Assembly: GCA_903828565.1 (NCBI GenBank)
Contig: CAIKMQ010000020.1
Coordinates: 1 to 64,000, forward strand
DNA: 64,000 nucleotides
From: an uncultured Leptolinea sp.
GTDB lineage: Bacteria; Chloroflexota; Anaerolineae; Anaerolineales; Anaerolineaceae
Direction of reading: 5' to 3'
The position numbers were made by a program, and so were the translations under genes. The notes under the pieces were generated by a model. It saw only the letters and a list, made by a program, of their open reading frames with translations. It did no database searches and had not been told where the DNA came from. This document shows positions 1 to 64,000 of the stretch, one piece after another (position 1 is the stretch's first letter; each line of letters opens with the position of its first letter).

Positions 1-222
1 GCATTCTTCAATGGCTATCGTCCGCAGTTCTAAATCCGGACCATGGATGTGACCGGTAACATCAAGTTACCTGCTGGCATCGAAATGGTCATGCCGGGCG
101 ACAACGTGAACCTGGAAGTGGAACTGATCGTTCCGGTAGCGTTGGAACTGGGCTCTAAGTTTGCTATTCGCGAAGGCGGCCTCACCGTAGGCGCCGGCGT
201 GATCACAAAAATACTGGATTAG
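1..222 (+). CDS. tuf: Elongation factor EF-Tu, 3' end only, with in-frame TAA
   Basis: C-terminal end of EF-Tu, the GTPase that brings aminoacyl-tRNA to the ribosome; the rest lies outside the window. The frame from base 1 reads the domain 3 signature FFNGYRPQF, then [18 protein letters not shown] and the terminal VGAGVITK, ending with TAG at 220-222. Bases 31-33 are TAA where EF-Tu has the conserved Tyr of QFY. Frame and identity continue normally after it, so this is one nonsense codon or one base error, not general decay. Position before rpsJ fits the usual str-S10 order. Confidence 0.9.
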
Positions 223-230
223 GTGTAAAG

Positions 231-539
231 ATGGCTAAACAGAAGATTCGCATTCGTCTCAAGGCATACGATCACCGCGTACTGGATCAGTCCGCCAAGC
301 GTATTGTTGATACCGCTGAACGCAGTGGTGCACAGGTAGTTGGCCCCGTGCCGCTGCCAACCAAGTTGGAAAAATTTACCGTGCGCCGCTCGACCTTCAT
401 TGATAAAGATTCTCATGAGCACTTTGAGATCCGCACACACAATCGTTTGATCGATGTGCTGGACCCAGATTCCAAGACCATTGACATGCTCATGCGTCTG
501 AATCTCCCCGCCGGCGTAGATATTGAGATCAAGATCTAA
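231..539 (+). CDS. rpsJ: Ribosomal protein S10 (uS10)
   Basis: 30S head protein, also the NusE partner in antitermination in well-studied bacteria. The 102 residues are the normal length: [12 protein letters not shown] at the start, GPVPLPTK in the loop and [11 protein letters not shown] near the end are all recognisable. The start ATG follows AGGTG with short spacing, 8 bases after tuf. The next gene is 236 bases away, an unusually long gap for an S10 operon. Confidence 0.98.
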
Positions 540-775
540 GTAAGGAAGTAATACACGGTGAGTAACCACCGGATATCTGGTCAACCCGGAGATTCGGTGG
601 TAAAATCAATGCTCGTGCCAGACGTAGAAATACGCCTGTGTGAGGTAACCCAAGAGTAGGTCAGGTTGTGCCAGAAAAGGCTCGGCCGACAGACTGACTG
701 GGTTGCGCCCGGAGATGATGCAGCCTAGCCCAGGCTGACAGTCTCGTCAATACATACTACAAGGAGAATATTGGG
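540..775 (+). promoter_or_regulatory. Structured intercistronic leader between rpsJ and rplC
   Basis: This 236-base gap holds no ORF I can support. CCACCG (566-571) can pair with CGGTGG (595-600), with an inner ATCT/AGAT stem; CACCG can instead pair with CGGTG just upstream (556-560), so the two pairings exclude each other. A CGTA-gaaa-TACG hairpin lies at 623-634. AGACTG (691-696) pairs with CAGTCT (739-744) around a hairpin CAGCCT-agccc-AGGCTG (721-737). AAGGAG just before rplC is its ribosome binding site. I infer an autoregulatory ribosomal-protein leader; the ligand is unknown. Confidence 0.55.
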
Positions 776-1405
776 ATGTTAAAAGGGCTTATCGGCAAGA
801 AAATCGGCATGACCCAGATTTTCGATGAGAACGGTGCGGCTATTCCTGTCACCATCATCGAAGCTGGGCCTTGCTACGTAACCCAGGTACGCACCGCGGA
901 AAAAGAAGGTTATTCCTCCGTGCAGCTAGGTTACGGAGCGACAAAACCGCAGCGCCTGGCATCAGGTGAACTCGGTCACCTCAAGAAAAACAATGTGCCC
1001 CCCGTCCGCGTCCTGCGCGAATTTCGCGTTAAGGATCCCCAGGTCAACGAAGGCGATACTGTCAGCGTTGATCTTTTTGCTGTCGGGGAAAATGTAGATG
1101 TCGTCGGCACATCCAAAGGTAAAGGCTTCGCAGGTGCAGTCAAGCGCTACCACTTCCGTGGTGGGCCGAAGACTCATGGTCAGTCTGACCGCCAGCGCGG
1201 CCCTGGTTCCAACAGCTCCACCACCACTCCCGGCCGGGTCTACAAGGGCTCCCGCCGTCCCGGTCATATGGGCGATGACCGCGTTACGGCTCAGAAACTG
1301 AAAGTGGTCCTGGTAGATGCGGAGAGGCACCTGATTGGTGTGCGTGGTGCCGTCCCCGGCAGCCGCGGTGGTATCGTAATGATTAGGGAGGCCCGAAAAC
1401 AGTAG
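776..1405 (+). CDS. rplC: Ribosomal protein L3 (uL3)
   Basis: Early-assembling 50S protein at the peptidyl transferase centre. It has 209 residues and starts MLKGLIGKKIGMTQIF, with the GTSKGKGFAGAVKRY core and the GPGSNSSTTTPGRV and GHMGDDRVT stretches of the extended central loop. ATG follows AAGGAG. First gene after the structured gap, so it would be the first target of any control exerted there. Confidence 0.98.
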   Translation: MLKGLIGKKIGMTQIFDENGAAIPVTIIEAGPCYVTQVRTAEKEGYSSVQLGYGATKPQRLASGELGHLKKNNVPPVRVLREFRVKDPQVNEGDTVSVDLFAVGENVDVVGTSKGKGFAGAVKRYHFRGGPKTHGQSDRQRGPGSNSSTTTPGRVYKGSRRPGHMGDDRVTAQKLKVVLVDAERHLIGVRGAVPGSRGGIVMIREARKQ

Positions 1406-1447
1406 CAGAGCGATCTGAGATTGTTTTCTAGATGGAGCATGATGACT

Positions 1448-2077
1448 ATGGAAGCAACTGTTTACAACATGCAGGGTGAAAAGGTCCGCACCGTTCAATT
1501 ACCGGCAGAGATCTTTGAAGCCCCGATCAAGACTGACCTGATGCACCAGGCACTGGTTCGCCAGCAGGCAAATGCCCGCCTGGGCACTCACCAGACCAAA
1601 ACCCGCGCAGATGTAGCTGGTGGCGGAAAGAAGCCGTGGCGCCAAAAAGGCACCGGCCGCGCTCGCCAGGGTTCCAGCCGCTCTCCGGTATGGAAAGGCG
1701 GAGGTGGGGCTCATACCCCGCATCCTCATGGCTATACTTTACAGATGCCCCGTCAGATGCGCCGCGCCGCGTTGCGCTCCGCTCTGACCGTAAAGGCACA
1801 GGATGCCAGCATTGTATTGCTGGATGGCATGCCGCTGGCGGAACCCAAAACCCGCCTGATGGCACAGGCCCTGGAAAAGCTGGTTGGCGGCTGCAGCGCT
1901 CTCATTCTCATTCCGGTAAAGAATGAAGAATACGAGAAGGTAATCCGCTCTACCAATAATATTCCAGATGCCAAGACCCTGATGGCCAGCTACCTGAATA
2001 TTCGCGATATCCTGTCTTTTGACAAGATCATTCTGCCCGTTGAGGCGCTGGATGTCATCGCGGCCAACCTGGCATAG
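1448..2077 (+). CDS. rplD: Ribosomal protein L4 (uL4)
   Basis: 50S exit-tunnel protein; in gamma-proteobacteria it also represses the S10 operon. Conserved parts seen are RQGSSRSPVWKGGGGAHTPHP, the long tunnel loop, and LTVKAQDASIVLLDG in the globular body. The frame is open back to a TTG at 1421, with ATGs at 1439, 1442 and 1448. GGAG at 1434-1437 best serves 1448, giving 209 residues beginning MEATVYNMQGE; the exact start is uncertain. Confidence 0.96.
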   Translation: MEATVYNMQGEKVRTVQLPAEIFEAPIKTDLMHQALVRQQANARLGTHQTKTRADVAGGGKKPWRQKGTGRARQGSSRSPVWKGGGGAHTPHPHGYTLQMPRQMRRAALRSALTVKAQDASIVLLDGMPLAEPKTRLMAQALEKLVGGCSALILIPVKNEEYEKVIRSTNNIPDAKTLMASYLNIRDILSFDKIILPVEALDVIAANLA

Positions 2078-2089
2078 GCAGGAGAACGA

Positions 2090-2392
2090 ATGACTACGCA
2101 TTTCGATATTCTACGTAAACCCCTGGTGACCGAAAAGACCAATTATCAGGTCTCCAAACTTCACCAGTATGTATTTGAAGTTGCCAAGGACGCAACGAGG
2201 ACCCAGGTGAAAGACGCCGTGGAAACAGTCTTCGATGTAAAAGTCCTGCGTGTCAACATCATCAATGTCGCCGGCAAACGTCATCGCCGTGCACGCAGCC
2301 GCCGTATGGAACTGCGCGACACTGGCCACAAGAAGGCCATTGTCACCCTGGCAGCGGAAAATCGAATTCCGATCTTTGAAGGAGTGGAGTAA
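2090..2392 (+). CDS. rplW: Ribosomal protein L23 (uL23)
   Basis: 50S protein at the tunnel exit that docks trigger factor and SRP. Its 100 residues begin with the typical [11 protein letters not shown] and contain [17 protein letters not shown] and VLRVNI. It starts after AGGAG, and its TAA stop overlaps the ATG of rplB by one base (TAATG), which suggests translational coupling. Confidence 0.98.
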
Positions 2393-3228
2393 TGGCCGTC
2401 AAGATCTATAAACCAACTACCCCTGGTCTGCGCAATATGACCGGGAATACATTTGAGGAGATCACCAAGGATAAGCCTGAGCGCTCCCTGCTGGTCATCC
2501 GCAAAGCCTACAGCGGTCGCAACTCCTATGGTCGCGTGACCGTGCGCCATCGCGGTGGCGGTGAACGCCGCTTCGTCCGCCTGGTGGATTTCAAGCGTGA
2601 AAAGCGCGATATCCCGGCTGTAGTCGCGGCGATCGAATATGATCCCAACCGCACTGCCCGCCTGGCTCTGCTTAACTATGCAGATGGCGAGAAACGTTAC
2701 ATCATCGCACCGCTTGGATTGAAGGTCGGAGATACGATCGTATCAAGCAAGACTGCTGAAATCCGCATTGGTAACAACCTGCCGATTTCCAGTATTCCGA
2801 TCGGCACGATGGTTCACAGCATTGAATTAAAAGAAGGCCGTGGCGCTCAGCTGGTACGGGCTGCCGGCGGAGCTGCTCAATTGCTGGCAAAAGAAGGTGA
2901 TTTTGCGCAGATCCGTATGCCCTCCGGGGAAGTGCGCCTGGTCAGCCAGAATTGCTTTGCAACCATCGGTCAGGTGGGTAACCTGGATCACAAGAACATC
3001 AAACTCGGTAAAGCTGGCCGCAAACGCCACATGGGCGTTCGCCCAACGGTTCGTGGTACAGCAATGAGCCCGCGCGACCATCCGCATGGTGGTGGTGAAG
3101 GCCGCCAGCCTGTGGGTATGCCCGGCCCGAAGACCCCCTGGGGTGTTTATACCCTGGGTTATAAGACGCGCAATAACAAGCAGACAGATAAGTATATTGT
3201 CCGCCGGCGCAGTAAATCCAGCCGCTAA
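2392..3228 (+). CDS. rplB: Ribosomal protein L2 (uL2)
   Basis: Large 50S protein needed for subunit association and peptidyl transfer. The 278 residues are standard length. Visible landmarks are [38 protein letters not shown] and the catalytic-region motif [18 protein letters not shown], which carries the conserved His. The gene is coupled to rplW by a one-base stop/start overlap. Confidence 0.99.
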
Positions 3229-3259
3229 TCCGGCGAATAGATAGATAAGAGGTCGATAT

Positions 3260-3547
3260 ATGTCACGATCGCTAAAGAAGGGCCCATTCATTGAGCCCAA
3301 ACTACTGAAAAAAGTGGAGTTGATGAACACCCGGAACGACAAAAAGGTGATCCGCACCTGGAGTCGCGCCAGCACCATCTTCCCGCAAATGGTTGGCCAT
3401 ACCATCGCCGTTCATGACGGACGCCGGCATGTGCCCATCTATGTAACGGAAAATATGGTTGGTCATCGCCTGGGCGAGTTCGCCCCCACCCGCCATTTCC
3501 GAGGTCACGTCGCTTCGGATAAATCATCCGCCGCCAAGGGAAAGTAA
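3260..3547 (+). CDS. rpsS: Ribosomal protein S19 (uS19)
   Basis: 30S head protein near the A-site finger. It has 95 residues with [10 protein letters not shown] at the start, [20 protein letters not shown] in the core and APTRHFRGH near the end, all diagnostic for the family. AGAGG precedes the ATG, and rplV starts 3 bases downstream. Confidence 0.98.
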
Positions 3548-3550
3548 GCC

Positions 3551-3892
3551 ATGGCTCACGATATCTTTGCACAACTCAATAATGTTTCCATGTCTGCGCA
3601 GAAAGTCCGCCTGGTGGTGGATGTAGTACGCGGCAAGAAGGCTGTGGATGCAGTCAATATTCTGCATTTTCTGCCGAATGCTGCTGCCCGCCAGGTATCC
3701 AAGGTGCTTGCATCAGCCATGGCGAACGCAGAAGAGAACTTTGGGGTCAGCCGCGATGACCTGTATATTTATCGCATCAGCGCAGATGAAGCCCCGACCC
3801 GTAAATGGCGCAAGTTTGGTGCCCGTGGCCGTTTCAAACCCGTGCTACGCCGCAGCTCGCACATTTCGGTCACCTTGAGAGAAAAGGAGTAG
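3551..3892 (+). CDS. rplV: Ribosomal protein L22 (uL22)
   Basis: 50S tunnel-wall protein. The 113 residues include SAQKVRLVVDVVRGK, FLPNAAARQVSKVL and the C-terminal hairpin region RKWRKFGARGRF ending in HISVTLREKE, as in other L22. A 45-base gap follows before rpsC; CTCCT at 3902-3906 there is complementary to the rpsC ribosome binding site. Confidence 0.98.
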   Translation: MAHDIFAQLNNVSMSAQKVRLVVDVVRGKKAVDAVNILHFLPNAAARQVSKVLASAMANAEENFGVSRDDLYIYRISADEAPTRKWRKFGARGRFKPVLRRSSHISVTLREKE

Positions 3893-3937
3893 GCGCCGAT
3901 CCTCCTTATATAGGAAGAACAGGTAGCAGGAGAAATT

Positions 3938-4615
3938 ATGGGTCGAAAAGTACATCCAATTGGTTTTCGTCTGAATATCAACCAGCCCTGGCTTGGTCGC
4001 TGGTACGCTGAAGGCAAGCAGTACTCAGATCAGCTGGCACAGGATTTCGAAATTCGCAAGGTCGTCAGAAAAGAAGCTGAGAAAGCTGGAGTTTCAAAAA
4101 TCGAAGTAGAACGTTTTCCTGGCAAAGTGAAGGTTACTGTTCACACTGCCAAACCGGGCATCCTGATCGGACGCAAGGGCGAAAGCGTTAAGAAAATGCG
4201 TATAGCTCTGGAAGCATTGACGGGAAAGAAGATCGATCTTGATATCAAAGAGATCTCTAACCCCGATACCGATGCATACCTGGTGGCCGCGAATATTGCA
4301 GGCCAGATGGAACGCCGTGTATCTTACCGGCGCGCCATGAAGCGTGCACTGCAGCAGGCAATGCGCCAGGGCGCACAGGGAATTAAAGTGGAAGTTGCCG
4401 GTCGTTTGAGCGGTGCTGAAATGGCCCGCAGCGTTTGGCTGCGTGAAGGCCGTGTCCCACTGCAAACCCTGCGTGCGAATATTGACTTCGCGAAAGCGGA
4501 AGCCCTGACCACATACGGCCGTATCGGCGTAAAAGTCTGGGTCTACAAAGGCGAATCCATGCCTGTAGTGGAAGAGAAATCTGAATCCACTGAAGGCGTG
4601 TACGTCAGCGAATAA
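3938..4615 (+). CDS. rpsC: Ribosomal protein S3 (uS3)
   Basis: 30S protein at the mRNA entry tunnel. Its 225 residues show GRKVHPIGFRL, a KH domain with PGILIGRKGESVKKM (about residues 67-82), and the C-terminal block IKVEVAGRLSGAEMARS. AGGAG at 3928-3932 gives a good site for ATG 3938. The same AGGAG can pair with CTCCT 22 bases upstream, so initiation might be modulated. Confidence 0.98.
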   Translation: MGRKVHPIGFRLNINQPWLGRWYAEGKQYSDQLAQDFEIRKVVRKEAEKAGVSKIEVERFPGKVKVTVHTAKPGILIGRKGESVKKMRIALEALTGKKIDLDIKEISNPDTDAYLVAANIAGQMERRVSYRRAMKRALQQAMRQGAQGIKVEVAGRLSGAEMARSVWLREGRVPLQTLRANIDFAKAEALTTYGRIGVKVWVYKGESMPVVEEKSESTEGVYVSE

Positions 4616-4653
4616 GCCCTGGCAGAACCGGAAGGTAAGAAGAGGTAGCTATT

Positions 4654-5076
4654 ATGTTGATGCCAAAAAGAGTAAAGTGGCGCAAGCAAATGCGCGGCCG
4701 CATGAAGGGTAAAGCCCTGCGCGGTGCTGAGATCAGCTTCGGCGAATGGGGCCTGCAAGCCCTCGAGCCAGGCTGGGTGACAGCCCGTCAGATCGAGGCT
4801 GCCCGCCGTGCGATCGTCCATGCGATGAAACGCCGTGGACAGATCTGGATCCGGATCTTCCCGGATAAACCATACACCCAGAAACCGCCTGAGACCCGTA
4901 TGGGTAAAGGTAAAGGTGGCGTGGAGTATTATGTGGCAGTTGTAAAACCCGGTCGTATGATCTTTGAGATCGGCGGTCTGCCAGAAGACCAGGCGCTAGA
5001 AGCGTTGCATCACGCGGTCTACAAATTCTCCATTAAGACCAAAGTCGTTTCGAAACATGGAATGACAGGAGAATAA
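4654..5076 (+). CDS. rplP: Ribosomal protein L16 (uL16)
   Basis: 50S protein that positions A-site tRNA. The 140 residues begin [19 protein letters not shown] and contain GRVW-type loop residues [15 protein letters not shown] and [19 protein letters not shown]. Two ATGs (4654 and 4660) are in frame; MLMPKRVK is common in the family, so the first was kept. Confidence 0.98.
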
Positions 5077-5079
5077 GCG

Positions 5080-5292
5080 ATGAAAACATCAGAACTCCGT
5101 TTGATGCCTACGGAAGAAATCAAGACCAAATTATCGGATGCCCGCAACGAATTGATGAACCTGCGCTTCCAGACCGTGACCGGCCAGTTGACTGACACCA
5201 GCCGCCTGCCTATCACACGCCGTTTGATCGCCCAGTTCGAAACAATTCTGAGAGAACGCGAGCTCGCGGCCAAGAAGGAAGGTGCAGCATGA
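5080..5292 (+). CDS. rpmC: Ribosomal protein L29 (uL29)
   Basis: Small two-helix 50S protein next to L23 at the tunnel exit. The 70 residues include LRLMPTEEIKTKLSDARNEL and MNLRFQTVTGQL, with ITRRLIAQFETILRERE forming the second helix. The gene starts 3 bases after rplP and overlaps rpsQ by 4 bases (ATGA). Confidence 0.97.
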   Translation: MKTSELRLMPTEEIKTKLSDARNELMNLRFQTVTGQLTDTSRLPITRRLIAQFETILRERELAAKKEGAA

Positions 5293-5561
5293 ACGAACGC
5301 CGCCGCATGACTGGTATCGTTACCAGCAATAAAATGATGAAGACCGTTGTGGTGGAGATCACCCGCTCTTTCCGTCACCCCATTTACAAAAAAGTGGTGC
5401 ACACGAGCAAATCGGTGAAAGCGCATGACGAAATCGGCTGCCGCATCGGTGACAAGGTCCAGATCGTAGAAACCCGCCCGCTTTCAAAAGATAAGCGCTG
5501 GGTCGTCGAGACCGTGCTAGTGACCGAAAGCCGGACCGAAGACGCCGGTGTAGGAGAATAG
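5289..5561 (+). CDS. rpsQ: Ribosomal protein S17 (uS17)
   Basis: Primary 16S rRNA binding protein with an OB fold. The 90 residues include [39 protein letters not shown] and [18 protein letters not shown]. It overlaps rpmC by ATGA, so the two are probably translationally coupled. Confidence 0.98.
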
Positions 5562-5563
5562 CG

Positions 5564-5935
5564 ATGATACAACAGGAATCCCGTTTGAAGGTCGCTGATA
5601 ACACTGGCGCCCGCGAGCTGCTGGTCATCCATGTAATGGGTGGATCAGTCCGCCATTACGGGGCGGTTGGCGATGTGGTGGTAGCTTCTGTAAAATCCGC
5701 CGCTCCGCAGGGTTCAGTGAAGAAGAGCGATGTGGTGAAAGCCGTGATTGTACGCTGCTCTAAGGAATGGCGCCGCGAAGATGGTTCCACCATCCGCTTC
5801 GATGATAATGCCGCGGTCATCCTGGATTCTGACGGCCAGAATCCCAAGGGAACCCGCATCTTCGGCCCCGTCGCGCGCGAATTGCGCGAAAAAGGCTTTA
5901 TGAAGATCGTCTCCCTCGCGCCGGAAGTCATCTAA
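5564..5935 (+). CDS. rplN: Ribosomal protein L14 (uL14)
   Basis: 50S protein at the subunit interface. It begins [20 protein letters not shown] and has the [20 protein letters not shown] and DDNAAVIL segments and the terminal [20 protein letters not shown], giving 123 residues, the family norm. It starts 2 bases after rpsQ. Confidence 0.98.
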
Positions 5936-5953
5936 GAAGGAGATGTAGGATCA

Positions 5954-6286
5954 ATGGACGTTAAACTAAAAAAAGGTGATACCGTTGAGGTTATCAGCGG
6001 ACGTGCAGAGGACAAGGGAAAACGCGGTGAGATCATTAAAGTTGATCCCGCTGAGAAATCCGTGGTGGTGCAGGGCATCAATATGCGTACCAAGCACCAG
6101 CGCCAGGTTCAGTCTCAGGGTCGCACCGTAAAACCCGGTAAAGTCCGTTTTGAAGCACCCGTGGACCTCTCGAATGTAATGCTAGTCTGCCCCAAGTGTG
6201 GCAAGGCTTCCCGTGTAGCGCTGCAGCGTGTGGATGATAAAACCCGCCGTGTCTGCAAGCACTGCAACGAGCAGATCGACGAATAA
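5954..6286 (+). CDS. rplX: Ribosomal protein L24 (uL24), zinc-ribbon form
   Basis: Assembly initiator of the 50S subunit. The KOW segment KKGDTVEVISGRAEDKGKRG is at residues 5-24. The C-terminal part holds CPKC and CKHC pairs, a probable zinc ribbon seen in L24 of many lineages other than proteobacteria. The 110 residues are complete, and AGAAGGAG lies upstream of the ATG. Confidence 0.98.
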   Translation: MDVKLKKGDTVEVISGRAEDKGKRGEIIKVDPAEKSVVVQGINMRTKHQRQVQSQGRTVKPGKVRFEAPVDLSNVMLVCPKCGKASRVALQRVDDKTRRVCKHCNEQIDE

Positions 6287-6303
6287 GCGGCTGGAGCTAA
6301 GAA

Positions 6304-6849
6304 ATGAATAGAATGAAAGAAAGATATCTGAAGGAAATCGCGCCAGCGCTCAAGAAAAGCTTGAACCTGGATAACGTGATGCAGATCCCGCGCGTTGAAA
6401 AAGTTGTTCTGAACATCGGCCTGGGTGAGGCCATGGACAACCCGAAAGCGCTGGATGCCGCTGTAAGCGACCTGGCTCAGATCACCGGTCAGAAACCCGT
6501 GATCACCAAGGCACGCAAAAGCATTGCCAACTTCAAACTGCGCGAAGGCCGCCTGATCGGCGCCAAGGTCACCCTGCGCGGTGAGAAGATGTGGTCATTC
6601 CTGGACCGGCTGATGAACATTGTTTTACCGCGTGTTCGTGACTTTCGTGGCATTTCGCCCGAAGCCTTCGATGGCCGCGGTAATTACACCCTCGGCCTGA
6701 AAGAACAGCTAATCTTCCCTGAGATCGAGTATGACAAGATCGACAAGGTAAGAGGTATGGAAATTACCGTGGTCACTACCGCGCCAAATGATGATCAGGC
6801 CCGGGCACTGCTGACCATGCTAGGAATGCCTTTCAAGAAGGGAAACTAG
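6304..6849 (+). CDS. rplE: Ribosomal protein L5 (uL5)
   Basis: 5S rRNA-binding protein of the 50S central protuberance. The 181 residues include [33 protein letters not shown] and [19 protein letters not shown] with the final [18 protein letters not shown]. It is separated from rpsN by only 3 bases. Confidence 0.98.
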
Positions 6850-6852
6850 TCT

Positions 6853-7035
6853 ATGGCTAAGACATGCATGAAGTATCGTGAAATGCGCCGGAAATACCCC
6901 AGCATGGTGCGGAATCGCTGCAATCGCTGTGGTCGCCCGCACGGGTATATGCGCCGCTTTGGCCTGTGCCGCATCTGTTTCCGCGAGAACGCACTGGAAG
7001 GCAAAATTCCAGGTGTTACCAAGGCATCCTGGTAA
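6853..7035 (+). CDS. rpsN: Ribosomal protein S14, type Z (uS14)
   Basis: 30S head protein of the short zinc-binding type: 60 residues with CNRC (about residues 23-26) and CRIC (about 39-42) forming a four-Cys site, and [13 protein letters not shown] between them. Non-zinc S14 would be about 100 residues without these Cys. Located between rplE and rpsH as usual. Confidence 0.98.
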
Positions 7036-7052
7036 CCCGGAGGTGGATGAAA

Positions 7053-7466
7053 ATGAGTGTTATTGATCCAATCGCAGATATGTTGACCCGCATCCGGAAT
7101 GGCGTGCTCATTGGGCAGCCCATGGTAGCGATGCCTACTTCCAAGATCAAGGCAGAGATCGCCCGCATTTTGAAAGAAGAAGGCTATATTGATGGTTTTG
7201 AGATCGTCGATGGAGAAAAGACCGCGCAGAAGATATTGCGTGTACGGTTGAAGTATGTCGGTGAACGGCGCGAACGACGCCCGGTGATTTCCGGGTTAGA
7301 ACGCATCAGTCGCCCCGGCCGTCGGATCTACAGCCAGAAACAGGATATTCCGTATGTCCTTTCCGGCATCGGCGTAGCCATCCTCTCCACGCCCAAGGGC
7401 GTGATGACCGGCTCACGAGCCCGACAGTTAGGCGTCGGCGGTGAGATCCTGTGCAAAGTCTGGTAA
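7053..7466 (+). CDS. rpsH: Ribosomal protein S8 (uS8)
   Basis: 30S assembly protein and, in Escherichia coli, repressor of the spc operon. The core is VIDPIADMLTRIRNG at the start and VLSTPKG-type ending with ILSTPKGVMTGSRARQLGVG and CKVW. The frame is open from 6966, but GGAGG at 7039-7043 fits ATG 7053 (9-base spacer) and gives 137 residues, close to the family length. Confidence 0.97.
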   Translation: MSVIDPIADMLTRIRNGVLIGQPMVAMPTSKIKAEIARILKEEGYIDGFEIVDGEKTAQKILRVRLKYVGERRERRPVISGLERISRPGRRIYSQKQDIPYVLSGIGVAILSTPKGVMTGSRARQLGVGGEILCKVW

Positions 7467-7491
7467 CCCGGTCTGATAGGAGGATTGTACA

Positions 7492-8040
7492 GTGTCAAGA
7501 ATAGGACGTTTACCGGTAACGGTTCCATCCAATGTGAAGGTAGATATCCAGGGAAGCATGGTGAAGGTGCAAGGCCCGCAGGGCGAACTTTCACGACAGT
7601 TTTCCCCTTCCATGGATATCACTGTTGAGAACAACCAGATCCTGGTGAAGCGCCCCACGGATTCCCCGGAACACCGCGCGCTGCACGGCACGACCCGCGC
7701 TGTCATCAACAACATGGTGACAGGCGTAAGTACCGGTTTCAACATTGTGCTGGAAATAGATGGCGTGGGATACCGCGCCGAACTGGATGGCGAAAAGCTG
7801 GTGCTTTACCTTGGCTATTCTCACCCGGTTGTGGTTGAACCCCCCGCGGGTGTGAAGTTTGAAGTGGATACTAAAACTCGCCAGGTAAAGATTTCCGGCC
7901 GGGATAAGGAACAGATCGGCCAGGTTGCAACGAATATCCGCAGCTATCGCCCACCTGAGCCGTATCATGGCAAGGGTATCAAATATGCTGGTGAGAAGAT
8001 CCGCCGCAAAGCTGGTAAATCTGGCAAGGCCAAGAAGTAG
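7492..8040 (+). CDS. rplF: Ribosomal protein L6 (uL6)
   Basis: 50S protein below the stalk base, built of two similar domains. It starts with GTG (SRIGRLPVTVP) after AGGAGG, and ends in the signature YRPPEPYHGKGIKYAGE. The 182 residues are full length. The GTG start is fixed by the strong ribosome binding site and the family N-terminus. Confidence 0.98.
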   Translation: MSRIGRLPVTVPSNVKVDIQGSMVKVQGPQGELSRQFSPSMDITVENNQILVKRPTDSPEHRALHGTTRAVINNMVTGVSTGFNIVLEIDGVGYRAELDGEKLVLYLGYSHPVVVEPPAGVKFEVDTKTRQVKISGRDKEQIGQVATNIRSYRPPEPYHGKGIKYAGEKIRRKAGKSGKAKK

Positions 8041-8047
8041 GTGACGC

Positions 8048-8413
8048 ATGGCAAATAAAACTCGTCAAGAAGCGCGCATTCACCGCCACCAGCGGGTGCG
8101 CAAGAACATTTCAGGCACTGCCGACCGGCCGCGCGTCAGCGTGTTTCGCAGCGTGTCCGATATCTATGCCCAGGTGATCGATGACCAGGCGGGTGTAACT
8201 CTGGTTGCTGCTTCCAGCATTGATAATGAGCTGAAAGCAAAGATGAAAGGCTTGAAGAAAACCGAACAGGCCGACCTGGTAGGCAAGGCGTTAGCTGAGC
8301 GTGCCAAAGCTAAAGGGATCACCACGGTCGTTTTTGACCGCGGCGGGTTCCGGTACATGGGCCGGGTGAAAGCTCTGGCTGATGGGGCGCGCAAGGGCGG
8401 CCTTGAATTCTAA
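8048..8413 (+). CDS. rplR: Ribosomal protein L18 (uL18)
   Basis: 5S rRNA-binding protein. The 121 residues contain [20 protein letters not shown] and [19 protein letters not shown], ending with [20 protein letters not shown]. It follows rplF by 7 bases. Confidence 0.98.
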
Positions 8414-8433
8414 CTAATAGGCAAAGGTCTGAT

Positions 8434-8964
8434 ATGGATTCAATCGATTATCAAAACACTGAAACAGGATACGACGAGCGAGTGATCGAAATCGCCCGTG
8501 TGGCCAAAGTAGTAAAAGGTGGCCGCCGCTTCTCGTTCCGGGTAACCATTGTGGCTGGTGATAACAATGGCAAGATCGGTATGGGTGTAGGCAAAGCCAA
8601 TGCTGTACCTGAAGCTATGCGTAAAGCGACTGAACGCGCTCACAAGAATATGCGCAAGGTCACCCTCTCAGGCTCCACAATTCCGCATGAAGTAACCGCC
8701 AAAGTGGGTGGGTCTGTAGTGCTCTTGAAGCCTGCTTCCCCCGGTACTGGCGTTATCGCCGGCGGTGGTGTACGCGCCGTGCTTGAAGCAGTCGGCGTGC
8801 ATGACATCCTGACAAAATCTCTGGGCAGCAATACGGTCCTGAACATCGTCCAGGCAACATTAATGGCGCTGGACAGCCTGAAATCTCCCCAGCAGGAAGC
8901 TGCGAACCGCGGCAAGAACATTAAGGATGTCCTTCCGTTCTGGGAGAGGAGAAAGAATGCCTAA
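8434..8964 (+). CDS. rpsE: Ribosomal protein S5 (uS5)
   Basis: 30S body protein important for decoding accuracy. The 176 residues show [20 protein letters not shown], the [19 protein letters not shown] helix and [20 protein letters not shown]. Its 3' end overlaps the first codons of rpmD by 8 bases. Confidence 0.98.
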
Positions 8965-9163
8965 GAAAGTAGAAGCTCCCAAAGTAAAGATGGTGAAGAT
9001 CACCCAGGTGAAATCTGCCATTGGTTACTCCAAGGTGCATAAAGCCACCATCCGCGCTCTGGGCATCCACCGGATGCACGAGACAGTGGAACAGGTGGAT
9101 ACCCCCACCCTGCGCGGAATGCTGCGCAAAGTGGCGAACCTTGTAGATGTAGTTGAAGAGTAG
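8957..9163 (+). CDS. rpmD: Ribosomal protein L30 (uL30)
   Basis: Small 50S protein, 68 residues: KMVKITQVKSAIGYSKVHKA and LGIHRMHETVEQVDTPTLRG are the family blocks. The frame is open back to 8927, but AGGAG near 8946 selects ATG 8957, inside the end of rpsE. The N-terminus has about 10 extra residues ([10 protein letters not shown]) before the usual start of the fold. Confidence 0.95.
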   Translation: MPKKVEAPKVKMVKITQVKSAIGYSKVHKATIRALGIHRMHETVEQVDTPTLRGMLRKVANLVDVVEE

Positions 9164-9171
9164 GTATAACG

Positions 9172-9621
9172 ATGAGACTGAATGATCTTAAGCCCAATCC
9201 GGGCGCAAAAAAAGACCGCAAGCGCGTTGGCCTCGGCATTTCTGCCGGTCAGGGTAAGACTGCTGGCCGTGGCACGAAAGGCCAGGCTTCCCGTACCGGT
9301 GAAGGTCCGCGCCTGTACCATCAGGGCGGCAACCTGCCTTTCTTCCGCCGCCTACCATTCATGCGTGGTGAAGGTTTTACCTCCATCAACCGGGTGGAAT
9401 ACACCGAGATCAATCTGCTCGAGCTGAACCGCTTTGCGGCCGGCACTGAGATCGATCCCGAAGTGCTCTTCGAAGCTGGTTTCATCCGCAAGGCGGGTGC
9501 ACCGGTCGTCATCCTGGGGGATGGCGAGATTAATGTTGCTTTGAAGGTCAAGGTTCACAGGATCAGCAAATCTGCCCGCGCGAAGATCGAAGCTGCCGGC
9601 GGAAGTGTTGAGATCCTGTAA
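9172..9621 (+). CDS. rplO: Ribosomal protein L15 (uL15)
   Basis: 50S protein with a long basic N-terminal tail. The 149 residues include LNDLKPNPGAKKDRKRVGLG, GKTAGRGTKGQ and the C-terminal VKVHRISKSARAKIEAAGGS. Next comes secY at 26 bases, as in nearly all spc operons. Confidence 0.98.
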   Translation: MRLNDLKPNPGAKKDRKRVGLGISAGQGKTAGRGTKGQASRTGEGPRLYHQGGNLPFFRRLPFMRGEGFTSINRVEYTEINLLELNRFAAGTEIDPEVLFEAGFIRKAGAPVVILGDGEINVALKVKVHRISKSARAKIEAAGGSVEIL

Positions 9622-9646
9622 CATACACCGATAAGGAGAATCCATT

Positions 9647-10981
9647 ATGAAGCGTTCACCCTGGCGCTATCTATGGAAAAGCGAAGACATCCGCAAGAAG
9701 CTGCTAATCACGCTTGCCTTGCTGGTACTTTACCGCCTTGCAGCCAACATTCCGGTCCCCGGAGTGAACCGCGAGGTGATAGCCAGCATAGCCAGTGGCG
9801 GTGGAGCTGCGGGTAACCTCTTCAATCTGCTGGATCTACTTTCCGGTGGGACAGTTTCCCATTTCTCCATTCTGGCGATGGGTGTGTACCCTTACATCAC
9901 CGCACAGATCATCCTGCAGCTGCTTGTACCGATCATCCCCGCCCTGGAGCGTAAGATGCGCGAAAACCCGCGCGAATCCCAGAGCTGGATGGAAAAGTGG
10001 ACAGTCATTTTGACCATTCCTATGGCGCTGCTTTCAGCAGTCGGGCAGATTAACATCTTCCGCTCTCTCGCTGGTGTACCGGTACTCGACAATTATGGTT
10101 TCACTGGTTCAGCACTACTGCCCACCCTGGCGACATTGTTCTCAATGGTTGCCGGAACGATGTTGGGTGTCTGGCTCGGCCAGTTGATCTCTGAATACGG
10201 TATCCGTAACCAGGGCCTTTCTCTGATCATCTTTGCGGGTATCGTATCTCGTATGCCAGCCAACCTGCTCTCGCTCCTGAGCGATCAGCAGAACCGCTGG
10301 TTGATCATTGTCATTCTGGCCATCCTGGCTGCGACTGTATTTGCGATTGTCTTTGTACAGCAGGGACGTCGCAATGTTCCGGTGATGTTCCCCGGTCGCC
10401 GAATTGGCAACCGCATGTCCATGCCAGTCAAGAGCAACTTGCCCCTGATGATCAACATGGCCGGCATGATCCCGCTGATCTTTGCGCAATCACTGCTTAC
10501 CTTCCCTGCCATTCTGGCTTCATACTTCCTGAGATCTCAGACAGCGTGGGTGGCTAACCTGGCAGCTGGTGTCAATAAAGTCTTTGGTGGTACCAGTGCC
10601 TGGTACGGTCTGCTTTACTTTGTCTTTGTTGTGGCATTCACCTTCTTCTATACAGATGTCCTTTTTGCCCAGCAAAACTATGGCGAGAACCTGAAGAAAC
10701 AAGGCGCGCAGATCCCCGGTGTGATCCGTGGAACTCCCACGCAAAAATACCTAACCAAGGTGCAGCGTCGCATCACCATGCCCGGCGCACTTTTCCTGGG
10801 TATTGTGGCAGTTCTTCCGTACATCCTTTCGGCGGTACTACCTCAGTCTGCTGGTTCCGGTTTACTGCTGGTCTCCTCCGCTGGTTTGCTGATCGTTGTA
10901 GGCGTTGTCCGCGATACCTTTACTATCATCGATACCGAGTTGAAGGTACACGGCTACGACGAGCAATTGATCAAGAACTAA
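9647..10981 (+). CDS. secY: Protein translocase subunit SecY
   Basis: Central channel of the Sec translocon in the cytoplasmic membrane, exporting and inserting proteins together with SecE, SecG, SecA or the ribosome. The 444 residues hold about ten transmembrane segments. Recognisable parts are LLVLYRLAANIPVPGV, the plug-region LSGGTVSHFSILAMGVYPYI, and YTDVLFAQQNYGENLKKQGAQIPG in the C-terminal cytosolic loops. AAGGAG precedes the ATG; adk begins one base after the stop. Confidence 0.98.
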   Translation: MKRSPWRYLWKSEDIRKKLLITLALLVLYRLAANIPVPGVNREVIASIASGGGAAGNLFNLLDLLSGGTVSHFSILAMGVYPYITAQIILQLLVPIIPALERKMRENPRESQSWMEKWTVILTIPMALLSAVGQINIFRSLAGVPVLDNYGFTGSALLPTLATLFSMVAGTMLGVWLGQLISEYGIRNQGLSLIIFAGIVSRMPANLLSLLSDQQNRWLIIVILAILAATVFAIVFVQQGRRNVPVMFPGRRIGNRMSMPVKSNLPLMINMAGMIPLIFAQSLLTFPAILASYFLRSQTAWVANLAAGVNKVFGGTSAWYGLLYFVFVVAFTFFYTDVLFAQQNYGENLKKQGAQIPGVIRGTPTQKYLTKVQRRITMPGALFLGIVAVLPYILSAVLPQSAGSGLLLVSSAGLLIVVGVVRDTFTIIDTELKVHGYDEQLIKN

Positions 10982-10982
10982 T

Positions 10983-11636
10983 ATGCCAAATTACTACGTC
11001 TTTCTCGGCCCTCCGGGCGCAGGCAAAGGAACCCAGGCAAAGATCGTTGCAGATACCCTGCAGCTTTCTCACGTGTCCTCTGGTGATATTTTTCGGGCGA
11101 ATCTGAGCAATCAGACTGAGCTGGGAAAATTAGCCCAGGGATACATGAACCGTGGTGAACTTGTCCCGGATGACCTGACCATCAGCATGATACGCGACCG
11201 CCTGCAGAAACCAGATTGCGGAAAGGGAGCCATTTTGGACGGCTTCCCACGCACACCGGCGCAGGCGGAAGCACTGGATATTATGCTGCGGGAGAATGCA
11301 GGTGAAGTGGTTTTTGTACCACTGATCTCAGTACCCAATAACCTGATCCTGGAACGCATGACCGGCCGTTGGTCTTGCCGCGCAGCCGGCCATGTGTATC
11401 ACAGTAAATACAACCCGCCGAAACAGGCAGGTGTATGCGATCTGGATGGATCAGAGTTGTATCAACGGGAAGACGACAAGCTGGAAACAGTGCAGAAGCG
11501 GTTGGATGTCTATGAAAAACAAACCGCACCGCTGATCGCCTACTACTCCGCCCAGGGTAAGCTGGTTGAAATTGACGGATCTCTGGAAATCACCCAGGTA
11601 ACCGCTAGCTTGTTGCAGGCCCTGGCCGGCAAGTAA
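10983..11636 (+). CDS. adk: Adenylate kinase
   Basis: Converts AMP + ATP to two ADP in the cytosol. The P-loop is GPPGAGKGTQA at residues 9-19; FPRTPAQAEAL and the NMP-binding region follow, then the LID. The LID (about residues 125-165) carries Cys at GRWSCRAAGHVYH and CDLDGSE, less complete than the four-Cys zinc LID of Gram-positive enzymes. 217 residues. Position after secY and before map is the classical arrangement. Confidence 0.97.
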   Translation: MPNYYVFLGPPGAGKGTQAKIVADTLQLSHVSSGDIFRANLSNQTELGKLAQGYMNRGELVPDDLTISMIRDRLQKPDCGKGAILDGFPRTPAQAEALDIMLRENAGEVVFVPLISVPNNLILERMTGRWSCRAAGHVYHSKYNPPKQAGVCDLDGSELYQREDDKLETVQKRLDVYEKQTAPLIAYYSAQGKLVEIDGSLEITQVTASLLQALAGK

Positions 11637-11649
11637 AAGGTAACAGAAG

Positions 11650-12420
11650 ATGTCCTGGGATCGTCAGATTAACCTGAAAACTGCTGCTGAGATCGGCATG
11701 ATGCGCGAAGCCGGTCGAATCAATGCGAAAGCATTGCAGGCAGCTGCAGCAATCATTCGGCCTGGTGTCACAACCGCGGATTTGAATGCGGCAGCGGAAG
11801 AAGTATTAAAAAAGCATGGAGTTTACTCTCCATTCAAGAACTATCCGGGTCCATACCCCTATCCGGCCAGTATTTGTACCAGTGTCAACGCTGAACTGGT
11901 GCATGGTATACCGGGGAAGCGTAAGCTGATCGAAGGCGATATCGTTTCCATGGATTGCGGCACAGTTTACAAAGGTTTTGTCGGTGATTCTGCCATCACA
12001 GTGGGTGTGGGAAATCTCTCAGAACCCGCCCAACGGCTGCTGGATGTGACGCGTGAATCACTGCGAATTGGTATTGAGCAGATGGTGCCGGGCAATCATA
12101 TCGGTGATATTGGCGCAGCCATCCAGGACTATGTGGAACGCAACGACATGAATGTCGTGCGTGAATACACAGGTCACGGGGTGGGGCGACAAATGCACGA
12201 AGGGCCGGCAGTTCCCAACTACGGCATACCTGGCCGCGGGATGGAACTGAAAGCTGGCATGACCATCGCGCTCGAACCCATGGTGATGCTCGGGTCGTAC
12301 CACACCACGGTACTGCCTGACGAATGGACCGTTGCCTCTCGGGATGGCGCGCTGACAGCACATTTTGAGCACAGCGTAGCAATCACCGAACAGGGACCGG
12401 TGATCTTAACGGAATTATAG
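11650..12420 (+). CDS. map: Methionine aminopeptidase, type I
   Basis: Removes the initiator Met from new proteins after deformylation. All five metal ligands of the pita-bread fold can be placed: Asp in SMDCG, Asp in GDSAIT, His in YTGHGVG, Glu in ALEPM and Glu in HFEHS. The 256 residues are normal for type I. Genes for its partner step (def) lie at 57948. Confidence 0.97.
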   Translation: MSWDRQINLKTAAEIGMMREAGRINAKALQAAAAIIRPGVTTADLNAAAEEVLKKHGVYSPFKNYPGPYPYPASICTSVNAELVHGIPGKRKLIEGDIVSMDCGTVYKGFVGDSAITVGVGNLSEPAQRLLDVTRESLRIGIEQMVPGNHIGDIGAAIQDYVERNDMNVVREYTGHGVGRQMHEGPAVPNYGIPGRGMELKAGMTIALEPMVMLGSYHTTVLPDEWTVASRDGALTAHFEHSVAITEQGPVILTEL

Positions 12421-12429
12421 AGAATCATC

Positions 12430-12458
12430 TGGACGAAAGCAGTGGTCGGCGGTATAAT
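12430..12458 (+). promoter_or_regulatory. Promoter upstream of rpmJ
   Basis: TGGACG (12430-12435), a 17-base spacer and a perfect TATAAT (12453-12458), preceded by GG. It lies in the 89-base gap where infA would be expected, and could give rpmJ-rpsM separate transcription from the spc genes. Confidence 0.65.
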
Positions 12459-12509
12459 TTGAACTTTGCAGCCACGACTGCGAGAATGATCATAAGGAGT
12501 AAGTAGAGT

Positions 12510-12623
12510 ATGAAAGTATCACCATCCATTCGCAAGCGCTGCGCGAAATGCAAAGTGGTTAAACGCAACCGCAGGTTGTTCATTATCTGCGAGAATCCAA
12601 AACACAAACAGCGACAGGGATAA
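12510..12623 (+). CDS. rpmJ: Ribosomal protein L36 (bL36), zinc-binding
   Basis: Smallest 50S protein, 37 residues, starting [15 protein letters not shown]. Cys11, Cys14, Cys27 and His32 form the expected zinc site (CxxC, then C in [10 protein letters not shown]). ATAAGGAG upstream is a strong ribosome binding site. infA, normally located between map and rpmJ, is not here. rpsM starts 6 bases downstream. Confidence 0.97.
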
Positions 12624-12629
12624 GAGATT

Positions 12630-13019
12630 ATGGCGAGAATTGAAGGTGTTGACCTTCCCCGCAACAAGCGTGTGGAAGTAGGCGTTCAGTATATCTTTGG
12701 CATTGGCCCCACCCGCGCCAAGCAGATTTTTGCTGCCACTGGTGTTAACCCCGATATCCGGGTGAAAGACCTTTCGGAAGCGGATGTAAACCTGCTGCGT
12801 GAATATATCACCAAGACTTTCAAGGTGGAAGGTGATCTGCGCCGAGAAGTGACCATGAACATCAAGCGGCTGATCGAGATCGGCTGCTACCGTGGTATGC
12901 GCCACCGCCGCAATCTCCCCTGCCGCGGTCAGCGTACCCGCACGAACGCACGCACTTGCAAAGGTCCTAAGAAGACAGTTGCCGGTCGCGGACGCCGACG
13001 TGGTGCAACCAAGAAATAA
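12630..13019 (+). CDS. rpsM: Ribosomal protein S13 (uS13)
   Basis: 30S head protein contacting P-site tRNA and the 50S subunit. The 129 residues have [20 protein letters not shown] at the start, then [14 protein letters not shown] and [20 protein letters not shown], and a basic tail. A 98-base structured gap separates it from rpsK. Confidence 0.98.
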
Positions 13020-13117
13020 GATCGCAAAGGGCTGTTCCGCTGGTAGGGATCCCTCGACCCCACGGCTGACCGGCGGAATACCCAGGCGATCTGACAGAAA
13101 TCATTTAGTGAGGTTTT
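13020..13117 (+). promoter_or_regulatory. Long structured RNA element between rpsM and rpsK
   Basis: Bases 13020-13091 can form one nearly continuous irregular hairpin. GATCGC (13020-13025) pairs with GCGATC (13086-13091), GGG (13029-13031) with CCC (13081-13083), and TTCCGCTGGT (13035-13044) with ACCGGCGGAA (13069-13078), with one G-U pair. The apical part has GGG/CCC pairing options. No ORF is supported. Its place before rpsK-rpsD-rpoA-rplQ suggests binding of a ribosomal protein such as S4, which is inferred only. Confidence 0.6.
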
Positions 13118-13522
13118 ATGGCACAAAACGTACGCTCAACAAGACGGACGACAACCGCGCGCAAAGTAAAGCGCACATTGTCTTCTGGGCAGATACACAT
13201 TTTTGCTTCTTTCAATAACACCATCATCACCATTACCGATAAAAAAGGGAATGCTGTATGCTGGGGTAGCTCCGGTTCCGCAGGTTTCAAAGGCTCTCGC
13301 AAGAGCACGCCGTTTGCCGCCCGCCTGGCCGCAGAGCAGGCCATCAAAGCAGCTACTGCCATGGGCCTTCAGGAAGTAGATGTGTATATCAAAGGACCTG
13401 GTCCGGGTAGAGAGTCAGCCATCCGGGCTGTACAGTCGTTGGGTCTTCGGGTGCATTCCATCTCGGATATCACCCCGGTTCCGCATAACGGCTGCCGTCC
13501 TCCCAAGAAGCGCCGCGTCTAG
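13118..13522 (+). CDS. rpsK: Ribosomal protein S11 (uS11)
   Basis: 30S platform protein at the E site. The 134 residues include [32 protein letters not shown] and the C-terminal [26 protein letters not shown] precedes the ATG. First gene after the structured element at 13020-13091. Confidence 0.98.
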
Positions 13523-13548
13523 TCTTAACTTAGAGAGGGATCTTACCT

Positions 13549-14190
13549 ATGGCAAAATATTTAGGACCGGTATGCAAATTATGCCGGCGTGAAGGTGAAA
13601 AACTATTTTTGAAAGGTGAACGCTGTTTCACCGCCAAGTGTGCTTTTGATCGTCGCGGCTTTGCCCCCGGTCAGCACGGAAAAACCGGTGGTCGGGGCGG
13701 CAGTGACCGCGCTTCGGATTACTCCCGCCAGTTACGTGCCAAGCAGAAAGCCCGCCGCGTTTATGGCATGTTCGAAAAACAATTCCGCCGCTATTACTCC
13801 CTGGCGCAACGCCGCCGCGGTCTCACAGGCGTCAACCTGCTGCAGACTCTCGAAACCCGGCTGGATAACGTTGTGTTCCGCCTGGGCTATGCTGCCAACC
13901 GTGCGCAGGCCCGCGAGCTGGTGACCCACGGCCATTTTACCGTCAATGATCGCCGCATCGATGTTCCTTCCATGCTTCTCAAACCAGGCGATAAGATTAC
14001 CGTTCGTGAAAGCTCCACAACCGCAACCTTTTTCAAGGACCTGCGTGATGTAGCTGAATCCCGCAATCCCGCCATGTGGCTGGAGAGGGATCTAAAGAAC
14101 CTTTCAGGTCGTGTCGTTCGCTTACCCGAACGGTCTGAGATCGATGGCAACCTGACTGAACAGCTGATCGTTGAGTATTACTCTCGCTAA
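13549..14190 (+). CDS. rpsD: Ribosomal protein S4 (uS4), zinc form
   Basis: Primary 16S rRNA binder and regulator of the alpha operon in several bacteria. 213 residues. The N-terminus has Cys9, Cys12, Cys26 and Cys31 (VCKLCRR, CFTAKCAF), the zinc-binding type. The S4 RNA-binding domain begins near residue 100 (LETRLDNVVFRLGYA, HGHFTVNDRRIDVPS). Conserved GFAPGQHG is present. Confidence 0.98.
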   Translation: MAKYLGPVCKLCRREGEKLFLKGERCFTAKCAFDRRGFAPGQHGKTGGRGGSDRASDYSRQLRAKQKARRVYGMFEKQFRRYYSLAQRRRGLTGVNLLQTLETRLDNVVFRLGYAANRAQARELVTHGHFTVNDRRIDVPSMLLKPGDKITVRESSTTATFFKDLRDVAESRNPAMWLERDLKNLSGRVVRLPERSEIDGNLTEQLIVEYYSR

Positions 14191-14245
14191 TTCTGCCAAT
14201 GTCGGCGCGCGGTAGTTCTTGGGTGCGTTGACGAAAGGAAGAAGA

Positions 14246-15214
14246 ATGACTGGTTATTTAGAAATCGAACATCTGCCCAAAGTAGAACGTGTAGCTGATA
14301 CACGCAATTACGGCAAGTTCGTCATCAAACCGCTGGAACGCGGATATGGTGTGACCCTGGGTAATGCCTTGAGGCGCGTTCTGCTCTCATCGCTGGATGG
14401 TGCCTGCGTCACTTCCATCCATATCAATGACCTTCCGCATGAATTCACCGAAATTGCCGGTGTGCAAGAAGATGCAATTCAGGTAATTTTGCAGATCAAA
14501 CAGATCCGCCTAAAATTACATGATGTAGACTCTGCCACCATGCACCTGGATGTTCATGGCGATGGTGTTGTCACCGCTGCTGATATTACGACTCCCGGTG
14601 AGATCGAGATCGTCAACCCCGATCTGTATCTCTTTACAGTGGATGACAAGAAGGCAAAGCTGACGATCGACATGACCGTGGAGCGCGGACGTGGCTATTC
14701 CCCTGCAGATGACCGCCGGGGTAAAGGCCCGATCGGCGACTTACCGGTTGACGCGATCTACTCTCCGGTGAAACGTGTGAACTGGGATGTGAAATCCACC
14801 CGTGTGGACCAGGATACCAATTTTGATAAATTGGAACTGGAGATCTGGACTGATGGAACCACTACCCCGGAAGAAGCTCTGAGCAATTCCGCAAAGATCC
14901 TCGTACGGCACCTGCAGTTGATCGCCGGTGTGAGCGAAGAGATCGCCATACGGACTGAAGCCAAAGAAGCAGTGGTCAGCAAGGTATCTACCGAAGTAGC
15001 TGAAACACCGATCGAGAACCTGGATCTGCCGATGCGCGTTTTCAATTCCTTGAAACGAACTGGCATTCAGAATGTTGGACATGTACTAGAGTTGCTGGAT
15101 AAGGGTGATGATGCTGTCATGTCCATCCGCAATTTTGGCGAAAAAAGCCTCGATGAACTTCGGTTGAAGATGATCGAAAAAGGCTATTTACAAGAAGATA
15201 AGAAAGTGGAGTAA
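14246..15214 (+). CDS. rpoA: RNA polymerase subunit alpha
   Basis: Assembly platform and regulator-contact subunit of RNA polymerase. The N-terminal domain has YGKFVIKPLERGYGVTLGNA and LRRVLLSSLDGACVTS; the linker is followed by an alpha-CTD with LPMRVFNSLKRTGIQNVGHV and IRNFGEKSLDELRLKM. The frame is open to a TTG at 14219, but AAGGAAG upstream of ATG 14246 fixes the start, giving 322 residues. Confidence 0.98.
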   Translation: MTGYLEIEHLPKVERVADTRNYGKFVIKPLERGYGVTLGNALRRVLLSSLDGACVTSIHINDLPHEFTEIAGVQEDAIQVILQIKQIRLKLHDVDSATMHLDVHGDGVVTAADITTPGEIEIVNPDLYLFTVDDKKAKLTIDMTVERGRGYSPADDRRGKGPIGDLPVDAIYSPVKRVNWDVKSTRVDQDTNFDKLELEIWTDGTTTPEEALSNSAKILVRHLQLIAGVSEEIAIRTEAKEAVVSKVSTEVAETPIENLDLPMRVFNSLKRTGIQNVGHVLELLDKGDDAVMSIRNFGEKSLDELRLKMIEKGYLQEDKKVE

Positions 15215-15219
15215 TCAAG

Positions 15220-15600
15220 ATGCGCCATCAGATTTCCGGTTACCGTTTGGGCCGCGATAAGGACCACCGCACGCAGATGCGCCGCACCCTCATCAAGCAG
15301 CTCTTCGAGCATGAGAAGATCACCACAACCCGCGCCAAAGCCGCAGCTATTCGCGGACAGGCAGAGCAGTTGATCACGCTCGCTAAGAACAGCGCCAGCC
15401 TTTCAGATATTGAAAAGGTCAACGCCCGCCGCCTGGCCGCCAGCTACCTCGGCAATGCCAACGATACTGTGCGCAAGCTGTTCGATGACCTCGGCCCCCG
15501 TTACAGCAAGCGACCGGGTGGATACACCCGTGTACTCAAACTCGGCCCACGCCTCGGCGATGCGGCTGAAATGGTTATGCTTGAGTTGGTTGAAGAATAA
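15220..15600 (+). CDS. rplQ: Ribosomal protein L17 (bL17)
   Basis: 50S tunnel-exit protein. The 126 residues begin MRHQISGYRLGRDKDHRTQM and include TLIKQLFEHEKITTTRAKA and the C-terminal RVLKLGPRLGDAAEMVMLEL. It directly follows rpoA and is followed by two short hairpins before truA. Confidence 0.98.
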   Translation: MRHQISGYRLGRDKDHRTQMRRTLIKQLFEHEKITTTRAKAAAIRGQAEQLITLAKNSASLSDIEKVNARRLAASYLGNANDTVRKLFDDLGPRYSKRPGGYTRVLKLGPRLGDAAEMVMLELVEE

Positions 15601-15602
15601 AT

Positions 15603-15640
15603 CCCTGAGTTTTCAGGGTATCCATCTCGTCCGCAGGACG
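15603..15640 (+). promoter_or_regulatory. Tandem hairpins in the rplQ-truA gap
   Basis: CCCTGA-gttt-TCAGGG (15603-15618) and CGTCC-gca-GGACG (15628-15640) lie back to back. Neither has a T-run, so they do not look like terminators. The second one covers the AGGA that would serve truA, so it could lower truA translation. Confidence 0.45.
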
Positions 15641-15648
15641 TGAATGGA

Positions 15649-16392
15649 ATGGCACATTACCAGGTTACTTTATCATACGACGGTACAGCTTTTGCAGGGT
15701 ACCAGCGCCAGGCAAACTCCCGTACAGTACAAGCGGAAGTCGAAGCGGCGCTGAAACGGCTTGGTTGGCAGGGGAGTTCCATCCCCGCAGCCGGCCGGAC
15801 GGATAGCGGTGTTCATGCCGCGGGTCAGGTGATCGCTTTTGATCTGGACTGGCGGCACGGTACACAATCACTGCTTTTAGCCCTCAACAGTTACCTGCCG
15901 GAAGATATTGCCGCGAGAGATGCGAGTATCGCACGGGACGATTTTCATCCCCGTTATGACGCACTCTGGCGGGAATACCACTACCGGCTGGTGTTGGATG
16001 CCCGGCGTGATCCCCTGCAGGATAGATACTGCTGGCGGGTCACGGAAGTGGATCCGGCAGTACTTGCCATCTGCGCGAACGCAGTCATTGGTGAACGTGA
16101 TTTTGCGGCATACGGTACCCCGCCCCGGCCCGGAAGCAGCACGATCCGCTCTCTCATGCGTTCTGAATGGATACAGGAAGGTCAACGGCTGGATTATTAC
16201 ATCCGCGCAAATGCCTTTCTTTATCACATGGTACGCAGGTTGGTCTTTCTACAGGTAGAAGCAGCACGCGGGAAGTTTGAACCTTCCGCATGGCTGGCTG
16301 ATATATCTACCGGTATGAAGGACCACCCCGGGATAGCCCCAGCCAGGGGTCTATCACTGGAAAAAGTGATGTATGTTGGAGAAACTGGTTAG
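15649..16392 (+). CDS. truA: tRNA pseudouridine synthase A
   Basis: Forms pseudouridine at positions 38-40 of the tRNA anticodon stem. The catalytic Asp sits in AAGRTDSGVHA (about residue 53), preceded by LSYDGTAFAGYQRQ; FLYHMVRRLVFLQVE is the C-terminal signature. A GTG at 15640 is in frame, but ATG 15649 gives 247 residues and better family agreement. Presence between rplQ and rplM is common. Confidence 0.96.
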   Translation: MAHYQVTLSYDGTAFAGYQRQANSRTVQAEVEAALKRLGWQGSSIPAAGRTDSGVHAAGQVIAFDLDWRHGTQSLLLALNSYLPEDIAARDASIARDDFHPRYDALWREYHYRLVLDARRDPLQDRYCWRVTEVDPAVLAICANAVIGERDFAAYGTPPRPGSSTIRSLMRSEWIQEGQRLDYYIRANAFLYHMVRRLVFLQVEAARGKFEPSAWLADISTGMKDHPGIAPARGLSLEKVMYVGETG

Positions 16393-16421
16393 CCAGATCA
16401 AGATAAAAGTTAGTGGAGAGG

Positions 16422-16853
16422 ATGACAGTGGACAAAACATTCGTCCTAAAAGGAAAGATCGAACGTGAATGGGTACTGGTGGATGCCAATGAGCAGACAC
16501 TGGGTCGCCTTGCCACACAGATCGCACATATTCTGATGGGTAAGCATAAGCCAACCTTTACCCCGGGCGTGATGATGGGAGATTCCGTCATCGTTATCAA
16601 TGCTGGCTTTATCAAAGTAACCGGCAATCGCCTGACCGAGAAATTCTATTACGCGCACTCCGGGTTTCCCGGTGGTTTGAAGTCTGTCAGCTTGAAAGAT
16701 CAGCTGAAGAACCACCCCGATCGTGTGATCCGGCACGCAGTGTGGGGTATGATCCCTCACAATAAAATGGGCCGTGAATTGATCAAGAAGATCAAAGTTT
16801 ACGCTGGCTCCGAACATCCACACCAGGCGCAAACGCCGACTGTGGTAGAGTAG
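16422..16853 (+). CDS. rplM: Ribosomal protein L13 (uL13)
   Basis: Early 50S assembly protein. The 143 residues include EWVLVDANEQTLGRLATQIA, the KVTGNRLTEKFYYAHSGFPG segment and AVWGMIPHNKMGRELIKK. GGAGAGG lies just upstream; either ATG 16422 or GTG 16428 may be the true start, and the ATG is reported. rpsI follows by 10 bases as the usual L13-S9 pair. Confidence 0.97.
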   Translation: MTVDKTFVLKGKIEREWVLVDANEQTLGRLATQIAHILMGKHKPTFTPGVMMGDSVIVINAGFIKVTGNRLTEKFYYAHSGFPGGLKSVSLKDQLKNHPDRVIRHAVWGMIPHNKMGRELIKKIKVYAGSEHPHQAQTPTVVE

Positions 16854-16863
16854 AAGAGGTAAC

Positions 16864-17259
16864 ATGACCGTAACATATTTTGAAGGTATTGGCCGTCGCA
16901 AAGAAAGCACCGCTCGCGTCCGCCTGCAGAGTGGCAGCGGGAAAGTTACCGTGAATAACAAGGCCGGTGAAGAATACTTCAACCGGATGGGTGATATGGA
17001 ATTATTCCTTTCTCCCCTGGCTGCAGCCGGACAGGATCGCGCCCAGTATGATATCACCGTGCTTGTCAATGGCGGCGGCGTCACCGGGCAGACATTCTCC
17101 TGCCAGCTGGGGTTGGCTCGTGCGCTCGTCAAAATGAATGCCGAGCTTGTACCCACAATGCGCAAGGGTGGTTTCCTAACTCGCGATCCGCGTGTCAAGG
17201 AACGCAAGAAGCCAGGCCTCAAGCGCGCCCGCAAGGCTCCTACCTATACCAAGCGTTAA
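16864..17259 (+). CDS. rpsI: Ribosomal protein S9 (uS9)
   Basis: 30S head protein whose C-terminal tail reaches P-site tRNA. The 131 residues include GIGRRKESTARVRLQSGSGK, GGGVTGQTFSCQLGLARALV and the basic tail ending RKAPTYTKR. A strong terminator follows, closing the ribosomal block. Confidence 0.98.
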   Translation: MTVTYFEGIGRRKESTARVRLQSGSGKVTVNNKAGEEYFNRMGDMELFLSPLAAAGQDRAQYDITVLVNGGGVTGQTFSCQLGLARALVKMNAELVPTMRKGGFLTRDPRVKERKKPGLKRARKAPTYTKR

Positions 17260-17280
17260 TCCACGCTTATCCGATCCCTC

Positions 17281-17322
17281 AACGCAGAGGCACTGGGAAC
17301 AGTGTTCTCTGCGTTTTCTTTT
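17281..17322 (+). terminator. Intrinsic terminator after rpsI
   Basis: AACGCAGAG pairs with CTCTGCGTT and the inner CACTG with CAGTG, leaving a small GGAA loop, then TTTTCTTTT. It ends the rplM-rpsI transcript. Confidence 0.9.
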
Positions 17323-17348
17323 AACCCATTTGACTGGAGGATGAACCC

Positions 17349-18806
17349 ATGACAGGAATTACAGTGATGGGGCTTGGCCCGGGCCGGATCGATCAACTGA
17401 CGAAAGAAGCAATCGATCATCTGACCGGAGTGGGGGAGCTATATCTGCGTACCTGCAAACACCCGATGGTAAAAGACCTCCCAGCGCACTTAAATATTCT
17501 GTCTTTTGATGAGATCTATGATGCCTCTTCGCAATTTGAAGATGTCTACGCTGAGATCGTCCGCCGCGTGCTGGAACTGGGAAGGCGCCCCGTGGGGGTG
17601 ACCTATGCTGTGCCGGGTTCACCTTTCGTTGCCGAGGCAACCTGTCCCGAAATCATTAAGCAGGCTCGCGAACTCGGAATTCCCGTCCGCGTGATCGAAG
17701 GGATCAGTTTCATCGAACCGGTTTGTACAGCATTGGGAATCGATCCTTACCCACGTCTCGTATTGGCAGATGCAATGGAACTGGCAATGGCACGCTTTCC
17801 GAGTTTTCCGCCAACCTTTCCGATCTTGATCGCCCAGGTTTATTCCCGCCAACTGGCAGCAGAATTGAAAATGACGCTATCTGCAGTCTACCCCGATGAG
17901 CATCCGGTTGTACTTGTGCATGCTGCCGGGACTGAGGATGAGATTGTAGAGCGCCTGCAATTGTATGAGATCGATCGCAGCGAACAGATCGGTTTATTGA
18001 CAGTCTGTTACCTGCCGCCAATGGGTAACGGCAGCGGTTTTGAAGATTTCGCGGAAGTAGTAGCCCGTTTACGTGATCCGCAGGGCGGCTGCCAGTGGGA
18101 CAGAGAGCAGACCCATTTGAGCCTGCGAAAAAGCCTGCTGGAAGAGACCTATGAAGCCCTTCAGGCCATCGATGAAGGAGACCCGCAAAAGTTGAGCGAA
18201 GAATTGGGGGACCTGCTGCTGCAGATCGTACTACACGCGCAGATCGGGTACGAAGAGGGTGATTTCAACATGCGGGATGTCCTGCAAGGAATCCATGACA
18301 AGATCGTTCGCCGGCATCCGCATGTTTTTGGCGATACGCAGTTGCGCGATATGGATCATCTGCTGGCCAACTGGGAAAAGTTGAAGGCAGCTGAGCGTAA
18401 GGAAAATGGCAATGCCGAAAAGAGTTTGCTGGATGGTGTTCCTGCTATTCTACCTGCACTCGAGCAGGCACAGGAAGTACAGGCTCGCGCTGCCCGGGTA
18501 GGATTTGACTGGAAAGACATCAATGGTGTCCTTGCCAAAGTGATGGAAGAAATCAATGAGATCCAGGCTGCCCAAAATCAAGAAGAGCTGGTGGATGAAT
18601 TAGGAGATCTGCTCTTCGCGCTCGTAAATTACTCCCGCTGGCGTGGTGTGGAAAGCGAATTTGCATTGAAGGGGACTGTTGAAAAATTCCGCCTGCGTTT
18701 TGGGTATATTGAAAAGAAGGCGCGAGCGCAGGGACGGGAAGTCTCTCAGCTGAGTTTTGAGGAATTGGACGCTGCCTGGGAGGAAGCTAAAAGAGTAATT
18801 GGATAA
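17349..18806 (+). CDS. mazG: MazG-type nucleoside triphosphate pyrophosphohydrolase fused to a tetrapyrrole-methylase-like domain
   Basis: House-cleaning enzyme that hydrolyses NTPs or dNTPs to monophosphates and pyrophosphate. 485 residues. Residues 1 to about 225 are a SAM-binding tetrapyrrole (corrin/porphyrin) methylase-like domain, starting VMGLGPGRIDQLT with YAVPGSPFVAE. Residues about 235-485 hold two MazG modules, the first with CQWDREQTHLSLRKSLLEE and the EExxE/ExxD metal site (SEELGDLLLQIVLHAQ), the second with VDELGDLLFALVNYSRW. The architecture matches Bacillus YabN. The biological substrate is not evident from sequence. Confidence 0.95.
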   Translation: MTGITVMGLGPGRIDQLTKEAIDHLTGVGELYLRTCKHPMVKDLPAHLNILSFDEIYDASSQFEDVYAEIVRRVLELGRRPVGVTYAVPGSPFVAEATCPEIIKQARELGIPVRVIEGISFIEPVCTALGIDPYPRLVLADAMELAMARFPSFPPTFPILIAQVYSRQLAAELKMTLSAVYPDEHPVVLVHAAGTEDEIVERLQLYEIDRSEQIGLLTVCYLPPMGNGSGFEDFAEVVARLRDPQGGCQWDREQTHLSLRKSLLEETYEALQAIDEGDPQKLSEELGDLLLQIVLHAQIGYEEGDFNMRDVLQGIHDKIVRRHPHVFGDTQLRDMDHLLANWEKLKAAERKENGNAEKSLLDGVPAILPALEQAQEVQARAARVGFDWKDINGVLAKVMEEINEIQAAQNQEELVDELGDLLFALVNYSRWRGVESEFALKGTVEKFRLRFGYIEKKARAQGREVSQLSFEELDAAWEEAKRVIG

Positions 18807-18813
18807 GATACTA

Positions 18814-18854
18814 AAAGAAACCGCCATCTTTTTCAGATGGCGGTTTCTTTAATA
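18814..18854. terminator. Bidirectional terminator between mazG and tryptophanase
   Basis: A perfect 16-base stem (18814-18829 with 18835-18850), loop TTTTC, core ACCGCCATCT/AGATGGCGGT, flanked by A-rich and T-rich arms. It can stop both converging transcripts. Confidence 0.93.
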
Positions 18855-18868
18855 TTTTGCTTGATACT

Positions 18869-20245
18869 TTACAAAGGTTCGAAGCGCGCTGTAAAGTGCC
18901 GCATCAGCGGAGCCTGGTAAGTAATCTTGAAACCGCGCAGCTGATCTTTGCTCTCGCGGATCTCTTTGAGCACATCCAGCACATAATCAAAGTGGCTTTG
19001 GGTGTACATACGGCGGGGGATGGCCATACGAACCAGTTCCAGCTTGGGGTGGATCATTTTTCCCGAATCTGGGTCAGTGTACGCGAACATGACGGATCCG
19101 ATCTCACATGCGCGGATACCACCCGCTCGGTACATAGCATTGCTTAAGGCGATCCCCGGGAATTCATGCTGAGGGATATGAGGAAGCAACCGCCCGGCGT
19201 CAATATAGATGGCATGGCCACCCGGGGGTTCCACGATCGGTATGCCGGCAGCCAACAGGCTTTCTCCAACATAAGAAGTCTGGGCGATGCGATATGCCAG
19301 ATAATCTTCCTGCAGCCCTTCACGCAAGCCGACTGCCAGTGCAGCCAGGTCACGCCCTGCCAGGCCCCCATAGGTGGGGAAACCCTCGCGCAGGATCAGT
19401 TCATTGCAGATCTTCTGGTACAGCTCAGCAGAGCGAACAGCGAGAAAGCCGCCAATATTCACCAGGGCGTCCTTCTTGGCACTCATCCACGCGCCATCAG
19501 CGTAAGAGTAGATCTCACGAGCAATCTCGAGCGGGGTCTTGTGGCTGTATCCCGGTTCACGCTGTTTGATAAACCAGGAGTTCTCTGCATAGCGGCAGCT
19601 GTCGATGAAGAACGGGATATTGTAACTGTGGTACAGCGCTGATACCTCGCGGATGTTCTGCAATGAAACGGGTTGACCGCCTCCCGCATTATTGGTGATC
19701 GTGATGGTTCCGAAGGGAATGTTCTCAGCGCCGGTCTTTTCAATGAAGTCTTTCAACTTCTTCAGATCCATATTGCCTTTGAAGGGATTTCGGTTGGCGG
19801 GATCAAAGGCGTCATCGATCACCAGATTGGTGGGTCTACCACCGCGCGCCCGGATATTTCCTTCTGTGGTATCGAAATGCATATTAGACGGGATGTAGTT
19901 GCCCGGTTTGACAAGCAGGCTTGCCAGAATGTTTTCCGCTGCCCGGCCTTGGTGTGTGGGGACGAAATACTCAAAACCGAAGATCTCATCCATGGCTTCT
20001 TTCATCTGGAAGAAAGAGCGCGCACCGGCGTACGATTCATCACCTTCCATGATAGCCCCCCATTGAGCCTGGCTCATCGCTCCTGTGCCTGAATCAGTGA
20101 GGAAATCGATATACACATCTTCTGCTTTGAGCAGGAAGATATTGTAGCCGGCAGCCTGAATGGCTTTCTTTCTCTCTTCATGGCTGATCAGATGGATTGG
20201 TTCAACAGATTTGATACGGAAAGGCTCTGCCGGGTGTTTGATCAT
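18869..20245 (-). CDS. tnaA: Tryptophanase (tryptophan indole-lyase)
   Basis: PLP enzyme splitting tryptophan to indole, pyruvate and ammonia. 458 residues with PAEPFRIKSVEP, LTDSGTGAMS, PTHQGRAAEN, and the PLP lysine in MSAKKDA (Lys257). Tyrosine phenol-lyase is the close alternative. The two discriminating positions favour tryptophanase: Asp125 in FDTTEG (Thr in tyrosine phenol-lyase) and Ile382 in ACEIGS (Arg in tyrosine phenol-lyase). GGAGG precedes the ATG. No tnaC-like leader peptide or tnaB permease is seen. It allows amino-acid fermentation. Confidence 0.88.
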   Translation of the reverse strand: MIKHPAEPFRIKSVEPIHLISHEERKKAIQAAGYNIFLLKAEDVYIDFLTDSGTGAMSQAQWGAIMEGDESYAGARSFFQMKEAMDEIFGFEYFVPTHQGRAAENILASLLVKPGNYIPSNMHFDTTEGNIRARGGRPTNLVIDDAFDPANRNPFKGNMDLKKLKDFIEKTGAENIPFGTITITNNAGGGQPVSLQNIREVSALYHSYNIPFFIDSCRYAENSWFIKQREPGYSHKTPLEIAREIYSYADGAWMSAKKDALVNIGGFLAVRSAELYQKICNELILREGFPTYGGLAGRDLAALAVGLREGLQEDYLAYRIAQTSYVGESLLAAGIPIVEPPGGHAIYIDAGRLLPHIPQHEFPGIALSNAMYRAGGIRACEIGSVMFAYTDPDSGKMIHPKLELVRMAIPRRMYTQSHFDYVLDVLKEIRESKDQLRGFKITYQAPLMRHFTARFEPL

Positions 20246-20280
20246 GCATCCTCCAGTTATTTGGTTAGGGTATTGACCGT

Positions 20281-20307
20281 ATTATACCTGTTTCCAGGTT
20301 TTGTCAG
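20281..20307 (-). promoter_or_regulatory. tnaA promoter with an inverted repeat
   Basis: On the minus strand a perfect TATAAT (20286-20281) preceded by GG, with CTGACA (20307-20302) at a 15-base spacer or TTGTCT at 19. The spacer holds the inverted repeat ACCTG-N4-CAGGT (20286-20299), a possible operator. Start of transcription would be about 30 bases before the ATG. Confidence 0.6.
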
Positions 20308-20321
20308 ACAAGATCAGTCCA

Positions 20322-21095
20322 TCAACCAGGATCCACCTCGAGCACGATCTGTTTCATGCCCAGAGAAACTGCACGCTGCAGCAGAAATGCATCCCCATAC
20401 CAGTCGCCGGAGAGCAGCCGGGTAAATGAAAGCGCTAAAGCCTTCCCGGTGTACAGGTAATGCCAGGGTTCATCCAGTATTCCATCGTGATTCCCTGTAT
20501 AGCTGCGGATGAAGCCGTATTGCCAGGCATTATCCTGCAACCATTGACCGGCGCGGGTACCAGCAAAGTCCAAACCGATATCCACCAGTTTGCCGATATC
20601 CGAAGATGTAAAATCTAGGGCCAGCCCGGTATGGTGCTGGGAGGTGCCGGGCTTCATCACAACCTTTTTGTTGGCTGCCTGGCTGTAAGCAATCGCCTGA
20701 GTTTCATAATCGCGAAATCCACTGTGGAGAAACAAGCCGGTACGGTCCGCATTCGCCTGGTCAAACAGCGATCCGAGGTCTTCAACCAGGCATTCGTGTA
20801 CTCGGATATTCTCATTTGCGGCGCGAATACCATCCAGGGTAAGAGGAATGGCGATCAGCTGAGGTAAGAACTGAGAGATCTCCGCGGATGAGATGGGATG
20901 TTCCGCATCGATCACACGGGCAATAAGCGGGTCAGGCAGGTCGGAGAGGGCGGGAAGTTCCACGCTGACCAGGTCGGATCGTCCTTGAACGACTCGGGGA
21001 ATCCCGAGGGTAAATATCCCAACGGCTGCTGCCAGGGAGAGCAGAAATTCCCGGCGGGTGGGATGTTGGGTTGATGGGTGTGTGTCTGGCGGCAT
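20322..21095 (-). CDS. D-alanyl-D-alanine carboxypeptidase, VanY/M15B family
   Basis: Exported zinc peptidase expected to trim D-Ala from peptidoglycan stem peptides. 257 residues. The N-terminus (TRREFLLSLAAAVGIFTLG) has a twin-Arg followed by a hydrophobic stretch, a likely Tat-type signal. The catalytic block is visible as SGFRDYETQ, SQHHTGLALDF (zinc His and Asp) and EPWHYLY (general base Glu and zinc His). It is divergent from the membrane protein at 21151. Family assignment is solid; D,D- versus L,D-specificity is not. Confidence 0.87.
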   Translation of the reverse strand: MPPDTHPSTQHPTRREFLLSLAAAVGIFTLGIPRVVQGRSDLVSVELPALSDLPDPLIARVIDAEHPISSAEISQFLPQLIAIPLTLDGIRAANENIRVHECLVEDLGSLFDQANADRTGLFLHSGFRDYETQAIAYSQAANKKVVMKPGTSQHHTGLALDFTSSDIGKLVDIGLDFAGTRAGQWLQDNAWQYGFIRSYTGNHDGILDEPWHYLYTGKALALSFTRLLSGDWYGDAFLLQRAVSLGMKQIVLEVDPG

Positions 21096-21150
21096 CCGCT
21101 ATCTCCGATACAATACGGATATATCATATATCAGAAGGATATTAATAGCC
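21096..21150. promoter_or_regulatory. Divergent intergenic region with palindrome
   Basis: 55 bases between divergent genes contain GATATAT-C-ATATATC (21118-21132), a 15-base perfect palindrome, and TACAAT (about 21109-21114). It probably carries promoters for both genes, though I cannot assign -35 boxes with confidence. Confidence 0.4.
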
Positions 21151-21753
21151 ATGCGAAAAGCAGCGATCCTCTTCTTCCTGATTTGTCTCCTGGCGCTAAT
21201 CACGATGATCTGGCCGGAAGATAAGCGTATCATCACTTCAACTGTAGAAGCGGATAGACTGGCAGCCATCCCCGGTATGGATGGTGGGCGGATCCAGGCC
21301 GGGTCGCAGTTGATGGTGACCATCACACAACCCGCCAGGTTATTGCCGGGAAAGAAAGGGCACTTCGCGTTAGTTATACAAAGCGTAGATGCTGCGGGGG
21401 AGCAGGTATATCCGTATGGGTTTGCTTCCAGGCTGGAGATTCCCAGGCAGATTGTGGAGCCAAATGGATTGACGCGAAAGATCAGCGAAACAGACCGGGC
21501 TGCTTTTCACTGGAATATCATGGCTGTCGCTGAAGGTGCACTGCAAGGGACTCTCTGGGTATTTCTCCTGCCTGGCGAGGTGGAAGAGCCGGTCGCAATA
21601 CTGGCAATTCCTGTAGAGATCCCCGCGAGCAACAGGATGGGGTTGGACCGGCAGGGATTGGGATGGCTGGCTCTGGCCAGCGGGGCATCCGCCGGATTGC
21701 TTACTGCCCTGGATTTACTCAAAGGAAAAAGTCGGAATGAACACCGGTTATGA
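21151..21753 (+). CDS. Membrane-anchored protein of unknown function
   Basis: I do not recognise a family. 200 residues starting MRKAAILFF; one hydrophobic segment at residues 4-21 and a second near 175-193 (LGWLALASGASAGLLTALDLL) flank a soluble middle of about 150 residues that reads as beta-rich. The topology suggests an extracytoplasmic domain held by two anchors. AAGGA lies 11 bases before ATG 21151; the frame is open upstream without a better start. It ends 43 bases before nuoA. Confidence 0.7.
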   Translation: MRKAAILFFLICLLALITMIWPEDKRIITSTVEADRLAAIPGMDGGRIQAGSQLMVTITQPARLLPGKKGHFALVIQSVDAAGEQVYPYGFASRLEIPRQIVEPNGLTRKISETDRAAFHWNIMAVAEGALQGTLWVFLLPGEVEEPVAILAIPVEIPASNRMGLDRQGLGWLALASGASAGLLTALDLLKGKSRNEHRL

Positions 21754-21796
21754 TAAAATTAACCCGCAAGCAATCCACTTTCAATAGAGGGTAGCA

Positions 21797-22153
21797 ATGA
21801 CCATATCTTGGCTGTATATCGGGATATTCCTGGTAGTCTCGCTTGGATTGCCCGCAGTTGCCATCATACTGGCAGGCATCCTGGCTCCCAAAAAACCAAG
21901 CCCTGAGAAATCGATCATCTATGAATGCGGTGTGGACACCCACGGAGAAACCTGGGTACAGTTCAAAGCGCAGTACTACCTGATCGGCCTGGTTTTCCTG
22001 ATCTTCGACATCGAAACAGTCTTCCTTTACCCCTGGGCGGTAGCATTTGACCGGCTGGGGCTATTTGCCGTGCTTGAAGGGTTGCTGTTCATTGGTATCT
22101 TAACTGGCGGACTGGTCTATGCCTGGAAAAAGGGCGCATTTGAGTGGGCATAA
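21797..22153 (+). CDS. nuoA: NADH-quinone oxidoreductase subunit A
   Basis: Small membrane subunit of respiratory complex I near the quinone site. The 118 residues show three transmembrane segments, YECGVDTHGETWVQFKAQYY and YLIGLVFLIFDIETVFLYPW, which are diagnostic. It opens the membrane-arm cluster A-H-J-K-L-M-M'-N; B, C, D and I, usually interleaved, are missing. TATGAT and TAAAAT near 21749-21759 could be -10 elements, without a clear -35. Confidence 0.97.
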   Translation: MTISWLYIGIFLVVSLGLPAVAIILAGILAPKKPSPEKSIIYECGVDTHGETWVQFKAQYYLIGLVFLIFDIETVFLYPWAVAFDRLGLFAVLEGLLFIGILTGGLVYAWKKGAFEWA

Positions 22154-22183
22154 AAAGGTGAAGGAAAGGCAGATAGGAGCAGT

Positions 22184-23404
22184 ATGAATTTTCTTTCTGA
22201 TCCGGTGACATTTATTGGAAACTGGCTGACAGGGCTTGTCGCAAGCCTGGGCATGCCCAAAGAGACTGCCGCTGCCTGGGTGACCGGCGTAGCGGTTGGA
22301 ATCTTACCATTGTTGGCCATGTTGTGGGTACTGGTACTGATTTGGTATGAGCGCAAAGTGATCGGCCGTCTACAGGACCGCCCCGGTCCAAATCGGGTGG
22401 GGCCTTTCGGCCTGATCCAGCCTGTTGCGGATATGCTGAAGATCTTCCTTAAAGAGCATATCCTCCCTGCGGGTGTGGATCGCATCCCTTACAATCTGGC
22501 ACCGATCCTTGCCGTTGGTGGAGTTTTGGGAATGTGGATCGTCGTTCCATTCAGCGCCACCGTCCACGGGGTGGATATCAATGTTGGAGCTTTGTATATC
22601 ATTGCGGTTGGTGCCATCGGCACATTAGGTATCATTTTTGCCGGTTATTCATCGAATAACAAATATGCCTTGCTGGCAGCCTTCCGCGTGGTGGCCCAAC
22701 TGATCTCGTATGAGATCCCGATGGTGCTGGCCTTGCTTGTACCTGTACTGCTGGCACGCTCCATGGGGATGAACACCATCGTCCAGGCGCAACCCGTCTG
22801 GTTCATTCTGGCAGCGCCATTGGCTGCGCTGCTGTTCTTCATTTCATCCATCGCAGAGGTCGGGCGTTCACCCTTTGACCTGGCTGAGGCGGAATCTGAG
22901 ATCGTTGCCGGTTTCAATACAGAATATTCTGGGCTCAAATTCGGTATGTTCTACGTGGGCGAATTCCTTCACGCATTCACAAATTCCCTGATCTTCACAG
23001 CCCTTTTCCTCGGTGGCTGGCAGGGGCCGGGTGCAGAGCAATTCCCGATACTGGGCTTCATCTATTTCTTCCTCAAAACCGTTGTCGTCCATTTCCTGGG
23101 GATCGCCATCCGCGGTTCCATGCCACGCTTCCGCATTGACCAGGTGATGCAGTTGAACTGGAAATTGTTCACCCCAATCGCGTTGGCTGCTTTTTCTGCC
23201 GCAGCGTTGGTGGAAAAACTGGCTGCCAACCTGGGAGATGCAGCTCGCATCGGTATCCATATCCTCGTTAACGCTGTGATCTTGGGTGTAGTGTTGCTGA
23301 TCGGCAGCCGGGTGTTCAAAGCGCGCGGTATCCGCCTGGACGCATTGGCGGAACGCAACCGGGCTGCAGTGAAATTATCCATGGAGAAAAGCCATGATTC
23401 TTGA
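22184..23404 (+). CDS. nuoH: NADH-quinone oxidoreductase subunit H
   Basis: Membrane subunit forming the quinone-chamber floor and the link to proton channels. 406 residues, about eight transmembrane helices. Landmarks: YERKVIGRLQDRPGPNRVGP, the acidic EVGRSPFDLAEAESEIVAG loop and FNTEYSGLKFGMFYVGEF. It is longer than E. coli NuoH (325) by extensions at both termini. It overlaps nuoJ by 11 bases. Confidence 0.97.
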   Translation: MNFLSDPVTFIGNWLTGLVASLGMPKETAAAWVTGVAVGILPLLAMLWVLVLIWYERKVIGRLQDRPGPNRVGPFGLIQPVADMLKIFLKEHILPAGVDRIPYNLAPILAVGGVLGMWIVVPFSATVHGVDINVGALYIIAVGAIGTLGIIFAGYSSNNKYALLAAFRVVAQLISYEIPMVLALLVPVLLARSMGMNTIVQAQPVWFILAAPLAALLFFISSIAEVGRSPFDLAEAESEIVAGFNTEYSGLKFGMFYVGEFLHAFTNSLIFTALFLGGWQGPGAEQFPILGFIYFFLKTVVVHFLGIAIRGSMPRFRIDQVMQLNWKLFTPIALAAFSAAALVEKLAANLGDAARIGIHILVNAVILGVVLLIGSRVFKARGIRLDALAERNRAAVKLSMEKSHDS

Positions 23405-23921
23405 TCAGGTGATCTTTCTAATTACTGCGGTCGTTGTATTGACCGCAGCGATTTTGGTGGTTTCGGTACCGAAGATGATCCATGCGGCATTGTGGTTGAT
23501 TCTTGCTCTGGCAGGTATCGCAGTACTGTTTGTTCTGCTCCAGGCACCCTTTTTCGCAGTCGTTCAGGTAATCGTCTACATCGGAGCCATCGCGGTACTG
23601 GTGATCTTTGCGGTCATGCTGACACGCAAGGCCATGCAGGATGACGGGCCGCAGTTGAACCGGTACAGTGTATTGGCAGCAGCGGTCAGCCTGATGTTGT
23701 TCGCTGTTCTTACGGGCATGCTGCTATCCTGGGATGGCGCCAATAACCTACCGGTGAATCCGGCTGTCAACCCTGATACGATTGTGAATCTGGGAGAATC
23801 CCTGACGAACCCGCAGGGTTTCCTGTTGCCTTTCGAGGTGGCATCCATATTACTATTAGCCGCCCTGGTGGGTGCGATCTACATCGGCCGCGAGCATCGC
23901 GCGGGGAAGGAGGAGGAATGA
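23394..23921 (+). CDS. nuoJ: NADH-quinone oxidoreductase subunit J
   Basis: Five-helix membrane subunit adjacent to K and A. The 175 residues include VSVPKMIHAALWLILALAGI and the pi-bulge helix region FAVVQVIVYIGAIAVLVIFA. It overlaps nuoH by 11 bases and nuoK by ATGA, suggesting coupled translation. Confidence 0.97.
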   Translation: MILDQVIFLITAVVVLTAAILVVSVPKMIHAALWLILALAGIAVLFVLLQAPFFAVVQVIVYIGAIAVLVIFAVMLTRKAMQDDGPQLNRYSVLAAAVSLMLFAVLTGMLLSWDGANNLPVNPAVNPDTIVNLGESLTNPQGFLLPFEVASILLLAALVGAIYIGREHRAGKEEE

Positions 23922-24226
23922 TACCGCTTTCCTGGTATCTGGTCCTATCTGCTGCGTTGGTGTGCATTGGTGTATTCGGTGTAATCTCACGCCGAAACGC
24001 CATTGCCATGCTTCTGGGTGTTGAATTGATCCTGAACGCTGTGAATATCAACCTGCTTGCGTTCTGGCGGTATATGGATGTCATCCATGTGACCGGCCAG
24101 GTGTTTACGATTATGGTCATCACGGCAGCGGCTGCAGAAGTAGCCGTTGGACTGGCGATCTTCATTGCGGTCTACCGCAATAAACGAACCATTGCCGCTG
24201 AAGATGTGGCGGATCTGAAAGGATAG
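23918..24226 (+). CDS. nuoK: NADH-quinone oxidoreductase subunit K
   Basis: Three-helix subunit carrying part of the central proton path. The 102 residues include LGVELILNAVNINLLAF with the conserved Glu in helix 2 and AAAEVAVGLAIFIAVYRN with the second Glu in helix 3. nuoL starts 4 bases downstream. Confidence 0.97.
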   Translation: MIPLSWYLVLSAALVCIGVFGVISRRNAIAMLLGVELILNAVNINLLAFWRYMDVIHVTGQVFTIMVITAAAAEVAVGLAIFIAVYRNKRTIAAEDVADLKG

Positions 24227-24230
24227 GGCG

Positions 24231-26408
24231 ATGGCAGCAGAAACACTTCTCTGGCTCATTCCACTACCGCCACTTGCGGCATTTATCCTCATCACATTGG
24301 TAACCAGCAGGAAAAAGGCACTCAGCCATGGTATCGCCATAGCCGGAGCCGGATCATCGTGGTTGATGAGCCTGCTGGTATTCATTCAAGCAATCGCACG
24401 CCCAAACCTCGCGGAAAATCCGATCGCGACATCGATCAGCTGGCTGCCAACGGGTGAAACTGCGTTGCGCATAGGTGTACAACTCGATAATCTCTCAGCA
24501 GTTGTCCTGTTCTTCGTAGCCTGGACGATCCTGATGATCTTCATCTACAGCGTGGGATACCACAATTACGGGCAGCCGGTCGGTGAACGGGATGTGCCGG
24601 GCATGCCCCCGCACGGGGCCGATGTGAAGGATTCCCACGGCCATACGCACCGCGTGCCATCCGTAGAACCGATGTACTCACGCTTCTTCGGTTTTCTCTC
24701 TCTCTTTGCCTTTGCCATGTATTTACTGGTTGTTTGTGACAACCTGCTGCTGTTGTATACGGGGTGGGAGGTCATGGGTTTATGCTCGTACCTGCTGATT
24801 GGTTTCTGGTACGGGAAAGACTCTGCCAAAAAAGCGGCCATGAAGGCATTCATGACCACCCGTATCGGTGATGTGTTCATGCTGCTCGGGATTGTTTTCC
24901 TTTATACACAGGCCGGCACTCTTAATTACCGCGAGATCTTTGGCAATGCAGATCTGATGCATACGCTGGCAACTACTCCTGCCGGTTTCCTGGGATTGTC
25001 TCAGGCTGGTGGTATCGGGTTGCTGCTGTTCATAGGCACGGTTGGAAAATCTGCCCAGTTCCCACTGCATGTCTGGCTGCCGGATGCCATGGAGGGGCCA
25101 ACCCCGGTCTCTGCCATGATCCATGCAGCCACGATGGTTTCAGCAGGCGTGTACCTGGCAATCCGCATCTTCCCGCTGCTGTCCGCGGGATGGGAACCCG
25201 GCGGCGCGCTGACACCAGCCATGATGGTCGTCGGAGCAGTCGGTGCTTTCACCGCCTTATTTGCAGCCACGATCGCAGTGGCTCAGAATGACATCAAACG
25301 TGTGCTGGCATATTCTACGATTTCGCAGCTGGGGTACATGATCGCAGCCGTTGGGATCGGTGCCTACACCGCAGCCATCTTCCATCTGGTGACGCACGCC
25401 TTCTTTAAAGCTCTGCTCTTTCTGGGTTCGGGCTCGGTCATCCACGGTGTGGAGCACGGTGTAATGCACAGCGGTGAGCATGTGGATCCGCAGGACATGC
25501 TGAACATGGGCGGATTGCGAAAGAAGATGCCGGTCACATTCTGGACATTCCTGATCGGCGGTTTGGCTCTTTCCGGGTTCCCGATCATCACTGCCGGCTT
25601 CTGGTCTAAGGATGAGATCCTCTCAGGGGCATTCCACGGCGGCCAGACGGTGATCTTCGTTACGCTTGCGTTGGCGGCTCTGCTCACCGCTTTTTATACA
25701 ATGCGGCAAATTACGCTCACCTTCCTGGGACAGCCGCGTACTGAAGCTGCCAGGCATGCCCATGAAACACCCTGGACGATGACACTTCCGCTGGTGGTTC
25801 TTTCAGTATTCGCGGTAACTGCAGGCTGGTCCGGCATCCCCGAGCACTTCCCGCTGATAGGCGGATGGCTGCCGAACTGGTTTGAGCACTTCACCGGCGC
25901 GATGCTGGGGCATGAAGGCGAACCCGCAGCATTTTCAGCAGTTCCTCTGCTGGTTTCGGTGACCGTATCCCTGGGTGGGTTGACCCTTGGCTGGCTTGTC
26001 TACAAGGGAGTAAAGATCGCGGTCGATCCATTGAAGAAAGCGCTGGGTGGTTTACATAACCTGCTGAAAAATAAATACTACTTGGATGAGCTTTACAACT
26101 TCCTTTTCATCAAGCCAGCCATCTGGATCTCAGAAGTGTTCACCAGCCGCTGGATGGATCGGGTGGTGATTGATGGCATCTTGCATGCGATCGCCAGAGC
26201 CTTCCTGTGGATCGGCCGGCTGGTACGTCAGGGTTTTGATGTGCCTGTCGTGAATGCCGGCGGAGACGCTCTCGCTTCTGGTATCAAGAAGGGTGGAGCG
26301 GCTTTACAACCCATGCAATCCGGCCGGATACAGCAATACATGGTCGTGACGATCACTTTGGTGATGGTGTTTACAGCCATCCTGTTCGCGATACTTAAAC
26401 TGGTGTAG
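24231..26408 (+). CDS. nuoL: NADH-quinone oxidoreductase subunit L
   Basis: Distal antiporter-like proton pump with the long lateral helix. 725 residues against 613 in E. coli. Core blocks are FIYSVGY, FLSLFAFAMYLLVV, LYTGWEVMGLCSYLLIGFWY (helix 5 Glu), VWLPDAMEGPTPVSAMIHAA and DIKRVLAYSTISQLGYM. Residues about 111-148 form an insertion in the loop after FIYSVGY, with the His cluster SHGHTH. The C-terminal third carries the lateral helix (DELYNFLFIKP) and the final anchor. Confidence 0.97.
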   Translation: MAAETLLWLIPLPPLAAFILITLVTSRKKALSHGIAIAGAGSSWLMSLLVFIQAIARPNLAENPIATSISWLPTGETALRIGVQLDNLSAVVLFFVAWTILMIFIYSVGYHNYGQPVGERDVPGMPPHGADVKDSHGHTHRVPSVEPMYSRFFGFLSLFAFAMYLLVVCDNLLLLYTGWEVMGLCSYLLIGFWYGKDSAKKAAMKAFMTTRIGDVFMLLGIVFLYTQAGTLNYREIFGNADLMHTLATTPAGFLGLSQAGGIGLLLFIGTVGKSAQFPLHVWLPDAMEGPTPVSAMIHAATMVSAGVYLAIRIFPLLSAGWEPGGALTPAMMVVGAVGAFTALFAATIAVAQNDIKRVLAYSTISQLGYMIAAVGIGAYTAAIFHLVTHAFFKALLFLGSGSVIHGVEHGVMHSGEHVDPQDMLNMGGLRKKMPVTFWTFLIGGLALSGFPIITAGFWSKDEILSGAFHGGQTVIFVTLALAALLTAFYTMRQITLTFLGQPRTEAARHAHETPWTMTLPLVVLSVFAVTAGWSGIPEHFPLIGGWLPNWFEHFTGAMLGHEGEPAAFSAVPLLVSVTVSLGGLTLGWLVYKGVKIAVDPLKKALGGLHNLLKNKYYLDELYNFLFIKPAIWISEVFTSRWMDRVVIDGILHAIARAFLWIGRLVRQGFDVPVVNAGGDALASGIKKGGAALQPMQSGRIQQYMVVTITLVMVFTAILFAILKLV

Positions 26409-26419
26409 TGGAGCCTGCG

Positions 26420-27928
26420 ATGGATCTCATCGGAAAACATTTCCTCACAATCATACTTTTCCTTCCTGTACTGGCAGCGCTGGTCGTATTTTGCCTTCCC
26501 AAACAACAGGTAAAGGTCATCCGCTGGGTGGCATTCATGGCAAGCCTGATACCCCTCGGGCTCACAATCTTTCTATGGATCAAATTCCAGCAAACGATAC
26601 CCGGCTTCCAATTCCAGGAACAGGTTGCCTGGTTCCCGGCGATCTCTTCCACTTACCATATCGGCGTGGATGGCCTTTCTCTGCCAATGGTGTTGTTGAC
26701 CACACTGCTTGTTCCGCTGGCATTACTGGCATCGTTCTCGATCACGGACAGGGTAAAGACCTACATGATCCTGTTCCTGCTGCTGGAAACCGGGATGCTG
26801 GGTGTATTCGTTTCGCTGGACTTGCTGTTGTTCTTCGTTTTCTGGGAGATCGGCCTGGTACCGATGTACTTCCTTATCAACCAGTGGGGTGGTGAAAATC
26901 GTAATTATGCCTCGCTCAAATTCATCCTCTACACCATGGCTGGTTCGCTCGGCTTGCTGCTTTCGATCCAGTTGATCGGTGTGGTTGCTGGGTCATTCGA
27001 CTTGCCGCGTGTCATGGAGGTTTGGAATAACCTTCAAGGTACTCTGCTTGGATTACCGGTTTCCACAGTGAAAGCGGTTGCATTCTGGGCTTTTGTAATC
27101 GCTTTCGCGATCAAAGTCCCGGTCTGGCCATTTCACACCTGGCTGCCGGACGCGCATACTGAAGCACCTACTCCGGGATCCATGATCCTTGCGGGTGTGC
27201 TGCTCAAACTGGGCGCTTACGGCTTTTTACGATTGGTGCTGCCGCTCTTCCCGGTGGAAGCCAAGAGATATGCAGGCGGGCTAGTCTTCCTGGCTGTCAT
27301 GGCAATCATCTTTGGCGCTTTTGCTGCATTCGGGCAGCGGGATTTCAAGAAATTGGTAGCGTATTCATCCGTTAACCACATGGGATTTGTTGTTCTCGGT
27401 ATCGCAGTGGCAGCTGTGGCTGCTGGAACGCAGCATGCCACCCTCGCCTTGAATGGCGCAATCCTTCAGATGTTCAACCACGGTCTTTCTGCTGCGGGCA
27501 TGTTCTTTCTCGTCGGTGTTCTGTATGAAAGAACGCACACCCGCAATCTGGATGATTTTGGCGGACTGTTTGCGATCATACCAATCTACGGCGGGTTGCT
27601 CCTTTTCATCTCAATGGCATCCCTTGGGTTGCCGGGGCTGAATGGTTTTGTCTCAGAGTTTCTCGTAGTTCGTGGAGCCTGGCCGGTATTCACCGCCGCA
27701 ACTGCGTTGAGCATGCTGGGCTTGCTCTTCACAGGTGCATATATCCTGCTCGGCCTGCGTAAAGTTTTGCACGGCCCGTTGAATACCCGTTGGGTTGGTC
27801 ATTTGAAAGAGATCAATTTGCGTGAAGTGGTTGTGCTGGCTCCGTTGGTAATATTGATACAGCTGACGGGCATCTGGCCAGCCTGGATCCTGGGTGTGAT
27901 CAACCAGGCTGTTACCATGCTGTTCTAA
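26420..27928 (+). CDS. nuoM: NADH-quinone oxidoreductase subunit M, first copy
   Basis: Antiporter-like proton-pumping subunit. The key polar residues are in place: Glu143 in FWEIGLVPMYF, Lys232 in AIKVPVWPFHTWLPDAH, Lys263 in LLKLGAYG and the helix 12 Glu in GFVSEFLV. 502 residues from ATG 26420, chosen over an in-frame GTG at 26408 because GGAG sits 6 bases before the ATG. A second NuoM-like gene follows. Confidence 0.96.
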   Translation: MDLIGKHFLTIILFLPVLAALVVFCLPKQQVKVIRWVAFMASLIPLGLTIFLWIKFQQTIPGFQFQEQVAWFPAISSTYHIGVDGLSLPMVLLTTLLVPLALLASFSITDRVKTYMILFLLLETGMLGVFVSLDLLLFFVFWEIGLVPMYFLINQWGGENRNYASLKFILYTMAGSLGLLLSIQLIGVVAGSFDLPRVMEVWNNLQGTLLGLPVSTVKAVAFWAFVIAFAIKVPVWPFHTWLPDAHTEAPTPGSMILAGVLLKLGAYGFLRLVLPLFPVEAKRYAGGLVFLAVMAIIFGAFAAFGQRDFKKLVAYSSVNHMGFVVLGIAVAAVAAGTQHATLALNGAILQMFNHGLSAAGMFFLVGVLYERTHTRNLDDFGGLFAIIPIYGGLLLFISMASLGLPGLNGFVSEFLVVRGAWPVFTAATALSMLGLLFTGAYILLGLRKVLHGPLNTRWVGHLKEINLREVVVLAPLVILIQLTGIWPAWILGVINQAVTMLF

Positions 27929-27939
27929 GGGAGCGAACG

Positions 27940-29412
27940 ATGCAGTTACCCCTCTTATCCATCATCATCTTTTCACCCATTTTGGCAGGTGTGATTATAT
28001 TCCTCCTGCCTGCCAGGCTCACCAGGCTGATTAAAAGCCTGGCGTTGGTATCCACGGGGATATCTCTGGCGCTTTCACTGATCATCTATTTTGGCTATGA
28101 CACAGCAGCTGGCGGTTACCAGTTCCTGGAGAAGCTGCCCTGGCTGCCTTCTCTGGGGATTAGCTATCTTGTTGGTGTGGATGGAATATCCGCGCCAATG
28201 ATTCTGCTTACCGGGCTGGTAGCCAGCACAGGTGTCATGATCTCCTGGGGTGTAACAGAGAGACCGCGGGAATTCTTTGGCTTCCTGCTTATCCTTGCGG
28301 GCAGTGTGTTTGGCGTGTTCGCATCTATGGATCTCTTCATGCTATTCTTCTTCTTTGAGATCGCAGTCTTCCCGAAGTTCCTGATGATCACCATTTGGGG
28401 ATGGCCAAAGACCCGCGTTTATGGCGCGATGAAGCTGACCCTTTACCTCTTCATCGGCTCGGTCATTGCGTTGATTGGCGCGCTGGCTATTTACACCGGC
28501 TCGGGTTTGAATACCTTTGATCTGAACCTGCTGCAGACTGTCCACTTCCCGCTGGAATTCCAACGATTGTGGTTCCCCTTCGTCTTCCTGGGCTTTGCCA
28601 TTCTGGCAGGTATTTTCCCCTTCCACTCGTGGGCACCGGATGGCCATGTTGCGGCACCAACTGCCATCTCCATGTTGCTCGCGGGAGTGGAAATGAAAGT
28701 GGGTGCTTTTGCAGCCTTGCGGGTTGGCATTCTGTTGTTGCCTGATGGCGCAAAGTACTGGTCCTGGCTCATCATCATCCTCGGCGTGATCAATGTTGTG
28801 TATGGAGCAGTGATCGCTCTTATCCAATCCGATTTCAAATATGTCATTGGTTTCTCTTCGGTTTCGCACATGGGGCTGGTACTGCTCGGCTTCGCCACAC
28901 TTAATGACAACGGCCTTACTGGCGCGGGCATGCAAATGTTCTCCCATGGTGTGATGACAGCAATGTTCTTTGCAATTGTCGGCATGGTCTATGACCGTAC
29001 CCATACCAGGGAACTTTCCAAACTGGGCGGTATGATAAAAGTGATGCCTTTCGCCGGGATCGGTTTTATCATCGCCGGGTTGGTTTCCATGGGTATGCCT
29101 GGTTTCTCCGGCTTTATCGCAGAATTTCCGATCTTTATGGGTTTATGGCAAACCTCGCCGGTCGCGGCAATCATTGCGATCATCGGTGTGATCGTAACCG
29201 CAGCTTATATCCTCCGGGTTGTTGGGCAGGTTTTCTTTGGCCCGGTACCGCTGGAATTTGAAAAGGGCTTGCCAGGAATCACAGTTCTGGACAAGATCAG
29301 TATCGCAATTTTGGCAGTATTCATGGTCGGTATTGGTGTATTCCCCACCCTGCTCAGCTCACTGGTCAGTTCCAGCGTGCAGCATGCATTAACCATTCTG
29401 GGAGGTGTATAA
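27940..29412 (+). CDS. nuoM: NADH-quinone oxidoreductase subunit M-like, second copy
   Basis: Second antiporter-like subunit, 490 residues, about 14 transmembrane helices. It keeps the helix 5 Glu (Glu140 in FFFFEIAVFP), the helix 8 Lys (Lys253 in VEMKVGAF) and the helix 12 Glu (GFIAEFPIF). At the helix 7 position where NuoM has Lys (AIKVP) this protein has Leu222 (AILAGIFPFHSW). It may be a structural or altered pump module. Complex I variants with two M subunits are known, but whether both copies join one complex here is inferred. Confidence 0.9.
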   Translation: MQLPLLSIIIFSPILAGVIIFLLPARLTRLIKSLALVSTGISLALSLIIYFGYDTAAGGYQFLEKLPWLPSLGISYLVGVDGISAPMILLTGLVASTGVMISWGVTERPREFFGFLLILAGSVFGVFASMDLFMLFFFFEIAVFPKFLMITIWGWPKTRVYGAMKLTLYLFIGSVIALIGALAIYTGSGLNTFDLNLLQTVHFPLEFQRLWFPFVFLGFAILAGIFPFHSWAPDGHVAAPTAISMLLAGVEMKVGAFAALRVGILLLPDGAKYWSWLIIILGVINVVYGAVIALIQSDFKYVIGFSSVSHMGLVLLGFATLNDNGLTGAGMQMFSHGVMTAMFFAIVGMVYDRTHTRELSKLGGMIKVMPFAGIGFIIAGLVSMGMPGFSGFIAEFPIFMGLWQTSPVAAIIAIIGVIVTAAYILRVVGQVFFGPVPLEFEKGLPGITVLDKISIAILAVFMVGIGVFPTLLSSLVSSSVQHALTILGGV

Positions 29413-30867
29413 GTGACCGCAGGCAATATTGATCTCGCATCCATTCAGGCGATCACACCCCAGCTGGGGCTTTTCCTGCTTGGTGTTGTGGTTTTCACCC
29501 TGGATCTGCTTTGGAAAGGCCAAGCCAGAAGGCGCTTGGCACTCATCACCGCAGTTGGGCTGGTTTTGACAGGCGTGGCCAGCGCTATCTGGGGAATCCC
29601 ATCCACTGTGGGAAACCTGGTCTTTGGTGGGATGATGCGCCACGACTGGCTGGCTTATACTTTCACAATGGTGTTTTTGTTCGGTGGAACCATCACCGCT
29701 TTATTGTCGCGAAATGACAAGGTGTCCGGCCACCGGGGAGAATTTTACCTGCTGTTGATCATCTCCATCCTGGGCATGAGCCTGATGGCTGGATCCGCGG
29801 ATCTGATCATGCTCTTCCTTGCGATCGAGACTACTTCAATTCCATTGTATGTTCTGGCGGGTTTTCAACGCAAGGATCATGCTTCCGTTGAGGCTGGTTT
29901 CAAATACCTGTTGTATGGTTCCTTAACTTCAGCCTTAATGCTCTATGGCTTCAGCTTGCTTTACGGTTTTACCGGAACCACGCAGATGGCCGGTATTCTA
30001 GACCGGTTGGGACAGGGCAGCCTGCCGGGGATTACGACTGCGGGTGTAATGATACTCATCCTGATAGGAATCGGGTTCAAGATCTCTGCTGTACCGTTCC
30101 ATTTCTGGGCACCCGATGTATATCAGGGAGCTTCCAGTCAGGTAAGCGGATTTTTATCTACTGCATCCAAGGCGGCAGGCTTTTCGGTTTTACTGCGCCT
30201 GTTCCTCTCGGCGCTTCTGCCCAATTCATCCGTTTGGTTTATCCTGGTTGCTGTCCTTTCTGTAGCCAGTATGACCTTTGGGAATCTGCAAGCGATCAAC
30301 CAGAAGAATATCAAGCGATTGCTGGCTTATTCCTCCATTGCACAAGCCGGGTATGTGTTGGTTGGCGTGGCTGCAATTTCCAATCTTGGGGTTTCAGCTG
30401 TCACCTTTTATTTGATGGCCTATCTGGTAACCAACCTGGCAGCATTCGGTATTGTGACCATTATCGGCCGCACGATCGGTTCGGACGATATCAGCGCTTA
30501 TGCCGGGCTTTCACGCAGGTCTCCCGGGTTGGCGTTGGGATTACTGGCTGCGTTTTTATCCCTGGCCGGAATCCCTCCCTTTGCTGGGTTTGTGGGCAAA
30601 GTACTGCTCTTTACCGCTGCCATGCAATCACAACTTGCGTGGCTCGTCATCATTGGTATTCTCAATTCCATCATCGGGCTTTACTACTACCTGGTGGTTC
30701 TGAAAGTGGCTTACCTGGACAGGTCCGAAGGTGATGAACAACCCTTACGATTGGATGATACCGCTCGGGTGGCGGTGCTCCTCTGTGTGACTGGTGTTGT
30801 CCTTGTCGGTATCCTGTTTGCGCCTCTCTATGAGTTGGCTCGGGCTGCTGCTGCCGGGATTCTATAA
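29413..30867 (+). CDS. nuoN: NADH-quinone oxidoreductase subunit N
   Basis: Third canonical antiporter-like subunit, 484 residues. Glu in FLAIETTSIPLYVL, Lys in IGFKISAVPFHFWAPDVY, Lys in LSTASKAAGF and Lys in FAGFVGKVLLF match the proton-path residues of NuoN. It starts with GTG immediately after the previous stop, with GGGAGG inside the end of that gene. Last gene of the complex I cluster. Confidence 0.96.
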   Translation: MTAGNIDLASIQAITPQLGLFLLGVVVFTLDLLWKGQARRRLALITAVGLVLTGVASAIWGIPSTVGNLVFGGMMRHDWLAYTFTMVFLFGGTITALLSRNDKVSGHRGEFYLLLIISILGMSLMAGSADLIMLFLAIETTSIPLYVLAGFQRKDHASVEAGFKYLLYGSLTSALMLYGFSLLYGFTGTTQMAGILDRLGQGSLPGITTAGVMILILIGIGFKISAVPFHFWAPDVYQGASSQVSGFLSTASKAAGFSVLLRLFLSALLPNSSVWFILVAVLSVASMTFGNLQAINQKNIKRLLAYSSIAQAGYVLVGVAAISNLGVSAVTFYLMAYLVTNLAAFGIVTIIGRTIGSDDISAYAGLSRRSPGLALGLLAAFLSLAGIPPFAGFVGKVLLFTAAMQSQLAWLVIIGILNSIIGLYYYLVVLKVAYLDRSEGDEQPLRLDDTARVAVLLCVTGVVLVGILFAPLYELARAAAAGIL

Positions 30868-30889
30868 TATTCAGTTAATTTGGTATAAT
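30863..30889 (+). promoter_or_regulatory. Promoter elements before the Fo genes
   Basis: Two perfect TATAAT hexamers (30863-30868 and 30884-30889, the second as GGTATAAT). The second ends 8 bases before ATG 30898, so a transcript from it would have practically no leader. Confidence 0.55.
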
Positions 30890-30897
30890 TGCGACCA

Positions 30898-31194
30898 ATG
30901 AACTCTGAAAACCCCCACCCACCGGATAAGCAAAAATGGCTTAACCTGACGATCGCGGGGGTTGCCAGCCAGGTGGGGTGCCTCACCATCCTGATCATCC
31001 TGGGTGCACTATTCCTGGGTATGTACCTGGACAGGTTGAACGCCAGCCGTCCCTGGTATACAATCGGTTTTGTTGTAGGCAGCATTCCCGTCAGCCTGCT
31101 GGTAATGATCCTCATTGTTCTTGCAGCGGTTAAGAAAATTAAACCCGAAGTTAAAAACCACGTTGAGCAGGAGGAAAAAGACCTTGGAAAATAA
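30898..31194 (+). CDS. atpI: AtpI/AtpZ-like ATP synthase accessory protein
   Basis: Small membrane protein at the head of ATP synthase operons, thought to help c-ring assembly or ion supply. The 98 residues have two hydrophobic segments (SQVGCLTILIILGALFLGMY and IGFVVGSIPVSLLVMILIVL) separated by a short polar loop with LDR. Start ATG 30898; the upstream TTG 30889 overlaps a -10 box and is unlikely. It overlaps atpB by 11 bases. Confidence 0.82.
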   Translation: MNSENPHPPDKQKWLNLTIAGVASQVGCLTILIILGALFLGMYLDRLNASRPWYTIGFVVGSIPVSLLVMILIVLAAVKKIKPEVKNHVEQEEKDLGK

Positions 31195-32167
31195 AAGGAA
31201 GTGGCGCTGGGGCGTAAACCGGTGGTTCGTATTTGCTAGCATGGCACTTGCCATTGTTGGTGCTTCCATCTTCCCGGCTATCAGCCCTCACATCCAGGTG
31301 GCGCCCGAGGCATTGACAGAACATCCATTGTTCACACTGCCTGTCATCGGAGGATTTATCCCGACGAACACCCTGGTGGCTGTCTTACTGGTGGATGTGA
31401 TCCTGATTGCTATGGCTTTACTGGTAAGGAAAGCTACCCGCAGTGGTGAAATGGTTCCAAAAGGCGTCTCTGGCGCAGTGGAAGCATTGATCGAAGGCCT
31501 GTACAACCTGACTGAAAGCACAGCAGGTAAATGGGCAAAATCCATCTTCCCGTGGTTTGCCACCATCACCCTGATGGTGTTATTCGCTAACTGGCTGGAA
31601 TTGATCCCGGGTGTGGATAGCATTGGCATTGTGCATCAAACAGAGCACGGTTATCCGCTGATCCAGCTCTCACAGGGGATTGCTGCCATCGTCAGAGGAG
31701 AAGCGCTACACGGCGAAGCCTTCAATATCATTCCGTATGTCCGCGTACCATCCACAGACCTGAACTTCACTGTCAGCCTGGCCATCATTTCGGTTGTGAT
31801 GACGCAGGTGATCGGTTTGCGGGCACAGGGCCCACGCTACCTCAGCAAGTTCTTCAATGTGACTACCCTGTTCAAGAAACCTGGCCTCGGGTTGATGGAT
31901 CTGCTGGTTTCCATTCTGGAACTCATCTCAGAATTCTCCAAGGTCCTCTCTTTCTCGTTCAGGTTGTTCGGGAATATCTTCGCTGGTTCCGTGCTGCTGT
32001 TCCTGGTAGGTTCCATTTTACCGGCCGGAGCAGTGTGGATACAATCCGGTATTTTATTATTCGAGTTCTTCATCGGCCTGATCCAGGCGGTGGTGTTTGG
32101 GATGTTAACGATGGTCTTCATGTCCATGGCCACTCACGGACATGGTGATGAGGAACACGCTGAATAG
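31184..32167 (+). CDS. atpB: ATP synthase Fo subunit a
   Basis: Stator half-channel subunit for protons. The essential Arg is in FSFRLFGNIFAGSVLL, preceded by EFSKVL; the C-terminal helix pair (FIGLIQAVVFGMLTMVFMSM) is typical. TTG 31184 is taken as start because AGGAGG (31169-31174) lies 9 bases before it; this gives 327 residues. It overlaps atpI. Confidence 0.95.
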   Translation: MENKRKWRWGVNRWFVFASMALAIVGASIFPAISPHIQVAPEALTEHPLFTLPVIGGFIPTNTLVAVLLVDVILIAMALLVRKATRSGEMVPKGVSGAVEALIEGLYNLTESTAGKWAKSIFPWFATITLMVLFANWLELIPGVDSIGIVHQTEHGYPLIQLSQGIAAIVRGEALHGEAFNIIPYVRVPSTDLNFTVSLAIISVVMTQVIGLRAQGPRYLSKFFNVTTLFKKPGLGLMDLLVSILELISEFSKVLSFSFRLFGNIFAGSVLLFLVGSILPAGAVWIQSGILLFEFFIGLIQAVVFGMLTMVFMSMATHGHGDEEHAE

Positions 32168-32203
32168 TAGCAATTATCCATACTTATTAGGAGGAAGTAA
32201 CAC

Positions 32204-32440
32204 ATGACTGGTGATCTTGTAGCGGCTGCAAAACTCATTGGTGCTGGTCTGTCCATGATCGGTGCACTTGGTGGTGGGGTGGGTATTGGCCTCAGCGTTC
32301 AGGGAGCCCTGACCGGTATGGCCCGCAACCCGGATGCCTCTGGCAACCTGTTGGTTTATATGATCCTGGGTATCGCGTTCTCTGAAGCTATTGCCATTTA
32401 CTGTCTGGTAATCGCTTTCTTGATGCTCTTCGTGCTCTAA
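32204..32440 (+). CDS. atpE: ATP synthase Fo subunit c
   Basis: Rotor ring subunit, a 78-residue hairpin. Helix 1 is glycine-rich (GALGGGVGIGLSVQGALTG), the loop is ARNPD, and helix 2 holds the ion-binding Glu in AFSEAIAIY. The residues that make sodium c-rings (Gln in helix 1 and Ser/Thr right after the Glu) are Ile and Ala/Ile here, so a proton-driven ring is the better reading. AGGAGG precedes the ATG. Confidence 0.97.
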   Translation: MTGDLVAAAKLIGAGLSMIGALGGGVGIGLSVQGALTGMARNPDASGNLLVYMILGIAFSEAIAIYCLVIAFLMLFVL

Positions 32441-32454
32441 GATCGGAGGATACC

Positions 32455-33192
32455 TTGGAAAAGCTCGGTTTAAACCTCGGATACCTCATTATCCAGATCG
32501 CGAACTTCTTCATTTTATTCATCGTTCTTCGTGCCTGGGTTTACAAGCCATTAACCAAAATGCTTGAAAAGCGGCGTGAAGCGATAGCCAAGGGTTTGGA
32601 AGATGCCCGCATTGCTGCTGAAGCTCGCGCGAATGCTGAAAACGAAGCCGCAAAGATCATGGCAGATGCACAGGCACAAGCCGGGTCCATCATCCGTGAA
32701 GCCTCAAACCGCACTGAAAGCACCGTCAAAGAGCTGAAGGTAAAAGCGGAAGAGGAGATCGCCCGCTCTCGCGATGTTGCCCTGGCTGAAGCCGTGCAGG
32801 AACGCGACCGTATGCTCGGTGAGCTGCGCAGCCAGGTTGCTGCACTGGCGATTGCTGCTGCTCAGAAGCTGGTGGGTGAATCTCTGGATGAGAAACGGCA
32901 GCATACATTGCTGGCTGAATTCTTCTCCGGTGTAAAAACTGGCAAGGTCCTGATTCTCGATGATGTGAAACTCAGCAAAGCAGATGCAGAAGTAACCAGC
33001 GCACTGCCATTGACGGCTGATGAAAAGGCAATCCTGCAGAAGGACCTGTTCGCCCGCACCGGTGCTGAAGTCAAGGTTTCTTTCCGCGTAGATCCATCCA
33101 TTTTGGGTGGCCTTGTCATCAAAGTCGGTGATAAACTAATCGATGACTCAGTTGCCGGAAAACTGGAATCTCTGCGCCAGACCATCTCTTGA
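32455..33192 (+). CDS. Fused ATP synthase b/delta subunit, truncated delta part
   Basis: Stator protein of 245 residues, starting with TTG after GGAGG. Residues 1-165 are a normal b subunit: one N-terminal membrane helix, then a long charged coiled coil (EARANAENEAAKIMADAQA). Residues about 175-245 match the C-terminal part of the delta subunit (AEVTSALPL, SFRVDPSILGGLVIKVGD, IDDSVAGKLESL). The six-helix N-terminal domain of delta that caps the alpha subunits is absent, as are separate atpH, atpA, atpG, atpD and atpC genes; a terminator follows. Confidence 0.9.
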   Translation: MEKLGLNLGYLIIQIANFFILFIVLRAWVYKPLTKMLEKRREAIAKGLEDARIAAEARANAENEAAKIMADAQAQAGSIIREASNRTESTVKELKVKAEEEIARSRDVALAEAVQERDRMLGELRSQVAALAIAAAQKLVGESLDEKRQHTLLAEFFSGVKTGKVLILDDVKLSKADAEVTSALPLTADEKAILQKDLFARTGAEVKVSFRVDPSILGGLVIKVGDKLIDDSVAGKLESLRQTIS

Positions 33193-33208
33193 TCTGATTT
33201 TGAAATGC

Positions 33209-33242
33209 AAAAGGGTTTTAGCGCAGGCTAAAGCCCTTTTTT
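33209..33242 (+). terminator. Intrinsic terminator after the Fo genes
   Basis: AAAGGGTTTTAGC pairs with GCTAAAGCCCTTT (one G-T pair) around a GCAG loop and runs into TTTTTT. It separates the Fo cluster from murE. Confidence 0.92.
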
Positions 33243-33265
33243 CGTTATAATTGGCTGAGGTTCAT

Positions 33266-34831
33266 ATGACTGGATTTCAAGCGCAAACACTACGTCAATT
33301 ACTGCGGGAAGTTCCGTGCATCAACCGGGATGAGGTTGCCGATATACCGATCTCCGGTGTTGTTTTCGATTCTCGCCAGGTGCATCCCGATGATTGCTTT
33401 GTGGCACTAACTGGCGGGAATGCGGATGGCCACCAGTTCATTGGCAAAGCAGTCGAGAGCGGAGCCGCTGTCGTTGTGGGGTCACAACCCGGCTTGAAAC
33501 CTGGAGTCCCTTATATTCAGGTGGAAAATACCCGGCGGGCATTGGCTTTGATCGCTGCGGCTTTTTATGGTTTTCCCGGAAGGCAGTTATATGTGATCGG
33601 GGTGACCGGTACAGACGGAAAGACAACGACCTCAAACCTGTTGTATCAGGTCCTGCTGGCTGCCGGTATCCGTGCTGGCATTATTTCCACAGTGAATGCT
33701 GTCATCGGTGGCGAGGAAGTGGATACTGGCTTTCATGTGACCACCCCCGAAGCGCCGGATGTGCAGCGATACCTTGCCCGGATGGTAGCTGCAGGCTTGA
33801 CCCATGTCGTCCTTGAAACAACTTCCCATGGGCTGGCGCAGGAGCGCGTGACCGGTTGTGAATATGACCTGGGTGTGGTGACCAACATCACACATGAGCA
33901 TTTGGATTATCACGGGTCCTACGAGGCCTACCGAAGCGCGAAAGGCCGGTTATTCACCAGCCTGGCAGAAACCGCTGCTAAACCCGGTGGAAACTCAAGA
34001 ACCGCAGTATTGAACCGGGACGATAGTTCATATGATTACCTGGTTTCCATCTGCAAGGGGCCGGTTCTCACATACAGCATCCGCCAGAATGCGGATTATT
34101 CTATTGGACGGTACAAGGCTAGTACGGAAGGCATGAGTTTTGACGTGAGCACTCCTGGTGGGATCTTCCCTTTCACCACAAAACTGGTTGGTGAATACAA
34201 TCTCTCCAACTGCCTGGCAGCCATCACAGCTACAGCAGGTGCAATGGGGCTTCCCATCCAGCTAGCTCAGGCGGGAATCGCATCCCTGCAGGGCGTTTCG
34301 GGACGAATGCAGGTAATCCACCTGGGGCAGCCCTTTACAGCCATCGTGGATTTTGCTCACACTCCCAACGCGCTGCGTGTGGCTCTGCAAACTGCGCGCC
34401 AGCTCACACAGGGCAGGGTGATCGCTGTCTTCGGCTCTGCTGGCTTGCGGGACCGCGAGAAGCGGCGCATGATGGCTGAAACCTCAGCAGAACTGGCAGA
34501 TGTTTCGATTTTGACCGCCGAAGATCCGCGCACAGAATCATTGGATGACATCCTGGGGGAAATGGCGCGCGGCGCTGAAAGCCGTGGTGCGGTTGAAGGT
34601 GTTTCGTTCTACAGGGTACGGGATCGTGGCGAGGCAATCCGCCGGGCGGTGAAGATGGCGCACCCCGGAGACCTGGTGATTGCTTGCGGCAAGGGGCATG
34701 AGCAGTCGATGTGTTTTGGTGAGGTCGAGTACGCCTGGGATGACCGAGTTGCTATGAAAGCGGCATTGGCTGAATTACAGGGTATTCCTGGCTATGAGAT
34801 GCCATACCTGCCAACGCAGCAGGTAACCTGA
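33266..34831 (+). CDS. murE: UDP-N-acetylmuramyl-tripeptide synthetase MurE
   Basis: Adds the third, usually dibasic, residue to the peptidoglycan stem. 521 residues: N-terminal domain with VVFDSRQVHPDDCFVAL, ATP loop GVTGTDGKTTTSNLL, THEHLDYHG, and the Mur ligase C-terminal domain with GSAGLRDREKRR. The specificity loop, DNPR in diaminopimelate-adding enzymes, reads EDPR here, so the amino acid added (diaminopimelate, ornithine or lysine) is open. ATG 33266 has GAGG 5 bases upstream, and TATAAT at 33246-33251 is its likely -10. Confidence 0.93.
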   Translation: MTGFQAQTLRQLLREVPCINRDEVADIPISGVVFDSRQVHPDDCFVALTGGNADGHQFIGKAVESGAAVVVGSQPGLKPGVPYIQVENTRRALALIAAAFYGFPGRQLYVIGVTGTDGKTTTSNLLYQVLLAAGIRAGIISTVNAVIGGEEVDTGFHVTTPEAPDVQRYLARMVAAGLTHVVLETTSHGLAQERVTGCEYDLGVVTNITHEHLDYHGSYEAYRSAKGRLFTSLAETAAKPGGNSRTAVLNRDDSSYDYLVSICKGPVLTYSIRQNADYSIGRYKASTEGMSFDVSTPGGIFPFTTKLVGEYNLSNCLAAITATAGAMGLPIQLAQAGIASLQGVSGRMQVIHLGQPFTAIVDFAHTPNALRVALQTARQLTQGRVIAVFGSAGLRDREKRRMMAETSAELADVSILTAEDPRTESLDDILGEMARGAESRGAVEGVSFYRVRDRGEAIRRAVKMAHPGDLVIACGKGHEQSMCFGEVEYAWDDRVAMKAALAELQGIPGYEMPYLPTQQVT

Positions 34832-34852
34832 GCCGGCTGGCCAGCAAACACC

Positions 34853-34860
34853 GGTATAAT
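34853..34860 (+). promoter_or_regulatory. -10 element before the LOG-family gene
   Basis: GGTATAAT in the 52-base gap after murE, 23 bases before ATG 34884. No convincing -35 is seen. Confidence 0.5.
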
Positions 34861-34883
34861 CGAAGGATGGAGCGAACAGCAGT

Positions 34884-36877
<1,994 letters not shown>

Positions 36878-37684
36878 ATGCCTGCCGTAAAACTTGAGCA
36901 ACTAAAGTTGGAAAGCGCGAACCTGGCCGGGAATTTTTCCCGGCCGGAGCACTTTTCTTCGGTCTTCCGTGACCTGCTGGGTGGATACAGTAACCGGACC
37001 TTCCGTTTGCAGGCGGCAACAGGAAGGCTGAAACCTACTCCCAGCTACCATGTGCCTGACCAGGTTCTGCGCCAGGTAGAGCGGGATGTGCTGGCTCAGG
37101 TCAAAGCACATTCCCAGGTGCAGGTGCTAGAACTGGCAGATGCCCTCTGGTCCGCGCCTAGTTATGAAGAAAAATACCTGGCTATCTCACTGCTGGGAGC
37201 CGCGTCGGTGGAACCTGCTGAACCGATCTTGGAACGCTATCTGACTTGGTATGCTTCTGCTGTCGATCACAGGCTGGCATCCTTTCTGGCTACGGTTGGC
37301 AGCCGTGGTTTACGTGTCGGCGCGCGCAGTGAATGGCAATCCGTGTTGGAAGGCTGGATGAGATCAAGACGAACCAGCGGATTGGCGCATGCACTTCTGG
37401 CTGCTGGTGATGACCTGGAGCTTGAAGGCCGTTCCCGTCTGCAAGATGGTTTTTCGCTCCTCACCGCGGTCCTGAGTTCAAATGATCTGGCAATTCTGCC
37501 GGAAGCTCTGATGTTCTTTGCAGTCCTTGTGAGAAAATCTGAGGCGGAGTCATTATTCTTCTTGCGGCAGATTTGGCTGCAAGATCAGCGTTCGCAACTG
37601 GTGGAGCGTTTCGTTCCACGGGCTGTCCAACTCCTGCCCGAAGGGATGAGGTCCACTTATCGACCGGATAATCTCAAAATGTGA
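36878..37684 (+). CDS. Alpha-helical protein of unknown function, HEAT-like
   Basis: I do not recognise a specific family. 268 residues, nearly all predicted helical, with repeating amphipathic blocks (VLELADALWSAPSYEEKYLA, AISLLGAASVEPAEPILERY) that resemble HEAT/AlkD-type repeats, so a DNA- or protein-binding scaffold is possible. The ATG comes immediately after the proS stop, so it is likely translated from the same mRNA. No signal peptide or membrane segment. Confidence 0.75.
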   Translation: MPAVKLEQLKLESANLAGNFSRPEHFSSVFRDLLGGYSNRTFRLQAATGRLKPTPSYHVPDQVLRQVERDVLAQVKAHSQVQVLELADALWSAPSYEEKYLAISLLGAASVEPAEPILERYLTWYASAVDHRLASFLATVGSRGLRVGARSEWQSVLEGWMRSRRTSGLAHALLAAGDDLELEGRSRLQDGFSLLTAVLSSNDLAILPEALMFFAVLVRKSEAESLFFLRQIWLQDQRSQLVERFVPRAVQLLPEGMRSTYRPDNLKM

Positions 37685-37744
37685 TTTGTAAATCCCGTTC
37701 CGGGAGTGTAAAACCTGACTGCAATCAGGGTAGAGGGGAAATAT

Positions 37745-37800
37745 GGTATAATTTTCCCCGTTAATAGACCATCTGGCGGCAGGCAAGCTGCCGGATAGGA
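37745..37800 (+). promoter_or_regulatory. rpsO promoter and leader hairpin
   Basis: GGTATAAT (37745-37752), then a 5' leader of about 67 bases containing the hairpin CGGCAG-gcaag-CTGCCG (37777-37793) and the site AAGGAG before ATG 37826. Upstream, CCTGA-N6-TCAGG (37714-37729) is an inverted repeat. S15 autoregulates through its leader in several bacteria; whether this leader binds S15 is inferred. Confidence 0.55.
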
Positions 37801-37825
37801 GACGAACTAATAAGGAGAGAAGTAC

Positions 37826-38098
37826 ATGCCACTGAATAAGGAAGTCAAAACCCAGGTAATCACTGATTACCACCGCCACGAAGCGGATACCGGATCTGCT
37901 GATGTCCAGATCGCCATCCTCAGCAAGCGGATCTCCCAACTGACCGATCACCTGCGCGCCAATAAGCTCGATAACAGCTCACGCCGCGGGTTGCTCAAGC
38001 TGGTTGGTACCCGCCGCCGCCTGCTGGCCTACTTGAGGAAAACGGATTATCCCCGTTACCTCGCGCTGACCGAACGTTTGAACATCCGCAAGAAATAA
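37826..38098 (+). CDS. rpsO: Ribosomal protein S15 (uS15)
   Basis: Primary 16S binder at the platform. 90 residues with HEADTGSADVQIAILSKRIS, LTDHLRANKLDNSSRRGLLK and RRRLLAYLRKTD. It has its own promoter, leader and terminator and lies upstream of pnp, the widespread rpsO-pnp arrangement. Confidence 0.98.
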   Translation: MPLNKEVKTQVITDYHRHEADTGSADVQIAILSKRISQLTDHLRANKLDNSSRRGLLKLVGTRRRLLAYLRKTDYPRYLALTERLNIRKK

Positions 38099-38112
38099 GA
38101 CCAGGTAATACC

Positions 38113-38149
38113 GGGTAGATGGCGAATGAAAGCCATCTACCCTTCTTTT
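38113..38149 (+). terminator. Intrinsic terminator after rpsO
   Basis: GGGTAGATGGC pairs with GCCATCTACCC (11 bases, 8-base loop) followed by TTCTTTT. Confidence 0.9.
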
Positions 38150-38210
38150 GGAAACTTTTATCAGGCAACATTTGCACACAAACCCGCTGGTTGGGAATTG
38201 AAAGAATTTC

Positions 38211-38230
38211 AGGACAATGCAAATTGTCCT
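38211..38230 (+). promoter_or_regulatory. Hairpin in the pnp leader
   Basis: AGGACAAT-gcaa-ATTGTCCT, a perfect 8-base stem about 50 bases before the pnp start and without a T-run. In enterobacteria pnp is autoregulated through an RNase III-cut leader stem; this much shorter stem may serve a similar purpose, which is speculative. Confidence 0.45.
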
Positions 38231-38281
38231 TGAATGCTTTCAGTCCCTAACCCGGTGGGAAACCAGAAAAGGAAAACAAGA

Positions 38282-40534
38282 ATGAAACCAGAAGCAAAGA
38301 TCTACACAGCCACCGTGGGTGATTCAACCATCACCTTTGAAACCGGAAAACTGGCTGCCCAGGCTGGCGGGTCAGTCACTGTCCGCCATGGGGAATCCAT
38401 TGTATTTGCAGCCGCCACTATGGGCGGCATCCGGGAAGGCATCGACTTCTTCCCGCTGACCGTGGAATATGAAGAAAGAATGTATGCCAGCGGTAAAATC
38501 CCCGGCTCTTTCTTCCGTCGTGAAGGAAAACCAAGTGAAGACGCCATATTAACAGGCCGGTTGACCGACCGTCCGCTGCGCCCGCTGTTCAACCAGGAGA
38601 TGCGCAATGAAGTTCAGGTGATCCTCTTCACCCTCTCTGCGGATGAAGTCCATCCCCTCGATATCCTCGCGATCAATGCTGCCTCCGGCGCGTTAATGAT
38701 CTCCGACATTCCCTGGGGTGGGCCGGTCGGCGCGGTACGCGTTGGCAAAGTCAATGGAACGCTGGTTGTGAACCCCACCTTTGCCCAGATAGAAGTTGGC
38801 GACCTGGACCTGCGCATCGCAGGAACTCGAGATGCCATCCTCATGGTCGAAGCCGGCGCGAATGAATTGACCGAAGCCGAAATGTTGGAAGCACTGGAAT
38901 TTGGGCACAAATCCCTCATCCCCCTGATCGACCTGCAGGAAAAGATGGCCAAAGAAGTCGGCAAGGTCAAGCGCCAGATCAATGTCCAACCTAAAAATGA
39001 AGACATCTGGAAAAAGGTGTCAGACCGGATCACTGCTCCATTGATCGCACTCCTCGATGCACCGCATACCAAAGCGGAACTGTATGACGGTGTAGACGAG
39101 CTGGAAGCTGCTGCCGTGCAGGAAATTGCGGTTGACGATGCAGCGGTTGCCAAAGAAGTCAAAACGGCATTTGAAGAGACCTATAAAGGGATCGTTCGGA
39201 CCCGGATCCTGGATGAAGGCAAACGCCCGGACGGCCGCAAACTGAAAGAGATCCGCCCGATCTGGTGCGAAGTCGGTACCAGCCCGCGGGCACACGGCTC
39301 CGGCCTGTTCACTCGCGGTGAGACCCAGGTGATCACCCTGGCGACACTGGGCACTCCGAAGGAAGCACAGGAGATCGATACCCTCTCCCCGAATGATACC
39401 AAGCGGTATATCCATCATTACAATTTCCCGCCGTACTCCACCGGCGAGGTGAAACAACTGCGCGGCCAGAGCCGTCGTGAGATCGGTCATGGCGCGCTGG
39501 CGGAACGGGCTCTTGTGCCTGTCATCCCGCTTGAGAAAGAATTCCCATACACCCTGCGCCTGGTTTCTGAAGTGCTGGCCTCTAACGGTTCCAGCTCGAT
39601 GGCTTCAGTATGCGGATCCACCCTGGCATTAATGGATGCGGGAGTGCCCATCAAAGCACCCGTTGCCGGTGTGGCTATGGGCCTTATCAAGGAAGGCAAT
39701 ACCTTCCAGGTACTGACAGACATTCAGGGATTGGAAGATCACCTGGGTGACATGGACTTCAAAGTTGCCGGTACAGAAAAAGGCATCACTGCGCTGCAGA
39801 TGGATATCAAGATCAAGGGGATCACCCCCGAGATCATGGGCCAGGCATTGGCTCAGGCAAAAGAAGCGCGACATTCCATCCTGGGAGAGATCACAGACAC
39901 CATTGCCGAACCCAGGCCGGAATTGAAACCGCATGCCCCGCGCATTACCATCCTGAAGGTCGCTGTGGATAAGATCGGTGCCATCATCGGCCCTGGTGGC
40001 AAGAACATCCGCGCGCTGCAGGAGGAAACAGGTACCAAGATCGATATTGCTGACGATGGTACTGTTTACATCGCCGCGGTGGATGGTGTTGGTGAAGGCA
40101 TTGCCCGCGAACGGATCGAAGCCTTGACCGATACACCGACCATCGGCCGAATCTATACCGGTAAGGTGGTACGTGTGGCAGAGTTCGGCGCCTTTGTTGA
40201 GATCATGCCCAACACCGATGGATTGGTTCACATCAGCCAACTGGACAGTGAACGGGTTGAAAAAGTGGAAGATGTGGTCAATCTGGGTGACGAGATCACC
40301 GTCATGGTGATCGATATTGATCCATCCGGCAAGATCCGCTTATCCCGCCAGGCAGTTCTGGATGGGTGGACTGCTGAAGAAGCGATGGCCAAGGATCGCA
40401 AACCGAGCGGTGGAAATCGCGGCGGTGGCGACCGTGGTGGTAATCGGGGTGGAGACCGCAATGGCAGCCGCGGCCCGCGCCCGGGTGGTGACCGCCGAGG
40501 CGGCAATGATCGTGGCGGTTATAACCGGCACTAA
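38282..40534 (+). CDS. pnp: Polynucleotide phosphorylase
   Basis: 3'-5' phosphorolytic exoribonuclease of RNA turnover. 750 residues: two RNase PH domains ([20 protein letters not shown] in the first, [15 protein letters not shown] and [12 protein letters not shown] in the second), KH domain around 565-620 ([19 protein letters not shown]), S1 domain around 621-695, then an unusual tail from about 706 rich in Gly, Arg and Asp with repeated RGG. ATG 38282 has AGGAAAAC upstream; an earlier in-frame start at 38234 would overlap the leader hairpin region. Confidence 0.97.
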
Positions 40535-40551
40535 GTCCTTTACAGTAAACC

Positions 40552-40591
40552 AAAAAAGAAGCCAGGTTGATACCTGGTTTCTTTTTTTTCT
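40552..40591. terminator. Terminator between pnp and the DsrE gene
   Basis: AGAAGCCAGGT-tgat-ACCTGGTTTCT with a preceding A-run and a following run of eight T. It can serve pnp and, on the other strand, the converging DsrE-family gene. Confidence 0.92.
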
Positions 40592-40625
40592 CTAGGGCAA
40601 TATTTTGTAAAGATTATCGTCCGAA

Positions 40626-40976
40626 TCAATAGACCAGGACTTTATCAGCTTCCACTGTCCATTCTACTTGCAGTTGGAGGGAGCCCATTTCAATCCCATC
40701 CGTCAGATCCTCAAGCCCGAACCCGCGGGCTTCACAACAGGATCTTCAGGTAGCCACCCGGCCTTTACCCGCCAGGGATCTCACCATCCGTTCGATATTG
40801 TAGTATCCATCCGGTGTTTTCTGGCCTTTCCGTGCGCAAGCCACGCCGTCCGCTGTTAAGAAGACGCACACCTCAGAATCCTCCCTCTTTGCCAGGGACA
40901 TGGCCAGTCGAAGCGCGTTGTAAGGGCGTTCATCCCCGTAGGGGCTATTGTTGATTACAAACAGGTATTTTTGCAT
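40626..40976 (-). CDS. DsrE-family protein with predicted selenocysteine (TGA at 40748-40746)
   Basis: DsrE-type proteins carry sulfur on a reactive Cys in sulfur-relay and redox systems. The first 76 residues (FVINNSPYGDERPYNALRLA, VACARKGQKTPDGYYNIERM) match the family, then TGA occurs. The same frame continues for 39 codons with RSCCEARGFGLEDLTDG and VEWTVEADKVLVY, the normal C-terminal half, and stops with TGA at 40628-40626, giving 116 residues, full length. The internal TGA sits at the first Cys of the family's CxTC motif, making a UxxC pair with the Cys three residues on. A SECIS-like hairpin follows directly. AAAGG lies 8 bases before ATG. A nonsense mutation is the alternative but does not explain the position or the hairpin. 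Sec machinery genes are not in the window. Confidence 0.88.
40705..40748 (-). promoter_or_regulatory. Bacterial SECIS-like hairpin with UGA codon
   Basis: Reading the minus strand from UGA (40748-40746): AGAUCCU (40745-40739) pairs with AGGAUCU (40711-40705), a six-base bulge follows, then AAGCCCG (40732-40726) pairs with CGGGCUU (40719-40713), closing the loop CGGGUU (40725-40720). The apical loop begins 20 bases after UGA and has a G among its first two bases, which fits the accepted bacterial SECIS pattern. All of it lies inside coding sequence, as bacterial SECIS elements do. Confidence 0.85.
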
Positions 40977-40990
40977 GCGGGTGACCTTTC

Positions 40991-41031
40991 TTGATAGTCA
41001 GAATAAGGCAAGTATAAAACCGGTATAATAC
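40991..41031. promoter_or_regulatory. Divergent promoter and likely ArsR-type operator
   Basis: For the + strand: TTGATA (40991-40996), 16 bases, TATAAA (41013-41018), plus GGTATAAT (41022-41029). For the minus strand: TATACT with TTGAAT about 15 bases upstream. A 20-base imperfect palindrome centred on CCGG (41012-41031, 16 of 20 positions symmetric) overlaps both -10 regions, the place and shape expected for a repressor such as the adjacent ArsR-type protein. Confidence 0.6.
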
Positions 41032-41069
41032 ATTCAATAAAAAGCTGGAATGATAACGGGAGGTTTTTA

Positions 41070-41729
41070 TTGTCACGGCAGGATAAAGAGCAGTTATTCC
41101 GGTACTTCGGTTTTATCGGTAGCGCCCTGGCAAATCCACACCGGTTGGAAATGGTGGACCTGCTGGCACAGGCTCCACGGACGGTGGAGGAGTTGGCAAA
41201 GATGGCAGAGTTGAGTTTTGCCAATACTTCCCAACACCTGCAGGTGCTAAAGCGTGCCAGGCTGGTTTCGTGTCAGAGGGAAGGGAAGAGTATTCGGTAT
41301 TCACTTGCTGATCCGCTGGTGGCAGTATTATGGGTGGATTTGCGGCGGGTGGCACAATTACGGTTGGATGAAATTGAACCGGTGATGGACCGTTACAGGG
41401 CACACCGGCATGATCTGGAGTATGTGTCTATACAGGAGGTCTGGCAGGGAATGCAGCAGGAGGAGATTGTGCTGGTGGATGCCAGGCCAGAGGAGGAATA
41501 TGCCGCCGGGCATCTCCCCGGAGCGATATCATTGCCGGTGGACGCGATCCCCATGCGGATGCGCGACCTGCCAATGGGCAAAACGATAGTCACCTATTGC
41601 CGCGGCCTGGTCTGTGTGGATGCAGATGATGCCTCCATCCTTCTGTCTGCGTACGGGTATCCCGTCAAACGGCTGGAAGCAAGTGTAGTCGAATGGCAGC
41701 TTGAAGGATTGGGGATCGAGAAGGGTTAA
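41070..41729 (+). CDS. ArsR-family transcription regulator fused to a rhodanese domain
   Basis: 219 residues, TTG start with GGGAGG 6 bases upstream. Residues 1-95 are an ArsR winged helix (GSALANPHRLEMVDLLAQAP, TVEELAKMAELSFANTSQHL, VLKRARLV). Residues about 115-219 are a rhodanese domain with VDARPEEEYAAGHLPGA and the active loop TYCRGLVC, catalytic Cys177. Such fusions are expected to sense reactive sulfur or related oxidants and repress their own locus. It is divergent from the DsrE-type selenoprotein gene, which points to a common sulfur or selenium/redox role. Confidence 0.92.
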   Translation: MSRQDKEQLFRYFGFIGSALANPHRLEMVDLLAQAPRTVEELAKMAELSFANTSQHLQVLKRARLVSCQREGKSIRYSLADPLVAVLWVDLRRVAQLRLDEIEPVMDRYRAHRHDLEYVSIQEVWQGMQQEEIVLVDARPEEEYAAGHLPGAISLPVDAIPMRMRDLPMGKTIVTYCRGLVCVDADDASILLSAYGYPVKRLEASVVEWQLEGLGIEKG

Positions 41730-41746
41730 GCTGAAATCTGTGGATA

Positions 41747-42313
41747 TCAGACAACCCGCCGGTTAAAATGCAACCAGGTGGATGTATGTGAGCGATCCGT
41801 ACCATCCCCCCTGGATACCAGCTCCAGGCTCGCTGAAAGAGCAGCAACATCCTCAACGGTGATACCCGGAAGGCTAATGTTGTTGCCTGTATCAATAAAA
41901 CCGTAAAGCAGGTAAGATCCCCCCGGGGCCAGCAGCCGCAGCAGATTCTGTTGATACGCAAGCTTCTCGTATTTCACCAACCCGTGAAAACAACCCACAT
42001 CCAGGATCAAGTCGAAGTGTCCCGAAATATTCTGGAGGCGGCTGACTGAATCTATGAAGAAGTGGATCTCGAGCCCGGCTACCCGGGCTTTTTGCCGTGC
42101 CTGGCGGATGCTGCGTGGGATGAAATCCACACCCGTCGTCTGCCAGCCATTTCGGGCGAGGGTGAGTGCATTCGTACCCGTGCCACACCCAAGGTCAAGC
42201 GCTTGTCTGGGTGGATTCTGCTGGATGAACTGCAGTAATTCCGGCGGCGATATGCCGGTATCCCAGGGTGGGTGAGTGAAAGAAGCCAGCCAGAATCGCA
42301 GGAAAGAATTCAT
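41747..42313 (-). CDS. SAM-dependent class I methyltransferase
   Basis: 188 residues. The SAM-binding motif is ALDLGCGTGTNALTLARNGW, followed by TGVDFIPRSIRQAR and ILDVGCFHGL; the set resembles TehB/thiopurine-type small-molecule methyltransferases. Substrate unknown. Its -10 box (TATAAT, 42325-42320) is only 6 bases before the ATG, so the mRNA is probably leaderless. Divergent from the EF-G-like gene. Confidence 0.87.
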   Translation of the reverse strand: MNSFLRFWLASFTHPPWDTGISPPELLQFIQQNPPRQALDLGCGTGTNALTLARNGWQTTGVDFIPRSIRQARQKARVAGLEIHFFIDSVSRLQNISGHFDLILDVGCFHGLVKYEKLAYQQNLLRLLAPGGSYLLYGFIDTGNNISLPGITVEDVAALSASLELVSRGDGTDRSHTSTWLHFNRRVV

Positions 42314-42319
42314 GAAACT

Positions 42320-42378
42320 ATTATACGTACAGGCTGGAAAATCCGTTTCTTTACAAAAGAGCCTTCATACCTTAAAAT
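42320..42378. promoter_or_regulatory. Divergent promoters: methyltransferase (-) and EF-G-like gene (+)
   Basis: Minus strand: TATAAT at 42325-42320, 6 bases before the methyltransferase ATG. Plus strand: TTTACA (42350-42355), 17-base spacer, TAAAAT (42373-42378), about 43 bases before ATG 42422. Confidence 0.65.
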
Positions 42379-42421
42379 AGACGGACGTCCCAAAAATTGA
42401 AAGCTAGGAAGGTAATTATTA

Positions 42422-44497
42422 ATGAAAGAATATTCGACCGAATTCATTAGGAACATCGCCCTGGTTTCCCATTCCAGCGCCGGAAAGACCATGTTGGCGG
42501 AGGCATTGCTCCATTTTACCGGCGCCACCACTCGGCTGGGGAAGATCGAGGACGGGACCACCGCCTCTGACTTTGAAGACGAAGAAAAGCGCCGCAGTAT
42601 TTCCTTATCAACATCTGTTATTCCGGTAGAATACAAAGATTGCAAAATCAATGTACTGGATACACCGGGGTATACCGATTTCGTCGGTGAGGTGATCTCA
42701 GCCCTGCGCGTTGCGGATGCCGCCATTGTGATGGTGGATGCCGTTTCAGGTTTTGAGGTCGGCACAGAACTGGGTTGGAAGAACGCAGATCAGTTCAATC
42801 TGCCGCGTTTTCTGCTCATCAATAAATTAGACCGTGATAATGCCAATTTCAAGCAGGCACTCGCTTCTGTTCAAAAAGGCACTGAAGCCCGCCTGGTTCC
42901 CGCGCAAATACCCTGGGGCGAAAAAGCTGCTTTTCAGGGTGTGATCGATCTGATCACCATGAAAGCCTACAAAGGCGATGGCAAGACCGTTGTGGATATC
43001 CCTGCGGAATTGCTGCCAGCTGCCAAAGAAGCCCGCAATGGATTGATCGAAGCGGCTGCTGAGGGTGAAGATGCTTTGATGGAAAAATTCTTCGAAGCCG
43101 GCGAGTTGTCAGATGCTGAGATCGTTACCGGTTTACGGGCTGTAACACGCAAAGGCGCCGCGGTACCGGTTTTCTGCGCGGCCGCCGGACATTCCATTGG
43201 CCTGCAATCACTCCTCGATGCAATCATCACCCTGCTTCCCTCACCTGTTGAATCCGCTCCGGCTGTAGCTCAAGGCAAAGAAGGTGAAGTATCTTTGAAG
43301 GCCAGCGACACTGCCCCCCTGGCTGTATATACCTGGAAGACTACTGCTGATCCTTTCGTTGGCAAGCAAACCTACTTCCGGGTTTATTCCGGTACCATCA
43401 ATGCTGATTCCCGCATCTGGAACAACACCAAGGGCGTTGAAGAACGTCTGGGTGCTGTGATGATCATGCGCGGCAAGGAAGGCACCCCGGTCAAAGTCGT
43501 CCATGCAGGCGATATCGGCCTGGTAGCCAAATTGGCCGAGACTTCAACCGGCAATACGATCTGCGACAAGGGGAAACCGATCACTCTGCCCATGCCCAGG
43601 TACCCAAAAGCGCTCTACCAGGTGGCGATCTTCCCGAAGACCCAGGCCGATTCCACCAAAATCAGCCCAACCCTCACCCGCCTGTGCGAGGAAGACCTGA
43701 CCCTTTCCTGGCACCAGGAGCCTACCACTGCCCAGACCATCCTACAGGGGATGGGCGACCAGCATATTGACGTGGCCATCCGCCGCGCGCATTCCAAATT
43801 CCAGGTGAGTTTCATGACAGAAACTCCCAAGGTGCCCTATACCGAAACCATCAACAAGAAAGCCTCTGCAATGTATCGCCACAAGAAACAGACTGGTGGT
43901 TCGGGCCAGTTCGGTGAAGTACATCTGCGTGTGGAACCCCTGCAGGAAGGCGAGACGGATTGGTTCATCAATGATGTCTTCGGCGGCTCTGTGTCCTCCA
44001 ATTACATGCCGGCAATCAAAAAAGGCATTGAGAATGTGATGGTAGAAGGTGTCATCGCGGGCTACCCCGTACAGCGTGTGAAGGTATCCGTTTTCGATGG
44101 CAAGGAACACCCGGTCGATTCAAAACCGATCGCCTTTGAAATTGCCGGCCGCGAAGCTTTCAAACTGGCTTTCAAAGATGCCAGCCCGGTCCTCAATGAG
44201 CCCATCATGCTGGTGAAGATAACCGTCCCCGAAGAGCATATGGGCGATGTGATGGGTGACCTGAACACCCGCCGCGCGCGCGTCCAGGGAAACGAAGTAG
44301 AAAGAGGGCATTCCATTATCACTGCCCATGTTCCGCTGGTAGAGATGCTGCGGTACACCACACAGTTGCGCTCCATCACCGGCGGCCGTGGGGTCTTCGA
44401 AATGGAACATGACCACTACGAGGTAGTTCCAGCCAACCTGACCCAAGAGATCGTCGCAGCCCGGCAGAAGGATTTACCTGCCCATAAGGAAGAATAG
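42422..44497 (+). CDS. Elongation factor G-like GTPase (EF-G paralogue)
   Basis: 691 residues with the five-domain layout of EF-G. The P-loop is SHSSAGKTM instead of the usual AHIDAGKT, switch 2 is VLDTPGYTDF, and NKLD is present (INKLDRDNANF). The switch 1 region (DFEDEEKRRSISLSTS) also differs from canonical EF-G. Domain IV retains HKKQTGGSGQFGEVHLRVEP. These changes match the EF-G-like group found beside true fusA in many bacteria; whether it translocates, recycles ribosomes or binds something else is unknown. Confidence 0.9.
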   Translation: MKEYSTEFIRNIALVSHSSAGKTMLAEALLHFTGATTRLGKIEDGTTASDFEDEEKRRSISLSTSVIPVEYKDCKINVLDTPGYTDFVGEVISALRVADAAIVMVDAVSGFEVGTELGWKNADQFNLPRFLLINKLDRDNANFKQALASVQKGTEARLVPAQIPWGEKAAFQGVIDLITMKAYKGDGKTVVDIPAELLPAAKEARNGLIEAAAEGEDALMEKFFEAGELSDAEIVTGLRAVTRKGAAVPVFCAAAGHSIGLQSLLDAIITLLPSPVESAPAVAQGKEGEVSLKASDTAPLAVYTWKTTADPFVGKQTYFRVYSGTINADSRIWNNTKGVEERLGAVMIMRGKEGTPVKVVHAGDIGLVAKLAETSTGNTICDKGKPITLPMPRYPKALYQVAIFPKTQADSTKISPTLTRLCEEDLTLSWHQEPTTAQTILQGMGDQHIDVAIRRAHSKFQVSFMTETPKVPYTETINKKASAMYRHKKQTGGSGQFGEVHLRVEPLQEGETDWFINDVFGGSVSSNYMPAIKKGIENVMVEGVIAGYPVQRVKVSVFDGKEHPVDSKPIAFEIAGREAFKLAFKDASPVLNEPIMLVKITVPEEHMGDVMGDLNTRRARVQGNEVERGHSIITAHVPLVEMLRYTTQLRSITGGRGVFEMEHDHYEVVPANLTQEIVAARQKDLPAHKEE

Positions 44498-44520
44498 TAG
44501 TCCAATTAGGGTAGTTTCAA

Positions 44521-44548
44521 GACGGAAGGTAACCGCCTTCCGTCTTTT
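44521..44548. terminator. Terminator between EF-G-like gene and GNAT gene
   Basis: GACGGAAGG-N6-CCTTCCGTC followed by TTTT; it lies between converging genes. Confidence 0.88.
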
Positions 44549-45068
44549 ACTTTCTAGATGGAATGGTCAGTGCTTTTTCCATCCGCCATGCAGGCTCTTC
44601 CATATCGTGCCAGATACCTTCAGGATCCTGATACCTCCAAATCCCTGGGTCCTCCCCGGTGACCTCATATCCGTGGCGGGCATAAAAAGCACGCCCGCGA
44701 ATATTGGTGCGGACTACATTCAAGCAGGAGCGTTGAAAACCGCGATGGACGAGGTCTTGTTCCACTTTATGGAGCAGGATACTACCGATACCGAGCGAGC
44801 GCATTTCCGGGATTATCCTGAAACTAAAGAGATGGGCGCGGAAGGATCCATCGGCGAGCTCCAGGCGCGCAGAGATCAATTGAACGAAAACCTGTCCGAG
44901 GATGGGATATCCCTTCGAGCAGGCAAGCCACATAAGCGTTCTGTGCTGCCGGCTCTGCTCAAATATCTGGCGGAATAACAACCGGTAGTGTGATAATTCC
45001 CCACCCCATTCCAGCAGGGAAAGGTCTACAGCCTGCACCTGGCGTACCTGAATTTCAATCGCCTGCAT
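44547..45068 (-). CDS. GNAT-family N-acetyltransferase
   Basis: 173 residues from ATG 45068, or 178 from GTG 45083. Acetyl-CoA motif A is seen as FRIIPEMRSLGIGSILLHKV, with a later NIRGRAFYARHGYEV typical of motif B. The acceptor substrate cannot be told. The start overlaps the end of the upstream DHH/nucleotidyltransferase gene, so the two are probably co-transcribed and coupled. Confidence 0.82.
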   Translation of the reverse strand: MQAIEIQVRQVQAVDLSLLEWGGELSHYRLLFRQIFEQSRQHRTLMWLACSKGYPILGQVFVQLISARLELADGSFRAHLFSFRIIPEMRSLGIGSILLHKVEQDLVHRGFQRSCLNVVRTNIRGRAFYARHGYEVTGEDPGIWRYQDPEGIWHDMEEPAWRMEKALTIPSRK

Positions 45069-47715
45069 GCGTAGATTCAGCACTCTTCAGTAGAGATTCC
45101 AGTAAACCTGTTTCCTCGGCGGATGTGGTGACCTCCCCATCCAGCCAGGCATGGCGCAGACGGCGTAAGATCTGTGAGTACACAGGGCCGACCGGAAGTT
45201 TCATCGCGCGAAGAGTATTGCCATCCACCCCGGAGTGGATGTGCCGCCAGCGAAGCATGTACTCATCCAATGCCAGGCGTGCCGGGTTGTCAGCGAGGTA
45301 GGCATGTACGCAGCGGATGGCTGCCGGCGAAATGGCATCCAACCTATCTGTAATTATGGAAGGCCGGGATACCAAAGCCGTGGTGACGTGATCATATAGA
45401 TCCCTTGCCTGGCTGGCGACGTGTTGAATTTCCACAGGCAGACGCAATCGTTTGCCAGCTGAGGTGATCTCTTCCGGCTGCATAGCCATCCACCAGAAAC
45501 CGTATGCCAGTACCTGGTGGATGGGGCGGTTGCTCATTTTGGGCGGTAGCTGCCAGCCCGGTGGAGAAGGTTCTGCCATCAATGATCTGAAAGCAGCAGA
45601 CCGATCCGATCGCCATATCAAGGATGGGTGAATACTGGTAAGGATTCCCAACTCAGCCAACCGCTGCAACATTTCCGCGGCGTTCTCTTCCTCCAGCAGC
45701 AGATCCAACTCATGACGGATGCGTTCCCCAGTGATCGTCCCCAGTTGCATCTCGGCTTCCCGCATTAATTGCAGTGTGCGTTCTTCTATTTTGAAACCAA
45801 ATCGCCCTTCAAAGCGAACAGCCCGAATGGCACGGGTGGGATCATCAATAAAAGACAGCGAGTGTAATACGCGGATCAAACCACGTTTCAGATCTGCATA
45901 ACCGCCGTAAGGATCGAGCAGCTCGCCGAAATGCCGCCCATCCAGCCGGATGGCCATGGTATTCATGGTGAAATCCCTGCGGTGCAGATCCATCTTAATG
46001 CTGGATCGCTCCACACTGGGTAAGGCAGTGGGGTGATCATAGAACTCAGTGCGGGAGGAGATCAGGTCAAGGCTTTTGGGGAGGGTATCCACAGCGGGGA
46101 TCTGCTGCAGCAATGAGCTGGATGAATGGTTGAGATACCATTTTGCGGTACCAAAGCGGTGATGCGTGGTGACCCGACCGCCCAGGCTTTCCACCAACTG
46201 CGCTGAAAGGTGGATGGCATCACCTTCCACCACAATATCCAGGTCTACGACCTTGCGGCCCAAGATCAGATCCCTGACAGGTCCACCCACGATGTAGATG
46301 GCCATACCTAGTGCGTCTGCCCGGGCAGCGATCAATTTCAGCAAAGCCAGCTGGCCAGGTGGTAGACATTCTTCCAGTTGGTTGGCCAGGTGATGGGGAT
46401 GCTTTCGTGGTTCCGGGTGAAGAGATTTCAGCAGGTCAGTCCGGGTTACAATGCCAATCAATTCACCTGATTCAGGCGAAACAACCGGGATCTGGCCCCA
46501 GCCAGACTCGGCCATAAGCTCCTGAAGACGTTCCAGGGTATCCGCGGGGGATACAGAGTAACTTCCTGCTTCCATTAAACTGCTTGCGGGTAAATCCAAC
46601 CGGTGTGCCAGAGCACGGTCTACAGCCCGCCGGGTGAGCAGCCCGGCCACTCTGCCTTTTTCAACCACCGGAAAACCTTCATAACCGTATTTTTGCATCA
46701 GGCGCAGGCATTCAGCTGCCGTCGCCTCAGGGGATATCACGCGCGGTTTACGCGACATGAGTGAGCGCACGGTGACAGGTGGGGAGATATGCACAGGCAG
46801 CACCTGTAATATCTCGGCGCGTATTTTGGAGAGTGCGGTCGGATCATCAGCCGCGGTGTTGCCTGTGGATCGCAAGACCAGGGCAGCAGCGGCGCGTTCA
46901 TGGCCGCCGCCGCCAAAGTGGGCTGCGAGGGACGCAACGTTGACGTGGTCGCTGGTGGAACGCATCACCAGGCGGTAGCCTTCATCCGTGGCGACAATGA
47001 TGATCAAGCCATCCGGTTCCATCAAATCGCGCATTTTATGGGCAATGGATGAGATCTCCTCCGCCAACCCGCGAGCTTCTGTGGTCGCGATCACTACATG
47101 CACCCCGTGGATCGTCTGAGACTCAGCATTTTCTACCAGACGATGGTACACCTGTCTCTGTTCTTCAGACAGGGGTGGATTGAGGTAATTGACCGTAAGA
47201 GCCAGGCTGGCGCCCTGGTCGATGAGGTATGCAGCGCAGCGAATATCGCGCGCAGTGGTGGATGCATAAGAGAGTGATCCGCAATCTTCATAAATACCCA
47301 GCAGCAGTAATGTCGCCTGGGTTTCTGTCAGGGGGATCCCTTTTTCCTGAAGGTCCTCCACCAGTAGTGTAGTCACCGCCCCTACACGGTCACCCAGAAA
47401 TACCCACGCCGAATCCAGGTTTTCACGTTTCAGATGATGATCGATAACTCTCACTTGCGTCTGGTTATTGAAACCTTTGAGGGTGACCAGAGATTGGGTA
47501 TCAACCAGCGTGATCTGTTTGATCTCTTCGCTGATCTGAAGGTCGCGCGCATCAATGAATGGTAGGTCAACCGCATAGAGTGATGTGAAGGCGCGTACAT
47601 TACGATTGACCTTGCGAGGTAAAACAGGGATAGCAGAATCGTTCAACAAGGCAGCAGCCAGCAAACCGGCAACCGCGTCAAAATCTGCCTGTTCATGCGT
47701 GAGAATAACATCCAT
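45055..47715 (-). CDS. DHH phosphoesterase - CBS pair - poly(A)/CCA nucleotidyltransferase fusion
   Basis: 886 residues. About 1-310 is a DHH/DHHA1 domain (HEQADFDAVAGL, VRVIDHHLKRE, GGGGHERAAAALV). About 316-440 holds two CBS modules (VRSLMSRKPRVISPEAT, SLMEAGSYSVSPADT). From about 470 comes the class II nucleotidyltransferase head (YIVGGPVRDLILGRKVVDLD) and RNA-binding domains. The same order is known in some CCA- or A-adding enzymes, so a role in tRNA 3'-end repair with nucleotide sensing is likely. Start ATG 47715: TTGTCA-17-TACAAT ends 6 bases upstream, a leaderless arrangement. Confidence 0.92.
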   Translation of the reverse strand: MDVILTHEQADFDAVAGLLAAALLNDSAIPVLPRKVNRNVRAFTSLYAVDLPFIDARDLQISEEIKQITLVDTQSLVTLKGFNNQTQVRVIDHHLKRENLDSAWVFLGDRVGAVTTLLVEDLQEKGIPLTETQATLLLLGIYEDCGSLSYASTTARDIRCAAYLIDQGASLALTVNYLNPPLSEEQRQVYHRLVENAESQTIHGVHVVIATTEARGLAEEISSIAHKMRDLMEPDGLIIIVATDEGYRLVMRSTSDHVNVASLAAHFGGGGHERAAAALVLRSTGNTAADDPTALSKIRAEILQVLPVHISPPVTVRSLMSRKPRVISPEATAAECLRLMQKYGYEGFPVVEKGRVAGLLTRRAVDRALAHRLDLPASSLMEAGSYSVSPADTLERLQELMAESGWGQIPVVSPESGELIGIVTRTDLLKSLHPEPRKHPHHLANQLEECLPPGQLALLKLIAARADALGMAIYIVGGPVRDLILGRKVVDLDIVVEGDAIHLSAQLVESLGGRVTTHHRFGTAKWYLNHSSSSLLQQIPAVDTLPKSLDLISSRTEFYDHPTALPSVERSSIKMDLHRRDFTMNTMAIRLDGRHFGELLDPYGGYADLKRGLIRVLHSLSFIDDPTRAIRAVRFEGRFGFKIEERTLQLMREAEMQLGTITGERIRHELDLLLEEENAAEMLQRLAELGILTSIHPSLIWRSDRSAAFRSLMAEPSPPGWQLPPKMSNRPIHQVLAYGFWWMAMQPEEITSAGKRLRLPVEIQHVASQARDLYDHVTTALVSRPSIITDRLDAISPAAIRCVHAYLADNPARLALDEYMLRWRHIHSGVDGNTLRAMKLPVGPVYSQILRRLRHAWLDGEVTTSAEETGLLESLLKSAESTHAGD

Positions 47716-47721
47716 AGGGCA

Positions 47722-47771
47722 ATTGTAACCATATTCAAAAGCCTTGACAAATCTCAGCCGGCAGGTAGGAT
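47722..47771. promoter_or_regulatory. Back-to-back promoters sharing one -35 site
   Basis: Minus: TTGTCA (47750-47745), 17-base spacer, TACAAT (47727-47722). Plus: TTGACA (47744-47749), 16-base spacer, TAGGAT (47766-47771). The two -35 hexamers overlap by five bases on opposite strands, and each -10 ends 6 bases before its ATG. RNA polymerase could serve only one side at a time. Confidence 0.7.
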
Positions 47772-47777
47772 AACGGT

Positions 47778-48047
47778 ATGAAGATCTTGATCCCGCAATA
47801 CTTCCAACCATTTACAGGCTGGCATTCCGAGGTGGAAGTAACGGGAGCGAGTGTCGGGCAGGTATTGAATGACCTCTTCAGGCAGCACCCGGATCTTTAC
47901 CCGCATTTTTACACTCACTGGGGTGTCCTTTCTGCCAACGTGTTGATCTACTTGAATCAGGATGAGATCTTTACACTTCAAGGGATGGATACCCCCATAA
48001 AACCGGGGGATTCTCTGCGCGTGGTGCCAACCGTTTCCGGTGGGTAA
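47778..48047 (+). CDS. MoaD/ThiS-like sulfur carrier protein, first copy
   Basis: 89-residue ubiquitin-fold protein ending in Gly-Gly (RVVPTVSGG), the C-terminus that is activated as adenylate and thiocarboxylate. GASVGQVLNDLFRQHPDL and NDEI-type turn (LNQDEIFTLQGMDTPIKPGD) fit the family. The E1-like partner is encoded two genes downstream. No leader is expected, since its -10 box ends 6 bases before ATG. Confidence 0.88.
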   Translation: MKILIPQYFQPFTGWHSEVEVTGASVGQVLNDLFRQHPDLYPHFYTHWGVLSANVLIYLNQDEIFTLQGMDTPIKPGDSLRVVPTVSGG

Positions 48048-48071
48048 TTGTCCTTATGGTAGAATGATTCT

Positions 48072-48344
48072 ATGGCAACCATAAAAATTCCCCAGGTATT
48101 TCAGCTGTACACAGGTGGTTCAGCTTTGTTGACTGTGGAAGGCGCTACACTGACAGCAGTCTTGCGAGACCTGGCTCAAAGATACCCGGAGTTGGCAACT
48201 CATCTCATGAACCGTACCGGAAAACTTCACCAATATGTGCATCTCTTTCGAAAAGGTGAAGAACTGCCGCGGGTTGAGGCAGATCAGGTATTGATCAGCC
48301 AGGATGACGACTTAGTCCTTGTCCCGGGGATTGCAGGAGGATAG
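48072..48344 (+). CDS. MoaD/ThiS-like sulfur carrier protein, second copy
   Basis: 90 residues, ubiquitin-fold, ending VPGIAGG. It shares the overall plan of the gene before it (LTAVLRDLAQRYPELATHL, QVLISQDDDLVLVPG) but differs clearly in sequence, so the two may feed different acceptors. It directly abuts the E1-like gene, whose ATG follows the stop without a gap. Confidence 0.88.
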   Translation: MATIKIPQVFQLYTGGSALLTVEGATLTAVLRDLAQRYPELATHLMNRTGKLHQYVHLFRKGEELPRVEADQVLISQDDDLVLVPGIAGG

Positions 48345-49499
48345 ATGGGGCTTCCACCACTTTCCAGTGATGAGATCGCGCGTTATTCAAGACATTTACT
48401 GCTGCCGCAGGTAGGTATGCGCGGCCAGCAACAGTTGAAATCTGCCTCTGTGTTAATCGTTGGCGCTGGCGGGTTGGGATCTCCCATTGCCATGTATCTG
48501 GCAGCAGCGGGGGTCGGACGGATAGGACTGGTGGATTATGACCGGGTAGATGTATCCAACCTGCAGCGGCAGGTACTTTACACCGAAAATGACTTGCAAG
48601 CCCCGAAAGCAGAAATAGCCGCAAAGAGGTTATCCGCAGCAAATTCACACATCCGGGTGGATGGGATCACCGGGCAATTTAATTCCAGTAACGCAATGGA
48701 AATCGCCAGGGGATATGACATCCTGGTGGATGGGACGGATAACCTGCCGACGCGCTACCTGCTGAACGACCTGGCAGTACTGACAAACCGCCCTTATGTG
48801 TATGGTTCCATTTTTCGGTTTGAAGGCCAGGTCAGCATATTTGGAATGCCGGACCGTCCCTGTTACCGCTGCCTCTTCCCTGAACCGCCACCTCCCGGCG
48901 CTATCCCCAGTTGTGCCAGCGCCGGTGTGATGGGAGTACTTCCCGGAATCATCGGCTCAATCCAGGCTGCAGAAGTAATCAAGCTTATCACCGGTATCGG
49001 TGAATTACTTGCAGGTCGGTTACTGTTGTTCGATGCATTAGAAATGCGGTTGGATTCGGTCAGGATCGGGAAAAAAGCCGGCTGTCCGGTTTGCGGTACG
49101 GCCCCTACCATTCGGGCACTACAAGATTATGAAGCCTGGTGCGGCAGCCGTATAGGGCAGGAATTTAAGCTTCCCCCCACACCTTTTGATATTTCCCCCC
49201 TAGCTCTCAGTAAGTTACTGACTGAAAAGATGCCGGTTGTCCTGCTGGATGTCCGGGAGGAGTTTGAAAGGCAGATATCTACCCTGACTGGTTCAGTTCA
49301 TATACCACTCCCGGAGTTGCTGGAGCGCATAGGTGAACTACCCGTAGACCGCAAGATCATCGCCTACTGCCGAAACGGGATACGGTCTCAAGAAGCAGCC
49401 AGGCTGCTGCAGCTTCATGGTCATTCCGATGTAAGGCACCTGGAGGGCGGAATCAATGCCTGGGCTGCGATTGTGGATCCATCCATACCCGTTTACTAA
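48345..49499 (+). CDS. moeB: MoeB/ThiF-type E1-like enzyme with C-terminal rhodanese domain
   Basis: 384 residues. Residues 1 to about 250: RYSRHLLLPQVGMRGQQQL, ATP site VGAGGLGSPIAMYLAAAGVG, YDRVDVSNLQRQVLY, two CxxC zinc pairs (PCYRCLF and GCPVCGT). Residues about 280-384: rhodanese with LDVREEFERQI and active Cys in IAYCRNGIRS. It adenylates carrier C-termini and loads sulfur. Together with the two carriers it forms a compact sulfur-transfer module; the end pathway (molybdopterin, thiazole, cysteine or other) is not shown by the neighbours. Confidence 0.95.
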   Translation: MGLPPLSSDEIARYSRHLLLPQVGMRGQQQLKSASVLIVGAGGLGSPIAMYLAAAGVGRIGLVDYDRVDVSNLQRQVLYTENDLQAPKAEIAAKRLSAANSHIRVDGITGQFNSSNAMEIARGYDILVDGTDNLPTRYLLNDLAVLTNRPYVYGSIFRFEGQVSIFGMPDRPCYRCLFPEPPPPGAIPSCASAGVMGVLPGIIGSIQAAEVIKLITGIGELLAGRLLLFDALEMRLDSVRIGKKAGCPVCGTAPTIRALQDYEAWCGSRIGQEFKLPPTPFDISPLALSKLLTEKMPVVLLDVREEFERQISTLTGSVHIPLPELLERIGELPVDRKIIAYCRNGIRSQEAARLLQLHGHSDVRHLEGGINAWAAIVDPSIPVY

Positions 49500-49510
49500 C
49501 AAGAGGTTTT

Positions 49511-50374
49511 ATGCAAAGCTTGAAAGATAAAGCAGTTTTACTGGCTGTGTTGGCGCACCCGGATGATGAGACTTTCGGTATGGGAGGGACTCTGGCATAC
49601 TATGCCAGCCAAGGAGTGGATGTTCACCTGGTTTGCGCTACCCGTGGTGAGGTGGGTGAGGTGGATCCGGCTCTGCTGCAGGGAGTGGAAAGTATTGCGG
49701 AGTTGCGGGAAGGTGAATTGCGTTGCGCGGCAGGTGTGTTGGGTTTACAGGGAGTTCATTTCTTAAATTACCGAGATTCAGGGATGCCGGGATCAGCGGA
49801 TAATCATCATCCTCAGGCGCTGGCAGCAGCCCCGGAGGCTGAGGTAGCCGGAAAGGTAGCGGATCATATTCGCCGGTTGAAACCGCAGGTGGTGCTTACT
49901 TTCGATCCGATCGGTGGATACCGGCACCCTGACCATATTGCCATCCAACGTGCCACGACCCTGGCTTTCCAGCTGGCAGATAATGCAACCTATATCAGCC
50001 CGGGTGGAGAATTACCTTACCAGCCGCAGCGCCTGTTTTACCACACAATCTCCCGATCTTTCCTGTGGATGGCGGTAGCCCTGATCATTCTTTCCGGCAA
50101 GGATCCCCGGCGTTTCGGTGCCAATGGGGATATTGACATCCTCTCCATTGCGAAAGAACATTTCCCCATCCATGCGCGAATAAACTATCGGGTGGTAGCT
50201 GAGGTACGCGACAGGGCAGCCCAATGCCATGTTTCACAGGGCGGCGCGGAGGTGGTCAAAGGCGGGCAAGCCTGGTTGAGAAAACTCATCTTGCAGAGGG
50301 AATTGTTCTCTCAAGCCTGGCCATCACCCCGCCGCGGGACTCACCATACGGATCTTTTCAGCGGGGTTTTTTGA
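49511..50374 (+). CDS. PIG-L family LmbE-like zinc deacetylase
   Basis: 287 residues. Zinc and catalytic residues lie in LAHPDDETFGMGG near the start and in RHPDHIAIQRA in the middle. The family removes acetyl groups from N-acetylglucosamine-type sugars (MshB, Mca, BshB-type). A thiol-cofactor role would fit the sulfur genes upstream but is only inferred. A terminator hairpin overlaps its last 16 codons. Confidence 0.88.
   Translation: MQSLKDKAVLLAVLAHPDDETFGMGGTLAYYASQGVDVHLVCATRGEVGEVDPALLQGVESIAELREGELRCAAGVLGLQGVHFLNYRDSGMPGSADNHHPQALAAAPEAEVAGKVADHIRRLKPQVVLTFDPIGGYRHPDHIAIQRATTLAFQLADNATYISPGGELPYQPQRLFYHTISRSFLWMAVALIILSGKDPRRFGANGDIDILSIAKEHFPIHARINYRVVAEVRDRAAQCHVSQGGAEVVKGGQAWLRKLILQRELFSQAWPSPRRGTHHTDLFSGVF
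50327..50372 (+). terminator. Possible terminator embedded in the 3' end of the PIG-L gene
   Basis: CCCCGC (50327-50332) can pair with GCGGGG (50361-50366) directly before TTTTTT (50367-50372). The loop is long (28 bases), so strength is uncertain. It lies within the last codons of the PIG-L gene. Confidence 0.45.
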
Positions 50375-50438
50375 CCCGATTAAGTAGTTTTGGACCTGTC
50401 GTTGTACAATAGATATATCAAAATACTGGAGGGCAGGC

Positions 50439-51023
50439 ATGGTTGGTGATAGGTACCAGGCAAAAGTAATTACCGGGCAAGCAGTGGGGGCTGTGTACCC
50501 GATCTATAAAACTGAAGTGATCATAGGGCGTAACCCGGTGGCTGATATCCCTGCACAAGAAGGAGATGTCTCCCGCCGCCACGCTGTCATCTTCAGACTA
50601 AACGATGAAGTTCATCTGCGGGATGAAGGCTCGACCAATGGGACTTTTCTGAATGGCCAGAGAGTAACAGATCCTGTGCTGCTGAAAGTTGGAGATAAAA
50701 TCCGCCTGGGCAGCAGGGAGACACTGGTGATCGAGCTGGAGCCATTCAATACAACAAAAAAAGAAAACACCAGCCAAAAGCCATCCCAGTCTTCCTTGGC
50801 AGCCATAGAAGCCGCCCGCCGAGAAGACCCTGGCCGTCTTCCACGGAACCAGCGGCTAACTGAAAAAAAACAGGGTAAATCCGGTAAAGGCGCAAATATC
50901 TGGTGGATTTTATTCCTCCTTGCTGGGAGCATCCTCTGTCTGGCAGCATTCCTCTTCTTCTGGTACATAGATACGAATTTCCTTTGGTGTTGGCTTGTTC
51001 CGGTGTTACCTGCATGCCCGTGA
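50439..51023 (+). CDS. FHA-domain protein with C-terminal membrane anchor
   Basis: 194 residues. An FHA domain occupies about 20-105 with the phosphothreonine-binding pattern IIGRNPVADI, VSRRHAVI and DEGSTNGTFLNGQRV. A basic, low-complexity linker (about 105-155) leads to a transmembrane helix (WWILFLLAGSILCLAAFLFF). It is expected to bind phosphothreonine proteins at the inner face of the membrane. No Ser/Thr kinase gene is in the window. CTGGAGG is the ribosome binding site. Confidence 0.88.
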   Translation: MVGDRYQAKVITGQAVGAVYPIYKTEVIIGRNPVADIPAQEGDVSRRHAVIFRLNDEVHLRDEGSTNGTFLNGQRVTDPVLLKVGDKIRLGSRETLVIELEPFNTTKKENTSQKPSQSSLAAIEAARREDPGRLPRNQRLTEKKQGKSGKGANIWWILFLLAGSILCLAAFLFFWYIDTNFLWCWLVPVLPACP

Positions 51024-51036
51024 GGATAGGACAATC

Positions 51037-52275
51037 ATGCTAAACAATCAAAATAATTCAACCAATTCACCACGCTGGGGTGCAGGTATCAAACTGGTTG
51101 TTTCATTAACACTTGCGGCTATCTTTTTCGCTCTCGTGATCCGTTTCGGGAGCATCATTGGGCCGCTGCTGCTCACCGGGATTTTTGCCTACCTGGTACA
51201 CCCGTTGGCGGCCACCCTAAGCAGGCGGTTGCACATCCGCTGGCCGGCTGCGGTTTCTCTCATCTATCTGGTTGTGGTACTCATCGTCATTGGCTTGCTT
51301 ACTTGGGGAGGAGTGGCACTGTCACCTCAGGTTGTCAACCTGGTGGAATTGATCCGGCAGTTCTTCAATGACCTGCCGCAAACGCTGGAACAACTGTCTG
51401 CCACGACCATCCAACTGGGTGGTTATCAGATAGACCTGTCGCAGTATGGATTAACCGACCTGGCAAATCAGGTACTGGCATTTGTAAAACCGCTCCTGGG
51501 TGAAGTAGGCACGCTGGTTGGGAATTTTGCAGGTGGTGCCGCTGAAGTTATCGGCTGGCTGTTCTTTGTTCTCCTTGTTTCTTACTTTATCTTGGTCGAA
51601 TCTTCCATTGATCCGCAGGGAGATTATGAACTGCATCTGCCCGGCTACGGTGTGGATATTCAGCGCATGACGAGCGAACTAAGCCGCATATGGAATGCAT
51701 TCCTGCGCGGCCAATTCTGGGTGATCGTGCTGGCAATTACCGTTTACAGCCTTGTTCTTTCCATTTTGGGGGTGCGTTACGCCATTGGGCTAGCTCTATT
51801 GGCCGGTATCGCCCGTTTTATCCCGTATGTGGGTGCCTGGGTCACCTGGATCACGCTAGCCCTGGTCAGCTATTTTCAGGCTGTCCATCCATTCGGCAAT
51901 ACACCATTGGTATATACAGCTGTGGTGGTACTAATAGCCCTGGTAGTGGATACCCTGCTGGATAATATGGTCGCCACGCGCATCCTCTCCCGGGCATTGA
52001 AGATCCACCCGGCAGCTGTGTTGATCGCCGCAATTGTCCTGGCGAACCTGATCGGGCTGGTTGGTGTAATGTTAGCTTCGCCGATGGTAGCCACTCTAAA
52101 ACTGTTTCTACGATATACCAAGCGAAAATTGTTGGATCAGGACCCCTGGGAAGGTTTAGAAGAAGAAGAAGCAAAGCCAATCCCTGAAGCTCGCCTGATC
52201 CGCTGGTTGAAACGTGGCTGGTATGGATTGCTGCGGCTGGTACGAAATCTCCGTTTAAAAAAGAAAAGCGGCTGA
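51037..52275 (+). CDS. AI-2E family transporter
   Basis: 412-residue integral membrane protein with about eight helices. Family blocks include GIFAYLVHPLAATLSRRLH, LRGQFWVIVLAITVYSLVL, ARFIPYVGAWVTWI and the late DNMVATRILSRALKIHPAAV. The family has been linked to export of autoinducer-2, to Na+/H+ antiport and to lipid or small-molecule efflux; the role here is unknown. GAGGATAGG precedes ATG 51037; the upstream TTG at 50995 lies within the FHA gene. Confidence 0.9.
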   Translation: MLNNQNNSTNSPRWGAGIKLVVSLTLAAIFFALVIRFGSIIGPLLLTGIFAYLVHPLAATLSRRLHIRWPAAVSLIYLVVVLIVIGLLTWGGVALSPQVVNLVELIRQFFNDLPQTLEQLSATTIQLGGYQIDLSQYGLTDLANQVLAFVKPLLGEVGTLVGNFAGGAAEVIGWLFFVLLVSYFILVESSIDPQGDYELHLPGYGVDIQRMTSELSRIWNAFLRGQFWVIVLAITVYSLVLSILGVRYAIGLALLAGIARFIPYVGAWVTWITLALVSYFQAVHPFGNTPLVYTAVVVLIALVVDTLLDNMVATRILSRALKIHPAAVLIAAIVLANLIGLVGVMLASPMVATLKLFLRYTKRKLLDQDPWEGLEEEEAKPIPEARLIRWLKRGWYGLLRLVRNLRLKKKSG

Positions 52276-52338
52276 AAATCCCCGGCGCAGAGGTTCGATT
52301 TTGTGGGATAATAAGGGAAATAACCAAAGGAGTGTAAG

Positions 52339-52527
52339 ATGGCTGATACCGAGACCAATACAATTGTTGAAACTGAGAATTATTTAGCCTGGACTGCCAA
52401 TGAAGGCGATGGCGAAACCACATACCACCTGGAACTGAACAACGTCACACTGCATTTCTTCAAAGAGGAATGGGACGAATTCATGGATCTGGCGCGTATG
52501 CTCGTCAAAGATGCTGGAAAGAAATAA
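52339..52527 (+). CDS. Small acidic protein of unknown function
   Basis: 62 residues, acidic N-terminus, then ENYLAWTANEGDGETTYHLE and FFKEEWDEFMDLARMLVKD. No family recognised. A good AAGGAG site before the ATG and an own terminator after it support a real gene. No membrane segment or Cys pair. Confidence 0.8.
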   Translation: MADTETNTIVETENYLAWTANEGDGETTYHLELNNVTLHFFKEEWDEFMDLARMLVKDAGKK

Positions 52528-52550
52528 CTTTACCCCACATGGCTGCAAAG

Positions 52551-52571
52551 CCGGCCTTATGGCCGGTTTTT
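52551..52571. terminator. Terminator between the 62-residue protein and GNAT gene
   Basis: CCGGCC-ttat-GGCCGG followed by TTTTT; converging genes on both sides. Confidence 0.88.
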
Positions 52572-52575
52572 GATT

Positions 52576-53565
52576 CTATGTTTGCGGCAGATATTCCATC
52601 CAGATCAGTGTGTAGTGAAGGTTGAAACCAATCTTTTGAAAAATGTCAACACCCAGGGAAGAGGCAATGTTCACAGATTGCGGGCGGTGGCGCAGCATGG
52701 CATTCAGCGCATGGGGGAGAAGGTAATGCAGGGTGATATCTACCTGCTCCGGTTGACAGCCAACCCAGAGATTATCAGCCCAGGTCCTTGCTGCTTCCCA
52801 GGCGATGATTCCCATCAATGAGTTCCCCTCATAAAGGCACCAGGAGCGGTTGGTATCACCCGGCAGGTAACCAATGATGTGTGATAGGAATCCGGGTTTG
52901 AAGTTGTTGAAATCCACTTGCAGGTTCCAGTTAATCTCGGGAGGATTCAAGGTGAGCAGAAGAGCCTGTTGATCGCGCCAGTCTTTCCACCACGACGGAC
53001 GAATGCTCATTCCTTCCGGCAAGGTCTCCAGCGGAGGGTGAGCGTGATCTGAGTGGAAATGCCAGGTGGCCCGGCGGGTGCGTTCTGTAAATCCCAGCTT
53101 ACGGTAAAGGGTTTCAGCTGCCTGGTTGTCATCGCGTACCTGCAGCCAGACGGGTAAATTGCCATTTTGTTGGCTGTACCGCAGGGCAGTCCTGGTCAGC
53201 TTCTCGGCTATACCCCGGCGGCGGAACTCCGGCAGAACAGCTACATTGGCGATCAGGTTATGATAATGCCCCTCTTTGCGGAAGGGGATAAGTGTCAGAT
53301 TTCCGATCAATCTCCCATCTTCTTCCCAGATGAAACCTTTGACCGGAGGTACATAGTCCTCCATATAGCGGGTAGCCCAGGTAAGGCGGCGGGCTTCTTC
53401 AGCCGAGTGCCGTAATTGACGAATGTATGCCCGCCCATCCTCATCCATTGTGGTAGAGAAACAGGACTCAATCAGATCTGCAATGTGGTCCAGGTCGCGG
53501 AGGATATCCACCTGGCGGATGTGTGGGTCATGAATTGAGGTGGTATCGATGTTGTCCACAGGCAT
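52576..53565 (-). CDS. Tandem GNAT acetyltransferase
   Basis: 329 residues. The first half is an intact GNAT domain (VAVLPEFRRRGIAEKLTRTA, NQAAETLYRKLGFTERTR). The second half resembles a degenerate GNAT fold (SLMGIIAWEAART, LLPHALNAML, IFQKIGFNLHYTLIWM). Acceptor unknown. TATAAT (53578-53573) ends 7 bases before the ATG, again a leaderless layout. Confidence 0.83.
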   Translation of the reverse strand: MPVDNIDTTSIHDPHIRQVDILRDLDHIADLIESCFSTTMDEDGRAYIRQLRHSAEEARRLTWATRYMEDYVPPVKGFIWEEDGRLIGNLTLIPFRKEGHYHNLIANVAVLPEFRRRGIAEKLTRTALRYSQQNGNLPVWLQVRDDNQAAETLYRKLGFTERTRRATWHFHSDHAHPPLETLPEGMSIRPSWWKDWRDQQALLLTLNPPEINWNLQVDFNNFKPGFLSHIIGYLPGDTNRSWCLYEGNSLMGIIAWEAARTWADNLWVGCQPEQVDITLHYLLPHALNAMLRHRPQSVNIASSLGVDIFQKIGFNLHYTLIWMEYLPQT

Positions 53566-53572
53566 ACCACTT

Positions 53573-53578
53573 ATTATA
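53573..53578 (-). promoter_or_regulatory. -10 element for the tandem GNAT gene
   Basis: Perfect TATAAT on the minus strand with only 7 bases to the start codon. No clear -35. Confidence 0.5.
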
Positions 53579-53714
53579 TATCAGCCTGCCTTTCCTGTTT
53601 TGCCTGTAATGCAGAATGGTTTAGAATAAGAGTGAATCCAATATGAATCTTATACTCACCCGTTAAAGTTGTATCATAACTACTGTAACAGGTTGGTAAA
53701 GAAGGGATAGACCT

Positions 53715-56150
53715 ATGATGCGATTTGATCGATTTACAGAGAGAGCCAGCGAAGCCGCGCAGCGTGCGGCAGAGTTGATCCAACGTTACGGGCATAACCA
53801 GATCGATACCGAACACATTCTGCTGGCGCTCATCGAGCAGCCACAAGGCGTGGTCGGGCAGATACTGGAATACCTCAAGGTGGATCCGGTCAACTTGTCG
53901 GACCGGTTGGATCATGTATTAAAGAATACGCCCAAGGCAAATATCTTTGGGAGTGGAGCCGGGCAAATCTTCATCACACCGCGGGTAAAACGGATTGTGG
54001 ATGTGGCAAATGAAGAAGCCAATAAACTAAAGGATGAATATATATCCACAGAGCACATCTTCCTGGCCATTCTCGGGGAGAAAAATACTGTGGCCGCAAG
54101 AATCCTGGAAGAAGCCGGGTTATCCCATGACCGGGTATCGGAAGCCGTGATGCAGATGCGCGGCGGTCAGCGGGTAACCGATCAACATTCCGAAACACGC
54201 TTTCGCGCATTAGAAAAGTACTCGCGAGATCTGACCAAGGCCGCCCGTGAAGGCAAGCTGGATCCGGTAATCGGGCGGGATAATGAAATCAAGCGCGTCA
54301 TGCAGATCCTCTCACGGCGCACGAAGAATAACCCGGTCTTGATTGGGGAAGCCGGGGTGGGAAAGACAGCCATTGTGGAAGGGCTGGCACAGAAGATTGC
54401 CAGCAATGACGTGCCTGAGATCCTGCAAGGCAAGAAGGTGATCTCGCTGGATCTGAGCGCGATGATCGCTGGTTCCCGTTTCCGTGGTGATTTTGAAGAA
54501 CGATTGAAGGCAGCCATCGAAGAGGTACAGAAGTCTGAAGGCGAGATCATCCTCTTCATTGACGAATTGCATACGGTAGTTGGTGCGGGGGCAGCTCAGG
54601 GTGCTATGGATGCGAGCAATATGCTGAAACCTGCTCTGGCACGTGGAGAATTACAGTGCGTTGGCGCAACAACCCTCGATGAATATCACAAGCATATTGA
54701 AAAAGATGCAGCGCTGGAGCGTCGTTTTGCCCCGGTGTTTGTAGATGAGCCATCCGTGGAAGATACCATTCGTATGTTGATGGGTTTGCGCGATAAATAC
54801 GAAGCGCATCACAAAGTTCATTTTTCAGATGAAGCCTTGGAAGAGGCTGTGCGTCTTTCTTCGCGTTACGTGACCGAGCGCCATCTGCCGGATAAAGCCA
54901 TTGACCTGATGGATGAAGCGGCCGCAAAACTGCGCGTAGCTTTATACTCTCTACCGCCCGAACTGAAAACGATGAAGACCGAACTGGAAAAGCTCAAAGG
55001 AGAGGAAGATCAGGCCGGGCAGGAGCGCGATTACGAACGAGCCGCCCGCAAGAAAGCGGACCGTATCCGTCTGGAGAATGACTTCAATCAAAAGCGCGAC
55101 CAGTGGGAAGCGGAACATAAATTAGATGAAGTCGTGGATGTAAATGATATCGCCGAGGTCATTCACCAGTGGACGGGCATTCCCGTATCCCAAATGATGG
55201 AGACGGAAGCTGCCAGATTACTGCAAATGGAAGATCGCTTGAGTGAGCGCATCATTGGTCAAACTGAGGCCATCCATGCCGTCGCTGATGCCATTCGCCG
55301 CGCGCGGGCGGGCCTGGCGGATCCACGCCGGCCGATCGGATCATTCATCTTTATTGGCCCATCTGGTGTCGGCAAAACTGAACTGGCTCGTGCCCTGGCA
55401 GAATTCATGTTCGACGATGAGGATGCGCTGATCCGCATTGATATGAGCGAATACCGCGAGCAACATTCCGTTTCCCGGTTGTTTGGCGCACCTCCTGGTT
55501 ATGTGGGTTACGAGGAGGGTGGTCAACTGACCGAAGCTGTTCGCAGGCGGCCTTACCGGGTCATACTGTTCGATGAAGTGGAAAAAGCTCACCCGGAAGT
55601 GTGGAATTCGCTCCTGCAGATCCTCGATGATGGCCGGCTGACCGATGGGCAGGGCCGCACGGTGGACTTCCGGAACTCCGTGCTGATCATGACCAGCAAC
55701 CTGGGGACTGAGTTCGTCCGTAAAGGCGGCAGCCTGGGATTTTTAGAGAAGAAAGAGACGGACGAAGAACGCGAAACCCAGGAAAAGATTGAGAAAGCCT
55801 TGAAAGGCACCTTCCGGCCGGAGTTCTTAAACCGGATCGATGAGATCATCCTCTTCTCCCCGTTGAGCATGGAGCAAATGGAATTGATCGTCGACCTGCA
55901 GATGAAGGAAGTCCGTGAGCGGTTGAGCGAGCACGGGTTGAAGGTGGAACTGACACCCGCAGCCCGCAGCTGGCTGGCGCGTTCAGGATATGATTCCAAT
56001 TTTGGAGCGCGTCCGCTGCGCCGGGCACTGCAGAAATCGGTCGAAAGCCCGTTATCAGTACATCTGCTGGAGAAGAAATACACCTCAGGGGATACGGTGA
56101 CTGTGGATGTGAATGAAGCTGGCAATGAGTTGATCTTCAAACATGCCTGA
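53715..56150 (+). CDS. clpC: ATP-dependent Clp protease ATPase subunit ClpC
   Basis: HSP100 unfoldase that feeds ClpP. 811 residues: two Clp-N repeats (about 1-145, [20 protein letters not shown]), AAA1 with Walker [10 protein letters not shown] near 211, a UVR-containing middle segment ([20 protein letters not shown]), and AAA2 with GPSGVGKTE near 546 and [13 protein letters not shown], then the C-terminal D2-small domain. Middle-domain length identifies ClpC rather than ClpA or ClpB. ctsR and mcsAB are not adjacent, and no CtsR box was seen in the 149-base upstream gap. Confidence 0.96.
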
Positions 56151-56167
56151 AAATTTCCTGCCATGAA

Positions 56168-56197
56168 AATAAGCGCCGTCAACGGCGCTTATTTTTT
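56168..56197 (+). terminator. Intrinsic terminator after clpC
   Basis: AATAAGCGCCGT and ACGGCGCTTATT form a perfect 12-base stem with a tight loop, followed by TTTTTT. Confidence 0.92.
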
Positions 56198-56229
56198 CAC
56201 TGGTATGATATATGCAATTGAGCCAACAA

Positions 56230-57915
56230 ATGCCTATGAACACTGAAGAAGTACTGATCGAGGACGTCAATGCCGCGTTGAGAACGCATCGGTTGTTCAG
56301 GTCCCTGCGGGCGGATGAATTGTCCCTGATCGCCGGTTCTGTGGAAGTGTTCCAGACTCGGCGTGGGGATACGGTCTGTACATCCGGGCATCCTGCGGAT
56401 GCCCTCTGGTTTCTACTCTCCGGTACTTGCTTTCAGGCAGAAAAGAAAGGGCGTACACCCGCTTTTAAAGGGCTACTGGAAGCAGGCAGCAGCTGGGGGG
56501 ATGAGTGCCTGCAGGGAAACCGATATCCTGCCACTGTCCAGGTTTTGAAACCCGGATTGATCTTATGTCTGCGGCTGCAAGCTTTACAGATACTCTCTAC
56601 CCGGGTTCCACGGTTGGCTGGGTCCCTCTATGTAGCCGGTCAGAATTCGCAAGCAGCCAAAGGGTTGCGGATGGACTGGCTGGAACCCGGTGAAACACTG
56701 ATCTACGCCGGAAGGCGCCATCCGGCCATTCTGATGCGAAGACTAATCCTACCCGTAATTCTCCTGTTCATTGCGCTACTGGGTCTTGCCTGGAGCTGGT
56801 ATGTTCAGGTCGATCTCATCGGTTGGGCATCCTTGGCGGGTGGGGCAATTCTGGCAGTGCTGATTTGGGCGGCCTGGAGGGCAGTGGATTGGTGGAATGA
56901 CGCGGCCATTGTGACCGACTTGCGGGTAGCCTGGCTGGAGCGCGTAGCCTGGGTCTATGACAGCCGGAATGAGGCGCCCCTCTCCATGGTGCAATCTGTG
57001 GATGTACAAACGACCCAACTGGGCCGCCTGTTGGGGTACGGGCATGTCATCGTGCATACGGTCAATGGGCCACTGTTGCTGACCGATGTGCCGTCTCCAG
57101 ATTCGGTGGCTGCCATCATCTATGACCAGTGGCAGGTATCTCAAGAAACCAGAAAGCAAGAAGATAACCGGAAGATCGAAGCAGCCTTGCGCGAGAGCCT
57201 GAGAAAAGGCGAAAGCGGAGGAGACGGGCAGCAGCCTGAAATGAAATTACGGGCAGGCGGCGGTATGCTGCGCGCTGCAGCTGCCCTGTTCAGCTCACGG
57301 GTGGCTGCGGATGGTGAGATCACCTACCGCAAACACGGCTTTATCCTCTTTAAGAAAACCTGGCAACCGGTATTGATACTCATGCTTTTTTCGGGTTTAG
57401 GCCTGGCGAGGTTGGCTGGCTTATATGATGTCCTGCCGATAGTTGCAGTGGCTATTATCCTGCTAATCCTGATGATCCCGATAGCAGGCTGGTGGGCATA
57501 CCAGTACCAGGATTGGCGGAACGATGTCTACCAGATCCAGGACGACAGCATTATCGTGGTGGAACGTAAACCATTTGGTGATGAGACCCGCAATGTAGCC
57601 CTGCTGGAGAATATTCTGTCTATTCAATATAAAAGAAGCGGATTAATCGGCGCATTGATGAATTACGGGACTGTGAGCATTGCCGTCGGCACCAATCACC
57701 TCGAATTTAAAGATGTATATGACCCTTCTCGTGTCCAGCGGGAGATCTTCTCTGCCATGACCGCACGGGATCAACAGCGCCGGACGCAGCGTGTATCGGA
57801 TGAGCGGGAGCGTGCCGATGAATGGATTGCAACCTATAACCGGATCCAGGATGAGGACAGAAATGCAGGCGGGGAGATTACATCCACAACCCCGGAACAG
57901 CAGGATATCAGTTAG
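56230..57915 (+). CDS. Membrane protein with cyclic-nucleotide-binding-like and two bPH domains
   Basis: 561 residues. About 15-140: cNMP-binding-like beta roll (LIAGSVEVFQTRRGDTVCTS, ADALWFLLSGTCF). Then two similar units, each two transmembrane helices followed by a bacterial PH domain: first around 170-300 (VTDLRVAWLERVAWVYDSRN), second around 365-500 (YQIQDDSIIVVERKPFGDET). A charged tail closes it. A sensor or membrane-scaffold role is inferred. A TATGAT box at 56204-56209 makes the first ATG (56212) unlikely; ATG 56230 or 56236 is preferred, neither with a clear ribosome binding site. Confidence 0.82.
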   Translation: MPMNTEEVLIEDVNAALRTHRLFRSLRADELSLIAGSVEVFQTRRGDTVCTSGHPADALWFLLSGTCFQAEKKGRTPAFKGLLEAGSSWGDECLQGNRYPATVQVLKPGLILCLRLQALQILSTRVPRLAGSLYVAGQNSQAAKGLRMDWLEPGETLIYAGRRHPAILMRRLILPVILLFIALLGLAWSWYVQVDLIGWASLAGGAILAVLIWAAWRAVDWWNDAAIVTDLRVAWLERVAWVYDSRNEAPLSMVQSVDVQTTQLGRLLGYGHVIVHTVNGPLLLTDVPSPDSVAAIIYDQWQVSQETRKQEDNRKIEAALRESLRKGESGGDGQQPEMKLRAGGGMLRAAAALFSSRVAADGEITYRKHGFILFKKTWQPVLILMLFSGLGLARLAGLYDVLPIVAVAIILLILMIPIAGWWAYQYQDWRNDVYQIQDDSIIVVERKPFGDETRNVALLENILSIQYKRSGLIGALMNYGTVSIAVGTNHLEFKDVYDPSRVQREIFSAMTARDQQRRTQRVSDERERADEWIATYNRIQDEDRNAGGEITSTTPEQQDIS

Positions 57916-57947
57916 AATATCCACAGATTAATTGAGGTGAACAGGAT

Positions 57948-58457
57948 ATGGCAATCAGAAAGATCGTTTTTGTTCCGGATGAGGTGCTGCGCCGCAAAGC
58001 AAAAAAGGTGACCGCATTTGACGCCGATTTTCAAACGCTGGTGGATGACATGATCGAGACCATGCGAGATGCGCCGGGTGTCGGCCTGGCTGCGCCGCAG
58101 GTGGGAGAGTCACTGCGCCTGGTTGTGGTGGAATACGGGGAGGATGAAGAGGATGACGCCCCGAAAAAGCTATATGTTCTGGCAAATCCAGAATTCATTC
58201 AACATTCGGAAGAAACTGAAGATGGCATTGAAGCATGTCTTTCTGTGCCTGGCCTGGCAGGAGAGGTATCTCGCTGGAAGCGCGTAATGCTGAAGGCGCA
58301 GAACCGCCGCGGCCAATTGGTAAAGATCAAGGCGGATGGCTGGCTTGCGCGTGTTTTTCAGCACGAGATAGATCACCTCGATGGGATCATCTTTACAGAC
58401 AGAGCCGTGAAGATCTGGCAGCCTTCCCCCGGTGAAGTTGACCTGCTGCGGGATTAA
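57948..58457 (+). CDS. def: Peptide deformylase
   Basis: Removes the formyl group from nascent proteins. 169 residues with all three motifs: GVGLAAPQVG, EACLSVPG (motif 2, Cys ligand) and QHEIDHLDG (two His ligands and catalytic Glu). The TAA stop overlaps the recF ATG by one base. Confidence 0.97.
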   Translation: MAIRKIVFVPDEVLRRKAKKVTAFDADFQTLVDDMIETMRDAPGVGLAAPQVGESLRLVVVEYGEDEEDDAPKKLYVLANPEFIQHSEETEDGIEACLSVPGLAGEVSRWKRVMLKAQNRRGQLVKIKADGWLARVFQHEIDHLDGIIFTDRAVKIWQPSPGEVDLLRD

Positions 58458-59626
58458 TGCGCCTGACACGCCTGTCACTGACGAATTACCGCGCTTTCGC
58501 CCAGGTGGAGGTTGTCCTGCCCCGCGGGGTGGTGGTGCTGGTGGGGGACAATGCTCAGGGAAAAACCAGCCTTCTGGAATCCGTCTTTTTCCTGGCTGCA
58601 TTCACTTCCTTCCAAACATCACAGGATAATCAGGTTGTAAACTTTACTGCCCGGGGTGATGACATCCCCGTCACCCGGATCGTCGCCGAGTATGAGCGGG
58701 CTGAAAAACAGCACAAGCTGGAAATCCGGCTGATCTTACAGGGCGGCAGCGCTGAATATGGTACCGGCCGGCTTCGCAAAGAGATCTTGCTGGATGGGAT
58801 CAAGAAGAATGCCGCCGCGGCTGTTGGCCATTTCAACGCGGTTGTTTTCATCCCCCAGATGTCGCGCTATATCGATAACGGCCCGGAAGAACGGCGGCGG
58901 TATTTGAACCTCACCCTGGCACAGATCGTTCCCGGCTACGCCGATGACCTGACGCGCTATACCCGTGGATTGATCCGCCGGAATGCGCTATTGAAGCAAT
59001 TGCAAGAGCAAGGAGGGGATGCAGGGATGCTGGATTACTGGGATGAGTTGCTGGCAGATTGCGGCAGCCGCCTGATCTCAGCGCGGGATGCGGCGGTGCG
59101 GGAGATCACTGCCCTGGCCAGCCCGGTGCACTTTACCCTGACAGGCATGGAAGAAAACTTCAGCATGCAGTACCTGCCTGCGTTAACGCAGGTAGAGGCG
59201 GATTTGCCAGGGGATATAAATGAATTGCATGCGTCATATTTAGCAAGATTACGCGGGAATCACCGGGTAGATATCGCCCGCGGAACGACCAGCATCGGCC
59301 CGCACCGGGATGATTTGCGCTTTGTGGTGAATGGCAATAACCTGGCGGATTTTGGTTCCCGCGGCCAGGTGAGAACTGCGCTCCAATCCCTGAAGCTGGG
59401 TGAACTGCAATGGATGAAAGAGCGCACCGGCGAGATGCCGGTCATGCTGCTGGATGAAACGCTGGCGGAGCTGGATGAACACCGGCGGGCAGGCTTGCTG
59501 GAATCACTGGCGGAATGCGAGCAGGTGCTGCTGACAACCACAGACCTGGACCTGTTCACGCCTGACTTCCTGCGTTCCGGCCAGATCTGGCAGGTACGGG
59601 CAGGAGAGATCGAAATTTCGAAGTAG
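58457..59626 (+). CDS. recF: DNA replication/repair protein RecF
   Basis: ABC-type ATPase that loads RecA at gapped DNA. 389 residues: LTRLSLTNYRAFAQVEVVLP, Walker A VGDNAQGKTSLLE (about 31-43), signature-region FGSRGQVRTALQSLKLGEL and Walker B MPVMLLDETLAELDEHRR. It overlaps def by one base. No dnaA, dnaN or gyrB is adjacent, so recF is outside the classical origin cluster. Confidence 0.95.
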   Translation: MRLTRLSLTNYRAFAQVEVVLPRGVVVLVGDNAQGKTSLLESVFFLAAFTSFQTSQDNQVVNFTARGDDIPVTRIVAEYERAEKQHKLEIRLILQGGSAEYGTGRLRKEILLDGIKKNAAAAVGHFNAVVFIPQMSRYIDNGPEERRRYLNLTLAQIVPGYADDLTRYTRGLIRRNALLKQLQEQGGDAGMLDYWDELLADCGSRLISARDAAVREITALASPVHFTLTGMEENFSMQYLPALTQVEADLPGDINELHASYLARLRGNHRVDIARGTTSIGPHRDDLRFVVNGNNLADFGSRGQVRTALQSLKLGELQWMKERTGEMPVMLLDETLAELDEHRRAGLLESLAECEQVLLTTTDLDLFTPDFLRSGQIWQVRAGEIEISK

Positions 59627-59641
59627 AGAAAGCGATAAGAG

Positions 59642-60112
59642 TTGAGTATCAAATATATTATTAATAAACTAAACCCGGCAGTCTCACGCGAATGGCTGCT
59701 CCTGTTGGCAGGCGCGATGTGGTCCGGAGTCGGTTTGATGTTGGGAAACTATGCCTGGCACCGGTGGATGGATCAGCCATCCATGTTGACGATCGAGCTG
59801 GCAATCCTTGGGATCGCGCTGGCTGCATTGGCATACCGTACCCTCTTCCGAAATATAGCCGCGAAGAATATAAACCGCATTCAAGCCTTCACCAGGCGGA
59901 TATGCATATTTGCCTTTCAAGCCTGGAAGGGATACCTGATCATCGGGATCATGGTTCCAGGCGGGCTGCTGCTGCGGCATTCATCCTTCCCCAAGGAATA
60001 CCTGGCGGTGATCTATGCCACGATCGGCGGGGCATTGTTCCTTTCAAGTATTCAATACTACGCGGCGTTATGGAAGGCGCGGAGCGGTAACCGGATGGTT
60101 GGACAGGCTTAG
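59642..60112 (+). CDS. Four-helix membrane protein of unknown function
   Basis: 156 residues with four hydrophobic segments (LLLLAGAMWSGVGLMLG, LAILGIALAALAYRTLF, GYLIIGIMVPGGLLLR, IYATIGGALFLSSIQYYAAL). No family recognised. It starts with TTG at 59642 after a weak GATAAGAG, so the start is uncertain. Its stop overlaps the end of the converging rsmG gene by 4 bases. Confidence 0.75.
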   Translation: MSIKYIINKLNPAVSREWLLLLAGAMWSGVGLMLGNYAWHRWMDQPSMLTIELAILGIALAALAYRTLFRNIAAKNINRIQAFTRRICIFAFQAWKGYLIIGIMVPGGLLLRHSSFPKEYLAVIYATIGGALFLSSIQYYAALWKARSGNRMVGQA

Positions 60113-60834
60113 GTCAGCGGCTTTTTGACCGGAGCACCGGCGGGGCGGGGGTACGCGGTGGGGGTTGGGGATGTTTTGCGCACAACCACCAGATAGCGTT
60201 CATCGCTGACGCCGGGAAGCTCGACCGGGATGACTCTCTCGAGTGAAGCACCGAGCAGATTGAAAGCCCGCGCAGCGGATTGGGCTTCAACGTGCGCGCT
60301 GCTGCCTTTCTGCGCGACCATCTTTCCGCTCACTTTCACCAGGGGTAATAAATATTCAGCCAGGATCGGCATGGCAGCCACAGCGCGCGCCAGAGCGTAA
60401 TCGTACCCCTCGCGATGTTCAGGCTGGCGGGCCAGTTCTTCCGCGCGGGTGTTCAGCACCTGTACATCTGCCAATCCCAACTCCTCCACAACCAGCTGGC
60501 AGAAATTGGCTTTCTTGCCGATCGATTCTACCAATGTCAGGTGGAGAGCCGGCAGCATGATCTTCAACGGTAGGCCGGGAAAACCCGCGCCGGTGCCCAC
60601 ATCCACAACGCGGAGCGCGCCGGAAGCAGGCAAGACTTGCAGCAGGCTGAGGGAATCCAAAAAGTGGCGGGTGCGGATGCTCGCTACGTCCCGAATGGCA
60701 GTTAGGTTAAAGCGCGCGTTATAATCCAGCAGCAGGGCTTCAAACCGGCTGAATTGCTCCACCTGTTTGGCGGATAACCGGATGCCGAACAGGCTTTCTG
60801 CCTGAGGCGCGAGATCTGAGGGATCAGCCTGCAT
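60109..60834 (-). CDS. rsmG: 16S rRNA (guanine-N7) methyltransferase RsmG
   Basis: Methylates G527 of 16S rRNA (E. coli numbering). 241 residues with FNLTAIRD, the SAM site VDVGTGAGFPGLPLKI and LVESIGKKANFCQLV. ATG 60834 overlaps the end of the M20 peptidase gene by 11 bases; the frame stays open upstream but those residues fit no family. Last gene of the minus-strand cluster starting with udk. Confidence 0.95.
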   Translation of the reverse strand: MQADPSDLAPQAESLFGIRLSAKQVEQFSRFEALLLDYNARFNLTAIRDVASIRTRHFLDSLSLLQVLPASGALRVVDVGTGAGFPGLPLKIMLPALHLTLVESIGKKANFCQLVVEELGLADVQVLNTRAEELARQPEHREGYDYALARAVAAMPILAEYLLPLVKVSGKMVAQKGSSAHVEAQSAARAFNLLGASLERVIPVELPGVSDERYLVVVRKTSPTPTAYPRPAGAPVKKPLT

Positions 60835-62182
60835 GGGTAGCAAAGCGGCGGATGATGCGCGCCATATGCCGGGCGCCTTTTTCGTATAGATCCAGCCGCA
60901 GGTTCTCATTGGGGGCGTGCATCTGCATAGTGGGGTGCCCTACGCCGGCTGTGACGATCGGGAAGGCATGATGCCGCAGGAAGAGCGCGTTCGGGCCGGA
61001 TCCGCCAATGGAAGGAACCACTTGCATGGGTGTACCGTATACATCCACCGCGGAATCCACCACCATGCGCACAAAAGGATCATCCGGGTCGGTGACTGCC
61101 GGCCGTTCTTTGGCAATCAATTCAATGTGCACATCTTCAAAGTCATTGCGGTCCAGGTGGGCGCGCAGCAGTTCGAAGATCTCGTCCGGGTCCTGGTCTG
61201 GTACCAGCCGGAAATCCACCTTGGCTGATGCGCGCGCCGGCTGCACGGTCTTGGCTCCCGGCCCCTGGTAACCTGATTCCAGCCCGCAGATGGTGCAGCT
61301 GGGTTCATGTGCCTGGGCAAGCCGCAGGGGAGCGCCGCCTGTCAACCCCTTAAGAAAGCCAGATACGCCGTACTGCTGGCGTAACGCCGGACCTTCATCC
61401 GGCAGGGCATCCAGCAGCAGGCGGGTCGCCGCGGAAACCGGTTTGACCTTGCTGTAAAAACCACTGATGCGCACATTCTCATCCTGGCCTTTGATCGAGC
61501 GCAGCGCCCATACCAGGCGCCAGGCAGCATTGGGCATGATGGAGCCACCGATCCCGGAATGCATATCCTGATTCGCGGTTTCCACGGATAGTTCCACATA
61601 GCAGATGCCGCGCAGCCCGAGGTGCTGGATCGGGCGGTCCTGGTCATCCACCTGGCCGAACTCCCACACACAGGCATCGGCAGCGTACGGCGCGGGGTCG
61701 GCATTGACCTGGCGGGTAAGGTTCGCGCTGGTGGTCTCCTCCTCTCCTTCAATCACCCATTTGATCGTACACGGCAGCGGACCTTGTGCAAGCAGCGCGT
61801 CGATGGCCAGCAGGCGGTTGGCAAAGTGGCCTTTATCATCGTTCACGCCGCGGCCGTACAGCTTGCCATCCCGCAGCGTTGGTTGAAAGGGGGGTGTCTC
61901 CCACAGCTCCAGCGGCTCGGCCGGTTGGACATCGTAATGGTTGTAAATGAGCAGGGTGCGGTCTCCTGTACCCCGCAATTCACCAAAGACCACCGGGGCT
62001 CCGCTCTCTTCACCCAGCAGACTGGTGGTGAAACCACGTGCCTGCAGCATCTGGCGGATGAGGGCGGCACAATCTGCCTGCCCGGTCTGTTGGGCGGATA
62101 CGCTGGGTATCTCCACCAGCTGCTTCAATTCTTCAATGCTTTCAGAACAATGTTTCTTGATGTATTGGTCGATCCGATCCAT
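60824..62182 (-). CDS. M20-family dipeptidase or carboxypeptidase
   Basis: 452-residue zinc amidohydrolase. Metal-site motifs: IYNHYDVQPAEP, GRGVNDDKGHFANR (bridging Asp) and EGEEETTS (catalytic Glu pair); the dimerisation lid domain lies between about 190 and 330. M20 members of this size are mostly dipeptidases or aminoacylases. Peptide or amino-acid catabolism is consistent with the tryptophanase in this genome. Confidence 0.9.
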   Translation of the reverse strand: MDRIDQYIKKHCSESIEELKQLVEIPSVSAQQTGQADCAALIRQMLQARGFTTSLLGEESGAPVVFGELRGTGDRTLLIYNHYDVQPAEPLELWETPPFQPTLRDGKLYGRGVNDDKGHFANRLLAIDALLAQGPLPCTIKWVIEGEEETTSANLTRQVNADPAPYAADACVWEFGQVDDQDRPIQHLGLRGICYVELSVETANQDMHSGIGGSIMPNAAWRLVWALRSIKGQDENVRISGFYSKVKPVSAATRLLLDALPDEGPALRQQYGVSGFLKGLTGGAPLRLAQAHEPSCTICGLESGYQGPGAKTVQPARASAKVDFRLVPDQDPDEIFELLRAHLDRNDFEDVHIELIAKERPAVTDPDDPFVRMVVDSAVDVYGTPMQVVPSIGGSGPNALFLRHHAFPIVTAGVGHPTMQMHAPNENLRLDLYEKGARHMARIIRRFATHAG

Positions 62183-62191
62183 TGCGTTTGC

Positions 62192-62743
62192 CTACCGTGT
62201 GATGAGGGATTGCAGCCAGGGGATGCCACTGGCGCAGATGAGGGCAATCAAGCCCATCCGCAGGGTTTTCCCCACGGCGCAGAAGAGCACGAATTTAGCA
62301 AGCGGCATTTTCAGCGTACCGGCTGTGATGCCGGCCATATCAAAAGCCGGGTTGGGGATGAATGCCAGCAGCAGTACCGCCCACACGCCGTAGCGCCGCA
62401 TCCAGGCTACCAGGCGTTCATACCGCGGACGCCCTTCGAGCACCACCTGCCCGCTGTAGCCGGCCAGGTAGCCGGTAATCTCCCCCAGGCCGGCACCGAC
62501 GCCGGTTGCCAGCGCCACCCACAGCGGGGTGAAAACAGGCGACATGGTGCAAGCCAGCACAAAGCCGGGTACCGGTACGATCACGGTGGAACTGGCAAGG
62601 ATGGAGAGAAGGAAAATCCCGGGGATGCCCCAGGCTTCAAACCGCCTGAGGGAATCTTGAAAAATGAAGATGCTGACGCTGATGGCGATCACCGGCAGCA
62701 GAATGACCAGGCTTTTCAGTATCTGCCGGGTACGTGGCTGCAT
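62192..62743 (-). CDS. VTT-domain (DedA/TVP38-like) membrane protein
   Basis: 183 residues, about five hydrophobic segments. The VTT core is recognisable in SILASSTVIVPVPGFVL and GAGLGEITGYLAGYSG, then MRRYGVWAVLLLAFIPNPAF. Relatives move lipid carriers or lipids across the membrane; the ligand here is unknown. ATG 62743 lies 2 bases after the udk stop, favoured over the TTG at 62749 that would overlap it. Confidence 0.87.
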   Translation of the reverse strand: MQPRTRQILKSLVILLPVIAISVSIFIFQDSLRRFEAWGIPGIFLLSILASSTVIVPVPGFVLACTMSPVFTPLWVALATGVGAGLGEITGYLAGYSGQVVLEGRPRYERLVAWMRRYGVWAVLLLAFIPNPAFDMAGITAGTLKMPLAKFVLFCAVGKTLRMGLIALICASGIPWLQSLITR

Positions 62744-62745
62744 GC

Positions 62746-63393
62746 TCAATCCACCGGGTGAGACGCGGCCAGCAGCGTCTCGATGCGCGCGATGACCATA
62801 TCCATCGCCACCTGGTTAAAGCCGCCTTCGGGGATGATGATGTCAGCGTAGCGTTTGGATGGTTCAACGAACTCCATGTGCATCGGGCGCACGGTGGTCA
62901 GGTACTGGTTAATCACGCTTTCGGTCGAGCGGCCGCGCTCAGCAATATCCCGCTGTAGCCGGCGGATGAAGCGCAGGTCGCTGTCTGTATCCACAAAGAT
63001 CTTCACATCGAACATCTCGCGCAGAATCTTTTCACCGAAGATCAGAATACCCTCCACCAGGATGACACCGTGCGGTTCGATCCGGCGGAATTGGTCTGTC
63101 CGGGTATGGTTCTTGAAGTCGTATAACGGCAGATCGATCGATTTCCACTGCTTAAGCTGCTGGATGTGGTGCGCCATCAGGTCGGATTCGAGCGAGTCGG
63201 GGTGGTCAAAGTTGACCTCAAGGCGCTGATGTTCCGGCAGGTTGCCCAGGTCTTTGTAATACGCGTCATGCGGCAGGTAGGCAATGCGCTCACGGCCCAC
63301 CTGCTGCAATATGGCCTGCGCCACGGTAGTCTTGCCGGAGCCGGAGCCGCCTGCGATGCCAATTACCAGGGGGGTGGGACGTTTGCTCATCAT
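62746..63393 (-). CDS. udk: Uridine kinase
   Basis: Phosphorylates uridine or cytidine using ATP or GTP. 215 residues: P-loop GIAGGSGSGKTTVAQ near the start, YLPHDAYYKDLGNLP, FDHPDSLESDLM and VILVEGILIFGEKIL. Two ATGs (63393, 63390) are adjacent. A TATAAT box ends 6 bases before the first, so the transcript may begin at or near the start codon even though GGGAG also precedes it. Confidence 0.95.
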   Translation of the reverse strand: MMSKRPTPLVIGIAGGSGSGKTTVAQAILQQVGRERIAYLPHDAYYKDLGNLPEHQRLEVNFDHPDSLESDLMAHHIQQLKQWKSIDLPLYDFKNHTRTDQFRRIEPHGVILVEGILIFGEKILREMFDVKIFVDTDSDLRFIRRLQRDIAERGRSTESVINQYLTTVRPMHMEFVEPSKRYADIIIPEGGFNQVAMDMVIARIETLLAASHPVD

Positions 63394-63399
63394 GCTCCC

Positions 63400-63405
63400 A
63401 TTATA
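63400..63405 (-). promoter_or_regulatory. -10 element of the udk cluster
   Basis: Perfect TATAAT on the minus strand with CAGACA about 17 bases upstream. It is only 6 bases from ATG 63393. Confidence 0.6.
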
Positions 63406-63467
63406 AACGAGGATGCCGGAACTGTCTGCCGTGACAGCTTGCCCGAACCTCCGCGGCATGGATAATA

Positions 63468-63481
63468 AGAACAAGCGTTCT
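63468..63481. promoter_or_regulatory. LexA (SOS) box of Gram-positive type
   Basis: AGAAC-AAGC-GTTCT, a perfect match to the core GAACRNRYGTTC described for Bacillus LexA. It lies 13 bases before ATG 63495 and next to a GATAATA that may be the -10, so repression of the small gene at 63495 is likely. Confidence 0.6.
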
Positions 63482-63494
63482 AAATAAGGAGGGA

Positions 63495-63713
63495 ATGATG
63501 CCTTTTGAAATACCACGGGAAGTGAATGTCTACGACCTGATCGCTCTGGCGGTCATCGAGCAGGCGGTGGAAGATGCGCGCGCGGGTGATGCGCGCCTGG
63601 CAGAAGGTGCGCGCCGCTGGCTGGAGCGCGAGGGCAAAGCCTGGTGGGATGCGCTGCACCTTGGGGAGGAAGCCTTCACCCGCCTGGTGCTATCCGCGTG
63701 GCCAGGGGCGTAA
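63495..63713 (+). CDS. Small protein of unknown function behind a LexA-type box
   Basis: 72 residues, helical, rich in Ala, Arg and Glu (VYDLIALAVIEQAVEDARAG, LAEGARRWLEREGKAWWDAL). No family recognised. A strong AAGGAGG site lies just before ATG 63495, and a LexA-type box overlaps the promoter region. The box suggests DNA-damage induction. Confidence 0.75.
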   Translation: MMPFEIPREVNVYDLIALAVIEQAVEDARAGDARLAEGARRWLEREGKAWWDALHLGEEAFTRLVLSAWPGA

Positions 63714-63726
63714 AAGAAAGGCAGCG

Positions 63727-63957
63727 CTACGGTTGGCCGTAAGTGTATTCCCCCAGCAGCCCGTCGCGACCGGCAATGAACATCACTTCGAGCATCGTCT
63801 CGACCCCCAGCTTGGCGCGGATGTTGGCGCAGTGGAAGTGGATGGTGCGCGAGGTGAGGTGCATGCGGCGCGCGGCCACTTTGACGCACACGCCCTGCGC
63901 CAGCAGCCGCAGCACGGTGATCTCACGTTCGGTCAGTGGGTCATGTTCCGGGGGCAT
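63727..63957 (-). CDS. Single-domain LuxR/GerE-type DNA-binding protein
   Basis: 76 residues consisting almost only of the LuxR-type helix-turn-helix: PLTEREITVLRLLAQGVCVK, AARRMHLTSRTIHFHCANIR, AKLGVETMLEVMF. No receiver or sensor domain is attached. The frame is open to 63996, but TATAAT (63969-63964) ends 6 bases before ATG 63957, which sets this start and a leaderless mRNA. Target genes unknown. Confidence 0.82.
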   Translation of the reverse strand: MPPEHDPLTEREITVLRLLAQGVCVKVAARRMHLTSRTIHFHCANIRAKLGVETMLEVMFIAGRDGLLGEYTYGQP

Positions 63958-63963
63958 GCATCT

Positions 63964-63969
63964 ATTATA
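63964..63969 (-). promoter_or_regulatory. Extended -10 element of the LuxR-type gene
   Basis: TGCTATAAT on the minus strand (TG-N-TATAAT, extended -10 form), 6 bases before the ATG; no -35 seen. Confidence 0.6.
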
Positions 63970-64000
63970 GCACAAGTGTTCTATATATACCCCCACATTT

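Follow-up and report, generated by a model that had tools for sequence, protein, structure and literature searches.

DsrE-like selenoproteins with a UxxC motif have been in print since 2005 (PMC1088965, PMC1794560, PMC2398784, PMC9312934, PMC13188914). Two such sequences with a bacterial SECIS are reported from the Sargasso Sea (PMC1088965), one from Desulfovibrio vulgaris (PMC1794560), and 19 'DsrE 2' plus two 'DsrE 1' sequences from GOS (PMC2398784); the kind is also tabulated in PMC9312934 and PMC13188914. According to the latter, a 2026 review, the functions of such families are still largely uncharacterised, and it mentions neither Chloroflex nor Anaerolin nor ArsR. A different protein, linked to selenium use, is YedF; it is of SirA-DsrE type and has the motif CGXC (PMC5322559).

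Outside the selenoproteins, DsrE homologues are described as proteins that may carry sulfane sulfur, and a relay is said to run through rhodanese, TusA and DsrE (PMC9918477). The same source describes clusters in S. aureus (cst) and B. licheniformis (yrk) in which a DsrE homologue stands with SQR, a rhodanese, a persulfide dioxygenase and a regulator for sulfane sulfur.

The gene considered here lies in a stretch of 64,000 nucleotides from an uncultured Leptolinea sp. (Chloroflexota, Anaerolineae; GCA_903828565.1, contig CAIKMQ010000020.1), hereafter the window. Its product has PF02635 and the UxxC motif in common with the published DsrE-like selenoproteins and thereby falls under their definition, so that the novelty of kind suggested in the title of an earlier note on this DNA is not supported. 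What is new is a clade, well supported, within a kind of selenoprotein already known, and its gene context makes the function testable. In descriptions of the published proteins we did not find them placed in Chloroflexi/Anaerolineae or beside an ArsR-rhodanese gene. The Chloroflexota clade (32 Sec rows in our tree, no Cys row) and its context are apparently unreported; a search of titles and the starts of abstracts, with most subscription papers outside its scope, found no description of either, nor, within the same scope, of an ArsR-rhodanese fusion linked to DsrE genes. For a family that has been listed for 20 years, the recurrent ArsR, rhodanese and SQR-like context offers a testable role, namely the handling of sulfane sulfur.

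The gene and its product

Three features on the minus strand define the locus:

40626..40976, minus strand: DsrE/YchN-type selenoprotein gene (predicted), 116 residues with Sec77, stop TGA at 40628-40626
40746..40748, minus strand: in-frame TGA, codon 77, predicted Sec77 of UxxC with partner Cys80
40705..40745, minus strand: predicted bacterial SECIS; outer stem 40745-40740/40710-40705, upper stem 40732-40726/40719-40713, loop 40725-40720 (CGGGUU)

From its ATG, the dsrE frame runs through 76 codons to the TGA at codon 77 and continues for 39 further codons to its stop. A plain listing of the open reading frames of the window shows dsrE as a 76-residue ORF; such annotation shortens the protein and loses its active site. 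Read through the TGA, the 116-residue product matches the Pfam DsrE profile over residues 2-115 (profile positions 1-115 of 116, E=2.2e-18) and scores 67 bits against a gathering threshold of 22.7; together with the fold of the model described below, this places it in the DsrE/YchN family. It also aligns end to end with E. coli YchN (1jx7, 117 residues; E=8.7e-23, 40% identity), a full-length homologue of the same fold which has Cys where the window protein has Sec: Sec77 and Cys80 align with the first and the second Cys, respectively, of the CKTC motif in YchN. Frame, profile and alignment thus bear out the earlier note, which had described a DsrE frame broken by TGA, continuing for 39 codons to a length of 116, with the TGA replacing the first Cys of a CxTC motif whose second Cys is kept. 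In an alignment of 21 chosen members of the family, residues 77 and 80 do not vary. An AlphaFold2 model built from that alignment has a mean pLDDT of 95.8; its best match in the PDB is YchN 1jx7 (TM 0.91), followed by chains of DsrEFH and TusBCD.

The fold is therefore common to the window protein and to DsrE/TusD of these last complexes, but no DsrF/DsrH or TusB/TusC was recognised in the inspected neighbourhood of the window gene. Membership of the TusD group was rejected, since the product scores 31.4 bits against the TusD/DsrE equivalog TIGR03012, far under the cut-off of 89.25. A reading of the second TGA (40628-40626) as selenocysteine was likewise ruled out, because relatives stop at the same residue. 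An alternative genetic code was set aside because TGA also serves as the final stop of this gene and, counting duplicates, of 17 among the 39 TGA genes.

The hairpin and the selenocysteine machinery

The apical loop CGGGUU, of 6 nt, begins 20 nt past the UGA and sits atop an upper stem of 7 bp. The outer stem of 6 bp begins directly after the UGA and is predicted for the window alone; the consensus fold of the relatives contains only the core of the upper stem. The two stems, the six-base loop and the 20-nt spacing are as first described in the earlier note, which also had G in both of the first two loop positions; the first base is in fact C and the second G. The published bSECIS model asks for a loop of 3-9 nt, an upper stem of 4-16 bp, G in the first two loop bases, a spacing of 16-37 nt and an MFE of at most -7.5 (PMC13188914). 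The window hairpin conforms to it, with a loop of 6 that starts CG, a stem of 7 bp, a spacing of 20 nt and -10.0 kcal/mol for the upper hairpin. In a scan with our own implementation of the published rules, -7.5 kcal/mol was reached in 30 of 38 distinct TGA genes versus 13 of 86 distinct Cys genes. A scan of the window at Rfam gathering thresholds and a tRNA scan returned nothing.

Folding energy itself does not stand out: among 200 dinucleotide shuffles, 8 are as stable or more so, and randomising synonymous codons puts the hairpin at a z of -1.1. It was discarded as weak evidence for a SECIS. What lies beyond chance is the position-specific pairing across relatives, not the energy of the hairpin. 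Of the distinct TGA genes, 29 of 33 can form all five core pairs, versus none of 65 distinct Cys genes, for a stem that was picked after these sequences had been viewed; among sequences fetched later, the five pairs form in both new TGA genes and in none of 21 new Cys genes, which reach at most three. The Sec genes without the fixed stem number four of 33 (L026, L027, L090, L110). In the covariation test, which spanned seven pairs, 23 cells were altered on both sides, versus a mean of 10.8 in shuffles, and the score is 0.255 versus 0.144 in shuffles, with 0/500 as high in either case; two of the five covariation measures do not rise above the shuffles, namely pairs changed on both sides (95/500) and further pair types (208/500).

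A search of the source genome for selA, selB, selC and selD, proposed in the earlier note, found all four, so that absence of selB or selC is not the case: tRNA-Sec scores 70.8 bits, SelB 331, SelA 515 and SelD 354, each above its curated cut-off. The SelD gene (L015, C9:15133-16065) has an in-frame TGA of its own, apparently near the N-terminus, and its product is therefore probably a selenoprotein itself. Ten of 12 other TGA-bearing relatives have tRNA-Sec at no less than 60 bits (7), SelB above cut-off (8) or both, the 60-bit threshold being used because tRNA-like matches crowd near the 47-bit gathering score. Neither marker is clear in G006 (87% complete) or G092 (about 640 contigs). SelB was above cut-off in all 15 further genomes with a TGA gene that were picked from those in hand, two of which (G264 and G545) look like one genome. 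Both markers also occur in five of seven relatives with the Cys form, G080 having SelB only and G125 neither; the machinery thus does not tell Sec from Cys forms in these relatives.

A TGA at the Cys site, a covarying hairpin, purifying selection after the TGA and the Sec machinery together make it very probable, at the level of sequence, that the window gene encodes a DsrE-family selenoprotein with Sec inserted at UGA 77. The insertion step would follow from established bacterial SelB/SECIS biology: when the ribosome reaches UGA 77, SelB with Sec-tRNA-Sec would bind the downstream hairpin, selenocysteine would be placed at the first position of the CxxC site, and translation would terminate at the second TGA.

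Gene neighbourhood and possible function

In the window dsrE stands alone, with a PNPase gene (labelled from its sequence) convergent to it and an ArsR-rhodanese gene divergent. Two neighbouring features were recorded:

41070..41729, plus strand: ArsR-type HTH and rhodanese fusion, TTG start; Cys68, Cys177 and Cys182; rhodanese loop YCRGLVC
40562..40577, minus strand: terminator-like hairpin with T-run, lying between the genes for DsrE and PNPase; the only one found, and weak because shuffles hold a mean of 0.6

The 93-bp intergenic region contains no perfect inverted repeat (arms of at least 5 bp, gap up to 8) and no sigma-70-like promoter. Beyond the ArsR gene, 41747-42313 (minus strand) encodes a class I methyltransferase, with Methyltransf_25 as best match and TehB and TPMT also above cut-off; methyltransferase-like ORFs lie near some other DsrE loci too. 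As to the operon context invoked by the earlier note, none is evident in the window, but operon-like arrangements do exist in some relatives; deriving the context from the window alone was rejected, as the operon is seen only there. A cst-like cluster would hold SQR and a persulfide dioxygenase-rhodanese, and neither is among the nearest neighbours here, PNPase and ArsR-rhodanese. Elsewhere the genome encodes one SQR-like protein (180 bits, 33% identity), and no clear rhodanese-metallo-beta-lactamase (rhodanese-MBL) fusion was found in it, the best match being partial at 45.6 bits.

Among the 31 Sec loci that hold the stretch 230-1200 nt upstream, 11 have an ArsR homologue there; the other distance bins together contain two hits, both in L090. 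Six of these 11 are ArsR-rhodanese fusions (L020, L030, L032, L033, L039 and the window). The 62 Cys loci have an ArsR hit in 8, 6 and 14 cases across three upstream bins within 4 kb. Fusion homologues that cover the rhodanese loop occur near DsrE in six Sec loci, the window included, and 26 Cys loci, and the CxxxxC loop is kept in all 32 of these linked matches. The recurrent clusters were annotated in part, the Pfam scan of relatives' neighbours covering the L033 copies and the L031 ArsR. The gene order in L033 is ArsR-rhodanese, DsrE-Sec, class V aminotransferase (cysteine desulfurase-like), SQR/FCSD-like flavoprotein, rhodanese-MBL and MFS; L030, L032 and L039 show regulator, DsrE-Sec, rhodanese-MBL and MFS, and an SQR-like flavoprotein lies directly downstream of DsrE-Sec in L025, L031, L035 and L040. 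Like the cst-type clusters, L033 joins rhodanese-MBL, SQR-like and regulator genes with DsrE. In contrast to them, the regulator is here of ArsR type and not of CstR type, the DsrE protein is a predicted selenoprotein, and the window has the regulator only.

From family and gene context we propose, at about even odds, a YchN-like function in which Sec77 works together with Cys80 to carry or reduce sulfane sulfur. Sec77 would accept sulfane sulfur from persulfides or polysulfides, forming Se-S, and Cys80 would resolve this bond so that the sulfur is handed on or released as sulfide. The neighbouring ArsR-rhodanese protein may control dsrE expression by sensing sulfane sulfur at its rhodanese cysteines. 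A wider proposal can be made tentatively: in a Chloroflexota lineage, a sulfur-relay protein of the YchN/DsrE type may have become a carrier of sulfane sulfur that works with selenium, clade-wide and with an Se-S intermediate, often under ArsR or ArsR-rhodanese control and in some species coupled to SQR-like and rhodanese-persulfide dioxygenase genes. If true, DsrE-like selenoproteins would gain their first assigned role, and persulfides could be handled by a route based on Sec.

It is less likely, but still to be taken seriously, that the selenoprotein serves thiol-disulfide or peroxide reduction in the manner of a thioredoxin-like UxxC protein, and not sulfane sulfur transfer. The invariant 77/80 pair would permit a selenenylsulfide cycle, UxxC is a general redox motif (PMC1088965), and 20 of the 33 Sec loci have no ArsR, SQR-like flavoprotein or rhodanese-MBL nearby at E 1e-4, some of their contigs being short. 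This last count speaks against a general rule for the context and, like the lack of a clear rhodanese-MBL in the source genome and of an operator palindrome or promoter in the intergenic region, against the sulfane-sulfur function. Transfer of sulfane sulfur nevertheless agrees better with the best solved-structure matches, which are sulfur-relay proteins, and with the recurrent neighbours, which among those examined include the rhodanese fusion, the SQR-like flavoprotein and rhodanese-MBL.

Regulators of the ArsR family are often metal sensors. A selenoprotein that handles metal(loid)s or selenium and is induced through such a sensor would suit the five of 11 upstream ArsR genes that lack a rhodanese part, as well as the ORFs reading as P-type ATPases (named from sequence) near the gene in L029, L034 and L036. 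We consider this improbable, given that the rhodanese domain of the window regulator, with its cysteine loop, points to sulfur and that the ATPase cluster appears in just three of 33 Sec loci within 5 kb.

Conservation of the TGA across relatives

Named loci encoding relatives were compared at codon 77, taking the 80 best out of 94 confirmed: 25 have TGA and 55 have Cys. In the alignment with Cys homologues suggested by the earlier note, every relative aligned at this codon has either TGA or a Cys codon, L122 not reaching the site. An in-frame UGA at the Cys position of the homologues is therefore kept across species. Among 151 genomes of relatives, 26 have a match and 13, the source genome included, have the in-frame TGA, in 14 matches; G039 also has a TAA. 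Among 400 genomes of the phylum, 29 have a match and five (six genes) the TGA, all of them the source genome or members of the same order. The same TGA is present in many other assemblies, including G256, a single-contig genome. Three assemblies have two TGA-bearing DsrE copies (L020 and L025; L128 and L153; L017 and L018). The 35 records from a plasmid search all have less than 60% identity.

All 33 distinct stop-bearing rows have TGA at the site, and none has TAA or TAG. Counting duplicates, 37 of the 39 TGA genes have exactly 39 codons between the TGA and the next stop; L029 (TAG after 31) and L115 (TAA after 23) differ. In L029 (8001-8345) the extra TAG lies eight codons from the end and may reflect an error or decay. 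Compared with the nearest relative, L017, dN/dS is 0.084 before the TGA (72 codons) and 0.058 after it (39 codons), ratios that are rough because dS is near saturation; by this measure, purifying selection on coding persists past the TGA.

A tree built from 96 proteins groups all but one of the 33 Sec rows, and no Cys row lies among these 32. The fork has a support of 78/77 with L037 and of 100/98 for the 31 rows without it, in a tree whose alignment is short and in which many forks are unresolved. The idea that the TGA is a true stop, in a pseudogene, through an assembly error or before a functional truncated protein of 76 residues, can call on the plain ORF listing, on the further stops in L029 and L115 and on the fact that the selenoprotein is known here from sequence alone, but it is extremely improbable in view of the uniform use of TGA, a clade of 32 free of Cys rows, the Sec machinery of the genome and, on which grounds the pseudogene was rejected, the selection after the TGA and a hairpin that accompanies TGA and not Cys.

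The named rows of the Sec clade are labelled Chloroflexi/Anaerolineae, except L019, labelled Pseudomonadota, and L023, which is given as Brevefilum fermentans with no phylum. L019 comes from a MAG, and its place inside the Chloroflexota clade may reflect transfer or mis-binning. The 33rd Sec row, L090 (Marinimicrobia), lies outside the clade on a long branch, where joins may be false. Its genome and relatives (101 genomes) include four with the TGA form, that of L090 among them, with a hairpin of different shape. L157, L158, L159 and L160, from relatives of the Marinimicrobia genome, make up a second Sec-DsrE lineage, in which the hairpin that follows the TGA has another shape.
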